From the NCBI GenBank assembly GCA_945965395.1, contig CAMFND010000093.1, forward strand, positions 1-64,000: a stretch of DNA of 64,000 nucleotides. The letters run 5' to 3'. This document shows, in pieces, positions 1-64,000 of the stretch. Position numbers and translations under genes: made by a program. This DNA is from an uncultured Bacteroides sp. Lineage in GTDB: Bacteria; Bacteroidota; Bacteroidia; Bacteroidales; Bacteroidaceae. The stretch's first letter is position 1, and every line of letters starts with the position of its first letter. Under the pieces are notes generated by a model. It did not search any database. It worked only from the letters and a program-made list of their open reading frames with translations, and was not told the origin of the DNA.

Positions 1-1
1 C

Positions 2-700
2 CGGAAAGTACAGTTGGACGAAAACTTTCAGTTCAAAGCTGCCGACTTACTGGCCGCTGCCGACGAACACACCAAACTGATTTTCCTCTGTTCGCCCAAT
101 AACCCGACGGGAAACCGTCTGTGCCGGGAAGAGATTCTTACCCTGCTCCACTCATTTGAAGGACTGGTCATTTTAGACGAGGCATACACTGACTTTTCAA
201 ATGAAGCATCGTTTCTGCAGCAGCTCGACGAATTTCCGAACCTGATTATCCTGCAGACCTTCTCCAAGGCATGGGGGTGCGCCGGTATCCGTCTGGGCAT
301 GGCTTTTGCTTCTCAGGAAATCATCAACCTGCTGAATAAAATCAAATATCCGTACAATGTGAACCGGCTGACCCAGCAGGAAGCCATCCACATGATTGAA
401 AAGCATTATCAGGTACAGCAGTGGGTGGAATCCCTGCTCCACGAACGTACCCGTCTCATGCAGGAATTCCAGAAGCTTGCTTGCTGCCGACGTATCTATC
501 CTACCGATGCCAATTTCTTTCTGACACGAGTAAGTGATGCCAAGAAAATCTACAACTACCTGGTGGATAAAGGTATCATCGTCCGCAACCGTAGTAGTGT
601 CACACTTTGTCAGGACTGTCTGCGCATCACCATCGGTACGCGTCCGGAGAACGATACCCTGCTGGAAGCCCTGAAAAACTACAAGGAGGAGGAAGTATGA
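2..700 (-). other. placeholder note: strand of hisC fragment is + (see next entry)
   Basis: No minus-strand gene is supported here. The region is wholly occupied by the plus-strand hisC fragment described in the next entry, and the minus-strand ORFs in the track are shadows of it. Confidence 0.05.
2..700 (+). CDS. hisC: Histidinol-phosphate aminotransferase, C-terminal fragment cut by the window edge
   Basis: This PLP-dependent aminotransferase of histidine biosynthesis converts imidazole-acetol phosphate to histidinol phosphate in the cytoplasm. The reading frame runs in from the window edge, so the track's TTG start at 14 is not real. About 232 residues remain of a family length near 345. 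Visible marks are the substrate-pocket motif SPNNPTGN, the LDEAY stretch and the PLP-lysine motif [14 protein letters not shown], followed by a normal C-terminal domain with a conserved arginine in [10 protein letters not shown]. The stop overlaps the hisB start as ATGA, so the two are translationally coupled; hisG and hisD probably lie upstream. Confidence 0.95.
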
Positions 701-1818
701 AAAAGGTTTTGTTCATTGATCGCGACGGCACCCTCGTCATCGAGCCGCCCATAGATTACCAGTTAGATGCGTTCGAGAAACTGGAATTCTATCCGAAGGT
801 GTTCCGCAACCTTTACTTTATCCGGCAAAAACTGGATTTTGAATTTGTTATGGTGACCAATCAGGACGGATTAGGTACTGATTCTTTTCCGGAAGACACA
901 TTCTGGCCCGTACACAACCTGATGCTTCAGTCGTTCAAAAACGAAGGTATTGAATTTGACAACATCCTTATCGACCGGAGTTTTCCGGAAGATAATGCCC
1001 CTACCCGCAAGCCACGCACCGGCATGCTTACGGCCTACCTGAACAATCCGGAATACGACTTAGCCGGAAGCTTTGTAATTGGCGACCGCGCTACCGACGT
1101 AGAGCTGGCCAAGAACTTAGGCTGCAAGGCTATCCTGCTGCAACCGGATAAAAGTCTGCTGACCGAAAAAGGCCTGGAAGACACGTGCGTATTAGCTACC
1201 ACCGACTGGGACCGTGTGGCAGAGTTTCTCTTTGCCGGTGAACGTACTGCCGAGGTATGCCGTAAGACCAAGGAAACCGATATCCGTATCCGGGTGAACC
1301 TGGACGGAAACGGCACCTGCCATATCCATACCGGACTGGGATTCTTCGACCACATGCTGGAGCAAATAGGCAAGCACGGTGGCATCGACCTGGACATCCA
1401 CGTAGACGGTGATCTGGAAGTGGACGAACACCACACCATTGAAGATACAGCCATCGCCTTAGGAGAATGTCTGTACAAAGCATTAGGAAACAAGAGAGGT
1501 ATCGAACGCTACGGCTACTGTCTGCCCATGGACGACTGCCAGTGTATGGTTTCACTCGATTTCGGCGGACGGGCCTGGCTGGTATGGGACGCCACCTTTA
1601 CCCGCGAAAAGATTGGTGACATGCCTACCGAGATGTTCCTCCATTTCTTCAAATCGCTGAGCGATTCGGCCCGTATGAACCTCCATATCAAGGCCGAGGG
1701 AACTAACGAACACCACAAGATAGAAGGTATCTTCAAGGGCCTCGCCCGCAGCATCAAGATGGCCATACGCCGTGACATTCATCACTTTGAGATTCCTTCC
1801 AGCAAGGGATGCATCTGA
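697..1818 (+). CDS. hisB: Bifunctional histidinol-phosphatase / imidazoleglycerol-phosphate dehydratase
   Basis: The 373-residue protein carries out two steps of histidine synthesis. Residues 1 to about 165 form a HAD phosphatase with the nucleophile motif DRDGTL and late motif [10 protein letters not shown]. The remainder is the dehydratase, with metal-binding motifs [10 protein letters not shown] and EHHKIEG. I chose ATG 697 rather than the track start at 607 because it gives the HAD domain its normal N-terminus, follows a strong AAGGAGGAGG ribosome site and overlaps the hisC stop by four bases. The fused enterobacterial-type architecture is common in Bacteroidetes. A strong hairpin terminator follows at once. 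Confidence 0.97.
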
Positions 1819-1826
1819 CATAAAAA

Positions 1827-1878
1827 AAGAAGCATGGATTCCAGACATTCGCTAAAATCCATGCTTCTTCTTTATTCT
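1827..1878. terminator. Bidirectional terminator between hisB and the DUF4923-like gene
   Basis: A perfect 14-bp inverted repeat, AAGAAGCATGGATT (1827-1840) with its complement at 1856-1869, is flanked by an A run on the left and T-rich sequence on the right. The two flanking genes converge, so it can serve both. Confidence 0.9.
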
Positions 1879-1895
1879 TTACAATCTAAAATATG

Positions 1896-2510
1896 CTACT
1901 GCTTCTTCAGCTGCACTCCCAATTGTAATCCGTCATATTGGCTCAACAACGAACTGGCTGTACTTACTGCCGAATTGGATGACTTACTTGCCACAGCTCC
2001 TGTGATGGTCTGTGCCAGCGACATCAGTTTGTCTGCCTTGAACAGCAGGCTCATGGTATCTCCGGTAATCCCCTTCGAAACCGTCGCATTCACTTTCAAC
2101 CCCAAACGAGTTTTCATTGTCAGTTCCTTGGTATCCACATTGTAACTGTATGTTCCGTTGACTGTTTTTCCACCCACCACCGAAGTATACGTACTATCGG
2201 CATTGAAAGTGTAAGTCGCCCCTTCCTTGAAACCCAGCTTCTCCAGCACACCGCTCATCTTCTCTTCCACCTGTTTGGCAGCTACTTCACCGCCAGCCTT
2301 GGCCAACAAATTGTCACTTTCAAACTTACAATCCGGCCCCACATAAGCCCACGTTCCTGTCAATGAGGCACTTTCACCCGTTACCTTATTCGCTACCGCA
2401 TTGGCTACACCTGACAGAATTGACTTCAGGTCCTGAGCCATTCCATTGGCTGTACCGGCAATACACAATGCCAGCACCAGCACACTTCTCCATAAAATAC
2501 TTTTTTTCAT
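1896..2510 (-). CDS. Exported lipocalin-like protein, DUF4923 type
   Basis: A 204-residue exported protein with a clear signal peptide (MKKSILWRSV, hydrophobic core, cleavage after GMAQ). The mature part begins with an amphipathic segment rich in Val, Ala and Ser, then a beta-rich domain containing LTGTWAYVGPDCKFES and a repeated extension of the form YTFNADSTYTS and NGTYSYN. This resembles the DUF4923 family of Bacteroidales secreted proteins; no enzymatic role is known to me. ATG 2510 is preferred over the GTG at 2513 because it directly precedes a normal signal peptide. It stands alone, convergent with hisB. The family call is from memory of its pattern. Confidence 0.75.
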   Translation of the reverse strand: MKKSILWRSVLVLALCIAGTANGMAQDLKSILSGVANAVANKVTGESASLTGTWAYVGPDCKFESDNLLAKAGGEVAAKQVEEKMSGVLEKLGFKEGATYTFNADSTYTSVVGGKTVNGTYSYNVDTKELTMKTRLGLKVNATVSKGITGDTMSLLFKADKLMSLAQTITGAVASKSSNSAVSTASSLLSQYDGLQLGVQLKKQ

Positions 2511-2578
2511 CACTCTTCTTATTTTATTTTGGTAGATACTTATTTAACAAGTGGGGCATGCCTTTCATTCGGTCAGCC

Positions 2579-3433
2579 TCAGCAAGCCTTGAAACTCATG
2601 TCAAGACCTTTCACAGAATGCGTCAGTGCACCTACAGAAATGTAATCCACTCCACATTCTGCATAGTCACGCAAGGTGTCGAAGGTAATACCGCCTGATG
2701 ACTCCAGTTCCACACGACCTCCAACCATTTCTACGGCCTTGCGTGTATTTTCCGGAGTAAAGTTGTCCAGCATGATGCGGTCTACTCCACCCAGGTCGAG
2801 CACCTGCTGCAATTCGTCGAAGTTGCGCACTTCAATTTCAATCTTCAGGTCCTTTCCTTTTGCCTTGCAATATTCCTTAGCACGCGTGATTGCCTTGTCA
2901 ATTCCTCCAGCAAAGTCCACGTGATTGTCTTTCAGCAAAATCATATCGAACAGACCGATACGATGGTTTACTCCTCCACCGATTTTCACCGCCATCTTTT
3001 CCAGAATACGCATACCTGGAGTTGTCTTACGCGTATCCAGCACGCGAGTCTTTGTACCTTTCAGGCGTTCTACGTATTTGCTGGTCATCGTAGCAATACC
3101 GCTCATACGCTGCATGATATTCAGCATCAGGCGTTCGGTCTGAAGCAAAGACTGAATCTTTCCTTCTACCACCATGGCCACATCACCCGGTTTCACGTGT
3201 GTACCGTCCTGAATGAACACTTCCACCTTCATTTCAGGGTCAAAGCGATGGAACACTTCTTTTGCAATTTCAATACCTGCCAGAATACCTTCTTCCTTAA
3301 TCAGCAGTTTCGACTTGCCCATTGCATCCGCCGGAATGCAAGACAACGTAGTATGGTCACCGTCACCTATATCCTCTGCAAAAGAGAGGTCAATCAGGCG
3401 GTCAATCAAATCCTTTACAATTTTTTCGTCCAT
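2579..3433 (-). CDS. nadC: Nicotinate-nucleotide diphosphorylase (quinolinate phosphoribosyltransferase)
   Basis: This cytoplasmic enzyme converts quinolinate and PRPP to nicotinate mononucleotide, CO2 and pyrophosphate in de novo NAD synthesis. The 284-residue length is typical. Visible motifs are AEDIGDGDHTT near the N-terminus, the hallmark DTRKTTPGMR, KIEIEVRNFDEL and the phosphate-binding ESSGGI followed by DYISVGALTHS. I start it at ATG 3433 (MDEKIVKDL) because the track start is a TTG lying inside the promoter region. A TAnnTTTG box and an upstream TTTG lie between it and the divergent rlmH gene. Confidence 0.95.
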   Translation of the reverse strand: MDEKIVKDLIDRLIDLSFAEDIGDGDHTTLSCIPADAMGKSKLLIKEEGILAGIEIAKEVFHRFDPEMKVEVFIQDGTHVKPGDVAMVVEGKIQSLLQTERLMLNIMQRMSGIATMTSKYVERLKGTKTRVLDTRKTTPGMRILEKMAVKIGGGVNHRIGLFDMILLKDNHVDFAGGIDKAITRAKEYCKAKGKDLKIEIEVRNFDELQQVLDLGGVDRIMLDNFTPENTRKAVEMVGGRVELESSGGITFDTLRDYAECGVDYISVGALTHSVKGLDMSFKAC

Positions 3434-3466
3434 TTTGTTCAAAATATTAAGTGATATTTCAGGAAG

Positions 3467-3497
3467 CAAAGGTAATTATTATTCATATCTTTGCAAA
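3467..3497 (-). promoter_or_regulatory. nadC promoter, Bacteroidetes type
   Basis: On the minus strand a TTTG (complement of 3494-3497) is followed after 19 bp by TACCTTTG (complement of 3467-3474). Both the -33 and -7 elements of the Bacteroides consensus are therefore present, about 34 bp before the nadC ATG. Confidence 0.75.
3486..3493 (+). promoter_or_regulatory. rlmH promoter -7 box
   Basis: TATCTTTG matches the Bacteroidetes -7 consensus TAnnTTTG and lies 35 bp before the rlmH ATG. I see no clear -33 TTTG. It is back to back with the nadC promoter. Confidence 0.65.
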
Positions 3498-3528
3498 GGT
3501 AACCCGTTTTAATCAAAGTAAAAAAGAT

Positions 3529-4002
3529 ATGAAATTTACCCTACTTGTGGTCGGCCGGACGGTCGAAAAGCATTATATCACAGCCATCAACGACTATGTG
3601 GAACGTACCAAACACTATGTTTCGTTCGATATGGAGGTGATACCTGAACTGAAGAATACCAAAAGCCTCAGCATGGAGCAGCAGAAAGAAAAGGAAGGCG
3701 AAGCCATCCTGAAAGCCTTGCAGCCCGGCGATGTAGTAGTGTTGCTCGACGAGCATGGAAAAGAATTCCGCTCCATCGAGTTTGCCAACTGGATAGAGCG
3801 GAAAATGCATACCGTAAACAAGCGGCTGGTGTTCATCATCGGCGGACCTTACGGATTCTCTCCTTCCGTCTATCAGGCTGCCCAGGAAAAGATTTCCCTT
3901 TCCAAAATGACATTTTCGCACCAGATGATACGGCTTATCTTCGTGGAACAGCTTTACCGGGCCATGACCATTCTGAATAATGGCCCTTATCACCACGAAT
4001 AA
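3529..4002 (+). CDS. rlmH: 23S rRNA (pseudouridine1915-N3)-methyltransferase
   Basis: RlmH is a small SPOUT-fold SAM-dependent methyltransferase that modifies pseudouridine 1915 in helix 69 of 23S rRNA on assembled ribosomes. The 157-residue length matches the family. The knotted SAM site is visible as VFIIGGPYGFSPSVY, with LLDEHGKEFRSIEFA upstream and the C-terminal SHQMIRLIFVEQLYRA. ATG 3529 gives the canonical start MKFTLLVVGRT; the track's earlier start reads through the promoter. It converges on the glucosaminidase gene with only five bases between stops. Confidence 0.96.
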   Translation: MKFTLLVVGRTVEKHYITAINDYVERTKHYVSFDMEVIPELKNTKSLSMEQQKEKEGEAILKALQPGDVVVLLDEHGKEFRSIEFANWIERKMHTVNKRLVFIIGGPYGFSPSVYQAAQEKISLSKMTFSHQMIRLIFVEQLYRAMTILNNGPYHHE

Positions 4003-4007
4003 ACCGG

Positions 4008-4898
4008 TTATCTCAACCGCAGAATATCGCCTACTTTCGGAGCCGGTGAATCTGGCTCCATCTTATTCAACTTATACAGGTTCTTCAAACGGATACCGAA
4101 TTTCTGAGAAATAGAATACATGGAATCTCCCTGACGCACCACGTACACAATGTATTCCTTCGTCGCCCGACGACGTTTCTTCTCCAGATACACAATTTCT
4201 CCTCCCATGAACTGATAGTCTTTCGGAAGTTCGTTGTAAGTACGCAGTTTCTTCTTGCTGATGCCCAGTTCATCCGACAATTTTTCAAACGTATCTCCCC
4301 GACGAGCGATGATGTACACCATATCATTGGCTAAATACGGCTGATGCGGATTTGGGAATTCTTCTATCCACTCCAAACCTTTCTTGGTATCGTAACGATC
4401 CAGGTCGTAGAGTTCAATGATGTTAATCAGGCGGTCGGCATAACGCGGGTCAGTGGCATAGCCCGCCTTCTTCAGGCCACGCGCCCATCCCTTGTAATCC
4501 GTAATCTTCAAACGAAACAAAAAGGCATAACGTGCTCCCGTACGCAAGAACTTGGAATGGTCACGATATGAATCCTTGGCATGACGATAAGCCCGGAAAC
4601 ACTCATTCGGTGCATCGTCATTGTGACGTACTGTCCGTCCGTCCCAGCTCCGTCCACACTTGATACCGAAATGGTTGTTCGACTTGCGGGCCAGTTCACT
4701 TCGTCCGGCTCCCGACTCCAGCAGTCCCTGTGCCAGTGTGATACTGGCCGGAATGTGATAACGCTTCATCTCCTCCACTGCAATTTTGTGATACTGCCGG
4801 ATGTAATCTTCGTACGCCTTATTCTTGCGCTGAGCTGCCCCCAAAGAGAGTGCCATCCCTGCCAGACAGCACACCAAAATATATTTCAATGATTTCAT
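4008..4898 (-). CDS. Secreted glucosaminidase with two LysM repeats
   Basis: A 296-residue exported peptidoglycan hydrolase. After a signal peptide ending near LSLGAAQ, residues 30-170 form a glucosaminidase domain of the FlgJ/N-acetylmuramoyl-glycan hydrolase type, with ITLAQGLLESGAGRSELA holding the catalytic glutamate and NNHFGIKCG downstream. Two LysM-like cell-wall binding segments follow, starting near MVYIIARRGDTFEKLS and YIVYVVRQGDSMYSIS. It probably cuts septal or side-wall glycan. The gene is monocistronic, convergent with rlmH, and preceded by its own TAnnTTTG box. Confidence 0.9.
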   Translation of the reverse strand: MKSLKYILVCCLAGMALSLGAAQRKNKAYEDYIRQYHKIAVEEMKRYHIPASITLAQGLLESGAGRSELARKSNNHFGIKCGRSWDGRTVRHNDDAPNECFRAYRHAKDSYRDHSKFLRTGARYAFLFRLKITDYKGWARGLKKAGYATDPRYADRLINIIELYDLDRYDTKKGLEWIEEFPNPHQPYLANDMVYIIARRGDTFEKLSDELGISKKKLRTYNELPKDYQFMGGEIVYLEKKRRRATKEYIVYVVRQGDSMYSISQKFGIRLKNLYKLNKMEPDSPAPKVGDILRLR

Positions 4899-4924
4899 GC
4901 AGTTCTTCTTTACCGTTTAACGTG

Positions 4925-4932
4925 CAAAGATA
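4925..4932 (-). promoter_or_regulatory. Promoter -7 box of the glucosaminidase gene
   Basis: CAAAGATA on the plus strand reads TATCTTTG on the minus strand, 27 bp before the ATG. This fits the Bacteroidetes TAnnTTTG consensus. Confidence 0.6.
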
Positions 4933-5006
4933 AACGATTCACCACAGAAGCTTACGGGCAAACACTTAAAAATACAGAAAAACAGGGAGAAAAGCATTTT
5001 TTTACT

Positions 5007-5014
5007 TATATTTG
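5007..5014 (+). promoter_or_regulatory. cdd promoter -7 box
   Basis: TATATTTG matches TAnnTTTG and lies 26 bp before the cdd ATG; the region upstream is A/T rich. Confidence 0.65.
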
Positions 5015-5039
5015 TTTACCAACTACAAAAACAAAAGCC

Positions 5040-5519
5040 ATGAAAGAAATCAAACTTGAAATTCGTATCCACTCCTTGCAATACGATGAACTTACCCCAC
5101 AAGACCGTGAACTGATAGATAAAGCCCAAGAAGCTACCTCACGCAGTTACGCGCCTTACTCCAAATTCTCAGTCGGTGCCGCTGCCCTGCTGAAGAACGG
5201 GGTGATTGTGACGGGTACGAATCAAGAAAATGCAGCCTATCCTTCCGGTTTATGCGCCGAGCGTACCACCTTATTTTACGCCAATTCACAGTATCCCGAC
5301 CAACCAGTGCTGACACTGGCCATCGCCGCCCGAAGTGAATCCGGCTATCTCGATACACCGATTCCTCCTTGCGGAGCCTGCCGGCAGGTGTTACTGGAAA
5401 CTGAACAACGCTACCAACAGCCTATGCGCATTTTGCTATATGGAGAAAAAGCGATTTACGAGATAGACGGAACCAAAGACTTGTTACCCTTATCTTTCGG
5501 CGGAGAGTTTTTGAAATAA
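5040..5519 (+). CDS. cdd: Cytidine deaminase
   Basis: This homomeric zinc enzyme of pyrimidine salvage deaminates cytidine and deoxycytidine to the uridine forms. The 159-residue length is normal for the short tetrameric class. The zinc site and proton-shuttle glutamate appear as LCAERTTLF and PPCGACRQVLLE, and the substrate loop as SKFSVGAAALL and TNQENAAYPSG. It is monocistronic, with a promoter box upstream and a very strong hairpin downstream. Confidence 0.96.
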   Translation: MKEIKLEIRIHSLQYDELTPQDRELIDKAQEATSRSYAPYSKFSVGAAALLKNGVIVTGTNQENAAYPSGLCAERTTLFYANSQYPDQPVLTLAIAARSESGYLDTPIPPCGACRQVLLETEQRYQQPMRILLYGEKAIYEIDGTKDLLPLSFGGEFLK

Positions 5520-5524
5520 AACAC

Positions 5525-5575
5525 TTATCCTGCATTGTTGAATTTATCAAATAAAAATTCAGCAATGCAGGATAA
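5525..5575. terminator. Long hairpin terminator between cdd and the alpha-galactosidase gene
   Basis: Two 21-bp arms (5525-5545 and 5555-5575) pair over their full length with a single G-U wobble and a 9-base loop. The centre of each arm is TCCTGCATTG. The genes on either side converge, so it probably acts in both directions. Confidence 0.9.
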
Positions 5576-5584
5576 ATTAGCATA

Positions 5585-7738
5585 TTAATCCTTCTTTATA
5601 ATTTCTATAACTCTACTATTCAAATGCTTTCCTGTAAATACATTTAAACCAACTTTCATCAAATAATCTCCAGAATAAACCTGAGACTTAAATGACGAAC
5701 TCTGACCGGTCACTAAATTAATTTCATTTACCATATACAATTTCTCTGAATCTAATCCCTCCAGCAATACATTATGCAATTTCTCTGCATACCGTGGATA
5801 AATATCAAAAGCAAACAACACCGCATTTGATTTATCTTTAGATACAAACATTGTAGAAGTATGATTTCCTTCATACGGAGAAACCAAACGATACATATCT
5901 CCATCCAAAATTGTCGGCTTTAAACGATTATAATTTTTAATTGCCGAATTACAATAAGCAAGTTCATCCTGAGTCAGATCAGAAAGTTTGATGTCAAACC
6001 CAAGCTTTCCCATCATTGCCACTTCTGTACGGAACTTAATACTTGCTTTTTTATTCCATGTAGTTACATGAGCACACAAAGTTTTTGCGGGGAAAAATTG
6101 TGAATATCCCCATTGTATAAATAAACGTTCTACAGGATCTGTGTTATCACTTGGCCAGAATTCAGTAAAATAACTCAAAGCCTTATAATCTGCACGTCCA
6201 CTTCCACCAGAGCAAAGCATCATTGGAAGATTAGGATATTTAGCTTTAATACGATCTAATACATTATAAAGTCCTCGCACATAATCCACGTATAAATGAG
6301 TTTGGTTTTCCTTCAGATAAGGAGAATAAATATTCGTTATCGGACTATTGCAATCCCATTTAAAATAAGCAATACCCGGATACTTTGTCATCAGCCCATC
6401 TACAACTCCAAACACAAAGTCCTGTACTTCCGGATTACTTAAATCCAGTACCAATTGATTACGGAAATAATATTCATCACGGTTTGGTAAATGAATTACC
6501 CAATCTTTATGCTTTTCATACAATTCACTTTTAGGATTCACCATTTCCGGCTCAATCCAAATACCAAATTTAATATTCTTCTTTGCAGCCTCATCTACTA
6601 AACGAGTAATACCATTAGGCAGTTTATCACGAGTTTCCGTCCAGTCACCCAATCCCTGCGTGTCGCTATGACGAGGATATTTATTTGCAAACCAACCATC
6701 ATCCAATAAAAACATATCCACACCTAGTTTCACGGCATCCCCCATCAAAGAAACCAACATTTCTTCATCAAAATCAAAATAAGTAGCTTCCCAATTGTTC
6801 AACAAGGTCATACGATTACCCATTCCATCTTTCAGCTGATATTGTCGTGCCCAGTCATGGAAGTTACGACTTGCTTGTCCCTTACCCGAGAAACTATAAG
6901 TAAAAAAGAAATCAGGTGTACGGAAAACTTCTTTTGCAGGAAGTGAATAAGTTGAGAAATAAGGATTAATGCCTGAGATGACACGCAATTTTTTCAAATT
7001 ATCAACTTCAAAAGTAAAACGGAAATTTCCGGTCCACCCCAATGTACCCATCAAAACTTCGCCTGCATTTTCTTCAGCCACGTTATTTAACGACAGTTGA
7101 AAAAAAGGAGGGGTGAACATATTACTACGTGTTCCTAACTTTGTGTCCAGCATCTTTTTCCCAAATTGCAATTCCTGAGTGGATTCATGTACCTCAGTAG
7201 CCCAATCACCAGAAAATTCCGTCAAAAAGTACTTCTTTTTATCTAAATGTAACATAGAAGAAGCATACCGATGAAGCATAAGAGGCTTTTTCTCCTTATG
7301 ACTTATCTCTGTATAAGTTTTGATAATATCCGTATTAAAATACGTTACATAATGTAATTTCACTGTAACAGGATATTTATCATCTTGCAAGGTAACGATG
7401 ATTTCATCTACTCCATTCTGCAAGTTTTTTTTCTCATGAGAAATATATTTCAATTCCAACGACGAATTATGATCATTATGTTCTACTTGAATTGCAGGTT
7501 CAAAATAGTCCTCCATACCATGGGTTAAATAAGCCTCTTGTCCTTCTGTCAAATATTGCAAGTCCTGATCATTTAAGAGCTTACGCCCCAAATAAACTTG
7601 TTTCAACCTTTTATTGTTGCCAACTCTAAAAATCAAATCTATATTCTGAGTCCCAACCCGAATAACATCAGCTCCCCATGCAGAGATTGAACATAACACA
7701 CACAATAATACAACTAATCTTCTTACTAACATATTCAT
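5585..7738 (-). CDS. GH36 alpha-galactosidase, exported
   Basis: A retaining alpha-galactosidase (family GH36, melibiase type) that releases galactose from raffinose-family sugars or galactomannan. After a signal peptide (VVLLCVLCSISAWGA) comes an N-terminal beta-sandwich, then the TIM barrel with FLLDDGWF, the nucleophile motif FKWDCN, the acid/base motif SDNTD and a C-terminal beta domain. About 717 residues is usual. The frame extends to an ATG at 7780, but ATG 7738 sits directly before a normal signal peptide. The gene is clearly more AT-rich than its neighbours. It may share a transcript with the acyltransferase gene upstream. The galactose operon lies 16 kb away. Confidence 0.9.
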   Translation of the reverse strand: MNMLVRRLVVLLCVLCSISAWGADVIRVGTQNIDLIFRVGNNKRLKQVYLGRKLLNDQDLQYLTEGQEAYLTHGMEDYFEPAIQVEHNDHNSSLELKYISHEKKNLQNGVDEIIVTLQDDKYPVTVKLHYVTYFNTDIIKTYTEISHKEKKPLMLHRYASSMLHLDKKKYFLTEFSGDWATEVHESTQELQFGKKMLDTKLGTRSNMFTPPFFQLSLNNVAEENAGEVLMGTLGWTGNFRFTFEVDNLKKLRVISGINPYFSTYSLPAKEVFRTPDFFFTYSFSGKGQASRNFHDWARQYQLKDGMGNRMTLLNNWEATYFDFDEEMLVSLMGDAVKLGVDMFLLDDGWFANKYPRHSDTQGLGDWTETRDKLPNGITRLVDEAAKKNIKFGIWIEPEMVNPKSELYEKHKDWVIHLPNRDEYYFRNQLVLDLSNPEVQDFVFGVVDGLMTKYPGIAYFKWDCNSPITNIYSPYLKENQTHLYVDYVRGLYNVLDRIKAKYPNLPMMLCSGGSGRADYKALSYFTEFWPSDNTDPVERLFIQWGYSQFFPAKTLCAHVTTWNKKASIKFRTEVAMMGKLGFDIKLSDLTQDELAYCNSAIKNYNRLKPTILDGDMYRLVSPYEGNHTSTMFVSKDKSNAVLFAFDIYPRYAEKLHNVLLEGLDSEKLYMVNEINLVTGQSSSFKSQVYSGDYLMKVGLNVFTGKHLNSRVIEIIKKD

Positions 7739-7789
7739 ATAATAATTATTTATACTAAAATAACCGTCACTAAAAATCATATAAATCCC

Positions 7790-8947
7790 TCACCCTACCA
7801 CATAACGGGCATACTTTCCGGTCAGCCGACGAAGCAGAATCACTAGTCCCCATGATACAAGGAAGGCGATTACCGCAGCAAACGGTATCTGCAATCCGAC
7901 AGGCACGTGACACATACGGGCCAGCACTACGCCCGGACCGGTGAAGAAATAATGAATCATATACACTCCGAAACCGCATACCGTCAGATTGGCAAGGGCT
8001 TTCTGTATTTGCTGATTATTTACACGGACTTTCTTGCAAAGCATGAACAACGGAAGGGTCATCAGCACCACGTTCGGTGAGCAATAGTAGAAGAAAAGTT
8101 CTAGCTGTTCTTCCGTGCAGTCGGGCGATGCAGTCATGTGACGGAAACCGAAGAACGTGACACAGAAACCTACGACAAACATAGGGATTCCCCATCCCAG
8201 TGTTTTTGCCAGACTCCATTCCGTGTGACGGAGATAATGTCCTAACAGCAGATAACCGTTGAATCCGGCAAACATATAGAGCATATAAAACTCGTTCCAG
8301 GAACAGGAACCCCAGATGTAAGGCTCTACAAATTCCCTGTAATAAGGAACAAAAAGCGTCACGCCCCAAGCCACAAGGAACCAGCGCTGTGCTTTCCGGC
8401 TGGCTTTTTCCACCCAGGCAGAAAATACCGGCATGTACAGATACAGCCCGATAAGCAGATAAATGTACCACATGTGCACGTCCAGCAAAGAGAAGTTGAA
8501 CGGCATCTGTGCAATGTATCCCAACGATACATCGAGTGACTGGCGCATCACCTCCTCACCCGAATACGGGAAAAAATCGAGAATGACTTCCGGAGCTACT
8601 CCCAATAAGCCTGTAATCCACGGGAAAAGATTGTAAATGACCGACCAGATAAGGAAAGGCCAGAACACACGCCCGATGCGTTTACGGTAGAACGGAGCCA
8701 CCTCCCCTTTTACCGGCAACAGTAAGGCTCCTGTAATCATTACAAACAAAGGCACACACGGACGAAGCAAGGAACCGTACACGGCACCCCACCACTTGAT
8801 TTCCGCAATATTGGCCGGAGGTTCTCCCGGATAAAAGTTGAACGGGTCTGCCGAATGGCAGCATACTACAGTGAACATGGCTACCAGACGAACCACGTCG
8901 AGCCACACGATGTGTGTTTTTTGAGTAGGATTTAAAGTTGAGTCCAT
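7790..8947 (-). CDS. Membrane acyltransferase, acyltransferase-3 family
   Basis: A 385-residue integral membrane protein with about ten hydrophobic segments, of the acyltransferase-3 (OafA/WecH-like) family that moves acetyl or other short acyl groups onto surface sugars. The family signature is at the N-terminus: VWLDVVRLVAMFTVVCCHSA, with the key histidine in the first membrane segment, followed by a conserved arginine region KRIGRVFWPFLIW. The acceptor cannot be read from the sequence. Its stop lies 9 bases before the alternative ATG of the GH36 gene. A palindrome array separates it from the ABC-F gene upstream. Confidence 0.85.
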   Translation of the reverse strand: MDSTLNPTQKTHIVWLDVVRLVAMFTVVCCHSADPFNFYPGEPPANIAEIKWWGAVYGSLLRPCVPLFVMITGALLLPVKGEVAPFYRKRIGRVFWPFLIWSVIYNLFPWITGLLGVAPEVILDFFPYSGEEVMRQSLDVSLGYIAQMPFNFSLLDVHMWYIYLLIGLYLYMPVFSAWVEKASRKAQRWFLVAWGVTLFVPYYREFVEPYIWGSCSWNEFYMLYMFAGFNGYLLLGHYLRHTEWSLAKTLGWGIPMFVVGFCVTFFGFRHMTASPDCTEEQLELFFYYCSPNVVLMTLPLFMLCKKVRVNNQQIQKALANLTVCGFGVYMIHYFFTGPGVVLARMCHVPVGLQIPFAAVIAFLVSWGLVILLRRLTGKYARYVVG

Positions 8948-9021
8948 AATAACTAACTGATAATTTGAAGATTATACCTATATTTTCAAAATATTCCAAA
9001 GGAGTCCTGACGAACAGAAAA

Positions 9022-9147
9022 AAACGCAAGTGCGTTTCCACAAAAACGTACTTGCGCTTTAAGTAAAACGCCTAAGCGTTTTGATCAAAACGTCCTTGCG
9101 TTTCGGATAAAACGTACTTACGTTTTCTTCCAAACGCAAAGGCGTTT
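9022..9147. repeat. Six-unit palindrome array, AAACG/CGTTT arms, exact 22-bp pitch
   Basis: Six imperfect palindromes follow one another. Each contains CG-N6-CG inside A and T runs, for example AAACGCAAGTGCGTTT, AAAACGCCTAAGCGTTTT and AAAACGTACTTACGTTTT. Their symmetry centres fall at 9029.5, 9051.5, 9073.5, 9095.5, 9117.5 and 9139.5, exactly 22 bp apart. Arms are conserved while the central six bases vary. The array begins 8 bases after the ABC-F stop codon; read on the minus strand the last unit (9022-9037) is followed by a T run, so that unit can end transcription. The rest of the 8948-9155 gap is AT-rich leader of the acyltransferase gene. Confidence 0.9.
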
Positions 9148-9155
9148 TTTGAGTC

Positions 9156-10784
<1,629 letters not shown>

Positions 10785-10806
10785 CTACCTTTTTTGAATT
10801 ATGCGG

Positions 10807-10814
10807 CAAAGATA
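10807..10814 (-). promoter_or_regulatory. Promoter -7 box of the ABC-F gene
   Basis: CAAAGATA reads TATCTTTG on the minus strand, 32 bp before the ATG. No well-spaced -33 TTTG is seen. Confidence 0.6.
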
Positions 10815-11211
10815 CAAAATAACTCGTTCAAACACGGACAGATTTAAGAAGAATAATAAAAACTATTGGGATTTTGAGAAGACACGTACAAAAGAAGTAG
10901 CACCATCATAGAAACTTCATTTCTATAAAAAAGTCTAAAACAAAAGGTCATATCAAATATATACCTATTTTTGTCAAAATCACAATTACACTGAAAAGAA
11001 TCACTACAACCTCTCGATTTCATTTCACCCAAAAGACGAAAAAAAGAGGATGACCACAAACTAAACAAACGATATACTAACTAAAAGCACTATAAACAAC
11101 CAGAGTTAACCAAAATCACATGAATCTTATCCCTTAAAAACGAATCTGAAACAACCAAGAAAGTTCGTTTCTTACATGAACCTTTATTTCAACACCTTAA
11201 TAAAAAGAAAG
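10815..11211. other. AT-rich intergenic stretch without a gene
   Basis: About 400 bp of strongly AT-rich sequence between two divergent genes. The short minus-strand ORF at 10844-11068 has no ribosome site, signal or recognisable composition, and I do not support it. The stretch presumably holds the promoter of the TPR gene, but no clear TAnnTTTG box stands out close to its start. Confidence 0.5.
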
Positions 11212-11859
11212 ATGAAAAAGACATTAATTCCATTTTGCTTTATTATGTTTTCTATTGGACTGTATGGACAAAATTCAGACGATCTATCACGATTAGAGAA
11301 AGCCCCTGAAATATCTTCGTTATACAAATCCGCACTGCACTATGTACTTCTTTATGAAAATGATGTAGATTCCCTGACAAAAGCTCTCAATTATATTGAC
11401 AGAGCAATAGCCATTGATCCGAATATATCATACTCTTATTTATGGAAAGGTGAAATATTATTCCGTATAGGTAAAAAGAAAGAGTCGTTGAACTTGTTTT
11501 CTTCATTATGCGAAAAAGAAGACTGCATTTACCCTACATTATTTCTAACAGGTATGCTATACGAAAAGACAGGAGCTCCCCAGAAGGCTCTTGAATATTA
11601 CAACCGGGCATTAGATAAAAACACAACAGTATTGAAATCCACTGTATGCAGTTTGAAAGATTTCATATATAATCTCGTTATACGTTACTTCATAGATGGT
11701 AAGACGATGAGCATGGATGAAGTGAAATCTTTATTACCCAACCATTTGAAAAATACAAATGATAAAACAATACAAACAGAAGTTGAAAATTTATATAAAA
11801 ATCTTGACAAGGAGAATTATATAAATAACCTCTGGAATCATAATATGATGGAATATTAA
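11212..11859 (+). CDS. Exported TPR-repeat protein of unknown function
   Basis: About 215 residues. I start it at ATG 11212 (MKKTLIPFCFIMF) because this begins a clean signal peptide ending near GLYGQ; the track start adds a 12-residue tail. The mature protein has at least two TPR-like helical pairs: ALNYIDRAIAIDPNISYSYL, with the next helix FRIGKKKES, and YPTLFLTGMLYEKTG with KALEYYNRALDKN. Such repeats bind proteins; nothing indicates a partner. The gene is isolated and AT-rich compared with both neighbours, which suggests recent acquisition or weak selection. Confidence 0.75.
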   Translation: MKKTLIPFCFIMFSIGLYGQNSDDLSRLEKAPEISSLYKSALHYVLLYENDVDSLTKALNYIDRAIAIDPNISYSYLWKGEILFRIGKKKESLNLFSSLCEKEDCIYPTLFLTGMLYEKTGAPQKALEYYNRALDKNTTVLKSTVCSLKDFIYNLVIRYFIDGKTMSMDEVKSLLPNHLKNTNDKTIQTEVENLYKNLDKENYINNLWNHNMMEY

Positions 11860-11921
11860 TGAAAGAGTATATTGTTGATTATTAGATAAAATCTTTCTTA
11901 TAACATACAAGTTTCTGAAAA

Positions 11922-12680
11922 TCAGAACCAGTCTTTCAATTCCGAAGCCTTGGCCTTGCTGATGATGATTTTCTCGGGCACCGGCACTTTCAGGTTGATG
12001 GCCAACCGTCCGTTGAACCACAGGTTGATGTCGGATACGGCCTTCCGCGACACAATAAACTGGCGGTTGGCCCGGAAGAAATCGTGCGGATTCAATTGCT
12101 CGGCCAGTTCATCGAGCGACTGGGAGAAAACAAATTCTTTCCCCTCACTATCTACCGCCTTAACCAGCCCGTTGGAGATATAGAAATACTGGATAACCTC
12201 CACCGACACAGGTAGAAGTTTATCCCCCTTCACCGGCACCAGAAAATGTGTCTTGTAATTCTCTTCCTTTTTCAAACTACGGATAATGGCCGACAAGTCA
12301 GGCTGTTTTTCTTCCTTCACCTGTCCGCCCAGCAATTCCAGTTTGTGCATGGCCTCCTGCAAATCAGTCCGGCTGATGGGCTTGAGCAGATAGGCCACAC
12401 TGTTCACCTTAAAGGCCCGCAAGGCATATTCATCGTAAGCCGTAGTAAAGATAATGGGGCACGTGATGTCTACCTGCGCACAGATGTCGAAAGCTGAGCC
12501 GTCGGCCAGATGAATGTCCATAAACACCAGCTCCGGCATGGGATGCGTGCGAAACCACTCCACTCCGTCGAAAATACTGTCTACTTCGCCGACGATTTCA
12601 AAATCGGTATCCACTTCCTGCATTACGGCCTTCAGATTACGCAAGGCCGCTTTTTCATCTTCTATAATTAAAGTCTTCAT
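11922..12680 (-). CDS. LytTR-family response regulator
   Basis: A 252-residue cytoplasmic response regulator. Residues 1-120 form a receiver domain with acidic pocket IIEDE, phospho-acceptor Asp55 in VFMDIHLADG and the late lysine in YLLKPIS. Residues about 150-250 form a LytTR DNA-binding domain, with FFRANRQFIVSRKAVSDI typical of the family. Its start overlaps the sensor kinase stop by four bases (ATGA), and the pair sits downstream of an RND efflux operon on the same strand, so efflux genes are the likely target. Confidence 0.92.
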   Translation of the reverse strand: MKTLIIEDEKAALRNLKAVMQEVDTDFEIVGEVDSIFDGVEWFRTHPMPELVFMDIHLADGSAFDICAQVDITCPIIFTTAYDEYALRAFKVNSVAYLLKPISRTDLQEAMHKLELLGGQVKEEKQPDLSAIIRSLKKEENYKTHFLVPVKGDKLLPVSVEVIQYFYISNGLVKAVDSEGKEFVFSQSLDELAEQLNPHDFFRANRQFIVSRKAVSDINLWFNGRLAINLKVPVPEKIIISKAKASELKDWF

Positions 12681-13720
12681 ATCAAAGGCAGAATAACGGT
12701 GAAACGATGATTTTCCTCTTTTACGATTATGTCTTTTTTATACAGCAACTGATAGCGCTTGGCCAGATTTGCCAGTCCGATGCCCATTCCGGCACTCCCT
12801 CCCCGCTTGGGTTGAAGCGGATTACTCACCTCCACCGTGCCACCTTCGGCTATCACAGACACTGTCAACGGACGGCGGTTACTGATTTCATTGTGCTTCA
12901 CGGCATTCTCCACCAATAACTGCAGGGCCATGGGTGGCAGTTTCCGTGACATCAGTTCCGGATGAATACGGATGTCAAACTGAAGATTCTCTTCATAACG
13001 CACCTGCAAAAGATACATGTACGACTGTACAAACTCCATCTCCTCGCGCAAAGTCACAGAATGCGACTCGTTGTCCTGCAAGGTGTAGCGCATTACCCGC
13101 GACAGTTCTTCCAGATAGTGGCGGGCCTTATTGGGCGACTCCCGAATCAAAAGGTACAAGGTGTTCAGCGAGTTAAACAGCATGTGGGGGTTCAACTGGC
13201 TTTTCAAGGCTTCGTACTGATTGATGACATTCTCCATGCGCAACTGCTGGTTTTCGAGCAGCATCTTACGGCTCTTCCGGTTCTGATGGAAAAAGTAGCA
13301 GCTTCCCGTCACAATGCAGGTTATCAGGAAATCACGCAAGGGATGAAGATAATGATGAAGCATGGCATCAATGGCAGGCACATCGAAATGCTGATGCAGG
13401 TAAACAAAGCATTTGCCCAACAGGTTACTTACTACCCAGGTCAGCACAAATGAACAAACCACCTTTTTCCACCCGATAGAAACCATATCGCTATTGAAAC
13501 GGAACACGGCTTCATTCAGGAAAAAGAGAAAAAGAAGGGAAAGGTACGTGAACAGTACCTCATTGCCCACATCGGCCCAGTGCATACCCGGAAACGAAAG
13601 CCCGTCAGCCGAATACGGATTCGACAAGGTAATCAGTTCCGGGAAATGCGTAAGGAATGCCACCATGATGGAAATGGCATTCACTATCAGCACATATTTA
13701 TTGCTCCAGATTCGCTTCAT
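12677..13720 (-). CDS. Membrane sensor histidine kinase, LytS/YehU (His_kinase) type
   Basis: A 347-residue sensor. The N-terminal 140 residues hold four hydrophobic segments without a periplasmic domain of note, so the signal is probably sensed in or near the membrane. The phospho-acceptor His179 lies in SQLNPHMLFNSLNTLYLL, the signature of the His_kinase family that partners LytTR regulators. The ATPase part has LLVENAVKHN (N box) and GIGLANLAKRY (G box). It lies 9 bases after the adaptor gene and overlaps the regulator gene, so the efflux and signalling genes are probably co-transcribed. Confidence 0.92.
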   Translation of the reverse strand: MKRIWSNKYVLIVNAISIMVAFLTHFPELITLSNPYSADGLSFPGMHWADVGNEVLFTYLSLLFLFFLNEAVFRFNSDMVSIGWKKVVCSFVLTWVVSNLLGKCFVYLHQHFDVPAIDAMLHHYLHPLRDFLITCIVTGSCYFFHQNRKSRKMLLENQQLRMENVINQYEALKSQLNPHMLFNSLNTLYLLIRESPNKARHYLEELSRVMRYTLQDNESHSVTLREEMEFVQSYMYLLQVRYEENLQFDIRIHPELMSRKLPPMALQLLVENAVKHNEISNRRPLTVSVIAEGGTVEVSNPLQPKRGGSAGMGIGLANLAKRYQLLYKKDIIVKEENHRFTVILPLI

Positions 13721-13729
13721 GCTGCAAAG

Positions 13730-14647
13730 TTATTCATTTTTTGCCGACTTACGTGCCGACACATACATGCCGGGACGAAAATCTTTTTGCGGATGAGCCA
13801 CACGGGCATACACTTTGATGGAACGGTTGGCATTGTCTACCATCTGGTCAATGGAAACCAGTACGGCTTCGAAGGTTTCATTTCCCATTCCGTTTACATG
13901 GAACTCCATACGGTCGCCCACATTCAACTTATCCAGATCTTTTTCGTAGGCTGTAAGCTGCAGCATCGGGGCCTGCTTGTCAATCACATCGCACACGGGC
14001 TCACCTACATTGAAATATTTTCCTACGTTCACGTTCATGTTCGTGACATAGCCGTTTAAAGGTGCTTTTATTTCCAGATAAGGCTGAATACCTTTTGTCT
14101 GCAAGCTGCGGGCATCCACTCCCAAAATCAGCAACTGGGCCGCAGCTGCGTCCAGACGACTCTTCATCGACAAATATTCCGCCTTGCTCTGCTGCATCCG
14201 TTTTTGTGAAGCAGCCTCATGAGAAGCCAGATTCTGCTGGCGAAGATATTCTTTTTCCAGGAACTCTGTCTGCGCAGCTGCATCGAGCCAGGTTTGCTGC
14301 AAAGCTATGAATTCCGGATTCTCCAGTGTCAGGATGACCTGGTTTTTACGCACATAATCGCCCGGAAGGAAAGACACGCTGTGTACAGCCCCGCCCATAC
14401 TAAGAGTAATCGTTGCGTGTTGCTGTGGCGGTATCATCAAGATACCGTTAAAAGAAGGTGCATTGGCCACCTGAGTAGCTCCCGTAGTACCGTCCACTTT
14501 CAGGCTGTCAGCAGATGCCTGAAGACTGTCCTGCTGTACGGGCTGTACCGCTGTAGATTCATCGGATGTTTTTTCAGTGGCACCACCTCCGCAAGAGGCC
14601 ATCATCAGCGAGTAGCATAAGGCTGAGAAAAAAAGAATTTGTTTCAT
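13730..14647 (-). CDS. RND efflux adaptor lipoprotein (membrane fusion protein)
   Basis: A 305-residue periplasmic adaptor that joins the inner-membrane pump to the outer-membrane channel. The signal peptide ends in a lipobox (LMMASC, Cys19). It is followed by an acidic Ser/Thr-rich linker, the barrel-sandwich half motif VHSVSFLPGDYVRKNQVIL, an alpha-helical hairpin (residues about 110-170) and the second lipoyl half IKAPLNGYVTNMNVNVGKYF, then a beta-barrel. It resembles CusB/CzcB-type adaptors. It lies 20 bases downstream of the pump gene, in the same operon. Confidence 0.9.
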   Translation of the reverse strand: MKQILFFSALCYSLMMASCGGGATEKTSDESTAVQPVQQDSLQASADSLKVDGTTGATQVANAPSFNGILMIPPQQHATITLSMGGAVHSVSFLPGDYVRKNQVILTLENPEFIALQQTWLDAAAQTEFLEKEYLRQQNLASHEAASQKRMQQSKAEYLSMKSRLDAAAAQLLILGVDARSLQTKGIQPYLEIKAPLNGYVTNMNVNVGKYFNVGEPVCDVIDKQAPMLQLTAYEKDLDKLNVGDRMEFHVNGMGNETFEAVLVSIDQMVDNANRSIKVYARVAHPQKDFRPGMYVSARKSAKNE

Positions 14648-14667
14648 CTTGCTATGTTTTTTTATTT

Positions 14668-17600
14668 TTATTCGGTATATAATTCGATTTCCAACACGGA
14701 TACATTGTATGCATACACTGTCTCTATATAATTCCGGCGAATGTCACGGGAAGCATTCAGACTCTGCACAAACTCCGTAATGTTGATTTCACTTTCCTTG
14801 AACTTCATCAAGGCACTTTCCTGCAAGGCGTCCGCCTCTTTCAACGCAGCCTTGGCATAATAATCCAGGCTTTCCTGCTGCTGGCATACACGACGGTAAA
14901 GCTCCTCTACCTTGTTATTCAGTTGCACACGGTTCTGGTCGGCCTCCCACTGAGCAATCTGCAAGCTCACCTTTGCCTGCTTGCTGCGACTACGCTGCGG
15001 GAAGAACAGAATGGGGAAAGACACTCCCACCATCCACGAATTCAAGCCATTCAGCGGAGCAATTTTCTGACGGACATAACCCAACGAAAATTCCGGGAAG
15101 AACTTGCTCCGTTCTATCCGAAGCTGCGATTTCTTTTCCTGCACCTGACTGGCAAAATAGTTCAGATGAGGAGCCGAAAGCATCCGGTCTTGCAAGGACA
15201 GCGGAAGCACAGCCAATGAACTGTCATTGGGAACCACCTGCTCACCGGCATAACATGCCCAGGCGAAACGGCGGGAAGCCAGTTCCATCTCCTCCCGTGC
15301 CTGCAAGCTGCGAGTGTGGAGTTCGGCAGCAAGTGTCGCAATCATATTACGCTCCGTCTGGTCAATATCTCCCTGCTGGTAACGCAAGTCGCCGCTCTCA
15401 CGTAACTTCAAAGCCATTTCTTCTTGCGCTCCATACAAATGATATAGGTGGAAAGCATACTGATAATATACCCAGGCACGTTTCACTTCGGCCACAATCT
15501 CTTTCTTCACCATGTCACGGTAATGAGTACCAGTGGTTACCTGGGCATTCACCAGCGCATTCTTATAAAAAGGAGTCAGCAAAGAGCCTAACGACTGTTC
15601 TACGGCCAGTTCATTATCTTTCTTGTATTCGCCGTTCAACTGTCCCCAAGAATAGCTGAACGAGGTATTTCCTCCATCCCACACCTCACCACGTGCTGCG
15701 CGGCTGCGTTCAATCTCCGCACTGGCCATCTTCAGACGGGGATGATTCTGCAAGGCTATCTCTACCGCCTCATCCAGGGTAATTGCTTTCTGCGGAGTGA
15801 CTGCAGAAACAGATACGGCTGCGAGGAGCAACATACACGTCATACCTGCCTTGCGTCCCAACCGTGCACGGTGTTTTTTCCGGCCCCACAGATGGGCTAT
15901 CACATTTACCAGACGATAGAATACCGGAATGACAATCAGGGTCAAAACAGTAGATACTATCAGACCACCAATCACTACCGTGGCCAGCGGACGCTGTACC
16001 TCGGATCCGGCAGAAGTAGCTACGGCCATCGGCACAAAGCCCAACGAAGCGACCAGTCCGGTCAGGAAAACAGGCCTCAACAGATGAGGACATCCTTTTG
16101 CAATAATTCGGTTCGTACACATGGTATATGTTTTTTCTTTTCGCAAATCATTAAAATGGTTAATCATCAGAATACCGTTCAACACGGCTACACCAAACAG
16201 GGCAATGAATCCTACGCCGGCTGAAATACTGAACGGAAGTCCGCGCAGCCACAGAGCTACCACACCGCCAATCAGTGACAAGGGCACCGTAGAAAAGACA
16301 ACCAATGAATAGATGACACTGCGGAAAGCAAAGAACAGCAACAGCAGAATCAGCATCAGCGCAATTGGAATGACAATGCTCAGGGTACGCACGGCATTCT
16401 GCAAGTTCTCAAACTGTCCGCCGTATTCCCAGTAGTATCCCGGTTTCAACTTGATATTTTTTTCCAGAGAGGTACGTATCTGTTCTACTACCTGCTGAAT
16501 ATCGGCATCGCGCACATTGACCCCAATGACAATCCGTCGTTTGGTCGCATCGCGGTTAATCTGCAAAGGACCGTTTTCCAAATCAATGCTGGCTACCTCG
16601 CTGACCGGTATCTGAATACCTTCGCCCGTGCGGACAAACAGTTTGTCGATATTCAAGTCCTTCACCTTTTCGTTGTCCAGACGAAGTACCAGGTCGAAAC
16701 GACGCTCGTTCTCAAAAACTACCCCGGCGGTTTCTCCAGCGTATGCCGTACGAATAATGGAATTCAATTCTTCTATATCAATGCCATAACGGGCTATTTT
16801 AGAACGGTCATACTTCACCAACAATTGTGGAAGTCCCATGGCCTGCTCCACCAGCACATCGGCAGCTCCAGGCACCTGTTCCACGTATTTCGCAGCTTCT
16901 TTGGCCTTAGCATACAGTTCAGTCATATCCTCTCCATACAGCTTGATGGCAATGTCGGCTTTGGCACCCGTCATCAACTCATTGAAGCGCAACTGGATAG
17001 GCTGGCTGAAGTTGAACTCTGCCCCTTCCACCGTTTCCAATGACTTCTTCATCTTCTCTACCATCTCTGCCCGACTACTAGCCGATGTCCATTCGCTGAA
17101 AGGCTTCATCACAATCATCACGTCGGCATCTTCCACCGCCATCGGGTCGGTTGGGACCTCTGCAGTACCAATCTTGGCAACCACATGCTTGATTTCCGGG
17201 AAATCCTGTTTCAGTTTCTTTTCAGCCTCAAGCGACACCTCGATGCTGCGGCTCAATGAACTACCTGCCGGAAGCGTCATCTGCATGGCAAAGTCACCTT
17301 CGTCAAGAGTTGGAATAAACTCGGCACCCAAGCGGGTAAACAGAAAGAACGAAAGTATTAATAAGGTAAAGGCTGACACCAGCGTACCCCATACATGCAA
17401 CAGACAGAAGTCCAGTGTCCGGCGATATACACGGTTCAATTTCTCAAAGAAGCGATCGGCCAATGTCGGTTTTACCGATACCGTACGTTTCAGGAACAAG
17501 GAAGCCATCATCGGCACATAAGTCAGCGACAGCAGCAAGGCACCGATAATACAGAAGACCAGCGTCTTGGCCATCGGAGTAAAGTATTTTCCTTCGATTC

Positions 17601-19002
17601 CGGTCAAAGTCAATATAGGGAAGAACACTATCAGAATAATCAGAACGGCAAACGTGGCGCTTCGTACGACATTACCGGCTCCTTTCTCCACCTCTGCATC
17701 CATTTCTTCTTTGCTAAGAGTACGTCCCATCAACCGACGGCCATAGATATGTGCCAAAATTCCTTCCAATATCACAATGGAACCATCTACCACAATACCA
17801 AAGTCGATGGCTCCCAAACTCATCAGGTTGGCAGATACACCGAACACCCGCATCAGGATAAAGGCAAAAAGCATAGCTAACGGGATTACGGAAGCCACAA
17901 TCAATCCTGCACGGACATTGCCGAGGAACAGAATCAATACCAAGAACACAATAATGGCTCCTTCCACCAGGTTGCGGATAACTGTCGAAATGTTACGGTT
18001 CACCAGTTCCGAGCGATTCAGATAAGGTTCTACACTGACTCCTTCGGGAAGCATCTTCTGTACCTTCGCCACGCGTTTCTCCAACTCCTGCGTGACCACA
18101 TTGGCATTGGCGCCCTTTAGCATCATGGCAATACCTCCCACGCATTCGCCTTCTCCATCCTTGGTCATAGCACCAAAACGCTTGGGAGCCCCATAGCGTA
18201 CTTTAGCAATGTCACTCACATGTACAGGGATTCCTCCACGATTGGTCACGACAATCTGTTCAATATCTTTCAAGTCGGCAATCATACCTTCCGAACGGAT
18301 GTAATAGGCACGGTTCACCTTTTCTATATAACTACCTCCAGTATTCTGGTTGTTGCGGCTCAATGCATCGTACACATCGCTGATGGTGATATTGAGCGAA
18401 TACAAAGCATCCGGATCGACAGCCACTTCATATTGCTTCAGGTATCCTCCGAAACTGTTGATTTCCACAATGCCCGGAATGCCCGAAAGCTGTCTTTTCA
18501 CAATCCAGTCTTGAATGGTACGCAACTCCATGGCATCATACTTGTCCTCATACCCAGGAGCTACTTTCAGTACATACTGGTAGATTTCACCCAAACCGGT
18601 GGTAATGGGCATCATCTCCGGCACACCCAACTCCGAAGGTATTTCTCCGGCCACGGTTTGTATCTGCTCATTCACCAGCTGACGGGTATCCAGTGTGGGC
18701 ACACTTTCCTTGAACACCACGGTCACCAGCGACAAGCCGAAACGGGATACGGAACGTATTTCCTCCACATTCATGATGTTGCTCATGGCCACTTCTATCG
18801 GAAAAGTAATCAACTGTTCCACCTCCTGAGGGGCCAAAGTGGGCGACACGGTAACAATCTGTACCTGATTATTGGTAATGTCGGGCACTGCATCGATGGG
18901 CAATGTCAGCATTGAATAAATGCCCCCAATCATTAAAAACAAGGTTGTCAGCACGACAAACAGTTTTTTTCGAATTGAAAAACGGACTATTTTCTTAAAC
19001 AT
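14668..19002 (-). CDS. Heavy-metal RND pump fused to a TolC-type outer-membrane factor
   Basis: A single 1444-residue ORF. Residues 1 to about 1045 are a complete CusA/CzcA-type (HME) RND transporter: LPIDAVPDITNNQVQIVT at the N-terminus, GAIDFGIVVDGSIVILEGI in the fourth membrane segment, and two periplasmic porter domains. Residues 1054-1444 form an outer-membrane efflux protein starting after an internal signal-like segment (MTCMLLLAAVSVSAV), with ITLDEAVEIALQNHPRL and long helices. Pump and channel are normally separate genes. The internal ATG at 15841-15843 could be a second start, or the segment may be cut by signal peptidase. A promoter box precedes it. Substrates are probably divalent or monovalent metal ions. 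Confidence 0.9.
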   Translation of the reverse strand: MFKKIVRFSIRKKLFVVLTTLFLMIGGIYSMLTLPIDAVPDITNNQVQIVTVSPTLAPQEVEQLITFPIEVAMSNIMNVEEIRSVSRFGLSLVTVVFKESVPTLDTRQLVNEQIQTVAGEIPSELGVPEMMPITTGLGEIYQYVLKVAPGYEDKYDAMELRTIQDWIVKRQLSGIPGIVEINSFGGYLKQYEVAVDPDALYSLNITISDVYDALSRNNQNTGGSYIEKVNRAYYIRSEGMIADLKDIEQIVVTNRGGIPVHVSDIAKVRYGAPKRFGAMTKDGEGECVGGIAMMLKGANANVVTQELEKRVAKVQKMLPEGVSVEPYLNRSELVNRNISTVIRNLVEGAIIVFLVLILFLGNVRAGLIVASVIPLAMLFAFILMRVFGVSANLMSLGAIDFGIVVDGSIVILEGILAHIYGRRLMGRTLSKEEMDAEVEKGAGNVVRSATFAVLIILIVFFPILTLTGIEGKYFTPMAKTLVFCIIGALLLSLTYVPMMASLFLKRTVSVKPTLADRFFEKLNRVYRRTLDFCLLHVWGTLVSAFTLLILSFFLFTRLGAEFIPTLDEGDFAMQMTLPAGSSLSRSIEVSLEAEKKLKQDFPEIKHVVAKIGTAEVPTDPMAVEDADVMIVMKPFSEWTSASSRAEMVEKMKKSLETVEGAEFNFSQPIQLRFNELMTGAKADIAIKLYGEDMTELYAKAKEAAKYVEQVPGAADVLVEQAMGLPQLLVKYDRSKIARYGIDIEELNSIIRTAYAGETAGVVFENERRFDLVLRLDNEKVKDLNIDKLFVRTGEGIQIPVSEVASIDLENGPLQINRDATKRRIVIGVNVRDADIQQVVEQIRTSLEKNIKLKPGYYWEYGGQFENLQNAVRTLSIVIPIALMLILLLLFFAFRSVIYSLVVFSTVPLSLIGGVVALWLRGLPFSISAGVGFIALFGVAVLNGILMINHFNDLRKEKTYTMCTNRIIAKGCPHLLRPVFLTGLVASLGFVPMAVATSAGSEVQRPLATVVIGGLIVSTVLTLIVIPVFYRLVNVIAHLWGRKKHRARLGRKAGMTCMLLLAAVSVSAVTPQKAITLDEAVEIALQNHPRLKMASAEIERSRAARGEVWDGGNTSFSYSWGQLNGEYKKDNELAVEQSLGSLLTPFYKNALVNAQVTTGTHYRDMVKKEIVAEVKRAWVYYQYAFHLYHLYGAQEEMALKLRESGDLRYQQGDIDQTERNMIATLAAELHTRSLQAREEMELASRRFAWACYAGEQVVPNDSSLAVLPLSLQDRMLSAPHLNYFASQVQEKKSQLRIERSKFFPEFSLGYVRQKIAPLNGLNSWMVGVSFPILFFPQRSRSKQAKVSLQIAQWEADQNRVQLNNKVEELYRRVCQQQESLDYYAKAALKEADALQESALMKFKESEINITEFVQSLNASRDIRRNYIETVYAYNVSVLEIELYTE

Positions 19003-19030
19003 TTTCTTGTGTATTGATTGATGATGGAAA

Positions 19031-19038
19031 CAAAATTA
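19031..19038 (-). promoter_or_regulatory. Promoter -7 box of the RND efflux operon
   Basis: CAAAATTA reads TAATTTTG on the minus strand, 29 bp before the pump ATG. It is divergent from the grpE promoter 145 bp away. Confidence 0.55.
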
Positions 19039-19182
19039 CCTCACACCACACAATAAAAGCCCTACAAACGTGCGAAGCTGACAAATCAAGGGTTGAACTG
19101 ACCTATCAGGATGATGAAATGCCAAAATCGGGAGTACACGTGTAATCTTCGTTTTTTCTATGTCAGTGTGGCAGTTTTTTAT

Positions 19183-19190
19183 TATTTTTG
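19183..19190 (+). promoter_or_regulatory. grpE-dnaJ promoter -7 box
   Basis: TATTTTTG matches TAnnTTTG and lies about 90 bp before the grpE ATG, leaving an AT-rich leader. I see no CIRCE-type heat-shock operator. Confidence 0.5.
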
Positions 19191-19279
19191 CAGCCAATTT
19201 GAATAAAACTGCCATTAAGGCACGAAATTTGTTAGAGGGAAAAGAAAACTATTCAAACGAAAATAAAAACCATTAAGAT

Positions 19280-19885
19280 ATGAACAACGAAAATAAAAAT
19301 CCAAACGTGGAAGAAGAATTGAAAAAGCAGTCACAAGAAGCTGCCGAGAATGAACAAACGACTTCCGAAGCATCAGAAGCACAGGAAAATGCCTCTTCAG
19401 AAGAAAAGGAACTGACTGCCGAAGAAAAGTTAGGAAAAGAACTGGAAGAAGCTCAGAAAGTCATCGAAGAGCAGAAAGACAAATACCTGCGTCTGTCTGC
19501 TGAATTCGACAACTTCCGCAAACGTACCTTAAAGGAAAAAGCTGAATTAATCAAAAACGGAGGAGAAAAAGCCATCAATGCTATCCTGCCGATTCTGGAC
19601 GATTTGGAACGTGCGCTGCAGAACATGCAGAAGGCAGAAGACGTGAAAGCCATTTATGAGGGAGTGGAACTGATTTACCAGAAGTTCTTGAAAAACCTAC
19701 ATCAGGAAGGCTTGGAAAAGATGGAACCTGTGGGCGAAGCATTCGATACTGACTTCCATGAAGCTGTGGCTTTGGTGCCTGCTCCAAGCGAAGAACAGAA
19801 AGGAAAGGTACTGGATTGTGTACAGACCGGATATAAACTGAACGAAAAAGTCATCCGCCATGCAAAAGTGGTGGTTGCCCAATAA
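19280..19885 (+). CDS. grpE: Nucleotide exchange factor GrpE
   Basis: GrpE releases ADP from DnaK in the protein-folding cycle. The 201-residue protein has an acidic, low-complexity N-terminus rich in Glu, Asn and Ser, then a long coiled coil (about residues 50-110) and the beta domain. Family marks are LRLSAEFDNFRKRT, LPILDDLERAL and the C-terminal GYKLNEKVIRHAKVVVA. The dnaJ gene starts 15 bases downstream. dnaK is not in the window. Confidence 0.96.
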   Translation: MNNENKNPNVEEELKKQSQEAAENEQTTSEASEAQENASSEEKELTAEEKLGKELEEAQKVIEEQKDKYLRLSAEFDNFRKRTLKEKAELIKNGGEKAINAILPILDDLERALQNMQKAEDVKAIYEGVELIYQKFLKNLHQEGLEKMEPVGEAFDTDFHEAVALVPAPSEEQKGKVLDCVQTGYKLNEKVIRHAKVVVAQ

Positions 19886-19900
19886 TAAACAGGTATAGTC

Positions 19901-21085
19901 ATGGCGAAAAGAGATTATTATGAAGTGCTGGGGGTTGCCAAAACAGCCACGGCAGACGAAATAAAGAAGGCCTACCGAAAGAAGGCCATCCAATATCATC
20001 CGGACCGCAATCCGGGTGATAAGGAAGCGGAAGAGAAGTTCAAGGAAGCTGCAGAGGCCTACGAAGTATTGAGCAATCCGGACAAGCGTTCACGCTATGA
20101 CCAGTTTGGTTTTGCCGGAGTAGACGGTGCAGCCGGAGGTGGAAGTGGCTTTGGCGGATTTGGTGGCCAAGGCATGTCTATGGACGATATTTTCTCTATG
20201 TTCGGCGATATTTTCGGCGGACACGGAGGATTCGGCGGATTCAGCAGCGGATTTGGTGGCGGAGGCCAGTCACGTCAGCGGAAGTTCCGTGGTTCAGACT
20301 TGCGCGTAAAGGTGAAACTGAACCTGAAGGAGATTTCAACTGGAGTTGAAAAGAAATTCAAGCTGAAGAAATACGTAGAATGCAGCCACTGTCATGGTAC
20401 AGGAGCAGAAGGTGACGGAGGTACAGAAACTTGTCCTACATGTCACGGAACGGGTAGCGTAACCCGCACACAGCAGAGCATTTTCGGCATGATGCAGACA
20501 CAGTCTGTATGTCCGCAATGCGGCGGTGAAGGTAAAATCATCAAGAACAAATGTAAGGAATGTAACGGTGAAGGAGTGGTTTACGGTGAAGAAGTGGTAA
20601 CCGTGAAGATTCCGGCCGGAGTAGCTGAAGGCATGCAGGTGACCATCAACGGAAAAGGTAATGCCGGAAAGCACAACGGGGTACCGGGCGACTTGCTGGT
20701 ATTGATTGAGGAAGAAAAGCATCCGGAACTCATCCGCGACGAAAGTGACTTGATTTACAACCTTCTGTTAAGCGTACCGACCGCTGCATTAGGAGGTACG
20801 GTAGAAATCCCGACCATCGATGGAAAGGCAAAAATCAAGATTGAGCCGGGCACACAGCCGGGTAAAGTGCTTCGCTTGCGCGGCAAAGGTCTGCCAAACA
20901 TCAACAGCTACGGATACAACACTGGTACAGGCGACTTGCTGGTAAATATCAGCGTCTACATTCCGGAAACGTTGACGAAAGAAGAACGTCAGGCACTGGA
21001 AAAATGGCAGGAAGCAGAGAACTTCAAGCCAAATACAAGCCTGAAAGAAAAAATCTTCAAGAAATTCAGAAGTTTATTCGATTAA
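19901..21085 (+). CDS. dnaJ: Chaperone DnaJ (Hsp40)
   Basis: A 394-residue type I J-protein that delivers substrates to DnaK and stimulates its ATPase. Domain order is complete: J domain with the HPD triad in [10 protein letters not shown], a Gly/Phe-rich linker (about residues 75-130), four CxxCxGxG zinc motifs ([32 protein letters not shown]), the substrate-binding beta domains and the C-terminal dimerisation part. Co-transcribed with grpE. A hairpin terminator lies 22 bases after the stop. Confidence 0.97.
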
Positions 21086-21107
21086 GCAACAGCTTTTCAG
21101 ATACAAG

Positions 21108-21150
21108 AAAGGACTGTCTCCCCTACAAGTGGAGTCAGTCCTTTCTGCAT
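21108..21150 (+). terminator. Terminator of the grpE-dnaJ operon
   Basis: Arms at 21108-21121 and 21131-21144 (AAAGGACTG with CAGTCCTTT at the ends) pair with one mismatch and a nine-base loop, then a pyrimidine-rich stretch. The AGGACT/AGTCCT arms recall the divergent unit of the array near 44.25 kb, in reverse order. Confidence 0.75.
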
Positions 21151-21200
21151 TTAAACACGACTCCTGCAAGTCTCCTATTTCGGCCGAAAGCCTTTTTCCC

Positions 21201-21286
21201 AGTACTTCCGAAGAAGTACTCCAGTACTGCATAGGGAGTACTCCAGTACTTTCGTGGAAGTACTACAGTACTCCTTAAGAAGTACT
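21201..21286. repeat. Four-unit AGTACT palindrome array, exact 22-bp pitch
   Basis: Four 20-bp units of the form AGTACT-N8-AGTACT occupy 21201-21220, 21223-21242, 21245-21264 and 21267-21286, each separated by two bases, so the pitch is exactly 22 bp. The first unit, AGTACTTCCGAAGAAGTACT, has 8-bp perfect arms; the third is AGTACTTTCGTGGAAGTACT. The array lies between the dnaJ terminator and the promoter of the next gene. A separate palindrome, TTTCGGCCGAAA (21178-21189), is just upstream but out of phase. Confidence 0.93.
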
Positions 21287-21400
21287 GAAAAGAGAACAGG
21301 ACATTTCAAATTCTGCTCCGGTCCACATCGTCTTCTTTAAAATAAAATTTAAACCAGGACTAAAAAGAGATAACAGCCTAAATAGCAGTGACATTTTTTG

Positions 21401-21408
21401 TATTTTTG
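21401..21408 (+). promoter_or_regulatory. Promoter -7 box of the outer-membrane-like gene
   Basis: TATTTTTG matches TAnnTTTG and lies 14 bp before ATG 21423. Confidence 0.55.
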
Positions 21409-21422
21409 GGGTAACAAAAAAA

Positions 21423-22079
21423 ATGAAAGTCATGAAAAAATATATCTTGCTGCTGACATTGTTCTGTCCGTTACTCGTTTTAGCACAGACAGAAAACCCG
21501 AAGTCGCTTCCTTCCGACTCCCTTTCCACGACATTGCATGCAGAACAGCTCATGGCTAAGGATACACTCAGTGTACCCCTGCCCGCTCCTGTTCCGCAGC
21601 ATTACCTATACTCTCCCTTCGATATGTATGGCATTACCCCGTTCAATTACGGCTATACCACCTGGGAGTTGCATAAAGGATTCAATGCCTCCATCGGCAT
21701 GAATGTCACGTTCAGTCCGAGCAAATACGCTCCTTCCGGAGTGGGTTTCGGTCAGGATGCCGCTTTCTTGTACGCCGTACCGCTGAACAAGCGCTTCAGC
21801 GTAGCAGGCGGATTGTATGCCAGCAACTTCAACTGGGGTGGCATCAACTACCGCAATGTAGGAATTACCGGCATTGCTGCGTTTAAAGTCAACGAACGTA
21901 TCAGTCTGTATGCCTATGGCAACAAATCGCTCATGCCGAAACGTTCACCCTATTACTATCCCATGCCAAATTTCGCTCCCGACCGGATTGGGGGAATGAT
22001 TAATTTCAAGTTTAATGAAAGCAGTTCCATCAGCATCGGAGTAGAAGGAATCAAGTACCCGCAAGGGGCTTACTGGTAA
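21423..22079 (+). CDS. Exported, probable outer-membrane beta-strand protein, unknown function
   Basis: A 218-residue protein with a signal peptide (YILLLTLFCPLLVLAQ), then a proline- and serine-rich linker and a beta-rich part with alternating hydrophobic residues and many aromatic ends (FNASIGMNVTFSPSK, FSVAGGLYASNFNWGG, SIGVEGIKYPQG). This looks like a small outer-membrane barrel or a surface-associated sheet domain, but I do not recognise a named family. It is followed 74 bases later by folC on the same strand. Confidence 0.7.
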   Translation: MKVMKKYILLLTLFCPLLVLAQTENPKSLPSDSLSTTLHAEQLMAKDTLSVPLPAPVPQHYLYSPFDMYGITPFNYGYTTWELHKGFNASIGMNVTFSPSKYAPSGVGFGQDAAFLYAVPLNKRFSVAGGLYASNFNWGGINYRNVGITGIAAFKVNERISLYAYGNKSLMPKRSPYYYPMPNFAPDRIGGMINFKFNESSSISIGVEGIKYPQGAYW

Positions 22080-22153
22080 ATGAAATCGTAAAAAGAATAG
22101 GTTATCCTGATAAAAATGATGATATTTGCAGCTGTTTTTAAAAAGCAGAAATC

Positions 22154-23440
22154 ATGAATTATCAGGAAACACTTACCTACTTATATAATAGTGCCCCTCT
22201 GTTTCAGCAGGTGGGAAAAGATGCTTACAAAGAGGGATTGGACAACACGTATGCACTGGATGACTACTTCCATCACCCTCACCGCAAATTCCATACGATT
22301 CACGTGGCAGGAACCAACGGGAAAGGTTCTTGTTCGCATACATTGGCTGCCATTCTACAAGCTGCAGGCTATAAGACCGGACTTTACACTTCTCCTCATC
22401 TGGTGGATTTCCGTGAACGTATCCGCGTAAACGGCACTCCGGTAAGTCAGGAATTTGTCATCGATTTTGTAGAAAAGCACCGCGTATTCTTCGAACCGCT
22501 TCACCCTTCTTTCTTTGAACTTACCACTGCTATGGCATTCACCTATTTCGCTGAACAGCAGGTGGATGTAGCTGTCATAGAGGTCGGTCTTGGAGGAAGA
22601 CTGGACTGCACCAACATCATTCAGCCCGACTTATGTGTCATTACCAACATTAGTTTTGACCATGTACAGTTTTTAGGTAATACCCTGGAAAAAATTGCTT
22701 CAGAAAAGGCGGGCATCATTAAAGAAGGTACTCCGGTTGTAATCGGTGAAACCACCCCCGAAACCCGACCAGTCTTCCAGGCTAAGGCTACTGCCGTAGG
22801 GGCTCCCATTGTATTTGCCGAAGACGAGCACCTGCTCATCCATGCGACCCGCAACGAAGCGATGCATTACGTTTACCAAACAGCTGACTATCCTCAACTG
22901 GAGGGCGAACTGGGAGGCTTATGCCAGCTAAAGAATACCAATACCCTACTCTCGGATATCCGCCAGCTTCGTCATGCAGGATACAACCTGTCTGAAGAGA
23001 ATGTACGCAAAGGTTTCCTTCATGTCTGCGAGCTGACCGGTCTGATGGGACGCTGGCAGAAATTAGGTGAGAAACCGACCATCATCTGCGATACCGGACA
23101 CAACACGGGTGGTATGCAATACATAACCGAGCAACTCAGACATCAGACTTATAAAACCTTACATATTGTCATCGGCATGGTGAACGATAAGGATGTGAGC
23201 GGTGTATTGTCTATGTTGCCTAAAGATGCCCGATATTATTTCACACAAGCCAGCGTGAAAAGAGCTCTTCCCTACCAGCAGATGAAAGCACTGGCCGAGA
23301 CCTTCAATTTACACGGAGAAGCCTACCCCCATGTGAAAGAAGCCTTCGAAGCAGCCAAGGAACAGGCCCAGCCGGATGATTTTATTTTTGTGGGAGGAAG
23401 CAGTTTTATTGTCGCCGATTTACTTTCTTTAAACAATTAA
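22154..23440 (+). CDS. folC: Bifunctional dihydrofolate synthase / folylpolyglutamate synthase
   Basis: A Mur-ligase-fold ATP enzyme that adds glutamate to dihydropteroate and then extends the polyglutamate tail of folates. The 428 residues include the P-loop HVAGTNGKGSCSHTLA, the folate loop YTSPHLVDFRERI, VDVAVIEVGLGGRLDCTN, and the C-terminal domain start ICDTGHNTGGMQ. Length is normal. A weak GATATTTG box lies 25-32 bp upstream; the gene may also be read from the preceding gene's promoter. Confidence 0.95.
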   Translation: MNYQETLTYLYNSAPLFQQVGKDAYKEGLDNTYALDDYFHHPHRKFHTIHVAGTNGKGSCSHTLAAILQAAGYKTGLYTSPHLVDFRERIRVNGTPVSQEFVIDFVEKHRVFFEPLHPSFFELTTAMAFTYFAEQQVDVAVIEVGLGGRLDCTNIIQPDLCVITNISFDHVQFLGNTLEKIASEKAGIIKEGTPVVIGETTPETRPVFQAKATAVGAPIVFAEDEHLLIHATRNEAMHYVYQTADYPQLEGELGGLCQLKNTNTLLSDIRQLRHAGYNLSEENVRKGFLHVCELTGLMGRWQKLGEKPTIICDTGHNTGGMQYITEQLRHQTYKTLHIVIGMVNDKDVSGVLSMLPKDARYYFTQASVKRALPYQQMKALAETFNLHGEAYPHVKEAFEAAKEQAQPDDFIFVGGSSFIVADLLSLNN

Positions 23441-23534
23441 AGAACGTTCTTTCTTCGAAAATGTTTGGGTATATTGAAGAAAATCTTTTTATTTGCACAA
23501 CAAAATAATGTGTGAACTAAAAGATTTTAATAAT

Positions 23535-24629
23535 ATGAACAACACATTTTACAAAGAAAATAATTTAAGCGGCTTAAAAAGAGCAGATTTTCAAAAAATT
23601 GTAGACGGCAAAGAGACAGATTTGTTTATTCTTTCGAACCAGCAAGGTGCCGAAGTAGCAATTACAAACTATGGGGGAGCAATTTTAACTGTGATGGTAC
23701 CGGACAAAAACGGTAAACTGGCCAATGTGGTGCAGGGACATGACAGTATCGACAACGTAATCAACAGTCACGAACCTTTCCTGAGTACATTAATCGGACG
23801 CTATGGCAACCGTATTGCGAAAGGCAGTTTCCTGATGGACGGACAAGAACATAATTTGACCATCAATAACGGTCCTAACTCCCTGCATGGAGGTCCGACT
23901 GGTTTCCATGCCCGCGTTTGGGATGCCAAACAGGAAGATGAACATAGTGTAACGCTGCACTATCTCTCTAAAGATGGGGAAGAAGGTTTCCCAGGCAATC
24001 TGGACATCACAGTTACTTACACACTGACAGGAGAGAACGAATTGGTCATCACTTACGTAGCCAACTGCGACAAAAAGACCATCACCAACCTGACCAACCA
24101 CGCATTTTTCAGCCTGGCAGGTTTGAATAATCCGACTCCGACCGTAGACAATAACATTGTCACAATCAACGCAGATTTTTATATTCCAATAGACGAAGTA
24201 TCTATCCCTACAGGAGAAGTATTGAAGGTAGAAGGTACTCCGATGGACTTCCGTACACCGCACACAGTGGGAAGCCGTATCAATGAACCGTTCCAGCAGC
24301 TCATCAACGGAGCCGGATACGACCATTGCTACGTGCTGAACAAACGCGAAACGGAAGCTCTGGTATTTGCGGCTAAATGTATAGAACCGGAAAGCGGACG
24401 TTCGCTGGAAGTTTATACTACAGAGCCGGGTGTACAAGTATACACAGCCAACTGGCACAATGGTTTCACTGGATACCACGGTGCTACATTCCCGGCAAGA
24501 AGTGCCATCTGCTTTGAAGCACAGCACTTCCCCGACTCACCCAACAAAGGACACTTCCCGTCAGTCGTGTTGAAGCCGGAAGATACCTACCATCAGGTAA
24601 CTATCTATAAATTCGGAGTTGAAAAATAA
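23535..24629 (+). CDS. galM: Aldose 1-epimerase (mutarotase)
   Basis: GalM interconverts the alpha and beta anomers of galactose so that galactokinase can use it. About 364 residues. Visible motifs are GNRIAKGSF, the catalytic histidine region TNLTNHAFFSLAG, GYDHCYVL and the C-terminal glutamate motif CFEAQHFPDSPN. I prefer ATG 23535 (MNNTFYKEN); ATG 23508 is possible but lies only about 10 bases after a weak TTTATTTG promoter box (23488-23495). First gene of a galM-transporter-galK operon. Confidence 0.93.
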   Translation: MNNTFYKENNLSGLKRADFQKIVDGKETDLFILSNQQGAEVAITNYGGAILTVMVPDKNGKLANVVQGHDSIDNVINSHEPFLSTLIGRYGNRIAKGSFLMDGQEHNLTINNGPNSLHGGPTGFHARVWDAKQEDEHSVTLHYLSKDGEEGFPGNLDITVTYTLTGENELVITYVANCDKKTITNLTNHAFFSLAGLNNPTPTVDNNIVTINADFYIPIDEVSIPTGEVLKVEGTPMDFRTPHTVGSRINEPFQQLINGAGYDHCYVLNKRETEALVFAAKCIEPESGRSLEVYTTEPGVQVYTANWHNGFTGYHGATFPARSAICFEAQHFPDSPNKGHFPSVVLKPEDTYHQVTIYKFGVEK

Positions 24630-24678
24630 AAATCTAGTTCTTTAATTAACCTATAACAAACTAACACCTTTAAACAAC

Positions 24679-25962
24679 ATGTCACAACAACAAAAAAGCT
24701 ATTTGTTACCCATAGTAATGATGTTCGCATTGTTTGCTATGATTTCTTTCGTAACCGGATTGCCGGCTCCATTTGGAGTTATCGTACAGAGTGAATTTGG
24801 AGCTACCAACCTGGAAGCTACACTCGGATTCGCTGCGAACTTCATTGCATACGCTTTTATGGGTATTCCTTCGGGACTTCTTTTACAGAAAATCGGATAC
24901 AAGAAAACAGCATTGATTGCTATTGCAGTAGGATTCATTGGTGTAGGTATTCAGGCATTGGCCTCTAAAGGCGGATTCTCTGTATATTTGGCTGGAGCCT
25001 TCATCTCTGGTTTCTCTATGTGTATGCTGAACACAGTAGTTAACCCGATGTTGAACACTCTGGGTGGTGGCGGCAAGAAAGGTAACCAGCTTATCCAGAC
25101 TGGCGGTTCACTGAACTCTTTGTCAGCTACTATCGTTCCGGTATTGGTAGGTTACCTGATGGGTGCCAACGTAGAAGAACGTACTATCGCTAAGGCTTTG
25201 CCGGCACTTTACATTGCCATGGCTATCTTCGCCATCGCGTTTCTGGTACTTTTCTTCATGGCTATCCCTGAACCAAGTTTGTCTAAGGCAAACAAGAGCA
25301 AAGGCGAACACAGCCCGTTGTCTTTCCGTCACTTCAAGCTGGGAACCATCGCCATCTTCGTTTACGTAGGTATTGAAGTAGGTGTTCCTCACTTTGCAAA
25401 CCTGTTTATGACTGCACAAGTAAATGAAGGCGGTCTGGGTATCGATCCGGCTATTGCAGGTTCTATCGTAGGTACTTACTGGTTCCTGATGCTTATCGGT
25501 CGTCTGATTGGTGCTTCACTCGGTGCTCAGTTCAGCAGTAAGGCCATGTTGACCGTAGCTTCTATTCTCGGATTGGTTTTGATCGGTATTGCCTTCGTAA
25601 CTCCGTTGAGCAGCGTAGTCAACATGCCGGTATTCAAAAGCGGAGCTAGTCTGTCATTCGGATTGGAAGCAGTTCCTGTCAGCGTAATGTGTATGGCACT
25701 CTGCGGACTCTGTACTTCAATCATGTGGGGTGGTATCTTCAACCTGGCTGTAGAAGGACTGGGTAAATACACAGAAGCAGCTTCTGGAATCTTCATGGTA
25801 ATGGTTTGCGGTGGTGGATTGCTTCCGCTGTTACAAGGTGGAGTAGCCGACTCAGCAGGTTACCTGAACAGCTTTATCGTAATTGCAGCCGCATTGGCAT
25901 ACTTGTTGTTCTATGCGTTGATCGGATGCAAGAATGTAAACAAAGACATTCCGACTGAATAA
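24679..25962 (+). CDS. Glucose/galactose MFS transporter, GluP/FucP family
   Basis: A 427-residue inner-membrane sugar:proton symporter with about twelve membrane segments. Family pattern at the N-terminus (VTGLPAPFGVIVQSEFG, then GFAANFIAYAFMGIPSGLLL), the mid-protein VVNPMLNTLGGGGKKGNQLIQTGGSLNS, and the cytoplasmic-loop IGRLIGASLGAQF. Placement between galM and galK indicates that galactose, perhaps also glucose, is the substrate. Codon use is very biased, which suggests high expression. A hairpin separates it from galK. Confidence 0.92.
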   Translation: MSQQQKSYLLPIVMMFALFAMISFVTGLPAPFGVIVQSEFGATNLEATLGFAANFIAYAFMGIPSGLLLQKIGYKKTALIAIAVGFIGVGIQALASKGGFSVYLAGAFISGFSMCMLNTVVNPMLNTLGGGGKKGNQLIQTGGSLNSLSATIVPVLVGYLMGANVEERTIAKALPALYIAMAIFAIAFLVLFFMAIPEPSLSKANKSKGEHSPLSFRHFKLGTIAIFVYVGIEVGVPHFANLFMTAQVNEGGLGIDPAIAGSIVGTYWFLMLIGRLIGASLGAQFSSKAMLTVASILGLVLIGIAFVTPLSSVVNMPVFKSGASLSFGLEAVPVSVMCMALCGLCTSIMWGGIFNLAVEGLGKYTEAASGIFMVMVCGGGLLPLLQGGVADSAGYLNSFIVIAAALAYLLFYALIGCKNVNKDIPTE

Positions 25963-25970
25963 TAAAACAC

Positions 25971-26006
25971 AAGGATGAAGGATGGACTCATTCTTCATCC
26001 TTTCTT
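25971..26006 (+). terminator. Hairpin between the sugar transporter gene and galK
   Basis: A perfect 10-bp stem (AAGGATGAAG at 25971-25980 with CTTCATCCTT at 25993-26002) is followed by TTCTTG. It could stop part of the transcripts before galK or protect the upstream mRNA. Confidence 0.7.
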
Positions 26007-26047
26007 GTTTATATACCAGAATTTATTAACCTTTAATTTTTATCATT

Positions 26048-27202
26048 ATGGACATAGAATTTGTAAGAAGCCGCTTTATCAAGCATTTCGACGGTACAAC
26101 AGGCTCAGTATATACTTCTCCGGGACGAATCAACCTGATTGGTGAGCACACTGACTACAACGGAGGTTTTGTATTCCCGGGAGCTGTAGACAAAGGTATG
26201 GTGGCTGAAATCAAACCGAACGGAAAAGATAAAGTTTGCGCTTATTCTATCGACTTGAAAGACTACGTAGAATTCGGATTGAATGAAGAAGATGCTCCGA
26301 AAGCAAGCTGGGCACGTTATATCTTTGGTGTTTGCCGTGAAATGATCAAACGCGGAGTTGACGTAAAAGGCTTTAATACTGCATTTGCAGGTGATGTACC
26401 TCTGGGTGCAGGTATGTCTTCTTCTGCTGCATTGGAATCTACATACGCATACGCATTGAACGATTTGTTCGGCGACAACAAAATTGATAAATTCGAACTG
26501 GCTAAAGTAGGTCAGGCTACAGAACACAACTACTGCGGAGTTAATTGCGGTATCATGGACCAGTTTGCTTCTGTATTCGGTAAAGAAGGTCACCTGATTC
26601 GTCTGGACTGCCGTTCACTGGAATACCAGTACTTCCCGTTCAGACCGGACGGATACCGTTTGGTATTGGTTGACTCTGTAGTAAAACATGAACTGGCATC
26701 TTCTGCATACAACAAACGCCGTCAGAGCTGCGAAGCTGTTGTAGCTGCTATCAAGAAGAACCACCCGACTGTAGAATTCCTGAGAGACTGCACAATGGAT
26801 ATGCTGAACGAAGTAAAAGCTGAAGTTTCTGAAGAAGACTACATGCGTGCTGAATACGTAATCGAAGAAATCCAACGCGTGCTCGACGTATGCGACGCAT
26901 TGGAAAAAGGCGACTACGAAACAGTGGGACAGAAAATGTATGAAACTCACCATGGTATGAGCAAACTGTATGAAGTAAGCTGCGAAGAGCTCGACTTCCT
27001 GAACGATATTGCTTTTGACTGTGGAGTTACTGGTTCACGCGTAATGGGTGGTGGATTCGGTGGATGTACCATCAACCTGGTTAAGAATGAATTGTACGAA
27101 ACATTCATTTCTACTGCAAAAGAACGCTTCAAAGAAAAATTCGGTCGCAGCCCGAAAGTATACGATGTAGTTATCAGCGACGGTTCACACAAGGTTTGCT
27201 AA
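26048..27202 (+). CDS. galK: Galactokinase
   Basis: GHMP-family kinase that makes galactose 1-phosphate from galactose and ATP, the first committed Leloir step. The 384-residue protein has the galactose signature GRINLIGEHTDYNGGFVFP, the ATP loop PLGAGMSSSAALES, GVNCGIMDQFASVFG and the third GHMP motif GSRVMGGGFGGCTINLV. It follows the transporter after 85 bases that include a hairpin. Neither galT nor galE lies in the window. Confidence 0.97.
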   Translation: MDIEFVRSRFIKHFDGTTGSVYTSPGRINLIGEHTDYNGGFVFPGAVDKGMVAEIKPNGKDKVCAYSIDLKDYVEFGLNEEDAPKASWARYIFGVCREMIKRGVDVKGFNTAFAGDVPLGAGMSSSAALESTYAYALNDLFGDNKIDKFELAKVGQATEHNYCGVNCGIMDQFASVFGKEGHLIRLDCRSLEYQYFPFRPDGYRLVLVDSVVKHELASSAYNKRRQSCEAVVAAIKKNHPTVEFLRDCTMDMLNEVKAEVSEEDYMRAEYVIEEIQRVLDVCDALEKGDYETVGQKMYETHHGMSKLYEVSCEELDFLNDIAFDCGVTGSRVMGGGFGGCTINLVKNELYETFISTAKERFKEKFGRSPKVYDVVISDGSHKVC

Positions 27203-27221
27203 TTCTATATCCATTATAACA

Positions 27222-27256
27222 TAAAAAAAGCACGAATTTCGGTTCGTGCTTTTTTA
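27222..27256. terminator. Terminator after galK
   Basis: A 12-bp stem (AAAAAGCACGAA, 27225-27236, with its complement at 27243-27254) closes a six-base loop and is followed by T residues. The gene on the right converges, so it can act both ways. Confidence 0.9.
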
Positions 27257-27275
27257 TGATATATACTCGACAAAA

Positions 27276-28445
27276 TCAATCGCCGCGATAATAATACAGT
27301 AATGAATGCCGCGCAATAAAGTCCGCATTCAGTTTCACCAGCATCTTCTCTCCTACTTCAGGCAATTCTGCATCTGGCAGCAAGTTTTTCTCAATGCAAT
27401 AATGCAACAAGTCCGGCGGGCAAAGCATCTCTTCCGTCAACATCCGGAATGCATTTTGCGATGCCTCTTCCTGATCATAATAAGGATTTTCCGTGTCGGC
27501 GATGTATTCACACACATCCTTCGCCAGCAAAAGCCCTTTCTGCTCATCCACCATCAATACAAAGTTCCGGCAACTCTTCATCTGCGGCAAGGTATGATTC
27601 TCATCATCCGGCCACTGCAGAATCTCTACCAGGAAGCGCTTCAGTGAATCATAACCGTTGAGATAAATAATCTTCCGTCCGCCAGTCCACAAGGTAAAGA
27701 GACGATAAATCTCCGCATTCTTCTGCAAAACAGTTTCCGGCATTTCCTTTTCCTCCTGATACAGACGAGGAACCGATTTCCAGCACTTTGCCTGCTTACC
27801 AGCCAACAACTCAATCCATTCGTGAAGGAACAACGCCAAAGGACCCGTAGGGATAATAAAACGGTCATCCGGTGCCACCCGTTCAATGTAAGGCAACATA
27901 GAAGGCTCCGTAAGGTAAGTGTGCCCGAAAAGCCATGATAATTTCCGGTCAGCCTCTTTTTCATCTGCATAGCCGGCAAAATAATCCTTCAGTAACTCAT
28001 TCTCCGGAGCCACCTCATAAGCTTCCTCCAGTAAAGGCAGAAAATCCTGTGCCTGCTTTAAGATTGAGGTATCCAACGGATTCACATACCCGTGTGAGAA
28101 AGGAGCCTTCTGCCATGTATTCCAAATGATAAAGCGTATATCCTCCAAGTTTACCTCTCCCTTTATATAATCTTTTCCCGTGGGATAGAATGGAAGACAC
28201 CTGCCATACAAACGGGTATGAGCAGTGGTAAATCCCTGCCACAATCCCAGGCCGGAAATGATGTCTTCCAGATAAGCTGCCACATACAAACTTAAATACT
28301 TGCGAAACGTCTCAGGCAATTCCTCCAAATGACATGCCGCATAAAGTTTGTTGGCCAACTCCACAAAAAACGTATCTGAAGAACAAACTGTCGTATACGG
28401 ATGAATAGCCAGCCAGTCGTTCAAATAAATCACATTCTTTTTCAT
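27276..28445 (-). CDS. Conserved protein of unknown function (possibly DUF3843)
   Basis: A 389-residue protein without a signal peptide or membrane segments. The N-terminus reads MKKNVIYLNDWLAIHPYTTV. The sequence is rich in aromatic and acidic residues and predicted helical, with WLFGHTYLTEPSMLPYIERV and SLLYYYRGD at the end. It resembles a Bacteroidales-specific protein set I associate with DUF3843, but I have no functional clue. It follows the MFS gene after 22 bases on the same strand, so the two probably share a transcript. Confidence 0.75.
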   Translation of the reverse strand: MKKNVIYLNDWLAIHPYTTVCSSDTFFVELANKLYAACHLEELPETFRKYLSLYVAAYLEDIISGLGLWQGFTTAHTRLYGRCLPFYPTGKDYIKGEVNLEDIRFIIWNTWQKAPFSHGYVNPLDTSILKQAQDFLPLLEEAYEVAPENELLKDYFAGYADEKEADRKLSWLFGHTYLTEPSMLPYIERVAPDDRFIIPTGPLALFLHEWIELLAGKQAKCWKSVPRLYQEEKEMPETVLQKNAEIYRLFTLWTGGRKIIYLNGYDSLKRFLVEILQWPDDENHTLPQMKSCRNFVLMVDEQKGLLLAKDVCEYIADTENPYYDQEEASQNAFRMLTEEMLCPPDLLHYCIEKNLLPDAELPEVGEKMLVKLNADFIARHSLLYYYRGD

Positions 28446-28467
28446 ATATATTCGTTCATTTGAATAA

Positions 28468-29643
28468 TCAGTTTCGAGTAAAAAGCGTCACAAGCAGTGA
28501 AATCAGTGTCAGACCGATTCCTACACAGACCACTCCGGTCCAGCCCCAAGCGTGCCAGAAAGTACCGGCTAGAAAAGTTCCCAGTGAACCACCCACAAAA
28601 TAAGTCGTCATAAAGATGGTATTCACGCGGTTGGTCGCCTTGGGAGCCTGCGACAACGCACAGGTTTGATTACCTATCTGCACACATTGCATACCGATAT
28701 CTATCACGATAATTCCCACGATAAAGCCTAAATAAGAATTCTGGAATATAAACATGATGATCCAGGCTGCAATGATGAGCGAACAACCAACAAAAGTGAA
28801 AAACCGCACTCCAAACTTATGTACTAGACTCCCGACAAAAGAAGCTGTCAGTGCACCAGCCACCCCACACAATCCCAGCATACCGATGATATTGTTTCCT
28901 GCATAAAACGGTTCCCCACTCAACTTAAAGGCCAAACATGCCCATAACGCCAGAAAGCTACCAAAACAGAGTCCGGCCCGTGCAGATACCAGACGAATGG
29001 TAGAATTGTCCCTGTATAGCGTAAAAAGCGATTTCATCAGTCCTTTATACGTACCTTTGAAATTTAGTGGCATATCCGGCAACACCCGAACTACCACAAA
29101 AATACAAAGCAGCATAATAACGGCTGCAATATAATACATCGTACGCCATCCCCAGTATTCGCCTACAAAACCACTGATTACCCGTGAACCCAAAATACCG
29201 GTCAGCAGACCGCTGACCATCATCCCCACATTACGTGCTTTATTCTGAGGCAGCGAAAACTGTGCAGCAATCGGAATAAAAATCTGCGGCATGACCGAAC
29301 AAATCCCTGTCACCAACGAGGCCAACAAGATGTAAAACACATTCACCGACATGGCAATACTGCAAGTCGCCACCGACAACAAGAGAAAATTAATGACAAT
29401 GATATTCTTCCGCTTGTACAAATCCCCCAAAGGGATAATAAATAACAATCCCAGCGCATACCCAATCTGTGTGGTCATAGGTATCAGGTTAGCTGTAAAC
29501 TCCGAGATACCCAAATCCTCACTGATACGATTCAGCAACGGCTGATTATAATACAGATTCGCCACTGAAAGTCCTGATATAATGGCCAGCATCCATAGCA
29601 AAGAAGCCGGAATGCCTTTATTCTCTTCCAATTTTTGTTTCAT
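28468..29643 (-). CDS. MFS transporter, drug:H+ antiporter-like (12 segments)
   Basis: A 391-residue inner-membrane carrier with twelve hydrophobic segments. The first-segment motif SGLSVANLYYNQPLLNRI and the loop 2-3 motif GDLYKRKNIIVIN place it in the DHA-type branch that includes YgaY and similar efflux carriers; QTCALSQAPKATNRVNTIFM is characteristic of that subgroup. The substrate is unknown. Own promoter box at 29671-29678; the DUF3843-like gene lies downstream. Confidence 0.85.
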   Translation of the reverse strand: MKQKLEENKGIPASLLWMLAIISGLSVANLYYNQPLLNRISEDLGISEFTANLIPMTTQIGYALGLLFIIPLGDLYKRKNIIVINFLLLSVATCSIAMSVNVFYILLASLVTGICSVMPQIFIPIAAQFSLPQNKARNVGMMVSGLLTGILGSRVISGFVGEYWGWRTMYYIAAVIMLLCIFVVVRVLPDMPLNFKGTYKGLMKSLFTLYRDNSTIRLVSARAGLCFGSFLALWACLAFKLSGEPFYAGNNIIGMLGLCGVAGALTASFVGSLVHKFGVRFFTFVGCSLIIAAWIIMFIFQNSYLGFIVGIIVIDIGMQCVQIGNQTCALSQAPKATNRVNTIFMTTYFVGGSLGTFLAGTFWHAWGWTGVVCVGIGLTLISLLVTLFTRN

Positions 29644-29670
29644 ATTGATAAGTTTCTATTTTCTTGTCCG

Positions 29671-29678
29671 CAAAAATA
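29671..29678 (-). promoter_or_regulatory. Promoter -7 box of the MFS gene
   Basis: CAAAAATA reads TATTTTTG on the minus strand, 28 bp before the ATG. Confidence 0.6.
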
Positions 29679-29951
29679 CGCAAAAAAACAAAAGCCCATA
29701 AAAACTTTGCGACAAAGCAAAATGAAAACAAATTCAGGATTCATACAATAACCTTATCAAATTATGCTTTCATTACTCCATAAATTACAAACTTATTACA
29801 CATTGCCCAGTTCTTACAACTCACACAAAATCAAGCAAAAAGGAATTTACTATTTCACAATTTCTTCCATATAGAGAAATAAAATAGTTAATTATTTATT
29901 GCCTAATTTGTTAAATCGCCTGCTATCCAATTATTCGGTAAAAAGATTTTT
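29679..29951. other. AT-rich divergent control region upstream of the TonB-dependent receptor
   Basis: About 270 bp between the MFS promoter and the receptor promoter with no credible ORF. It is strongly AT-rich. I see no long palindrome or array; regulatory sites for the receptor could be here but none can be identified. Confidence 0.5.
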
Positions 29952-29959
29952 TAACTTTG
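29952..29959 (+). promoter_or_regulatory. Promoter -7 box of the TonB-dependent receptor
   Basis: TAACTTTG matches TAnnTTTG and lies about 102 bp before the ATG, giving an AT-rich leader of roughly 95 nt. Confidence 0.65.
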
Positions 29960-30061
29960 CAACAGAAAAAACAAGTAATACAAAAAGATTCAACGAACTT
30001 AACTACAAAGTATTAAGCGAATTAAAACGCGAAAATAGATTTACAATTTAATTAAAATTTT

Positions 30062-33000
30062 ATGGTACATCATTCCAAATTCCTGTTTTCCGCATTAGTC
30101 GTTTCAGCCATGGCTGTTGGCGCAAATGCTCAGGTAACAACTTCTGCTATCAGCGGAAAAGTTTTAGATGAAACCAAAGCTCCGGTTATCGGTGCTACAG
30201 TGGTAGCTATCCACGAACCGTCAGGTACTCTCTACGGTGCAGTAACAAACGTAGATGGACGTTACACCATCCAAGGTATGCGTACCGGTGGTCCCTACAA
30301 AATTGAAATCTCATACGTAGGTTACAACAAAACTGCATTTACAGGTATTTCACTTGAACTGGGTAACACACTCAGCCTGAATGCCGAAATGAAACCAAGT
30401 TCAGAACTGTTGGACGAAGTAGTAGTCGTAGCTGATGCAAAAGCGAATGCCGGAGCTGCACACAACTTCTCTACACAGAAAATCGAAAACACTCCGACTG
30501 TCGACCGTAACGTGTACGACATCGTGAAGAACATGCCGATGGCCATGACTTCAAAGAACGGAGGTATCACATTCGCCGGTTCAAACAACCGTTACAACAG
30601 CTTCCAGATTGACGGTACAGTAAGTAACGACGTGTTCGGTTTGTCAGCATCTGGAACTAACGGTGGCCAGACAGGTGCCAACCCGATTTCAATGGATGCC
30701 ATCCAGGAAATTCAGGTAGTCGTTGCTCCTTTCGACGTACGTCAGAGCGGATTTACCGGAGGTGGTATCAATGCCATTACCAAGCAGGGTACTAACACCA
30801 CTCACGGTTCGGCTTACACTTACTTCAACAACCACAACATGTATGGCAAATACAGTGCCGTACGCGGTTATGAAAAATCTCCGCTCACTCAACAGTACAC
30901 TCGTACTTATGGTGGAACATTGGGCGGTGCCATCGTAAAAGACAAATTGTTCTACTTTGTAAGCGCAGAAGCGAAGAAAGAATCTTATCCTTCAAGCATT
31001 TACCCGGGATATACAACTTCCTACCTCACTTCGGACCAAGCTAAACAAATTGCTGATGCATATTACAATATGACAGGTTTCCAGGAGAATTACGCACAAC
31101 GTAACATTGACAACAAATCATTTGGCTTGTTAGCACGTATTGACTGGAACATCAACCAAAACCACAAATTGGCCTTACGCTATCAGCACAATAACTCTTA
31201 CGATGACAACTATGGAGTTGGTTCAACCAGCTATATGTTTGAAAACAGTGGTTACCGCATGAACAACAAAACCAATTCTATCGTAGCAGAGTTAACTTCT
31301 CATTTGGGACAGAATTTGTACAACGAGTTCCGTGCTTCTGCCAGCTTCATTCGTGACCACCGTGATGTAGCATACCAGGGACCAACTGTGCAAATCAGCA
31401 ATATTCCTGCACCGGACGGAACAAACATCACTGCCAACATCGGTACGGAATATTCTTCTGGAGCTAATTACTTGGATCAGGACATCTACACATTCGAAGA
31501 TAACCTTTCATGGTATTTGGGTAATCATACTCTGACATTCGGTACACACAATGAAATCTACAAGATGACAAACCTTTTCATCCAGGCTTCTAACGGTTCA
31601 TGGTACTATAATTCATTGGAAGATTTCGTTGCAGACAGACCTTATAAATATACTTATAAGTACACTGATCCAGACCTTACAGGTGGTAACACCAAATGGG
31701 CTCCGGCCATGAAGTCTGGTCAGTTCGGATTCTATGCACAAGACAAATGGGATATCAATAACAACTTCAATCTGACATACGGTTTGCGTATCGACATTCC
31801 GGTTATCTTCAATAATCCGACTACAAACGATGCATTCAACCAGTTTGCTGAATCACAGAATCTGAACGCACGTGTAGGTCAGAATCCTAGTGCAAAAGTC
31901 TTGTTCTCACCGCGTGTAGGTTTCCGTTGGTACACTAATGATTCACATAACACATTGCTCCGCGGTGGTATCGGTATCTTCACAGGACGTGTACCGTTCG
32001 TATGGCTGTCTAATGCTTTCAATAACACTGGTATGGAAAGCAAAGGAACCACAATTACTCCAGAAGATGCAGACGGAAACTACACTTACGACGCACCGAA
32101 ACTGGGAGAATATGCAGACAATCCGCTGGGAGCAGCTAATTCACAAAGCGGTGCTTCTGCAAAACCAGACATTGTAACTGTAGACAAGAACTTCAAATAC
32201 CCGCAAGTATTTCGTATGAACCTTGCATTGGAGCAAAGACTGCCGGGTGATGTAAAGATGACATTGGAAGGTATCTACTCAAAGACCATGAACAATGTAT
32301 TCTTTGAAAATCTGGCACTGACTCAAAGTGGTAACAAGGTATATGCTGTAGCTGGAAATGAAGCATCTGCAGCTCCTTACTATAAGTTCAATTCAGGCAA
32401 CTACTACAGCATCATCAATCTGAAGAATACAAACAAAGGTTATACTTATGCGCTGTCTGCCCTGCTTGAAAAACATTTCAACTTTGGTTTGGACTTGTCT
32501 GCATCATACACTTTTGGACATGCAAAATCTGTAAACGATGGAACAAGCTCTGTAGCTTATTCTAACTGGAAGTACAACTACTCTGTAGACACCAACTCTG
32601 GAAATGAACTTGGTTTCTCTAAATTTGACATCCCCCACCGTGTAATGGTTCAGGCTTCTTACAACAGTCCGAAATACTGGAATGGATGGACAAGTACTAC
32701 TGTATCTGTTATCTACAACGGATTCTCAGGAAGTCGCTATAGCCTAACAATGAACGAAAAATCTGACTACAACGGTGACAAATGGTCTGGCAACTCTTTG
32801 CTCTACATCCCGACTAACGAAGAATTGAGCAAAATGAACTTCGTAGACATTACCGACAAACAAGGAAATGTAACAATGACTGCTGAAGAAAGCCGTGAAG
32901 CATTCAAGCAGTGGATTGAAAACGATAGCTACGCCAAAAACCACAGAGGTCAGTATGCAGAACGTAACTCTAACCTGAGCAACTGGGAACATGAAATCGA

Positions 33001-33271
33001 TTTACACTTAGCACAAACTATCTACAATGTGCAAGGAATTGGGAAACTAGAATTTACATTCGATATCATCAACTTCGCTAATATGTTGAACAAGAAATGG
33101 GGAGCAAGCTATAGCTCAGCTTATAACTTATCACCGCTGACTATGACAGGACTTTCTACAGATGCAGATGGAAATAAAATCGCATCTTTCTCTTACAACA
33201 AAGCTGAAATCCAGAAGAGCGACATCAGCTCACGCTGGCACTGCCAGGTGGGTGTAAGACTGACTTTCTAA
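30062..33271 (+). CDS. TonB-dependent receptor, Oar-like
   Basis: A 1069-residue outer-membrane protein. Order: signal peptide ending AVGANAQ, a carboxypeptidase-regulatory-like domain (ISGKVLDETKAPVIGATV) at about 30-115, a plug domain beginning near LLDEVVVVADAKANAG, and a large 22-strand-type barrel ending in an aromatic residue (CQVGVRLTF). The pattern matches Oar-type receptors (large barrels without a SusD partner), and no susD gene is adjacent. Codon use is strongly biased, so it is probably abundant. A terminator lies just downstream. The cargo (peptide, nucleotide, metal chelate) is unknown. Confidence 0.92.
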   Translation: MVHHSKFLFSALVVSAMAVGANAQVTTSAISGKVLDETKAPVIGATVVAIHEPSGTLYGAVTNVDGRYTIQGMRTGGPYKIEISYVGYNKTAFTGISLELGNTLSLNAEMKPSSELLDEVVVVADAKANAGAAHNFSTQKIENTPTVDRNVYDIVKNMPMAMTSKNGGITFAGSNNRYNSFQIDGTVSNDVFGLSASGTNGGQTGANPISMDAIQEIQVVVAPFDVRQSGFTGGGINAITKQGTNTTHGSAYTYFNNHNMYGKYSAVRGYEKSPLTQQYTRTYGGTLGGAIVKDKLFYFVSAEAKKESYPSSIYPGYTTSYLTSDQAKQIADAYYNMTGFQENYAQRNIDNKSFGLLARIDWNINQNHKLALRYQHNNSYDDNYGVGSTSYMFENSGYRMNNKTNSIVAELTSHLGQNLYNEFRASASFIRDHRDVAYQGPTVQISNIPAPDGTNITANIGTEYSSGANYLDQDIYTFEDNLSWYLGNHTLTFGTHNEIYKMTNLFIQASNGSWYYNSLEDFVADRPYKYTYKYTDPDLTGGNTKWAPAMKSGQFGFYAQDKWDINNNFNLTYGLRIDIPVIFNNPTTNDAFNQFAESQNLNARVGQNPSAKVLFSPRVGFRWYTNDSHNTLLRGGIGIFTGRVPFVWLSNAFNNTGMESKGTTITPEDADGNYTYDAPKLGEYADNPLGAANSQSGASAKPDIVTVDKNFKYPQVFRMNLALEQRLPGDVKMTLEGIYSKTMNNVFFENLALTQSGNKVYAVAGNEASAAPYYKFNSGNYYSIINLKNTNKGYTYALSALLEKHFNFGLDLSASYTFGHAKSVNDGTSSVAYSNWKYNYSVDTNSGNELGFSKFDIPHRVMVQASYNSPKYWNGWTSTTVSVIYNGFSGSRYSLTMNEKSDYNGDKWSGNSLLYIPTNEELSKMNFVDITDKQGNVTMTAEESREAFKQWIENDSYAKNHRGQYAERNSNLSNWEHEIDLHLAQTIYNVQGIGKLEFTFDIINFANMLNKKWGASYSSAYNLSPLTMTGLSTDADGNKIASFSYNKAEIQKSDISSRWHCQVGVRLTF

Positions 33272-33293
33272 TGAAAGACTAACCCTTTACATA

Positions 33294-33341
33294 AAAGGTG
33301 TATTGCCCACAAAAGAACGGCAATACACCTTTCTTTTTTAT
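33294..33341 (+). terminator. Terminator after the TonB-dependent receptor
   Basis: A perfect 14-bp stem (AAAGGTGTATTGCC at 33294-33307 with its complement at 33319-33332), an 11-base loop and TTCTTTTTT. Confidence 0.92.
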
Positions 33342-33365
33342 CACCCTCTAACAATAACCAGACTT

Positions 33366-34553
33366 ATGAAAAAACTTATCTCGCTGTGTATAATGTGGTG
33401 CATCTGCCTCTCTATCTGGGCCGGAAAGCACTACACCGTCATTGTATCCCTCGACGGGTTCCGCTGGGACTACCCGCAGATGTACGACACGCCGTTCTTC
33501 GACCGAATGGCTCGTGAAGGTGTAAAGGCCACCATGATTCCATCATTCCCTTCGAAGACCTTCCCCAACCATTACACCATTGCTACGGGACTGGTGCCCG
33601 ACCACCATGGTATCGTAGCCAATACCTTCTGGGACCCACAGCGCCAGGAGCTTTACAAAATGAGCAACCTGAAAACCCGCAACGATGCGTCTTATTATGG
33701 CGGAGAACCTATCTGGATTACCGCACAGAAGCAGGGCATCAAGACGGGAAACATCTACTGGGTAGGCTCTGACATTGCCGTAAAAGGACAGCACCCCACC
33801 TACTATCACGTGTACGACCAGAAACCACGGCTCACCCAGACGGAGCGTGTGGCAGAGGCACTGAGAATGCTGAAGCTGCCGGAAGAAGAACGTCCCCAGT
33901 TGGTTATGATTTATTTCGAAGATTCTGATACCTACGGACACACTTATAGTCCGCACAGCAAGGAAACACGCCGCTGCGTGGAAGAGCTGGATGCCCTAAT
34001 GAAATACTTATGGGAAGGACTTCAAAGCTTACCTTTCGGAAAGGACATCAACCTGATTGTGACGTCCGACCACGGAATGGCGACTGTCAGCGCAGACCGC
34101 TTTGTACCCATCAAGCACCTGTTGAACGAAAAATGGTATTCCTTGATTGACGGGAATCTTCCGGCACAGATTTATACGAAACCGGAATACCGCGACTCCG
34201 TGTATCAGGCACTACAGGGACTGAATCACGTACGGGTATGGAAAAAAGAAGATATTCCTGCTTATTTGAACTATGGAAGCAATCCGCGTGTGGGCGACAT
34301 CATTGTGCTGCCTGATTTAGGCTGGCTGGTGGAGGAAGGCAACAAGACGCTGCCAGGTGCCCATGGATTCGACCCAACCTACGACGATATGCAGGTGATG
34401 TTCCGGGCATGCGGACCGGATTTCAAGAAAGGATACGAAGCCCCGAAGTTCCGAAATGTATCGATTTATTCCTTACTGGCCCGTCTGCTCCACATTACTC
34501 CAGAAAAGACAGACGGATGCCTGGAAGAGGTTGAAAATATGCTGATTCAGTGA
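33366..34553 (+). CDS. Alkaline-phosphatase-superfamily nucleotide pyrophosphatase/phosphodiesterase (NPP type)
   Basis: A 395-residue exported metal-dependent phosphodiesterase. I start at ATG 33366 (MKKLISLCIMW), which begins a signal peptide ending at WAGKHYT; the track start lies inside the terminator. Two-zinc site residues are visible: SLDGFRWDY (Asp), the nucleophile threonine in FPSKTFPNHYT, YFEDSDTYGHTYSP (Asp, His), TSDHGMA and the final LPGAHGFDP. Members hydrolyse nucleotide or lipid-headgroup phosphodiesters. Its position after the receptor suggests periplasmic processing of an imported phosphate ester, but it is transcribed past a terminator. Confidence 0.9.
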   Translation: MKKLISLCIMWCICLSIWAGKHYTVIVSLDGFRWDYPQMYDTPFFDRMAREGVKATMIPSFPSKTFPNHYTIATGLVPDHHGIVANTFWDPQRQELYKMSNLKTRNDASYYGGEPIWITAQKQGIKTGNIYWVGSDIAVKGQHPTYYHVYDQKPRLTQTERVAEALRMLKLPEEERPQLVMIYFEDSDTYGHTYSPHSKETRRCVEELDALMKYLWEGLQSLPFGKDINLIVTSDHGMATVSADRFVPIKHLLNEKWYSLIDGNLPAQIYTKPEYRDSVYQALQGLNHVRVWKKEDIPAYLNYGSNPRVGDIIVLPDLGWLVEEGNKTLPGAHGFDPTYDDMQVMFRACGPDFKKGYEAPKFRNVSIYSLLARLLHITPEKTDGCLEEVENMLIQ

Positions 34554-34774
34554 TATTTTCCACATCTTTTGGAAAGAAAAAAGAATTGATTGCATTCATT
34601 TTACTAAGCTAATTTACATTTTTCACAACTTTCATCAAAGGGTTTCACACTTCAAAAATTTAATCACCCTAAAATGTTAAAAAAGCATTTTACCAATAAA
34701 CCACGAGAGGGATTCATTGTCTTAAAGCCGTAAGTGCACTGAAAATGATTATTCACTTTTAAATTTTGACCACA

Positions 34775-35332
34775 ATGAAAACAACTCGTTTATTATCTAC
34801 ATTGATTCTTACCGTATGTTTAGGTTTTGGAAGCGTAATGGCACAAAATGCTGTACGTCAGGTTTGTCCGGAAAAAGTTGAAAGACCTTGCAAGGTAAAA
34901 CTCACTCCGGAACAACGCATGGAGGCACAGGCTCAACGTATGGGAAAACAACTGATGCTGGACGATGCCAAATTAGCTCAGTTTACTTCTCTCTACAAAG
35001 AATACCTGACTGCCTTGAAAGAATGCCGTCCGGCCACAAAAGAAAATAAAGTAAAACCGTGCGAACGTACTGACGCGCAGATTCAGCAGGACATCGAACA
35101 GCGCTTTGAAGTTCGTCAGAAAGTGCTCGATACCCAGAAAAAGTACTATGCTTCATTCAAGAAAATACTGAATGCCCGCCAGCTGGAAAAGGTATTCAGC
35201 ATGCCTCGCCCTGGAAAAGTGCACAAAGGAAACTTTCCGATGAGACATGGGAAAATGGGTAAGCCGGGAAAGATGCCCGCTCCGGGATGTCCGAATGCAT
35301 GTCCGGCATGTCCTCAGGCTCCTAACAAATAA
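34775..35332 (+). CDS. Small periplasmic Spy/CpxP-like helical protein (DUF4890-like)
   Basis: About 185 residues after choosing ATG 34775 (MKTTRLLSTLIL) in place of a TTG. Signal peptide ends at GSVMAQ. The mature protein is a charged helical hairpin containing LTPEQRMEAQAQRMGKQLML and a second helix IEQRFEVRQKVLDTQKKYYASFKKILNARQ, the arrangement seen in Spy/CpxP-type chaperone-like proteins and the Bacteroidales DUF4890 set. The tail is basic, Gly/Pro/Met rich and ends in a cysteine cluster (CPNACPACPQ), which could bind metal. It is preceded by 220 bp of AT-rich sequence and followed by a strong terminator. Confidence 0.75.
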   Translation: MKTTRLLSTLILTVCLGFGSVMAQNAVRQVCPEKVERPCKVKLTPEQRMEAQAQRMGKQLMLDDAKLAQFTSLYKEYLTALKECRPATKENKVKPCERTDAQIQQDIEQRFEVRQKVLDTQKKYYASFKKILNARQLEKVFSMPRPGKVHKGNFPMRHGKMGKPGKMPAPGCPNACPACPQAPNK

Positions 35333-35358
35333 CTTACTATAATTATCACTAACCGCAA

Positions 35359-35412
35359 AAGCGCGGAACTCTCACGGTGTCGGGAGACACTGAAGAGTTC
35401 CGCGCTTCTTTT
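35359..35412. terminator. Bidirectional nested-hairpin terminator
   Basis: A 14-bp GC-rich outer stem (AAGCGCGGAACTCT, 35359-35372, with 35394-35407) encloses a second small hairpin, GTGTC-ggga-GACAC. It sits between convergent genes and is followed by TCTTTT on the plus strand. Confidence 0.92.
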
Positions 35413-35441
35413 ATGTATGCTTTCCGTAAAGGAAAGTGATA

Positions 35442-36647
35442 TTAGTTTTTCTGCTGCATCATGTGGCGGGCATAGAACCACACCACTACATAGCCGACGA
35501 AAGGTACGATGAATGCCCAGTGCATATCGGCATAATCGCCCACCAGTCCCATGAGTACCGGACCTACGGCACCGCCCACCGGCGACATCATCAGGAAAGA
35601 AGAGGCACGCTTCGTATGGCTGCCCAAACCTTTCAGGGAGAGAGCAAAAATAGTGGGGAACATAATGGCTTCGAAGGCATAGCCGCAAAGCAGGGCTACG
35701 AACGACACGAAGCCTAAATCCAAAATCACCAGCAGCGTAGTGATAACCGTTCCCGTGGCACACCAGAAGAGCATCTTCTCGGCACGGATGCGGCGCATAA
35801 TCCAACTCCCCACGAAACGTCCCACCATGAACAGTCCCAATCCGCCGAACGAAAGTACCAGCGAGGCATCGCGGGCATTCATCCAACCGACCTCCGTCAC
35901 GTAGTTGATAAAGAAACTATTGATGGAAATCTCAGATACCTCGTAGGCAAACAGCGCTACCAGTCCGAACACAAAAAGCTTATGCGCCCACAGACCTACA
36001 CGATGACCTTCGCTATCCACTTCCTCCTCATGAGGAATTTCCGGCAGACGTACGCGCATAAAGGCCAATGCGACCAGCAGGACAATTACTCCCATCACCG
36101 CATACGGAAGAGCCACATTACCACTAGCTCCTTTCTCTTCATCCGAGAAAAGCAAGAGGCCGGCCAAAATCGGTGCAAAGATACATCCCAATCCGTTGAA
36201 TGACTGGGCAAAGTTTAATCGGCTGGCAGCCGTTTCCCGTACTCCTAACTCGGTTACATATGGATTAGCGGCCGTTTCCAGGAAGGTCAGTCCGCACCCG
36301 ATGACGAATAACGAGAACAGGAACATATTAAACGAAGCTATATATTGTCCGGGAATGAACAGCAACGAGCCTATTCCGTAGAGCAACAAACCAAGCACCA
36401 CACCCTTACGGTATCCATGACGGTTGATAAACAATCCAGCCGGAATGGCCATGATGAAATATCCCATGTACATCGTGGCCTGAATCATGGCTGAATGGGT
36501 ACGGGTAATGGTAAGCAGCTCCTGGAAATGCTTGTTCAGCACGTCCAGAATGGCATGAGCAAATCCCCACAGGAAAAAGAGGGACGTAATCAGTACAAAG
36601 GGGAACAGGTATTGGCGTTCCACCAGGGCAATTCCTTTTTTCTTCAT
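35442..36647 (-). CDS. MFS sugar carrier of the FucP/GluP family
   Basis: A 401-residue inner-membrane carrier with twelve hydrophobic segments, FucP-like by LITSLFFLWGFAHAILDVLNKHFQ and FLETAANPYVTELG. I start at ATG 36647, placed after an AGGAGGGG ribosome site; the track start overlaps the upstream gene. The carrier ends the long leftward operon with the CDP-alcohol transferase genes, 13 bases after the HAD gene. Its sugar or polyol might feed that pathway, but simple read-through grouping is equally possible. Confidence 0.88.
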   Translation of the reverse strand: MKKKGIALVERQYLFPFVLITSLFFLWGFAHAILDVLNKHFQELLTITRTHSAMIQATMYMGYFIMAIPAGLFINRHGYRKGVVLGLLLYGIGSLLFIPGQYIASFNMFLFSLFVIGCGLTFLETAANPYVTELGVRETAASRLNFAQSFNGLGCIFAPILAGLLLFSDEEKGASGNVALPYAVMGVIVLLVALAFMRVRLPEIPHEEEVDSEGHRVGLWAHKLFVFGLVALFAYEVSEISINSFFINYVTEVGWMNARDASLVLSFGGLGLFMVGRFVGSWIMRRIRAEKMLFWCATGTVITTLLVILDLGFVSFVALLCGYAFEAIMFPTIFALSLKGLGSHTKRASSFLMMSPVGGAVGPVLMGLVGDYADMHWAFIVPFVGYVVVWFYARHMMQQKN

Positions 36648-36660
36648 CCGTGCCCCTCCT

Positions 36661-37383
36661 TTATACATACGACAAGAGTTCCGGCAAATCGGTGATGATT
36701 ACATCCGGAAGTGCTTCATCTATTTCCTCGTTGCCCCAGCCTTCACCTTTCAGCCAGGCTACCTTGCAACCCACGGTTTTTGCAGGCACCACGTCCTTGG
36801 AGAAGGAATCGCCCACCACCAGCACATTCTCGGCAGGCAGTCCCATGGCTTCCACACCCAGGCGATAGATGGCAGGATCGGGCTTGCGCACTCCCACTAC
36901 CGACGATTCGATGATGTCGGCAAAGAAATCAAACAAGCCGAAGTCTTTCAGAATGGTCTGGATATTTCCATAGAAATTGGATACCAGCACCAGCTTGTAA
37001 CGTTCAGAAAGTGCCTTCACTACGGGACGGGTACGTTCCAGCACGTCCAGTACATAACGGTAACAGCTGTCGGCCACTTTTTCAGCATAGTTTTCCCGAC
37101 GGGCTTCTTCTCCGTCCAACTTACCTTGTTCCACCAGGTACTTCACCTGAATATCGGTCTTGATGCGCAACACATCGTGGAAGTTATGCTCCGGCTTGAC
37201 CAATGGCACACGGGCCAGCGTACGTTCTCCATGCACGTATGCCTCGCGGAAACTTGCCTTGTCAACCGGCACCTGAAACTCTTCATACTTGCTCCACAAT
37301 ACTTCCGCCCAATGACGGCTGTTCGTATCAATTGTGCCTCCGTAATCAAAGATTACGCCTTTTACATCTGTCAGTTTACTCAT
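36661..37383 (-). CDS. HAD-superfamily hydrolase with altered motif I
   Basis: A 240-residue HAD protein with a helical cap. Motif I reads FDYGGTID: the nucleophile Asp is present, but the second Asp (the usual general acid) is glycine. Motif II is LVLVSNFYGN, motif III GVRKPDPAIY and motif IV VVGDSFSKDVVPA. It may be a phosphatase of reduced or different chemistry. It overlaps the flippase-like gene by 8 bases and is therefore a member of the headgroup-type operon, where dephosphorylation of an intermediate would fit. Confidence 0.88.
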   Translation of the reverse strand: MSKLTDVKGVIFDYGGTIDTNSRHWAEVLWSKYEEFQVPVDKASFREAYVHGERTLARVPLVKPEHNFHDVLRIKTDIQVKYLVEQGKLDGEEARRENYAEKVADSCYRYVLDVLERTRPVVKALSERYKLVLVSNFYGNIQTILKDFGLFDFFADIIESSVVGVRKPDPAIYRLGVEAMGLPAENVLVVGDSFSKDVVPAKTVGCKVAWLKGEGWGNEEIDEALPDVIITDLPELLSYV

Positions 37384-38386
37384 CTTTAGTCTTATTTGGG
37401 GTGCCGTTGCCGACCTTCATCAGCAACACGCCAATTACAATCCATATCAATTCACGCACACGGGTAATCAGTCCCGTATAGATGCCAAACGCACTCGGAA
37501 TGGCCAATCCGCCTACCGCCAGCGCAAATCCTCCCTCGCGCGCCCCAAGCTGCATGGGCGAGAAGAAGAACAGGTTGGCAAACAAGGAAGTGAAGGCCAT
37601 AATCAGGATACAAGCCAGGAAGCTCACATGGTCGGTCAGAATGTTCAGGATAAAGAACACTTCGGCACAACCTACTATACGTGCCATGAACTCCAGTCCC
37701 AGTGCTACATAAAACGTACTTTTCCGTTGCTTGTGCAATTCGGCAATCTGTGCGTCTACCCGCTCCAATGTTTCTCTCTTTTCGGTCAGGAAACGGCTGG
37801 CCCAGCGCTTCACATAAGGCACGTGACACAACAGCTTGAACGTGCGCACCGCCATCCCGTTGCGGTATCCTTTCATAAAGAAATAAATGGCCAGCAGGCA
37901 GACAAACACCACTACCGCCAGCATGATGCCCAGTCCCCAGTTCATCGGCTCAAAAATCACAAAGAGCACCGCCGATACCAGCCAGAACCAAAAATGAGAG
38001 AAAATATGCATCATCACATAAAGAATAACCGATGAGGTAGCCTTGCTGGCACCTACATAAGGCGTAAGCTCCATGATGCGGTATGGCTCACCGCCCATCA
38101 GCCCCACCGGAGTGGCATAGTTCAGGGCAAAACCGGATACGGTCAGCTTATAGACCTTCCAGAAGGGCACCTTGGCATGTTTCCCGTCGCGGATAATGAC
38201 ATACCATGACCAGGCATTCAGATAATAGATGAACACCCACAGAAGAATCACGGCCGGAAACCACACTCCTGCCTTGCGCAAGTTCTGCCACAGCTCCTGA
38301 TAGTCCATATCGAACGTGCAGAGCATGACCACAATGGCAAAGATGCCGAAAAACCAGAATATATTCCGAAACTTTTCCTTCATCAC
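37376..38386 (-). CDS. Flippase-like membrane protein (lysylphosphatidylglycerol synthase TM region/UPF0104 fold)
   Basis: A 336-residue integral membrane protein with eight or nine hydrophobic segments, similar to the membrane part of MprF and to YbhN. The family motif FALNYATPVGLMGGEPYRIMEL (shown in part) is in the first third; PMQLGAREGGFALAVGGL is near the C-terminus. Such proteins move or help move lipids or lipid-linked groups across the inner membrane. It overlaps the CDP-alcohol transferase gene by four bases and the HAD gene by eight, tying it to the same pathway. Confidence 0.88.
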   Translation of the reverse strand: MMKEKFRNIFWFFGIFAIVVMLCTFDMDYQELWQNLRKAGVWFPAVILLWVFIYYLNAWSWYVIIRDGKHAKVPFWKVYKLTVSGFALNYATPVGLMGGEPYRIMELTPYVGASKATSSVILYVMMHIFSHFWFWLVSAVLFVIFEPMNWGLGIMLAVVVFVCLLAIYFFMKGYRNGMAVRTFKLLCHVPYVKRWASRFLTEKRETLERVDAQIAELHKQRKSTFYVALGLEFMARIVGCAEVFFILNILTDHVSFLACILIMAFTSLFANLFFFSPMQLGAREGGFALAVGGLAIPSAFGIYTGLITRVRELIWIVIGVLLMKVGNGTPNKTKDE

Positions 38387-39330
38387 TTGGCGTATTTATG
38401 GTAAAGGAAAGCGCACAAGGCTTCATGACGACGACGCATGTACACAAACAGGCTGGTCATCACCACTATCTCGAAAATGAAATACAACCACGGCTCTCTT
38501 ATAAGCAGGCTGATGTAAAGAGCTATCGCGCGGGTATTGAATGTCAGGATGTTGGTGTACTTCATCAACGGCAAGCTCAAGGCACGGAACTCATCGCGCA
38601 ACTCCTGAGGAATGTTGTCACCGTAACGTTCCTGCACAAAGGAGTAAAAACGCTGGAAATTGGGAGTCATCTGTTCCTGCTTGCGGGTATAGTTGCCATA
38701 GAAATACAGGAAGGCCTTCCACCAGAAGTTGCCTTTCCACGGCAGACCATGGAAAATCTCACGTTGCTGCTTGAAATTATCCAGCTCACTACCCGCCTTT
38801 CCCTTCAGAAAGAACAAGTGGATGTTACGGTAATAATCGGCCAGCGTGCATTGCTTACTATGGCACACTGTACCAGAGAAGCAGGCTATCAGCCAGATAT
38901 AAATGCTCCAGGTCTGTCCGGAAGCCTCTCCCAGATGAAAAGGAAGCGGCTGGTTCATCAGGCGCAGACAGATGGCGACATAGATGGTGAAGAACCAAAG
39001 GTCGCCGGCAAATCCGTCGAGCATACGTCCCCAGCGGGTTTTCTTGCCGGTCATACGTGCCAGCTGCCCGTCGCAGCTATCATAATGGTTGGCCCACATC
39101 AGCAGGAAAATACCAATCAGCGTGTGCGTCATGTCGGGATAGTAAAACATCACTCCTGCCGCTACTCCTAAAATGATGGACAAGATGGTCACTACATTAG
39201 GATGTACCCCGAAACGCTGGAAAAACAACGCCCACACATAACCTATCGGGCGATTGAAATGGATGTCCAGAAACTCTTCTGTATCCATGGACTTGAAAGA
39301 AGCCTCTACTCCTTTTTTCTCCGTACTCAT
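38383..39330 (-). CDS. CDP-alcohol phosphotransferase family protein
   Basis: A 315-residue membrane enzyme with a CDP-alcohol phosphotransferase signature, DSCDGQLARMTGKKTRWG, followed by RMLDGFAGD. The family consensus is DxxDGxxAR-x8-GxxxDxxxD; here the last aspartate lies one residue later than usual. Members transfer a phospho-alcohol between CMP and a lipid or small alcohol. A hydrophilic segment of about 100 residues splits the later membrane helices, which is longer than in PgsA-type enzymes. One-base overlap with the ATP-grasp gene. Substrates unknown. Confidence 0.88.
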   Translation of the reverse strand: MSTEKKGVEASFKSMDTEEFLDIHFNRPIGYVWALFFQRFGVHPNVVTILSIILGVAAGVMFYYPDMTHTLIGIFLLMWANHYDSCDGQLARMTGKKTRWGRMLDGFAGDLWFFTIYVAICLRLMNQPLPFHLGEASGQTWSIYIWLIACFSGTVCHSKQCTLADYYRNIHLFFLKGKAGSELDNFKQQREIFHGLPWKGNFWWKAFLYFYGNYTRKQEQMTPNFQRFYSFVQERYGDNIPQELRDEFRALSLPLMKYTNILTFNTRAIALYISLLIREPWLYFIFEIVVMTSLFVYMRRRHEALCAFLYHKYAK

Positions 39331-40196
39331 TATTTTTCTAATTTGTGGATAATACGATTATAGATACACTTGGCAATTTTCAATCCGGCTTCTTCACGGC
39401 AACGGGCAAAGCTGGGCCAGTCGTTGAAGTCGATGATGCGGATTTCACCGGTAGCCGATACCACACAGTCGCCTCCGTATACAGGTACATTCAGTACCTC
39501 GGCTGCCTTGTTGGCGTATGCCTGAAGCTGCTTGACATCGAACGGGAAACCTCTCGTGGCTCCGTTGATGGCTTCCAGTCCGAACTTGCTGTGTGACTGT
39601 TCCGTAGGATAGAAGGTATAAAAGAAATCCGTTCCCTGTACCCCGTAGAACTTCACCAGATCTCCCACCAGGTGTTCGTTGACTACTGCCACCGGAATGT
39701 TTCGTTTCCGAAAATCGGCCATCACCACTTCTGCTTCTTCCCGGCATTCCACGTACACCACGTCTTCTTTCACCATGGCATGCGAATTGCCCCGCTTAAT
39801 CCAGCAAGGGAACACGGAAGGAGTAAACTTTTCATCAGTAGAAATAATAAAGCTCCGGGGATGTGGCACTTCATTTGCCACCAGCAACTCCGTCATCTGC
39901 TGACGGACACAGTTGTCAATGCCATACGCAGAGTTCACCACCAGGGCACCCCCGTCTTCCAGTTTTTTCAACCGCTCAATGGTGGCGCGGTCGCGAGCCA
40001 TGTCGAAAATAAACTCACCCTCTATGTTCTGAGCAACAAATTCCTTTTCCGGATAAATTGTTACCTCACACCCCATTCTCTCCAATGCTTCTGCCGCAAG
40101 CCGAAGGATTGCCGCATCATTGTCTACGTGATTCGGGGAATATTCATTACCACGGCTCACACCAATCACCCGAATCTTCTCTCCTCTTTTACACAT
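39330..40196 (-). CDS. ATP-grasp-fold ligase-like protein
   Basis: A 288-residue soluble protein with an ATP-grasp pattern: an N-terminal pre-ATP domain (IRVIGVSRGNEYSPNHVDND), the ATP-binding lysine region FPCWIKRGNSHAMVKEDVV, VVNEHLVGDLVKFYGV, and the C-terminal Mg-binding segment GEIRIIDFNDWPSFARC. ATP-grasp enzymes join a carboxylate to an amine or thiol through an acyl phosphate, so this one could attach an amino acid or similar group to the product of the cluster. It overlaps the transferase gene by one base; no named subfamily is recognised. Confidence 0.82.
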   Translation of the reverse strand: MCKRGEKIRVIGVSRGNEYSPNHVDNDAAILRLAAEALERMGCEVTIYPEKEFVAQNIEGEFIFDMARDRATIERLKKLEDGGALVVNSAYGIDNCVRQQMTELLVANEVPHPRSFIISTDEKFTPSVFPCWIKRGNSHAMVKEDVVYVECREEAEVVMADFRKRNIPVAVVNEHLVGDLVKFYGVQGTDFFYTFYPTEQSHSKFGLEAINGATRGFPFDVKQLQAYANKAAEVLNVPVYGGDCVVSATGEIRIIDFNDWPSFARCREEAGLKIAKCIYNRIIHKLEK

Positions 40197-40258
40197 TCTA
40201 TCTTGTTATTCTTATTTTCTAGATTTTACGCAAAAAATCAATGTTGCTTATTCTGTTT

Positions 40259-40966
40259 TTAATCTTGTCCGTTCAAAAAAGCCTCTGCTTTTACAATGTC
40301 CCCCGCATGGTCCACATCCAAAATTTTTGAGAAAGGATAAGCCTTGAGCCGAAGGCCGTCGGCTACCAGCTGACGCTGAAAATTACGCATGCGCGACATA
40401 CCCTGCGCCATACATTTTTCCAATGTCACGATTGAGTTGGGCGACAGACAATAGATTCCCCCTGAGATGTAACGCGTATCAGACTGCAAAGTATCATAAA
40501 AACCGGTAATATTGCGGTCCTCGTCCGTACCGATATACAACGGTTTTTCGTCGTCGATGTAATCCGTAACGGCCATCATGCCATCCCCTTCAAAAGCCTT
40601 GAAAGCGTCAATAAAGCGTGAAAACTCCTCTTCCCGGAAAATCGTGTCGACCGTAGTCAGGCAGAAACGGTCGTCCTTCAGGTAACGGCTCAGTTCGTAA
40701 AAACTGTGCATGGAGCTGGGTGTAGTCTTGACAATAACCCGCAAAGGCACTTCCAATGTTTTTTCCAGCTTGCTCAGGTGTTCCTTTGTCAAAGCCACCT
40801 CATTGTTGATAATGACCACCACTTCTTCTGCTCCGTTCTTCGCAAAGATGTGAATCAAACGGTCAATCATGGCCATACCGTTCAGTTGCACCAGCGGTTT
40901 GGGCAACTGAACTCCTTCTTGTGCCAGCCGGGAACCTTCCCCGGCTGATATGATTGCAAACTTCAT
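40259..40966 (-). CDS. Nucleotidyltransferase (sugar/alcohol-phosphate cytidylyl- or uridylyltransferase-like)
   Basis: A 235-residue GT-A-fold nucleotidyltransferase. The NTP-binding loop is AIISAGEGSRLAQEG with the lysine of PKPLVQLNG; a metal Asp is in LTTVDTIF, and DVDHAGD near the end supplies the second. It resembles enzymes that activate inositol 1-phosphate, glycerol phosphate or sugar phosphates. Beside a CDP-alcohol transferase, CTP is the likely donor. It ends two bases after the pdxA-side boundary and starts the headgroup block; a 62-base gap separates it from the ATP-grasp gene. Confidence 0.85.
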   Translation of the reverse strand: MKFAIISAGEGSRLAQEGVQLPKPLVQLNGMAMIDRLIHIFAKNGAEEVVVIINNEVALTKEHLSKLEKTLEVPLRVIVKTTPSSMHSFYELSRYLKDDRFCLTTVDTIFREEEFSRFIDAFKAFEGDGMMAVTDYIDDEKPLYIGTDEDRNITGFYDTLQSDTRYISGGIYCLSPNSIVTLEKCMAQGMSRMRNFQRQLVADGLRLKAYPFSKILDVDHAGDIVKAEAFLNGQD

Positions 40967-40967
40967 G

Positions 40968-42062
40968 TTATTCCTCTTCTATACTGTCTAATTTCAGTTT
41001 ATCACTGTCATCTCGTTTCTCATAATACTGCTTGCGCAACGGACGGGCACTGATTTCTTTTTCCCAGGCACGGTTGCGGAACACATCCATGGCCACATAC
41101 ACTGCCTGACGGAAAGAATCTTCCGAAGCAATGCCTTTTCCGGCAATATCGTATGCCGTACCGTGAGCAGGCGAAGTACGTACGATAGGCAGACCGGCAG
41201 TGAAATTCACTCCTTCATCCATGGCCAGTGCCTTGAACGGAGCCAGTCCCTGGTCATGATACATGGCCAGAATACCGTCGAAATGCGTATAATTGCCTGA
41301 GCCCATGAAACCATCGGCAGGATACGGTCCGAAGCACTGCACACCGCGAGCTATCATCTCTTTCATGGCCGGAATAATCACTTCCTGCTCTTCCGTTCCC
41401 AGCAGTCCGTTGTCTCCCGCATGAGGATTCAGTGAGAACACGGCAATACGCGGATTGTCGATGCCGAAATCTTTCTTCAGCGAACGATGGAAAATCTCCA
41501 TCTTTTCCATAATCAGTTCTTTGGTCAGTTCACCGGCAATGTCACGCACGGGTACATGGCCAGTCACCAGTGCCACACGGAAATCACCTTTCAGCAGAAT
41601 CATCAAGGCCTTCTGTCCTTCACCTGCACGTTCTTCAATGTATTCCGTATGTCCCGGAAAATGGAACGCATCCGACTGAATGGTATGCTTGTTGATAGGA
41701 GCTGTCACCAGCACATCAAACAAGCCTTCCCGGTAATCGGCCAAAGCTCTTTCCAGTGCAGCCAGTGCCGCCTTTCCGGCTTCGGGAGTCGGCTTGGTCA
41801 GTTCCACCTTCAATTCCTCTTCCATGCAGTTCACCACGTTCACTCTTCCGTCCTGCACCTCTTCAGCAGAATTTACAATGCTGAAACTGGTCTGTATTTC
41901 CATAGCCTTGCGATGATACGCAGCAACCTTGGGAGAACCGTACACCACCGGTGTACAAAGTTCCAGCATAGTGGGGTCAGAGAAAGTCTTCAATATCACT
42001 TCATAGCCTACCCCGTTTATATCTCCATGAGTGATTCCCACTCTAATTTTACGATTTTCCAT
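40968..42062 (-). CDS. pdxA: 4-hydroxythreonine-4-phosphate dehydrogenase
   Basis: NAD-dependent, metal-requiring enzyme of pyridoxal phosphate synthesis (DXP-dependent route), acting before PdxJ. The 364 residues include IRVGITHGDINGVGYEVIL, the substrate histidine region FHFPGHTEYIE, the metal-binding MYHDQGLAPFK and TSPAHGTAYDIAGKG. The N-terminus is normal at ATG 42062. It lies two bases from both the lipoprotein gene upstream and the nucleotidyltransferase gene downstream, inside the long operon. Confidence 0.95.
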   Translation of the reverse strand: MENRKIRVGITHGDINGVGYEVILKTFSDPTMLELCTPVVYGSPKVAAYHRKAMEIQTSFSIVNSAEEVQDGRVNVVNCMEEELKVELTKPTPEAGKAALAALERALADYREGLFDVLVTAPINKHTIQSDAFHFPGHTEYIEERAGEGQKALMILLKGDFRVALVTGHVPVRDIAGELTKELIMEKMEIFHRSLKKDFGIDNPRIAVFSLNPHAGDNGLLGTEEQEVIIPAMKEMIARGVQCFGPYPADGFMGSGNYTHFDGILAMYHDQGLAPFKALAMDEGVNFTAGLPIVRTSPAHGTAYDIAGKGIASEDSFRQAVYVAMDVFRNRAWEKEISARPLRKQYYEKRDDSDKLKLDSIEEE

Positions 42063-42064
42063 AT

Positions 42065-43129
42065 TTATTGCTTATTCTGTTCAGCTTCTTGTTTGACTTG
42101 TTCTTCCGAAATGGAATTATCTACCGGAATCTCCGACACTTCTTTTTCTGAAGGAAGCTTCAGCGTATACAACGCCGCGTTCAGCTTGCGAATCTGGTCA
42201 CGTTTCAGCTTGCCCGGATTATAGACAAAACCTTCCACCACGATAACCCGTGCATTGTCACGGTCTACCCGCACATGCGATACAAACGGGCCACCCATGG
42301 CATCGTTCTTCATTTCCCACAATCCACGGGCCTCGAATGCATAATCTCCCTTCACGGCAATGTTGCGCGTCTCTACAAAGATAGAATCGGCTGTTTCCAT
42401 GTACATGCCTTCACGCGCACCCGGCAGGTTGACTTTCATCACGGAGTCACGTTTATGAATGAAATACTCTTTGGTAAACGTATCGTGGTCACGGAACGGA
42501 TAGGCATACATCACAAAGTTCAGGTCATTCAAGTTGCTCGAAGCCCACAGGAAATCCTTACCCTGCTTGTAAGACTCCATTTCCACCGGCATCCAGATGT
42601 CGCAATCAAACATGCTCTGTACCTTGGCCGACAGTGTTTCATTGTGTTTTTTCTCCAGCAACTTCACCTGACGGTTCATTTCGGCACGGGTAAAGAAGTC
42701 AATAATCACCTGACCGTTTTTCGAAACATAGTCTGCAAACTCCTTCTGGTTAGGCGCCTGAATGGTCATAATCATCTGCGGAGACGAATAGGCATCACGC
42801 GTATACTTGAATTTAGGCTGCGTATAGATGTCCTGAATATCTACAATAATGATGTTACGGAACAGACGTACCGAACGGTCAAAAAAGTCAGGCCGCACAC
42901 GCGAAATACGGAAAGAGCGTTCAGCCTGAGGCAATCCCGGCACATCCGTGTCCAGCACATGAAACAGTGCACTGTCCGGACTCATCCAGCATTTGTCATC
43001 GGCCACCACCATCACTTCATACGGGCGTCCGCTTGACACCGGAGTAATGATACTCTTCCCTCCGTTACGGCAGGAAGCAAGCGACAGCACCGCCAGGGCC
43101 ATCCCAAGGTAAAATGTCATTCGTTTCAT
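42065..43129 (-). CDS. Lipoprotein of the DUF4837 type
   Basis: About 354 residues from ATG 43129 (MKRMTFYLGM), which begins a lipoprotein signal peptide with lipobox LASC; the track start reads through the upstream gene's end. The mature protein opens with a Ser/Gly linker and SSGRPYEVMVVADDKCW and has repeated alpha/beta segments including RNIIIVDIQDIYTQPKF. It matches my memory of DUF4837, a Bacteroidales lipoprotein family without known function. Conserved linkage to rlmN and pdxA suggests a housekeeping role. Confidence 0.8.
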   Translation of the reverse strand: MKRMTFYLGMALAVLSLASCRNGGKSIITPVSSGRPYEVMVVADDKCWMSPDSALFHVLDTDVPGLPQAERSFRISRVRPDFFDRSVRLFRNIIIVDIQDIYTQPKFKYTRDAYSSPQMIMTIQAPNQKEFADYVSKNGQVIIDFFTRAEMNRQVKLLEKKHNETLSAKVQSMFDCDIWMPVEMESYKQGKDFLWASSNLNDLNFVMYAYPFRDHDTFTKEYFIHKRDSVMKVNLPGAREGMYMETADSIFVETRNIAVKGDYAFEARGLWEMKNDAMGGPFVSHVRVDRDNARVIVVEGFVYNPGKLKRDQIRKLNAALYTLKLPSEKEVSEIPVDNSISEEQVKQEAEQNKQ

Positions 43130-43142
43130 TATGTTTCTTGTA

Positions 43143-44198
43143 TTAAAAGGTTTCACTTTCTTTCTCTTTTTTCTCTGCCTGCTGCTGGGCGGTAGAAAGC
43201 ATGCCGCAAGCTGCAAAAATATCTTCTCCGCGTGAAGCGCGAATGGTAGCGAACAAGCCGTGCTGTGTCAGATAATCACGGAAAGCAATCATCGACTCCA
43301 TATCCGTTCCTTCCAGCTCCACGTTCGGGATGGCATGGAAGCGAATCAGGTTCATACGGCAGTCCAGTCCACGGAGCAGTTTCACCAATTCCTTGGCATA
43401 AATCAGGCTGTCATTCACCCCCTTGAACACAATGTATTCAAAAGACAGGCGGCGCTGCTTGCTGAAATCATACCGGCGAAGTATCTCCACCATCTCGGTA
43501 ATGGAGAAAGCTTTTTCTGCCGGCATCAATTCCCTGCGCTGGGAAGGGAAGGGAGAATGCAGGCTGATGGCCAGATGGCAGTCACTTTCTTCCAGGAAAC
43601 GCTCCAGTCCTTTCCGAAGTCCTACGGTAGAAACCGTGATACGCTTCGGGCTCCATTTGTAGCCATAGTCGGCAGTCAGGATTTCCAAGGCACGCAACAC
43701 TTCGTCCAGGTTGTCAAACGGTTCACCCATGCCCATAAATACCACGTTGGTCAGCGTATCCCGTTCCGGCACAGAATAAATCTGATTCAGAATCTGTGCA
43801 GCTGTCAGGCTGGTCGTGTATCCCTGCTTTCCGGTCATACAGAATTTGCAGTTCATCTTGCATCCCACCTGCGACGACACACACAAAGTAGCCCGGTCGT
43901 CATCGGGAATATATACGGATTCTATGTAATCACCTTCGGGCGTACAAAACAAGTATTTCACCGTTCCGTCTATCGAACGCATCTCATGCACCGGCACACT
44001 GGCTCCCACCTCGTAGTTCTCCATCAGCCGCTCACGGTTTTTGAGCGAAAGGTTTGTCATCTCTTCAATAGAGCCTACTTTCTTGTCGTACAGCCACGAT
44101 GCAATCTGTCCGGCAGTAAATTTAGGCATTCCCAAATCCTGCACAATGTTCTTCAGCTCGCCCAATGTTTTACCTAATAAAGGAGTTTTTTTCGTCAT
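43143..44198 (-). CDS. rlmN: 23S rRNA/tRNA adenine-C2 methyltransferase
   Basis: Radical-SAM enzyme that methylates C2 of A2503 in 23S rRNA and A37 in some tRNAs. The 4Fe-4S motif is CKMNCKFCMTG, with VVFMGMGEPFDN and LAISLHSPFP downstream and a second catalytic cysteine in DIFAACGML. I start at ATG 44198 (MTKKTPLLGKTLGEL), which gives a typical 351 residues; the track start at 44237 would lie almost on the palindrome array. The predicted 5' UTR contains that array. It heads the nine-gene leftward operon. Confidence 0.95.
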   Translation of the reverse strand: MTKKTPLLGKTLGELKNIVQDLGMPKFTAGQIASWLYDKKVGSIEEMTNLSLKNRERLMENYEVGASVPVHEMRSIDGTVKYLFCTPEGDYIESVYIPDDDRATLCVSSQVGCKMNCKFCMTGKQGYTTSLTAAQILNQIYSVPERDTLTNVVFMGMGEPFDNLDEVLRALEILTADYGYKWSPKRITVSTVGLRKGLERFLEESDCHLAISLHSPFPSQRRELMPAEKAFSITEMVEILRRYDFSKQRRLSFEYIVFKGVNDSLIYAKELVKLLRGLDCRMNLIRFHAIPNVELEGTDMESMIAFRDYLTQHGLFATIRASRGEDIFAACGMLSTAQQQAEKKEKESETF

Positions 44199-44241
44199 AA
44201 CGCTCTTTACTTCTTTCTGCCACAGGTTTTTACCCATTCCC

Positions 44242-44327
44242 AGTCCTCCCTTGTCAGGACTGGAGTACTCCCCCGGAAGTACTGGAGTACTGCCAAGGAA
44301 GTACTAGAGTACTTTCGAGGAAGTACT
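44242..44327. repeat. Four-unit palindrome array (three AGTACT units plus one divergent unit), exact 22-bp pitch
   Basis: Three AGTACT-N8-AGTACT units lie at 44264-44283, 44286-44305 and 44308-44327 with two-base spacers. A fourth unit in phase at 44242-44261 has arms AGTCCT and AGGACT, so both arms changed in a matching way and pairing is kept. Symmetry centres are 44251.5, 44273.5, 44295.5 and 44317.5. The unit AGTACTTTCGAGGAAGTACT differs from one in the 21.2-kb array at a single position. The array lies between divergent genes, in the predicted rlmN leader. Confidence 0.93.
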
Positions 44328-44384
44328 GAGACATTCCCGGTTCCTTAAACGAAAGCACTGCGCATATTCCACATATTTAGCGTA

Positions 44385-44392
44385 CAAAGTTA
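44385..44392 (-). promoter_or_regulatory. rlmN operon promoter -7 box
   Basis: CAAAGTTA reads TAACTTTG on the minus strand. If used, transcription starts near 44378 and the array is within the roughly 180-nt leader. Confidence 0.55.
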
Positions 44393-44415
44393 GGGAAAAA
44401 ATAAGATATATTGCC

Positions 44416-44423
44416 TATCTTTG
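44416..44423 (+). promoter_or_regulatory. Promoter -7 box of the glycosyltransferase operon
   Basis: TATCTTTG matches TAnnTTTG. Transcription would start near 44430, which favours ATG 44445 over the nearly leaderless ATG 44433. Confidence 0.65.
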
Positions 44424-44444
44424 TACGTATAAATGCATAAAAAT

Positions 44445-46877
44445 ATGAATAACCAAGTAACTTGCTTCCTTTTATACGGAAGTGATAACCAGCAGAATAA
44501 AACTATCAAAGGACTGACGGAGAGTTCCCGAACAGACCAGATATTCCTACTAACTGACCATCCGGAGAACAAAGACATTCCCACGGAGAAATGCCATTTT
44601 CTTCCCTCTTTCTCCTTCCAGCATACCGAAGGCATCCGGCAGATGCTTGCCCTCACCCGCACCCCCTATCTCCTTATTTATACCAAGCCCCACACATTAG
44701 ACATGGGCTACATGGCACTGGAACGCATGTGCGACTATTTAGCCGCACCAGAGTCGGGCATGGTCTATGCCGACCATTATCAGGTGACAGAGGGAGTACG
44801 AAAGCCTCATCCGGTCATCGACTACCAGCCGGGAAGCGTGCGCGATGACTTTGACTTCGGTTCGGTGCTGCTCTTTAAGACGGCTGCCCTGCAGAAAGCG
44901 TTCGACACCATCACCCACCAGCCCGAATACCAGTATTCTGCCTTGTATGCCGTGCGGCTGGCACTTTCACAGAAATACGAACTGACGCACATACGTGAGT
45001 TCCTTTATACCGAAATTGAAGAAGACACCCGCCTGTCGGGCGAAAAACAGTTTGACTACGTGGACCCGCGCAACCGGAGCGTACAACTGGAACGGGAAAC
45101 AGCATTTACTTATTACCTGAAGAACATTCATGCCTTCCTGCCTCCGGTGGAGCGCGAAATCGATTTGTCGGAAGGCGAATTTGCATACGAAGCTTCGGTC
45201 ATCATCCCCGTGCGTAACCGCATCCGTACCATTGCCGACGCCATTGAATCGGTACTGAAGCAGAAAACAGACTTCCTGTTCAACCTGATTGTCATCGACA
45301 ACCATTCTACCGACGGCACCACGGAGTGCATTGACCAATACGCCGGAAACGAGAAAGTGATTCATCTCATTCCCGAACGTGACGATTTGGGCATCGGCGG
45401 ATGCTGGAGCCTGGGTGTGCATCACCCTCTCTGCGGACGCTTTGCCGTACAGCTCGACAGCGACGACCTGTACAGCAGTCCGTCTACCCTCCAGACCATT
45501 GTCGAGAAGTTCCGCCGGGAGCGCTGCGCCATGGTCATCGGCTCTTACCGCATGACCAACTTCCAACTGGAAACATTACCGCCGGGCGTCATCGACCACA
45601 AGGAATGGACCGATACCAACGGACACAACAACGCCCTCCGCATCAACGGACTGGGTGCCCCGCGGGCCTTCTTCACGCCGCTGCTGCGGAAAATCCGTGT
45701 GCCGAACACCAGTTACGGCGAAGATTACGCGTTAGGATTGGCTTTCTCCCGAGAATACCGCATCGGACGTATCTACGACGTACTTTATTTGTGCCGTCGC
45801 TGGGAAGGCAATTCCGACGCGGCACTGAGCATCGAGAAACAGAACCAGAACAACAGCTACAAGGACAGCCTGCGTACCCTGGAAATACGGAAACGCCAGG
45901 CCCTGCTCCGTCACCCTCTTTCATGGGAAGATGCAGCCCCTGCGGCTTCTGCCGAAACCTTTATCCGTCACCAGCTCGACACGTGGCCACTGGCCCGCAA
46001 AAACCACGAAGCACTGGCGCACGTACAGACCCGCACACTTTCACTCGGGACGAACGACATCACTGTGCAGTTCAATCCGGCACGCGCCGTTTCCACCTGT
46101 GCCAAAGTAGATAAGGCTTCCATTGCTGCCCGCCCCTGCTTCCTCTGTCTGAGCCACAAGCCGGAAGAGCAAGAGTCTGTCCGCATCCAGCTGGACGAAC
46201 CTTTCAGCCTGCGACTGAATCCTTACCCCATTCTGCCGGGACACCTCACCATCTCCACGGAAAGTCACCAGTGGCAGACATTAGCCGACAAGACTTCGCG
46301 CCGGTTGCCCGAACGCTTGGTCGACTGGCTGGAGAAGCACTTTGCCAGCGGCTACACCGTGTTCTACAACGGAGCCAAATGCGGTGCTTCTGCCCCCGAC
46401 CACTTCCATTTCCAAGCCGTACGCCAGGAAGATGTGCCCCTCATCCGCCAATGGGAAAAACTGATGAGCACTGCGGTAGAAAAAGGGTTCGAACCCCTCT
46501 CCGACGCCAAGTCCTGCATTGCCTACGACATCGAAGGATACTTCTGTCCGATACGGGCCTTCATCACCCAGGGAGGACTGGCCACTGGTGTACGGCTGAT
46601 TGACAGCTACTTGCACAGCCTGCCCCTGCACGAAGGAGAAACCGAGCCACGCTATAACCTCTTTGCCTGGAACGACCCGCGCTACGGATTTGTCACCGTC
46701 TACATCCCGCGCACAGCCCATCGTCCACAGTGCTACACTGCCGAAGGCGACGCACAGCTGATAGTCAGTCCCGGTGCCCTCGATATGGCCGGCATCCTTG
46801 TGACGGCCCGCAAAGAAGATTTTCAAAAACTGGACGCTGACACGCTCCGCCAAATCTACCACGAAGTAACACATTAA
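44445..46877 (+). CDS. Glycosyltransferase fused to a HIT-like (DUF4922-type) domain
   Basis: An 810-residue cytoplasmic fusion. Residues 1-200 look like a degenerate GT-A half ([10 protein letters not shown]). Residues about 249-480 are a GT2 domain with [30 protein letters not shown] and the metal motif LDSDD. From about 490 to the end runs a HIT/Ap4A-phosphorylase-like domain with CFLCL (possible zinc ligands) and the signature APDHFHFQA near residue 652, as in GalT and GDP-hexose phosphorylases. Together these suggest making or breaking a nucleotide sugar and using it. The SpoIID gene follows after five bases. Confidence 0.82.
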
Positions 46878-46882
46878 GCATC

Positions 46883-48193
46883 ATGAAAGAACCTGAAATT
46901 AACGTGGGCATCGTCAATGCCCTTGAAATAGCCTTTACACTCAATGCCAAGTTTCTGGCCAAAGGAGAAACCGTATCGGGCAAGCAACGCGTATCCTTCG
47001 ACGAAGGAGGAATTTCCTGGAACGGCAACGTGTACCGGGAACTGACCTTCACCCCGTTGGAAGACGATGCCTCCTTCTCGCTCGAAGACGTAACCATTGG
47101 TATCAATTTCCACTGGGAACGTCAGGAAACACAGACCTTCCTCGGCACCCTGCGTCTGGTGGTCGACGAAGGAAAGATTACCGCCATCAACCAGGTGCCG
47201 GCAGAAGACTACCTGACCAGCGTCATCTCGTCCGAGATGAACGCCACCTCTTCCCTGGAGTTCCTGAAAGCCCATGCCGTCATCTCACGAAGCTGGCTTT
47301 TAGCACAGATTGAAAAGCGGAAAGCCCTCAGCAAACAAGGCAGCAACTTCTTTCCCTTCCTCAAGACCGAAACAGAATACATCCGCTGGTACGACCGCGA
47401 AGACCATACCATCTTCGACGTATGTGCCGACGACCATTGCCAGCGCTATCAGGGCATTACCCGTACCTCCAACCAGAGTGTAGTGGAGGCCGTGAAGGAA
47501 ACACGCGGCCAGGTGCTCATGCACAAGCATGCCATCTGCGACGCCCGTTTCTCGAAGTGCTGCGGCGGAGTGACCGAAGAGTTCAACTACTGCTGGGAGG
47601 ACAAGCATTATCCTTACCTCAGTGCCGTGCGCGACTTGGACACGGATGCCCCCCTGCCCGACCTCACCCAAGAGGAAGAAGCCGAACGATGGATACGCCA
47701 GCGTCCGGAATCTTTCTGCCACACCACCGACCCGAAAATCCTTTCACAGATACTCAACAACTACGACCAAGAGACACACGATTTCTACCGCTGGAAGGTG
47801 AGATATACACAAGCCGAACTGGCCGAACTGATTGCCACGCATACCAAGAGCGACTACGGAGAGATACTCGACCTTATCCCCGTAGAGCGTGGAAAATCGG
47901 GACGTATCAGCCGCCTGAAAATTGTAGGAACCCTGAAAACAATGACCATCGGAAAGGAACTGGAAATACGCCGCACCCTCTCTCTCACCCACCTGTTCAG
48001 CTCGGCATTCGTGGTCGACAAGGGACCGCAAATGAACGGAGTGCCCGAATGGTTCGAACTGACCGGTGCCGGATGGGGGCACGGTGTGGGACTCTGTCAA
48101 ATCGGGGCTGCCGTGATGGGCGAAAAAGGATATTCCTACGACCAGATTCTGCTGCATTACTACCGGGGAGCTGAAATCCGTAAGTTATACTAA
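46883..48193 (+). CDS. SpoIID/LytB-domain protein without a signal peptide
   Basis: A 436-residue SpoIID-domain protein; the family contains glycan-strand lytic transglycosylases. The catalytic-glutamate segment is VISSEMNATSSLEFLKAHAV (QAVAARTY region altered to HAVISRSW), and the C-terminal motif is GWGHGVGLCQIGA. The middle has a cysteine pair (FSKCCGGVTEEF). The N-terminus, MKEPEINVGIVNALEIAF, is hydrophilic and no export signal is present, so a cytoplasmic location is predicted. It lies between the HIT fusion and an AmpG-like carrier. Confidence 0.88.
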   Translation: MKEPEINVGIVNALEIAFTLNAKFLAKGETVSGKQRVSFDEGGISWNGNVYRELTFTPLEDDASFSLEDVTIGINFHWERQETQTFLGTLRLVVDEGKITAINQVPAEDYLTSVISSEMNATSSLEFLKAHAVISRSWLLAQIEKRKALSKQGSNFFPFLKTETEYIRWYDREDHTIFDVCADDHCQRYQGITRTSNQSVVEAVKETRGQVLMHKHAICDARFSKCCGGVTEEFNYCWEDKHYPYLSAVRDLDTDAPLPDLTQEEEAERWIRQRPESFCHTTDPKILSQILNNYDQETHDFYRWKVRYTQAELAELIATHTKSDYGEILDLIPVERGKSGRISRLKIVGTLKTMTIGKELEIRRTLSLTHLFSSAFVVDKGPQMNGVPEWFELTGAGWGHGVGLCQIGAAVMGEKGYSYDQILLHYYRGAEIRKLY

Positions 48194-48205
48194 AAACGAA
48201 CGACT

Positions 48206-49474
48206 ATGCGCACACGCTCTCCCTGGTACTGGGTACCCTCACTCTACTTTGCCGAAGGACTTCCCTACGTGGCTGTCATGATTTTATCCCTGATGATGTA
48301 CAAACGGATGGGCATCTCGAATACAGAGGTGGCCCTCTACACCAGCTGGCTGAACCTGCCCTGGGTCATCAAGCCCCTGTGGAGCCCGTTTATTGACCTG
48401 CTCCGCACCAAGCGGTGGTGGATTGTCACGACCCAGTTGCTACTGGGTGCCGGACTGGCCGGCATTGCCTTCACCATCCCCACCAGCCATTTCTTCCAGA
48501 CCACATTGGCGGTGTTCTGGCTCGTAGCCTTCAGTTCCGCCACCCACGACATCGCCGCCGACGGCTTCTACATGTTAGGCCTTACCCCGCATCAGCAAGC
48601 CTTCTTCGTGGGCATCCGCAGCACGTTCTACCGCTTTGCCACCATCGCCGGACAAGGACTGCTCATTATGCTGGCCGGCTGGATGGAAGAAATGACCGGA
48701 CGCACATCGTACGCCTGGAGCATCACCTTCTTCACGTTAGCAGGCTGCCTGCTGGCTCTGTGGCTCTACCATTCCTTCGTACTGCCCCGTCCTGACCAGG
48801 ACTGCCCGTCGGTTGCCCGACAAGGAGAAGCCCGGAGCATACTGACCGACTTCCTGCTCACCTTCCGTTCCTTCTTCCAGAAAGAACAGGTGCTCACCGC
48901 CATCCTGTTCATGCTGCTTTATCGCCTGCCCGAAGCACAGTTAGCCAAGATGGGCATTCCCTTTCTGCTCGACCCGGTGGAACAAGGAGGACTCGGCATG
49001 ACTACAGCACAGATAGGCTTTGCCCAAGGTACGCTCGGCATTGTCGGACTCACTTTGGGAGGTATCCTGGGAGGCATTGCCGTAGCACGCCACGGACTGC
49101 GCCGCTGGCTCTGGCCGATGGTATGGGCCATCTCCCTGCCCGATATTGTCTACGTGTACCTGAGTTACGCCCAGCCCGACAACTTAATCATCGTGAACAG
49201 CTGCATCTTTGTGGAACAGTTCGGCTACGGATTCGGATTCACAGCCTACATGCTCTACCTTATTTATTTTGCCAACGGCACACACAAGACCTCGCACTAT
49301 GCCATCTGTACCGCCTTCATGGCCTTGGGCATGATGCTGCCGGGCATGATAGCCGGCTGGATGCAAGAGACTTTAGGCTACCAGCTGTTCTTCATCTGGA
49401 TTATGGTTTGCACACTGGCCACCTTCGGCGTTACCGCCCTGCTGAAAATCGATCCTGAATTCGGGAAGAAATAA
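48206..49474 (+). CDS. AmpG-like MFS permease (muropeptide uptake candidate)
   Basis: A 422-residue inner-membrane carrier with about twelve segments and the AmpG/PAT pattern: YFAEGLPYVAVMILSLMMYK at the N-terminus, LPWVIKPLWSPFIDLLRTKR, and SSATHDIAADGFYM in the fourth segment. AmpG imports anhydro-muropeptides for wall recycling. It starts 12 bases after the SpoIID gene and ends the three-gene operon. The substrate is inferred; acetyl-CoA transporters share the same superfamily. Confidence 0.88.
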   Translation: MRTRSPWYWVPSLYFAEGLPYVAVMILSLMMYKRMGISNTEVALYTSWLNLPWVIKPLWSPFIDLLRTKRWWIVTTQLLLGAGLAGIAFTIPTSHFFQTTLAVFWLVAFSSATHDIAADGFYMLGLTPHQQAFFVGIRSTFYRFATIAGQGLLIMLAGWMEEMTGRTSYAWSITFFTLAGCLLALWLYHSFVLPRPDQDCPSVARQGEARSILTDFLLTFRSFFQKEQVLTAILFMLLYRLPEAQLAKMGIPFLLDPVEQGGLGMTTAQIGFAQGTLGIVGLTLGGILGGIAVARHGLRRWLWPMVWAISLPDIVYVYLSYAQPDNLIIVNSCIFVEQFGYGFGFTAYMLYLIYFANGTHKTSHYAICTAFMALGMMLPGMIAGWMQETLGYQLFFIWIMVCTLATFGVTALLKIDPEFGKK

Positions 49475-49529
49475 AAAGACTCGTTTTGTCCGGCCTTTAC
49501 TTTCCGGAAAGGAAGTGCCGGACAAAACG
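49471..49529 (-). terminator. Terminator overlapping the end of the LysR gene
   Basis: A 13-bp stem (CGTTTTGTCCGGC, 49482-49494, with 49517-49529) encloses the smaller palindrome CTTTCCGGAAAG. On the minus strand it is followed by TCTTTTTATTT. The right arm lies inside the last LysR codons, so coding and termination signals overlap. Confidence 0.8.
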
Positions 49530-50393
49530 CATAAAATTCAATACTGTATCCGCCTCCTGTCCCTGAGCCGATACAAAACAGAAATGCCGCTTGAATTGCA
49601 GGCCCTCAATGTCAATCACCTGAAAGTCTCCTTCCTTCAGTTCCCTCTCCAGGGCACAGATTGACACAATACCCATACTGTTGCTGCACCGCAAGAACGA
49701 CTTGATACCTTCCGTACTGCCTAAGTGCATCCGCACGTTCAGCGAAGAAAGCTTCAGTCCCTGCTCTGCCAATACCATCTCAATGGCATCCAGCGTGCCG
49801 GAACCCCGTTCACGAAGTACCAGCGGCACACTGACAAACTCCTCCAGCGTCAGTTCCTCCTTTCCGGCCCAGCGACCGCGCGGACAAACTACCGGTACCA
49901 GTTCATCGCACCAAAACGGGTCGTAGCGCAGGCTGGGCAGGCGGAACACTCCCTCCACCATACCTACGTCAATGGTATGCTCCTGCAAAGCCTTCTCCAC
50001 ATTGCGCGAATTGGTGTCCATCAATGACACACTCATCTTGGGATAACGCTCCGTAAAAGCAGCCAGCACAGGCGGAAGCACATACTGTGAGATTGTCGTA
50101 CTGGCCCCTAACCGTAACTCTCCCGCATACTCATTGTTCAACTGGTGCATGTCGTACTCCAGCTTGCGGTAATCGTCCAAAATCCGTTCGCAGTGCTCCA
50201 TCAGCAGCTTTCCGGCCTCAGTGAGCGAAATGGAATTTCCCTTCCGGTTGAACAGACGCACACCATAGAGACTCTCCAGTTCCCTAACATGCTTGGTCAC
50301 TGCCGGCTGACTCACAAACAACTCCTGCGAAGCCTTGGTAAAACTAAGGTTTCGTGCCACACTATAGAAAGCTTTCAAACGGAAATCGGACAT
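49497..50393 (-). CDS. LysR-family transcriptional regulator
   Basis: A 298-residue regulator with a winged helix at residues 1-60 (FTKASQELFVSQPAVTKHVR) and a two-lobed ligand-binding domain typical of CysL/CysB-like members (LRLGASTTISQYVLPPVL, DVGMVEG, PLVLRERGSGT). The target is unknown. The gene lies 12 bases after the unknown 193-residue gene on the same strand, so it is not divergent from an obvious target operon as many LysR genes are; autoregulation or control of a distant gene is likely. Confidence 0.93.
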   Translation of the reverse strand: MSDFRLKAFYSVARNLSFTKASQELFVSQPAVTKHVRELESLYGVRLFNRKGNSISLTEAGKLLMEHCERILDDYRKLEYDMHQLNNEYAGELRLGASTTISQYVLPPVLAAFTERYPKMSVSLMDTNSRNVEKALQEHTIDVGMVEGVFRLPSLRYDPFWCDELVPVVCPRGRWAGKEELTLEEFVSVPLVLRERGSGTLDAIEMVLAEQGLKLSSLNVRMHLGSTEGIKSFLRCSNSMGIVSICALERELKEGDFQVIDIEGLQFKRHFCFVSAQGQEADTVLNFMRFVRHFLSGK

Positions 50394-50405
50394 ATTTCCA
50401 CAAAA

Positions 50406-50987
50406 TTAAAGTTCCTCTGCCCGGATGCCCAACGACTGAAGAATGGCAAATCCTAACATTTCAAAGGAATATTCATAATCGTGTGCCGGAGGATTCATGC
50501 CGAACACCGTCACACCATCTTTTCCCTTTATCTTTGCCGCCAGCCGCTCCACAGCTTCTCCATATTCCCCTTCATCGGGCACCAGCATGATTCGGCGTGC
50601 ATCTTTCGATTCGGTCAGCAGTTGCAATGATTCCGTAAACAAGTCCTCCCGACGGGCCATATCCGAAGGCTGGAAAGCATAAAGCGCAAACTCGCCCAGG
50701 CGGCTCTGGAATGCCATGCCGTGAACCTCTTTTTCCAAATCGGAAGGAAGGCAGAAATTCATCCGGCTATGCTCCGCATCATACACAAAAATTACCTGTA
50801 TCTCATTCTTGCCCGGCTCAATTCCCGCATCCAAAGCCAGACACTCCAGCAACACGGCCAAATCAGCCTTAGGCAGTTCACGCCCCACCAGCGGTGCAAA
50901 ATGTGCAGCCATATCCTTCCCCACACGGTCAAGGAAAACTGCATCAATCAAAATTACATCAGAAGCAAAGGGTATTTTCTTTTCCAT
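50406..50987 (-). CDS. Conserved protein of unknown function
   Basis: A 193-residue soluble protein, MEKKIPFASDVILIDAVFLD at the start. It has alternating strands and helices (EIQVIFVYDAEHSRMNFCLP, TVFGMNPPAHDYEYSFEMLG) and no signal peptide or membrane segment. I recognise no domain. It sits between the AAA-ATPase/nuclease gene (20 bases upstream) and the LysR gene (12 bases downstream) on the same strand, so the three are probably co-transcribed at least in part. Confidence 0.75.
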   Translation of the reverse strand: MEKKIPFASDVILIDAVFLDRVGKDMAAHFAPLVGRELPKADLAVLLECLALDAGIEPGKNEIQVIFVYDAEHSRMNFCLPSDLEKEVHGMAFQSRLGEFALYAFQPSDMARREDLFTESLQLLTESKDARRIMLVPDEGEYGEAVERLAAKIKGKDGVTVFGMNPPAHDYEYSFEMLGFAILQSLGIRAEEL

Positions 50988-51007
50988 ATTAGTTAATGTG
51001 TTTCTAT

Positions 51008-52573
51008 TTATACTTGTTTCCAGTCGCTGATAGTTCCCGTTTCGGAAGAGAACACGGCACCTACCTTATACAACTTACGGTTGTCGGCCGCATACTCACG
51101 GGCATAACCTTTTTCCTCTATCTGCTGCAAGGCATCAGCGGCTGTACCGTCCAGCTTGAACTCAAAGATATAGACATGCTGCGGAGTCTCCACCACACAA
51201 TCCACACGGCCCTGGCTCTGCACCTTCTCCGTGTAGACCGTATAAACACTCAGCAGGCGAAGAAGGAGGTAGAAAGTATAGTGGAAGTAGCGTTCACGCT
51301 CCCGCTCGTTCTCCTTGCGACGCATCGTGTAAGGTATGCTTGCCAGGAACGAGGTCAGGCCCGTGCGGAAGTTTTCTAACTCCCCTTTCCGAAGAAATAT
51401 AGCTGCCTCACGCACCCACGGATAGATTTTATCCCCGTTATCGAAATATTTCGAAGCCACCATTGACAGAAAACCTTTTTTCACCTCATCATTAGGATAA
51501 TCCAGAAGAAACAAATCAAAATCCCTGTCAAAATTCTTGATGGTGAGATAACCACTCTGGTAAATCATCGGCAAGGGCTGCTCTACATCCGCCTTGTAGT
51601 CAATGAACTCCTTCGGCGCATAATATTTGCCCGTTATTTCATCCATGTTCTCATTCGTATGCGAAAGCAGACGGATAAGGTAAGTAGGCGTACCGCTCTT
51701 AAACCAGTAGTCGGAAATATCAAGTGTTGCAAAAGCATTCAGCAGACTGAACGGATTATAGATGTCCGTCATGTTTTTACTGAAATGATAACCGTCATAC
51801 TGGGCTTTCAGCCGGTTCCTCATCTCTTCGTAAGAACACTGGTAAACTTCCGCCATGCTTTCCATCGGTTCACGGAAAGTGACGTCAAGCTCCTCCTGCG
51901 TGATGCCGCAAAGCGTCTCATACCTGCCGTGCATGCTGATGTCGAAAGGCTGGTTGAAACCGCTGAACACGCTCACCTGAGAGAATTTCGTCACACCCGT
52001 AAGGAAAACGAACTGAAGATGCTCGTCCGCACCCTTGAACAAGGAATAGAAACTTTTCAGGATATTCCGGTGCTCCTCCTCCAGACTCTTGTCCACATCC
52101 AGCACGTCCAGTATCGGCTTGTCATATTCATCCACCAGTACCACCGCCCGAAGACCAGTCTGTTCGTGAGCTTTTGCAAGAATCTTCTTGAAGCGGAATC
52201 CGAGATTTACATCCATGGAACCGTCTTCCATTCCATAGTCCTTCTCCCAGACGGACATATAACTTGCAATGGCATCCCTCAATGAGCCGGGACAGGTATA
52301 TTCGCCCCCATTGAAATCCATGTGAAATACCGGATACACCTTCCAGTCCTTCTCCAGGCTGTCAATTTTCAAGCCCCTGAACAGCTCCTTACGCCCTAAA
52401 AAATAGTTCTTCAGCGTGGAAACCAACAGACTCTTCCCGAAACGTCGCGGACGGCTCAGAAAGTAAATAGAACCTTCCTTGGCAAGAGAATAGACCATAT
52501 CCGTCTTGTCCACATACACATAACCGTCTTCGATAATCCGGTCAAAACTCTGTATTCCAATTGGGTATTTCAT
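51008..52573 (-). CDS. AAA-ATPase-like protein with a C-terminal PD-(D/E)XK nuclease domain
   Basis: A 521-residue protein of a family very frequent in Bacteroidales. The N-terminal ATPase has the Walker A FLSRPRRFGKSLLVSTL and Walker B VVLVDEYDKPILD; the C-terminal part holds the nuclease core GRVDCVVETPQHVYIFEFKLDG, with Asp, Glu and Lys in the right order. The role is unknown; defence or mobile-element upkeep has been suggested for such pairs of domains. It starts 32 bases after the remnant toxin gene on the same strand. Confidence 0.9.
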   Translation of the reverse strand: MKYPIGIQSFDRIIEDGYVYVDKTDMVYSLAKEGSIYFLSRPRRFGKSLLVSTLKNYFLGRKELFRGLKIDSLEKDWKVYPVFHMDFNGGEYTCPGSLRDAIASYMSVWEKDYGMEDGSMDVNLGFRFKKILAKAHEQTGLRAVVLVDEYDKPILDVLDVDKSLEEEHRNILKSFYSLFKGADEHLQFVFLTGVTKFSQVSVFSGFNQPFDISMHGRYETLCGITQEELDVTFREPMESMAEVYQCSYEEMRNRLKAQYDGYHFSKNMTDIYNPFSLLNAFATLDISDYWFKSGTPTYLIRLLSHTNENMDEITGKYYAPKEFIDYKADVEQPLPMIYQSGYLTIKNFDRDFDLFLLDYPNDEVKKGFLSMVASKYFDNGDKIYPWVREAAIFLRKGELENFRTGLTSFLASIPYTMRRKENERERERYFHYTFYLLLRLLSVYTVYTEKVQSQGRVDCVVETPQHVYIFEFKLDGTAADALQQIEEKGYAREYAADNRKLYKVGAVFSSETGTISDWKQV

Positions 52574-52605
52574 AAATGAACTATTAATAATGAATCATGG
52601 ATTTG

Positions 52606-52769
52606 TTACATATCTTTCCTTTGCAGGTTCTTTTCCATCTTCTTGTCGTATGCCTGTCCTCTGGGCACCAGATAGAGAAACATTACACAGTCATCCACTA
52701 TCTGTACATGATAGCTGAAGAAGGCACGGTAACTACCTTTTCAAACTCCTTTGAAAATTCAACCCTCAT
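52606..52769 (-). pseudogene. RelE/ParE-like toxin gene broken by an internal deletion
   Basis: The ATG at 52769 overlaps the antitoxin stop as ATGA and encodes MRVEFSKEFEKVV, a RelE-type start. The frame then meets a stop after 23 codons. In another frame, from about codon 14 on, the sequence reads YRAFFSYHVQIVDDCVMF and LYLVPRGQAYDKKM, the normal C-terminal strands of the toxin, ending in TAA at 52606. About 40 central residues are missing and the junction (GTAGTTACCGTGCC) shifts the frame. The locus is too short and too split to appear in the ORF track. Confidence 0.85.
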
Positions 52770-53023
52770 TTCTCAACCGCTCCAAGCCAGTCCATAAATT
52801 CCTTGCGCTCGTTCTTATCCAGCTTGACCTTTCCGTCCGGGTAATTCTCGGTCATATAGCGGTAAGCTTCGCTGTCATCGTATTCTTCGGCTGTCTTGTC
52901 GAGCAGGTTTTCTATCAACTTCTTCAGATTCGTGCCCTGGCGTGCTGCCATGACCGAAAGAACCTTGAAAGTGTCCTCTTTCAGGTCGATAATCTTTTTC
53001 TTATATGTTACTGTTGTTTCCAT
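52766..53023 (-). CDS. Antitoxin of a RelE/ParE-type module (now without a working toxin)
   Basis: An 85-residue protein from ATG 53023 (METTVTYKKKIIDLKED), preceded by AAGGAGGA. The ribbon-helix-helix-like first half (KIIDLKEDTFKVLSVMAARQ followed by NLKKLIENLLDK) would bind DNA as a dimer, and the acidic tail YDDSEAYRYMTENYPDG would wrap the toxin. It overlaps the toxin remnant by four bases. With the toxin deleted it is an orphan antitoxin that could still repress its own promoter or neutralise a related toxin elsewhere. Confidence 0.82.
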   Translation of the reverse strand: METTVTYKKKIIDLKEDTFKVLSVMAARQGTNLKKLIENLLDKTAEEYDDSEAYRYMTENYPDGKVKLDKNERKEFMDWLGAVEK

Positions 53024-53149
53024 TATTCCTCCTTTTCTACAAATATATAAAATATATATGATATATACTGTATAGATATTATTTTTTATTTTAAGCTTTA
53101 CCCTGCAATACCTAACGCTATATATGTAAACACACGAAGCCTCCGGCAA

Positions 53150-53461
53150 CTGCCGAAGGCTCCTGTTCTTTTGATTATTTTATCTCACTTTTCAATAACC
53201 GCTGATGTAACTTCTTTCAGCTGCAAATTGTCCGTATGTCCCTTCATTTTTTAGATACAAAATCTATCAAAAAACATATGTAAATTTTAATCAAAACATA
53301 CCTACATTCTTTCAGACTTTTAAGCATTTCTTATATTCTTGTCTGTAAGCAACACGGTATAGTGATGTGATACACGATATACCATATAGTAGTACCTGCC
53401 ACCTTACCCGTGTTACCTCAAATGTGAAGTAACTACGAAGTGCTTAGTAACAGTGTCACAG
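53150..53461. other. Gene-free region with several short inverted repeats
   Basis: About 310 bp without a credible ORF between the toxin-antitoxin remnant and the surface lipoprotein gene. It contains a stem at 53136-53162 (AGCCTCCGGCA with TGCCGAAGGCT, one mismatch), an interrupted palindrome GGTATA-N16-TATACC at 53356-53383 and GTTAC/GTAAC arms at 53412-53433. Some may be termination signals for the lipoprotein operon; the rest is unexplained. Confidence 0.45.
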
Positions 53462-55303
53462 TTAGGGAATAGCTACAATTTTGTCCGCATATTCGCTCCA
53501 TGCTGCCTTGTAAGCATCTACCGAAGCGGACGGTACGTAGATGTTGGTAAGGGCGGAGCAACCGTAGAAAACAGTCTCACCCAGAGTAGGCGGTGTCTCA
53601 GCCAGACATGTAACGGTACCTAAGGAAGTACAACCGGAAAATGCTCTTTTCCCGATGCTTGTCACCCCGACCGGGAAAGTGATATTGCCGAGCATTGCGC
53701 AGCCCTCAAATACACTCTCTCCAAGCGTGGTTACCAAGGGCGGAATTTCGATGGCTGCCAAGGCTTTATTGCCTGCGAAGCAAAAGTAGGGTATTTCTGT
53801 CAGCTGCGAACCTTCTACAAAGGTTACGCTTTTGAGAGATTGGCATATATTGAAGGCCATTTTGTCTATTGTCTTGACCGTTGCCGGAATAAAAATGGAT
53901 TCCAGCTTGTAGCAGCACGCAAAAGCTTCATTTCCTATTGTTGTCAGTTTCGAATCCGCAGGAATGGTGAAGGAGGCCATTTCTTCGCAATATTTGAACG
54001 AGTCTGATTGGATTTTTTCCACTGATGCGGGAATGGTTGCGCTGGTCAGTTTCTTGTATTTACAAAAGGCCTGGCTGGAAATCGTTGTCACGCCGTCGGG
54101 CACCGTCAGGAGTTGAAGTATGTAATTGCCCGCAGGATTGTTCTGATAACTGAATGTATAGCTGTTGTAGGTCGATTCCCCCAGGTCAATAGTAACAAGA
54201 GATTCATTTTTTCTGATGGCAGACCAGTCTGAAGAGCTAAGTGTGCAGTTTTTCAGGACGACGGAGGTCAGGTCGGTGCGGCCTCCTATCAGATTGGCTA
54301 TTTGGCCATATGTAAGACCGTCCGCTTTCAATTCAGTGCCCACAATGCCTCCTGCGGTCTTGACGGAGATGTGTCCGATAGTGGTGCTGCCCTTTTTATT
54401 GTCCAGCATCACGAGGATTTCTCCCTCTGAGTCCTCATTGGGAGCGGTTACAGTGAGAGTGAACCCTGTACTTGCGGAACGGGTCAAGGCTATTTCGGCC
54501 TTCCAGCCCGCTGGAGCCAAAACGAAGAGATTGTCCGTGGTGAAGTCGGCACTACCCCCGGCAGTGCATTGTATTGTAGTTGTTCCGCCGTAAAGCAGGG
54601 ATACGCTCTCAGGATTGAACGTCAGGCTGATACCCGTGTAGCGAGGCACTTGGAAGGTACTGCCATCGGCCAGGGTGAAGATAATGTAGTCATCGTTTGT
54701 AGTGTCAACGTTTTCAAAAAAGCGGTCACCATCCTCGCCGTTGACGCGCGTCCACGTTTTACCACCGTCCACGCTCAGATAGATAGCATCCGCCACAATA
54801 GCATTATTCTGTGAGTCGGTAGTAATACCTTTATCGGTTAGATTCGTACCAGTGGCCAGTTGAGGCAAAGGAGCACTGTCACCATCGATACCGTTAGCCT
54901 TGATGGGGTTGTCCTGGGCGTCGGTCAGGAGTTCACCGTTCAACGTCCAGTACCAGTTGTCGTCTTCACCTTGTGTGACGCTGATTTGCGGAGTATCTCC
55001 ATTCGTGCCGTGATAAATGGTGATGGAGGGTGTGTTCAGGAAACTGATAGTGAAACCCACTTCCACACCATTCTTCATGACCGGTGTCACTTCAGTGATG
55101 TAGTCCGTTGTACTCAGCAGAGTCTGCAGTGCCTGAATATTGGTGTTCGTCTCGGTTTGCCAGGCTTCGAGGAGGGTAAGACGCTTTTCATGCTCCTGTA
55201 ATTCCTTGCGGATATCGTCAATGTCGCTTTTCATACAACTATTCATACTTAAAGACAGACACGCCAACGACAAAACGGTCATAATAGTTTTCATTTTTCC
55301 CAT
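53462..55303 (-). CDS. Surface lipoprotein: DUF4988-like N-terminus plus BspA-type leucine-rich repeats
   Basis: A 613-residue lipoprotein (lipobox LSMNSC). A short coiled coil (IDDIRKELQEHEKRLTLLEA) and a DUF4988-like region of acidic GDxP-type repeats follow, then an Ig-like beta segment (about 225-320). From about 330 come some nine BspA-type repeats of 23 residues, such as LTSATIPASVEKIQSDSFKYC and LGNITFPVGVTSIGKRAFSGC. The C-terminus ends in a typical YAAWSEYADKIVAIP-like cap. BspA proteins bind host or bacterial surfaces. It follows the outer-membrane protein gene after 23 bases and is probably displayed with it. Confidence 0.9.
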   Translation of the reverse strand: MGKMKTIMTVLSLACLSLSMNSCMKSDIDDIRKELQEHEKRLTLLEAWQTETNTNIQALQTLLSTTDYITEVTPVMKNGVEVGFTISFLNTPSITIYHGTNGDTPQISVTQGEDDNWYWTLNGELLTDAQDNPIKANGIDGDSAPLPQLATGTNLTDKGITTDSQNNAIVADAIYLSVDGGKTWTRVNGEDGDRFFENVDTTNDDYIIFTLADGSTFQVPRYTGISLTFNPESVSLLYGGTTTIQCTAGGSADFTTDNLFVLAPAGWKAEIALTRSASTGFTLTVTAPNEDSEGEILVMLDNKKGSTTIGHISVKTAGGIVGTELKADGLTYGQIANLIGGRTDLTSVVLKNCTLSSSDWSAIRKNESLVTIDLGESTYNSYTFSYQNNPAGNYILQLLTVPDGVTTISSQAFCKYKKLTSATIPASVEKIQSDSFKYCEEMASFTIPADSKLTTIGNEAFACCYKLESIFIPATVKTIDKMAFNICQSLKSVTFVEGSQLTEIPYFCFAGNKALAAIEIPPLVTTLGESVFEGCAMLGNITFPVGVTSIGKRAFSGCTSLGTVTCLAETPPTLGETVFYGCSALTNIYVPSASVDAYKAAWSEYADKIVAIP

Positions 55304-55326
55304 ATTTCTATATATTAATGATTAAA

Positions 55327-56562
55327 TTATTTTATATTCCAGATTATACCAATTTGCGGAAGCCACATGGCATTGTGTTTAGTCTTACCAAACGGTGTAC
55401 GTATCCCGTCAAAATTATTGTCAGTCATCCATATTCCGGAGTTCTTCAACTGCAAATCGAGGCTGTTATTAATCCTGTAACGCATTGTCAAAGCACCTCC
55501 CAGCCCGAATGATATTTTGGAAGGAGATGTAGAGCCATCGGAATACAGGCTATTATCAGCCTTTGCATGAATATCTGATGAGAAAAACTGTCCATATACA
55601 GTTGGAGAAATCCAAACAGTAAAACGATGCTTCAAAGCAGTCTTACTGAACAATCGGTTCACATTGACATCAAGACTTAAGCCTAAGTTAAACAGAGATA
55701 CATCCGAATATAAATCAGCATATCGGGACATTGTCTGTTGTTGCGGAACATACCATGTCATACCGTCCGGCGCAAGAAGATAATCCTGAGCATAACTTCG
55801 CGCTCCAAGTTTACCCTTTGCATAATCTAACGAAAGAGATACGGCAAAAAATTCAGAAATACGGTAACCTCCCTGTATTCCTGCCGCAAAACCGACATAG
55901 GTCTTATCGGCAGACATGGAAAGCATGTCACCCCAGAAGAAAGGAATTCCAACATTGATACCGGCCATCCATCGTGTCATTTCAGGTTTCAAAGGTATTT
56001 TTGCCGATTCAAGATTCTGAACCGGTTCTGTATCTTTCTGTTCAGTTTTTTTTGATTCGGAGGTTTTCTCTTCTGTTTCAACCAAAACCTGTTCTTCTAT
56101 ATTTTGATTATTCTCCAAATCTGAATGTCCTTCCTTATCAACAGCTTCTTGTTGTACAACCGGAACTTCCATACGCACCGTAACAAAATCACCGTTTGTA
56201 ACATAGTTATGAGTAACAAAACATTCTTCCGTCAAATCTTTTTTAATTATAAGTTCAGATTTCACACGGTTAGAACGGATGGCAGCCATAGTAAGATTTT
56301 CTTTGCTACTTCCCATGGAATTACAATAGCCACATACATAAATATGCATTTTGCCTTCGAGTATTTCGGGCTTGCGACTGTCCACGAATTCAAAAAGACG
56401 GACAAGTTCGCTATCATTTCCGCTCCACGGGACATAGAACATATCCTCCTGCGGTACAAAGCGGAAGGTGTAGATAGTGTCAGACTTCTGCTGCGCAATG
56501 ACAGGAAAAGTTATCGTCATCAGCCACAGAAACAGGGTAAGAAAAGTGATTTTTCTGCTCAT
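55327..56562 (-). CDS. Outer-membrane protein with an OmpA-like N-terminal domain and a C-terminal barrel
   Basis: A 411-residue protein. After a signal peptide (LMTITFPVIAQQ) comes a domain that resembles OmpA-type or DUF3868-like wall-binding folds (MHIYVCGYCNSMGSSKENLTMAAIRSNRV shown in part). A disordered acidic linker follows (residues about 150-195), rich in Glu, Lys and Thr. The last 210 residues are a beta-barrel with amphipathic strands ending in an aromatic-rich strand (WLPQIGIIWNIK). It is encoded just before the BspA lipoprotein and downstream of a tandem repeat likely bound by the adjacent AraC regulator. Confidence 0.82.
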   Translation of the reverse strand: MSRKITFLTLFLWLMTITFPVIAQQKSDTIYTFRFVPQEDMFYVPWSGNDSELVRLFEFVDSRKPEILEGKMHIYVCGYCNSMGSSKENLTMAAIRSNRVKSELIIKKDLTEECFVTHNYVTNGDFVTVRMEVPVVQQEAVDKEGHSDLENNQNIEEQVLVETEEKTSESKKTEQKDTEPVQNLESAKIPLKPEMTRWMAGINVGIPFFWGDMLSMSADKTYVGFAAGIQGGYRISEFFAVSLSLDYAKGKLGARSYAQDYLLAPDGMTWYVPQQQTMSRYADLYSDVSLFNLGLSLDVNVNRLFSKTALKHRFTVWISPTVYGQFFSSDIHAKADNSLYSDGSTSPSKISFGLGGALTMRYRINNSLDLQLKNSGIWMTDNNFDGIRTPFGKTKHNAMWLPQIGIIWNIK

Positions 56563-56674
56563 GTTTTTATCTATTTTACTAATTCTAATACAATTTTAAA
56601 TTACCTAGAATGTAAAATAAATAAAAAGAGTTTATACAACCTCACTTTTCCTAATAAAAACATTGATTTACATA

Positions 56675-56681
56675 CAAAATA
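56675..56681 (-). promoter_or_regulatory. Candidate promoter of the outer-membrane protein/lipoprotein operon
   Basis: The minus strand reads TATTTTG, one base shorter than TAnnTTTG, 8 bases after the tandem repeat. It would give a leader of about 105 nt. A poor match fits an activator-dependent promoter. Confidence 0.4.
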
Positions 56682-56689
56682 GGAAAAAA

Positions 56690-56730
56690 TTGTTGTTTAG
56701 GATATTTTATTTTGTTGTTTAGGATATTTT
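56690..56730. repeat. Tandem 19-bp direct repeat, 22-bp pitch; candidate AraC operator
   Basis: TTGTTGTTTAGGATATTTT occurs at 56690-56708 and again, without any change, at 56712-56730. The three-base spacer gives a pitch of 22 bp, two helical turns. It lies between the AraC-type gene and the operon it probably controls, directly upstream of the candidate -7 box where the -33 element would be. Confidence 0.85.
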
Positions 56731-56747
56731 TTGTTCTATAGGCAATT

Positions 56748-57869
56748 CTACTCCGACTCATTTTTTCGCCAACGGGCTGGCGAGCAGTTTTCATTTTCCT
56801 TGAACAAACGAATGAAATGGCTGGCCGACTGGAAGCCTGACTTCTCTGCTATGTCGGCAATCGTCAGTTCCGGATTTTGCAGCAGCATACGCTTGGCATA
56901 TTCCAGCCGAAGACTGGAAATCCATTCGCGGAAAGACAACTGATAAGTCTGCTTGATATAAGCAGAAAGATAAGTACGGTTAGTCTTCGATATTTCCGCA
57001 AGGTCTTTAAGGGTTACCCCCAAGGTCAGATAACCGTCGGCCTCTATCCATGCAGAAAGCTTTTCTCCGATTTCTACATAGCAAGAGGGCAATTCATGTT
57101 CCTCCTCCGGTAAAGCTTCGCACATATTCTTATCCTCCAATGGCATTTCCGACTCGAAAACTTGTTCCACCTGCTCATAGAACAGCAAATAGTTCATATA
57201 GGAATAATAAAGAAAAATGTAGAAAGGAACGGACGACAAAATCCAGATGTAAATGTATTCATCGGGAAGGAAGGTCAGCAGTCCGCACCCTACCCCAAAG
57301 ATGACCGCCCAATAGGTGAAGACAGACATCCACCGTATATAGGCACCCACATCGTCTGAACGGGTATCATCAAACAGCCGCACTGCCCGACGATAAGCCA
57401 GGATGAGCCGGCGTGCCAGCACAAGTCCATAGGCTACCAGCCATACGCCCATGACCAGCAAACCTGCTTTCTGAATCAGGCCATCCGGCAAGCCAAGCAA
57501 TACCACCCCCGATAAGGCGGTAAACAACAACCACTGGCACGCATGCACCACAAAGCGCCGCCGCGTAATATAAAAACGGTCGAGCAGCGTAGTAAGTGCC
57601 GAACTGAAAAGCCAATAACATAGAAAGTAAGTGGACAGGTTCATCAGAATGGCTGCATTGACATTGCGAAAACGGATTTCAGCAAAGAAATGTACGGCAT
57701 AGTTAGCAGCCAGCAGCAACAGAGCGGCTCCCATTATCCTTCGTGAACGGAGATAATTGCCGAATATGGCTTTATCCGGCACCGGAGCAAAAATAAAATA
57801 AAAACCGAAAAACAGCATCAACGGTAAGGCGACGCAAAGCGAATAACTATATATAGGATGTGTTATCAT
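56748..57869 (-). CDS. Membrane-anchored AraC-family regulator
   Basis: A 373-residue protein with about seven hydrophobic segments in the first 215 residues, then a short linker and a C-terminal AraC DNA-binding domain (about 270-370): LKDLAEISKTNRTYLSAYIK and IADIAEKSGFQSASHFIRLF are the two helix-turn-helix motifs. DNA binding from the membrane resembles other Bacteroidales sensor-type AraC proteins. It lies upstream of the surface-protein operon, on the same strand, with the tandem repeat in between. Its ribosome site GGAGG is in the arm of a strong hairpin. Confidence 0.9.
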   Translation of the reverse strand: MITHPIYSYSLCVALPLMLFFGFYFIFAPVPDKAIFGNYLRSRRIMGAALLLLAANYAVHFFAEIRFRNVNAAILMNLSTYFLCYWLFSSALTTLLDRFYITRRRFVVHACQWLLFTALSGVVLLGLPDGLIQKAGLLVMGVWLVAYGLVLARRLILAYRRAVRLFDDTRSDDVGAYIRWMSVFTYWAVIFGVGCGLLTFLPDEYIYIWILSSVPFYIFLYYSYMNYLLFYEQVEQVFESEMPLEDKNMCEALPEEEHELPSCYVEIGEKLSAWIEADGYLTLGVTLKDLAEISKTNRTYLSAYIKQTYQLSFREWISSLRLEYAKRMLLQNPELTIADIAEKSGFQSASHFIRLFKENENCSPARWRKNESE

Positions 57870-57877
57870 TTTTCAAT

Positions 57878-57905
57878 GCCTCCAGCAAGTTTCCTTGCCA
57901 GAGGC
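57878..57905 (-). promoter_or_regulatory. Hairpin with GAAA loop that hides the ribosome site of the AraC gene
   Basis: In minus-strand RNA GCCUCUGGCAAG and CUUGCUGGAGGC pair over 12 bp (two G-U pairs) around a GAAA tetraloop. The right arm contains GGAGG, 9 bases before the AUG of the AraC gene. No U tract follows on this strand, so a role in translation is more likely than termination. On the plus strand the two wobble positions become mismatches. Confidence 0.65.
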
Positions 57906-57932
57906 TTCTTTTTATTTATTGATAAGAGAAAA

Positions 57933-59621
57933 TCAATCTTCCATCAACTTACGATAGCGTACGCGTTTCGGTTCTACATTGCCCATACGCTTCATCTTGT
58001 TTTCTTCGTATTCTGTGTAAGAGCCCTCGAAGTAGAACACCTGACTGTCTCCTTCAAAAGCTAAGATGTGGGTACAGATACGATCGAGGAACCAACGGTC
58101 GTGGCTGATGACTACGGCACATCCGGCAAAGTCTTCCAATCCTTCTTCCAGCGCACGGAGGGTGTTTACGTCAATGTCGTTGGTCGGTTCGTCGAGCAAC
58201 AGCACGTTACCTTCTTCCTTCAGTGCCATGGCCAAGTGCAGACGGTTACGTTCACCACCAGAAAGCATACCACAGAGTTTTTCCTGGTCAGAACCGGAGA
58301 AATTAAAGCGGCTCAGGTATGCACGGGCATTCACATCGCGGTTACCCATACGAATCAGGTCGTTACCGCCACTGATTACCTGGTATACGGTCTTGTTCGG
58401 GTCAATGTCCTTGTGCTGCTGGTCTACATAGGCCACTTTCACAGTCTCTCCTACTTCAAACTCGCCTTTATCCACACTTTCCAGTCCCATAATCAGGCGG
58501 AACAACGTCGTCTTTCCGGCACCGTTCGGACCGATAACTCCCACAATACCGTTAGGCGGCAGCATGAAGTTCAAGTCGTCGAAAAGCAGTTTGTCGCCAT
58601 ACGCCTTGGCCACATGCTTGGCTTCGATAACCTTGTTTCCCAGACGCGGACCGTTCGGGATAAAGATTTCCAGCTTTTCTTCCTTCTCCTTCACATCTTC
58701 ATTCAAGAGCTTGTCGTACGAATTCAGACGAGCCTTACCCTTGGCCTGACGAGCCTTAGGAGCCATGCGCACCCATTCCAACTCGCGTTCCAGCGTCTTA
58801 CGACGCTTGCTGGCCGTCTTCTCTTCCATTTCCATACGCTTGGTCTTCTGCTCCAGCCAGCTTGAATAATTTCCCTTCCAAGGAATACCTTCGCCACGGT
58901 CAAGCTCCAGAATCCATCCAGCCACATGATCCAGGAAGTAACGGTCGTGTGTTACGGCAATTACCGTTCCTTCGTACTGCTGCAAGTGCTGTTCCAGCCA
59001 GTCAATGCTTTCTGCATCCAGGTGGTTGGTCGGCTCGTCGAGCAACAGGATGTCCGGTTTCTGCAACAACAGACGGCACAAAGCCACACGGCGGCGTTCA
59101 CCTCCCGAAAGGTTCTTCACCAGCTGGTCTTCGGGCGGACAGCGCAATGCATCCATCGCACGTTCCAGTTTGCTGTCAAGATTCCACGCATCAGTAGCGT
59201 CAATAATATCCTGCAGTTCGGCCTGACGCGCAAAGAGTGCGTCCATCTTTTCCGGATCTTCATAATACTCCGGCAAACCGAACTTCTGATTGATTTCTTC
59301 GTATTCGGCCAGCGTGTCTACCACCTGCTGCACTCCCTCCATCACGACTTCCTTCACGGTCTTCGTATCGTCAAGCTGAGGTTCCTGTGCCAGATAACCT
59401 ACAGAATAGCCCGGCGAAAATACCACTTCACCCTGGTAGTTCTTTTCGATTCCGGCTATGATTTTCATCAAAGTAGACTTACCGGAACCATTCAAACCGA
59501 TGATTCCGATTTTCGCGCCATAAAAAAAGGATAGGTAGATGTCTTTCAATACCTGTTTGTTGTTCTGGAATGATTTGCTCACTCCCACCATTGAAAAGAT
59601 AATTTTCTTGTCGTCTGCCAT
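57933..59621 (-). CDS. ettA: Energy-dependent translational throttle protein EttA (ABC-F)
   Basis: A 562-residue ABC-F ATPase with two intact nucleotide-binding domains. Domain 1: GLNGSGKSTLMK, signature [23 protein letters not shown]. Domain 2: GPNGAGKTTLFR, signature [23 protein letters not shown]. The linker (VRMAPKARQAKGKARLNSYD) and the arm insertion near residue 100 match EttA, which binds the ribosomal E site and gates the first peptide bond under low energy. In contrast to the YbiT-like gene at 9.2 kb, no catalytic residue is lost. It lies 19 bases after the MFS gene. Confidence 0.95.
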   Translation of the reverse strand: MADDKKIIFSMVGVSKSFQNNKQVLKDIYLSFFYGAKIGIIGLNGSGKSTLMKIIAGIEKNYQGEVVFSPGYSVGYLAQEPQLDDTKTVKEVVMEGVQQVVDTLAEYEEINQKFGLPEYYEDPEKMDALFARQAELQDIIDATDAWNLDSKLERAMDALRCPPEDQLVKNLSGGERRRVALCRLLLQKPDILLLDEPTNHLDAESIDWLEQHLQQYEGTVIAVTHDRYFLDHVAGWILELDRGEGIPWKGNYSSWLEQKTKRMEMEEKTASKRRKTLERELEWVRMAPKARQAKGKARLNSYDKLLNEDVKEKEEKLEIFIPNGPRLGNKVIEAKHVAKAYGDKLLFDDLNFMLPPNGIVGVIGPNGAGKTTLFRLIMGLESVDKGEFEVGETVKVAYVDQQHKDIDPNKTVYQVISGGNDLIRMGNRDVNARAYLSRFNFSGSDQEKLCGMLSGGERNRLHLAMALKEEGNVLLLDEPTNDIDVNTLRALEEGLEDFAGCAVVISHDRWFLDRICTHILAFEGDSQVFYFEGSYTEYEENKMKRMGNVEPKRVRYRKLMED

Positions 59622-59640
59622 ATTCTTTATATTAGTTAAG

Positions 59641-60762
59641 TTATCTATTCTTCATTCGTTTCATGAAATAGCCGTGCACCACTGCCTGATAAATCAACAG
59701 GCCAACCAGCAGAATGAGCGATGCAGCCCGGAACTGTTGTCCGGAGATGTCTTCTGTATATTTTCCGAAGAACACGCCCAACATTACGCCCGATTCCCAA
59801 AGCAACTGATAGGTGTGATAGCCCGTTCCGCGCTCACAGTGCAAAGGAAGACGTATCATCATCCGCAAGAACTGAAGCAGGGAGAAACCCATGCCCAATC
59901 CGGTCAGAAAACCGGCTCCCATCAGCATTTCTTTTTCTGCAGAACAGTCCAGCATCCATACTGCCATACACATCAGCACCAGTCCGACACCGTTCAACAG
60001 GCGACCGTTCACCTGCTTGCGAACCAAACGGCCAAGCAGCAGGAAGACGATAAATCCGGCTATGATACAAATGTAGAAAAAAGTATCGAAAATCGAGCTG
60101 AACAGCACCCCTAAAATGAAGGGAACCACCATCATGTTCAGCCCCGGAATCAAGGTACGGAAAAGCAGAAAACGGTCGAGCGACAGCAACGGAAGGTCCA
60201 ACGGAGCACGAAAACAGACTTCCACCATGGAAACCAGTACGACCGGAAGGGCACAAAGTCCCACAAAAAGATAAATCTGCTGCTGGAACGAAAGATACCA
60301 GCCTGCATTATATCCCAACAGGATGCCGCACAGCATACCGAGCACCCCCGACCAGGTGAAAACTACACTGGCCTTGTTTCTGTACTGGCTGGGAGTTACA
60401 TCGATGACCAGAGTACTTCCCATTGCCATCAGTACCACCCCAAACAAGGCTCCCTGAAGCACACGCAAAAGGAAAATCATTCCCCACTCTCCGGCGTATG
60501 GATACAACAATCCCAAAAGCGCCAGCAGCAGAAGGCTGCGCGTACACACATTCTTACGCTTAAACGTATCGACCAGGTAATTATTGAAAGCTCCCAAAAG
60601 AAAAAGAGAAGCTCCAAAGATAGCTATGGCCCCTCCGGCCTGAAATCCCGTATACCCTCCTTCTGACACCATCCAGTGATGAAGTGCGGGAAACAGCATA
60701 TACACTGCCGTATACAGGAAAAAATTAGCGATGAGCAAAAGATTAAAATTCTTGTTCCACAT
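59641..60762 (-). CDS. MFS transporter of unknown substrate
   Basis: A 373-residue inner-membrane carrier with twelve hydrophobic segments. ATG 60762 (MWNKNFNLLLIANFFLYTAV) gives a normal MFS start; the track start at 60795 lies inside a structured leader. Segments include FLVDTFKRKNV-type loop 2-3 charges (NNYLVDTFKRKNVCTRS) and GALFGVVLMAMGSTLVID. It looks like an efflux or sugar carrier of the YfcJ/YwoG-like branch; the substrate cannot be assigned. It follows panB and precedes ettA on the same strand. Confidence 0.85.
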   Translation of the reverse strand: MWNKNFNLLLIANFFLYTAVYMLFPALHHWMVSEGGYTGFQAGGAIAIFGASLFLLGAFNNYLVDTFKRKNVCTRSLLLLALLGLLYPYAGEWGMIFLLRVLQGALFGVVLMAMGSTLVIDVTPSQYRNKASVVFTWSGVLGMLCGILLGYNAGWYLSFQQQIYLFVGLCALPVVLVSMVEVCFRAPLDLPLLSLDRFLLFRTLIPGLNMMVVPFILGVLFSSIFDTFFYICIIAGFIVFLLLGRLVRKQVNGRLLNGVGLVLMCMAVWMLDCSAEKEMLMGAGFLTGLGMGFSLLQFLRMMIRLPLHCERGTGYHTYQLLWESGVMLGVFFGKYTEDISGQQFRAASLILLVGLLIYQAVVHGYFMKRMKNR

Positions 60763-60786
60763 TTTTTCTACATCTGATAGAAAACA

Positions 60787-60850
60787 CAGATGCACAGACT
60801 GCGACTTTTAAATTGTCCGGAAGAACCGGACTTTGCAGTCCATGCATCTG
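60787..60850 (-). promoter_or_regulatory. Two-level RNA hairpin between panB and the MFS gene
   Basis: In minus-strand RNA a 16-bp outer stem (60835-60850 with 60787-60802; two G-U pairs) encloses an asymmetric internal loop and an inner 6-bp hairpin GUCCGG-uucuu-CCGGAC (60815-60831). No U tract follows. It lies 25-88 bases before the MFS ATG. Confidence 0.6.
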
Positions 60851-60869
60851 CGGCTTATAAGTGATAATC

Positions 60870-61691
60870 TTAGTATTGTTCTGACTCGTTAGGGAAGTCA
60901 CAAGCTTTCACGTCGGCTACATAATGTCCGATGGCGTCGGTCATCACGGTGTTCAAGTCGGCATAGCGACGAAGGAAACGCGGACTGAATCCTTTAGTCA
61001 TACCCAGCATGTCAGTCACTACCAATACCTGTCCGTCTACTCCTCCACCGGCTCCGATTCCGATAACCGGAATAGTCAGTTCCTGAGCCACACGGGTTGC
61101 CAGTGCAGCCGGAATTTTCTCCAGCACCAGAGCGAAGCATCCGGCTTCTTCCAACAAACGCGCATCCTTGACCAGCTTTTCAGCTTCTGCGTCTTCTTTG
61201 GCGCGTACACCGTAAGTTCCATATTTATTGATAGACTGAGGCATCAGTCCCAGATGTCCCATCACGGGCATTCCGGCACCGATAATACGGCGAATCACGT
61301 CGATGACTTCTTCACCACCTTCCAGCTTCAGGGCATCGGCATGTGTTTCTTTCATGATGCGGATAGCATTGCGTACCCCGTCAAACGGATCTGCCTGATA
61401 AGAACCGAATGGCATATCCACCACTACCAATGCACGCTTCACACCGCGCATCACTGACTTTCCGTGATAAATCATCTGCTCCACGGTAATAGGCAAGGTC
61501 GTCACGTTACCCGCCATCACATTCGAAGCTGAATCACCTACCAGAATCACATCCACACCTGCGCCGTCTACAATCTGCGCCATTGTATAATCATAAGAGG
61601 TCAACATGGAAATCTTTTCACCTCTCTGTTTCATCTCAATCAAACGGTGAGTCGTTACCTTACGAGTATCACCAGAAAGATATCCTGCCAT
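60870..61691 (-). CDS. panB: 3-methyl-2-oxobutanoate hydroxymethyltransferase
   Basis: This first enzyme of pantothenate synthesis transfers a hydroxymethyl group from methylene-tetrahydrofolate to alpha-ketoisovalerate. The 273 residues include the metal motif [38 protein letters not shown] and the C-terminal FPNESEQY. I start at ATG 61691 ([12 protein letters not shown]), 30 bases after a TATTTTTG promoter box; the track start lies upstream of it. Other pantothenate genes are not in the window. Confidence 0.95.
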
Positions 61692-61720
61692 AGTTTTCTT
61701 CTGAATTAATAAAATTTCCG

Positions 61721-61728
61721 CAAAAATA
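61721..61728 (-). promoter_or_regulatory. panB promoter -7 box
   Basis: CAAAAATA reads TATTTTTG on the minus strand, 30 bp before the panB ATG, in the 63-bp gap after the HAD gene. Confidence 0.6.
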
Positions 61729-61754
61729 GCCGATTTTTCCGAATCAGACAAGCC

Positions 61755-62402
61755 TTACAGCAAGTTCATCATTTCTTCACAGGTAAAACAGGTGAAATCT
61801 GGAATCACCTGGGCGCACTGATTTTGAATGGCTTCCGCCGGATTGGTGGTGCTCAGTCCCACTACAGGCATGCCTGCTGCATTTCCCGCCTGAATGCCAT
61901 GGAACGAATCTTCAAACACGACGCAATTGGCCGGAAGCGTTTCGAAAACTTTGGCTCCAAGCAAAAAGCAATCGGGGTCCGGCTTGGATTTCTGAAACAT
62001 CTCGGCCGTGAGTATCCGGTCCACCATGTCCTTCAATTCAGGATGTGCCGCATACACATTGGCCATTTTCTTCTCGTTCGAGCTGGTCACTATGGCTATT
62101 TTTACTCCATGGGCACGAAGACTCTGCATGAACTCTGCCACTCCCGGCACATATTCATAGTGCATCTCCGTCTCGAAACGGTTCAGACCTTCTGTAATTT
62201 CAGCCTGTTCATGCTCCATTCCCTGAAAATAACGGTCGTAAATCTGCCGCAGCGTCTGTCCCTTGATGATTTTTCCGAATTCCTCGTATTCCGGATGGTA
62301 TTTCTTTCCCACCTCATTCCAGAAGATGCTGTACTGTGACTCAGTGTCCATCACTACTCCGTCAAAATCAAAAAGTGCCGCTACGCATTTAGTTTTGTCC
62401 AT
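61755..62402 (-). CDS. HAD-superfamily phosphatase/phosphomutase-like protein
   Basis: A 215-residue HAD protein of the beta-phosphoglucomutase/GS1-like branch. Motifs: I LFDFDGVVMDTES, II IAIVTSSNEKK, III KSKPDPDCFL, IV VVFEDSFHGIQAG. All catalytic aspartates are present. The helical cap (residues 15-85) suggests a small sugar-phosphate or nucleotide substrate. It may share a transcript with panB, although panB has its own box. Confidence 0.9.
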   Translation of the reverse strand: MDKTKCVAALFDFDGVVMDTESQYSIFWNEVGKKYHPEYEEFGKIIKGQTLRQIYDRYFQGMEHEQAEITEGLNRFETEMHYEYVPGVAEFMQSLRAHGVKIAIVTSSNEKKMANVYAAHPELKDMVDRILTAEMFQKSKPDPDCFLLGAKVFETLPANCVVFEDSFHGIQAGNAAGMPVVGLSTTNPAEAIQNQCAQVIPDFTCFTCEEMMNLL

Positions 62403-62458
62403 TGGTATGTTTAGTTTGATTTAACGGTACAAAGTTCTAAAATATTACCTCATATTCC

Positions 62459-62466
62459 TAACTTTG
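62459..62466 (+). promoter_or_regulatory. Promoter -7 box of the MATE gene
   Basis: TAACTTTG matches TAnnTTTG and lies 23 bp before ATG 62490. Confidence 0.6.
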
Positions 62467-62489
62467 GAAATTAAAATAAACAAACGTAC

Positions 62490-63851
62490 ATGAAAGAAAA
62501 CAATCCGCATATATTGGGAGAGGCCCCTATCGGGAAACTGCTGGTGGAATATTCCATTCCTGCCATTATCGGAATGACTCTGACTTCCCTGTATAACATC
62601 ATCGACAGTATTTTCATCGGTCATGGTGTGGGAGCTCTGGCCATCTCCGGTCTGGCCATTACCTTTCCGCTGATGAACCTGCTGGTAGCCTTCTGTACAC
62701 TGGTGGGCGTAGGAGGTGCCACACTTTCTTCCATCCGACTGGGACAGAAGGATAAAAAGGGGGCAGAAGATATTCTCGGCAACGTAGCAATTCTATGTGT
62801 CATTAATGCCATCTTCTACGGCGGACTGGCATTTATCTTTCTGGAACCGATTCTCTTTTTCTTCGGAGCCAGCGAAGCTACCCTGCCGTATGCCCGCGAT
62901 TTTATGCAGGTAATTTTGTTGGGCAGTCCGATTTCTTATGTCATGATCGGGCTTAACAACATCATGCGTGCCACCGGTTACCCCAAAAAAGCCATGCTTT
63001 CTTCCATGCTGACCGTAGGCTGCAACATTATTCTGGCTCCGATTTTCATTTTTGTACTGAACTGGGGAATCCGGGGAGCCGCACTTGCAACCATCTGTTC
63101 GCAATTTATCGGTATGCTGTGGGTATTATGCCACTTCTGCAATCCGAAGAGTTATATCCGGTTTCAGCGTCACAGCATGCAGTTAAAACGACACATCATG
63201 TCCCACATTTTTGCCATCGGCATGTCGCCCTTCGTTATGAATGTGTGTGCCTGCTGCATCGTGATTTTCATCAACAACCGTCTGCTCAACTATGGAGGTG
63301 ATATGGCCATCGGTGCATTCGGCATCCTCAACCGTATCCAGATGCTCTTTGTCATGATTGTAATGGGTATCACTATGGGAATGCAGCCCATTACGGGATA
63401 CAACTACGGCGCACAGAATTTCGACCGCGTAAAAAGAACCTTGAAACTGGGAATCACGGCAGGATGTATCATTACCACCTTAGGATTTATAATCGGTGAG
63501 CTGTTTCCCGGTGTATTTGTCGGCATGTTCACCGACAACCACGAACTGACTGATGAAGCGACACTGGCCCTGAGAATTGGTATTCTGTCCTTCCCGGTGG
63601 TAGGTGCACAGATTGTCATCACCCAGTTCTTTCAGTCCATCGGAAAGGCCCGGATTTCCATCTTCCTGTCTCTTTCCCGTCAGCTGCTCTTCCTTCTTCC
63701 AGGACTGGCTTTCCTTCCCCCCTTCTATGGCGTGGAAGGTGTATGGTTCAGCATGCCGTTGTCCGATGCATTAGCCTTCGCCGTGGCAGCTTTGATGCTG
63801 GCATACCACTACAAGAAAAAGATGTCAGGCACCGAGTTACGGACAGCTTAA
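62490..63851 (+). CDS. MATE-family multidrug/Na+ (or H+) antiporter
   Basis: A 453-residue inner-membrane carrier with twelve segments and internal two-fold repeat, typical of MATE pumps (NorM/DinF-like). Marks are IPAIIGMTLTSLYNIIDSIF, the loop motif GVGGATLSSIRLGQKDK, GSPISYVMIGLNNIMRATG and the second half GITMGMQPITGYNYGAQNF. Substrates are probably cationic drugs or dyes. Its stop overlaps the stop of the gene coming from the right by three bases. Confidence 0.93.
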   Translation: MKENNPHILGEAPIGKLLVEYSIPAIIGMTLTSLYNIIDSIFIGHGVGALAISGLAITFPLMNLLVAFCTLVGVGGATLSSIRLGQKDKKGAEDILGNVAILCVINAIFYGGLAFIFLEPILFFFGASEATLPYARDFMQVILLGSPISYVMIGLNNIMRATGYPKKAMLSSMLTVGCNIILAPIFIFVLNWGIRGAALATICSQFIGMLWVLCHFCNPKSYIRFQRHSMQLKRHIMSHIFAIGMSPFVMNVCACCIVIFINNRLLNYGGDMAIGAFGILNRIQMLFVMIVMGITMGMQPITGYNYGAQNFDRVKRTLKLGITAGCIITTLGFIIGELFPGVFVGMFTDNHELTDEATLALRIGILSFPVVGAQIVITQFFQSIGKARISIFLSLSRQLLFLLPGLAFLPPFYGVEGVWFSMPLSDALAFAVAALMLAYHYKKKMSGTELRTA

Positions 63852-64000
63852 AAACTTTCTGAGAAAAGAAGAGCCAGATTCAGCACAGATACAATCACTG
63901 CCATGGTGTAAAGCACAAAACTGCTCCACCGGGAGTTGGCATATTGCCCCATGACCCGTTTAGAGGAGGTCAACCCTACCTGCAAGAAAATGGTAAAAGG
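63848..64000 (-). CDS. C-terminal end of a membrane carrier, probably Nramp-family metal transporter (cut by window edge)
   Basis: A 50-codon open frame runs in from the right edge to a TAA at 63848-63850. It reads PFTIFLQVGLTSSKRVMGQY, then ANSRWSSFVLYTMAVIVSVL and a hydrophobic end. The short charged loop followed by a last membrane segment, with MGQYANSRW, resembles the C-terminus of Nramp (MntH-like) Mn/Fe carriers. Too little is visible to be certain. It converges on the MATE gene with overlapping stops and is missing from the ORF track because no start lies in the window. Confidence 0.6.
   Translation of the reverse strand, partial: PFTIFLQVGLTSSKRVMGQYANSRWSSFVLYTMAVIVSVLNLALLFSESF

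Follow-up and report, generated by a model that had tools for sequence, protein, structure and literature searches.

An array of six short palindromes behind an ABC-F gene in the window analyzed here (the whole stretch of 64 000 nucleotides from the draft genome of an uncultured Bacteroides sp., hereafter the source genome) belongs to a family found throughout the genome and is not a one-off. Comparison of the arrays within and between genomes suggests a gene-end element of an undescribed kind, the spacing of which appears to be preserved more than its exact sequence. The preliminary description of this array was sound as an observation but underestimated the scope of the phenomenon, which extends to tens of arrays per genome and to several arm sequences.

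The arrays of the window

Direct reading and repeat finders show six AAAACG-N6-CGTTTT units at an exact pitch of 22 bp at positions 9021–9148, with unit starts at 9021, 9043, 9065, 9087, 9109 and 9131. The cores of the units (CAAGTG, TACTTG, CCTAAG, TCCTTG, TACTTA and CAAAGG) include no two alike, and unit 2 has a single arm change (CGCTTT). The six units, the 22-bp spacing and the six differing centers are as first described, whereas the extent given then, 9022–9147, is one base short on either side. The array lies 5 bp past the stop codon of a gene for an ABC-F family ATPase (9156–10775, minus strand) and is transcribed from the minus strand; the surrounding ORFs include, besides ABC-F, an acyltransferase-like membrane protein and others. 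The outer ends of the array carry A7 and T6, which exceed the A/T runs at the internal boundaries, and the same excess of the end runs is seen across arrays generally. The last unit in the direction of the ABC-F mRNA (9021–9038, minus strand), a hairpin followed by a T-run, is the strongest intrinsic-terminator-like site of the array, and the unit closest to the stop codon (9131–9150, plus strand) has T6 at its plus-strand end, which gives the array a T-run at each end, one per strand. The ABC-F protein is 100% identical to that of Phocaeicola plebeius DSM 17135, and the array is found in four relatives. Both B. mediterraneensis and P. plebeius DSM 17135 have a version with five units, and other copies are present at loci L020 and L032. 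Among the ABC-F orthologues without the array, 43 of 75 have an ordinary terminator at that place.

The window contains two more arrays with the 22-bp pitch, both of a class with AGTACT arms. The first (21199–21286), with four AGTACT-N8-AGTACT-N2 units, is located downstream of dnaJ, which also has an ordinary terminator ahead of the array (approximately 21107–21147, identified by eye). The second (44242–44328), again with four units, lies beside the 5′ end of rlmN; both arms of its first unit are altered (AGTCCT/AGGACT) with the symmetry retained. Tandem Repeats Finder reports 22-bp periods at 21199–21286 and 44259–44328, the latter array truly beginning at 44242. Exactly four units are present in 13 of the 14 AGTACT arrays sampled.

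Spread of the arrays across genomes

In the 3.72 Mb of the source draft genome, AGTACT-N8-AGTACT occurs 78 times and the reversed control pattern not once; the two-unit AAACG pattern at 22 bp, with one mismatch allowed, is found in ~200 places, and its control in none. The AAACG and AGTACT arrays of B. mediterraneensis number 39 in 1.6 Mb and are evenly spread along the chromosome. Within the same genus, the AAACG pattern is present in 30 of 61 genomes and the AGTACT pattern in 10 of 61. In the survey, which covers the Bacteroidaceae, with whole genomes sampled in part and part of the source-genome sample picked because it held arrays, AAACG arrays are found in 27 of 399 genomes, and TGGCA-N6-TGCCA-N6 arrays, with the same 22 bp, in 23 of 399, all in other genera. 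Array counts differ widely between species, the core vocabulary is species-specific, and the arrays studied consist of 3–7 units. A phage element is rejected given the near-absence of the arrays from viral contigs (for each pattern, only 2 matches among 2.9 million). One contig of the viral collection (L272, position 11554), which may be the edge of a prophage, has an array of 11 units at 22 bp in which several variants of the arms occur.

The inventory of arms is broader than these classes. A third class in the source genome and B. mediterraneensis consists of GAAACGTAYGTTTC blocks at a 22-bp pitch with ~8–10 free bases between them (positions 106583 and 63193 of the stitched B. mediterraneensis region, L141 and L139; source contig C18, position 86138, L104). 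The TGGCA arrays (e.g. L089, position 19359) have a 5+6+5+6 layout like that of the ABC-F array. Further arms (CACACG, ACGCGT and AAAAGA) appear in palindrome rows at L027 (10350), L052 (12402), L022 (13310), L067 (9749) and L088 (4347). Of the other arm types, those at L022, L027, L052 and L089 have a 22-bp pitch, and pitches of 23 bp (L067) and 33 bp (L088) occur once each. Many AAACG arrays of both species (contigs C47, C73 and C85 of the source genome; B. mediterraneensis) include a recurrent unit variant, CGYCAAAGAG, in which the arm on one side changes from CG to CT.

A constant pitch with free linkers

When AAACG units of the source genome and B. mediterraneensis are located by consensus and the distances between close neighbors are measured with no pitch assumed, 228 of 230 are 22 bp, one is 21 bp and one is 23 bp; in this and the other pooled statistics, orthologous arrays of the two species are partly counted twice. 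Neighboring AGTACT units are 22 bp apart in 43 of 43 cases. The AAACG class has a core of 6 bp and a spacer of 6 bp nearly without exception. A sequence-agnostic scan for palindrome rows in 120 loci, some of them fetched because they hold arrays, yields 50 rows at 22 bp; multiples of 11 aside, no pitch has more than 4 rows, and a first scan of 80 loci gave the same picture. Two further pitches stand out, 33 and 44 bp, each a multiple of half the 22-bp value. Shuffled sequence gives zero palindrome rows at 22 bp. The claim of a constant pitch with variable centers, which the preliminary description had staked on the spacing in related genomes and on the behavior of shuffled DNA, holds on both counts, since the 22-bp spacing is retained in the relatives and shuffles give no such rows. 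A helically phased operator array is defined by dyad sites separated by an integral number of helical turns, with linkers of free sequence, and the arrays have this organization.

About 15 arrays occupy equivalent gene positions in the source genome and in B. mediterraneensis and can be aligned. Among the ten best of these, the AAACG arrays have changed in 5.5% of arm, 9.1% of core, 31.7% of spacer and 19% of flank positions, and the AGTACT arrays in 2.1% of arm and 31% of N8 positions. Several gaps within orthologous arrays, including the ABC-F array compared with its B. mediterraneensis orthologue, correspond to whole units (22 or 44 bp), and a few others are alignment breaks in badly aligned parts. 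The spacer sequence is free and the gaps are whole units; therefore, it is the length of the sequence-free stretch that is kept.

Core identity is 0.63 within and 0.64 between arrays in the source genome, and 0.67 and 0.68, respectively, in B. mediterraneensis. Units are equally alike within and between arrays, so the arrays are not young local duplications; tandem duplication, a minisatellite and local slippage are rejected on these grounds, in agreement with the original impression that the ABC-F array is unlike a simple tandem duplication. Multi-unit blocks with identical spacers are common to distant arrays of the source genome (contig C58 near 32.4 and 60.1 kb; C73, position 37142, and C95, position 8285), one pair of such arrays being reverse complements, which suggests copying or recombination between arrays. 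Two AGTACT arrays (C58, position 15667, L109; C85, position 22196, L193) have ~68 bp of the right flank in common, the sole such AGTACT case sampled. In the AAACG arrays of both species, the orientation of the asymmetric AAG core is the same in adjoining units in 95 cases and different in 41, and it is random relative to genes.

Location at gene ends

With genes called on the draft genome by ORF and codon model rather than taken from annotation, 31 of 78 arrays fall in gaps between convergent genes, compared with 96 of 725 background gaps (odds ratio 4.3, p = 5e-8). Arrays are depleted between divergent genes, and co-directional pairs hold 36 of the 78; the AAACG arrays in the latter position follow the stop codon at a median distance of 49 nt and precede the next start by 164 nt. 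The genes beside arrays encode ABC-F, DnaJ, RlmN, sulfatases, an efflux protein, AraC-type regulators, a permease and radical SAM enzymes; among these protein families, there is no common theme and no obvious cognate regulator.

A hairpin followed by a T-run (dG below -6) is found inside the array in 95% of the convergent ends with AAACG arrays. A separate terminator outside the array, by the same threshold, is predicted at 24% of AAACG-array ends vs 47% of array-less ends (p = 0.0003) in a folding-based comparison in which the shorter search window beside arrays somewhat inflates the contrast and the AGTACT ends serve as the internal control. By this folding-based test, AGTACT arrays neither carry nor replace a terminator. 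Thus, termination cannot be the function common to all classes, and only the AAACG class has the close hairpins past a stop codon with a U-rich tail that are typical of hairpin-cluster terminators.

Phased DNA sites, RNA hairpins or both

The reading that we favor, at somewhat less than an even chance, is composite: the arrays would be gene-end boundary elements made of helically phased dyad sites, and the AAACG class would double as a bidirectional terminator. At a spacing of 22 bp, or two helical turns, all dyad sites would turn the same face in one direction, and a dimeric DNA-binding protein would most likely occupy the sites cooperatively on one face of the DNA. Once transcribed, an AAACG array would fold into several clustered short hairpins, with a U-run at either end, and might stop transcription coming from both directions. 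A phased row of putative protein sites would explain the two-turn pitch common to unrelated arm sequences, and the occurrence of such sequences at the same pitch in other genera supports phased dyad sites; a bidirectional terminator role of the AAACG class would explain the gene-end position together with a terminator function in one class only.

The main alternative, that the palindromes matter solely as RNA hairpins, either as weak, bidirectional intrinsic terminators in a cluster or as protectors of mRNA 3′ ends, is unlikely. Beyond the 3′-end position, the T-runs at the ends and the replacement of terminators, it draws on the folding of the arrays, which on either strand is far more stable than that of shuffles (z-scores of -5.4 to -7.5) because units pair with one another as well as internally, and on the mismatches in the arms, which on the mRNA strand are G-U rather than A-C in a ratio of 23:9 (p = 0.02; 13:4 by array, p = 0.049). 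The 3′ T-runs of the arrays are not significantly longer than the 5′ A-runs. Hairpin clusters that act as intrinsic terminators, with several short hairpins <15 nt apart just past stop codons, have been described (PMC8355165). The AAACG arrays resemble them in having short hairpins close together downstream of stop codons, but neither a fixed pitch nor a conserved arm has been described for these clusters (PMC8355165), and AGTACT arrays, at the same pitch, are not terminator-like. Moreover, an exact linker length is not required between hairpins in RNA, yet 99% of the distances are 22 with free linker sequence. Among 287 phased units, one arm is changed in 71 and both arms in 4–5; arm covariation is absent at four of five positions, and at the fifth, it comes from one compensatory unit. 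An early signal of arm covariation was largely a phase artefact that vanished at those four positions after phasing. One-sided changes with little covariation are how the half-sites of a dimer behave. The innermost Y-R pair, which would close the loop, is unconstrained in these units, only 3% of which have complementary bases at the two central positions. The choice between a dimer on one DNA face and RNA hairpins, initially left open, is tipped toward DNA by the rigid length of the free linkers. Nevertheless, the G-U excess on the sense strand points to RNA pairing too and counts against a pure DNA reading. Taken with the gene-end position and the replacement of terminators, this weak excess suggests that the AAACG class may have an RNA-level terminator role as well.

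Topological sites and dispersed repeats

The BIME-2 elements of E. coli, which bind gyrase, offer another parallel: arrays between convergent genes could bind gyrase or another topoisomerase and absorb supercoils. Such a role would fit the convergent enrichment, the gene-end position and the even chromosomal spread, but is improbable, given that arm sequences differing by lineage are difficult to reconcile with a single conserved enzyme and that nearly half of the arrays are between co-directional genes.

Still less probable is a selfish dispersed repeat that lacks a host function, spreads by copying or gene conversion and is tolerated at gene ends. The unit blocks common to distant arrays, the species-specific cores and the widely varying counts are compatible with this possibility, but the arms are conserved relative to flanks between species, unit likeness is the same within and between arrays, ordinary terminators are missing beside AAACG arrays, and the hallmarks of known mobile repeats are lacking. 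Specifically, no leader, tail, shared flanks or terminal repeats are detectable, the similarity between arrays ending at the edge (median extension 0, 90th percentile ≤8 nt), and the RAYT transposase (Y1_Tnp, PF01797), which was detected in E. coli and in four further controls, is absent from the source genome and from genomes G009, G020, G024, G043 and G057. REP/BIME elements with RAYT transposases are clusters of intergenic palindromes at gene 3′ ends with many copies per genome, and the arrays are all of these; however, apart from lacking RAYT in the array-rich genomes, for which reason the REP/RAYT assignment is rejected, they consist of 22-bp units at a rigid pitch, with the unit sequence varying inside each array. 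Chance or replication slippage is contradicted by the zero 22-bp rows in shuffles, the empty control patterns and the within-array similarity that equals the between-array one, and is extremely improbable despite exact recent unit duplications in one relative (G002, contig C1, 367809–367931).

Plasmid centromeres and iterons such as parC/ParR or omega-repressor arrays are short tandem series of protein-binding repeats in helical phase; they occur about once per replicon, next to the gene of their own protein. The arrays share the phased tandem layout, with the protein sites being putative, but number ~40 per 1.6 Mb, at gene ends, with no obvious candidate for a cognate protein among the neighboring genes. 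CRISPR consists of near-identical repeats with unique spacers of ~25–40 bp, and the arrays, with variable centers and 6-bp spacers, are indeed unlike it. The nearest described repeat found in the open-access literature is BrickBuilt, a minisatellite/MITE of Porphyromonas gingivalis with intergenic, multi-copy 23-nt tandem repeats and predicted stem-loops (PMC4596501). The resemblance to the arrays extends to the near-equal period, the intergenic location, the multiple copies, the predicted stem-loops and the occurrence in Bacteroidales (PMC4596501). BrickBuilt, however, has a leader and a tail with IS5-like terminal inverted repeats, reaches 22.8 repeats and is present in 19 copies in one species (PMC4596501), whereas the arrays consist of 3–7 dyad-symmetric units without such ends and share their pitch among genera with different sequences. 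A MITE is rejected given the lack of common flanks and terminal inverted repeats and the period of 22, not 23. A search of Rfam with the array gives sub-threshold matches only, none above the gathering score; the initial remark that no matching described element was known holds for the open-access literature and for Rfam at that score.

Implications

A broader possibility, more doubtful than the composite reading, is that the arrays belong to a previously undescribed gene-boundary system of the Bacteroidaceae, in which the 22-bp pitch is fixed across genera and the recognized sequence is swapped by lineage, each version with a co-evolving protein, to mark and insulate gene ends. If so, many gene ends in array-rich gut Bacteroidaceae would be marked by a phased DNA element that is invisible to annotation pipelines and that would replace ordinary terminators at part of the marked ends. 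Conservation of the pitch across genera with different sequences would be a rare direct indication that selection acts on the helical geometry of DNA. The arrays would also provide a testable handle on the ending of transcription and the insulation of neighboring genes, and could be used directly as a part in genetic tools for these bacteria.
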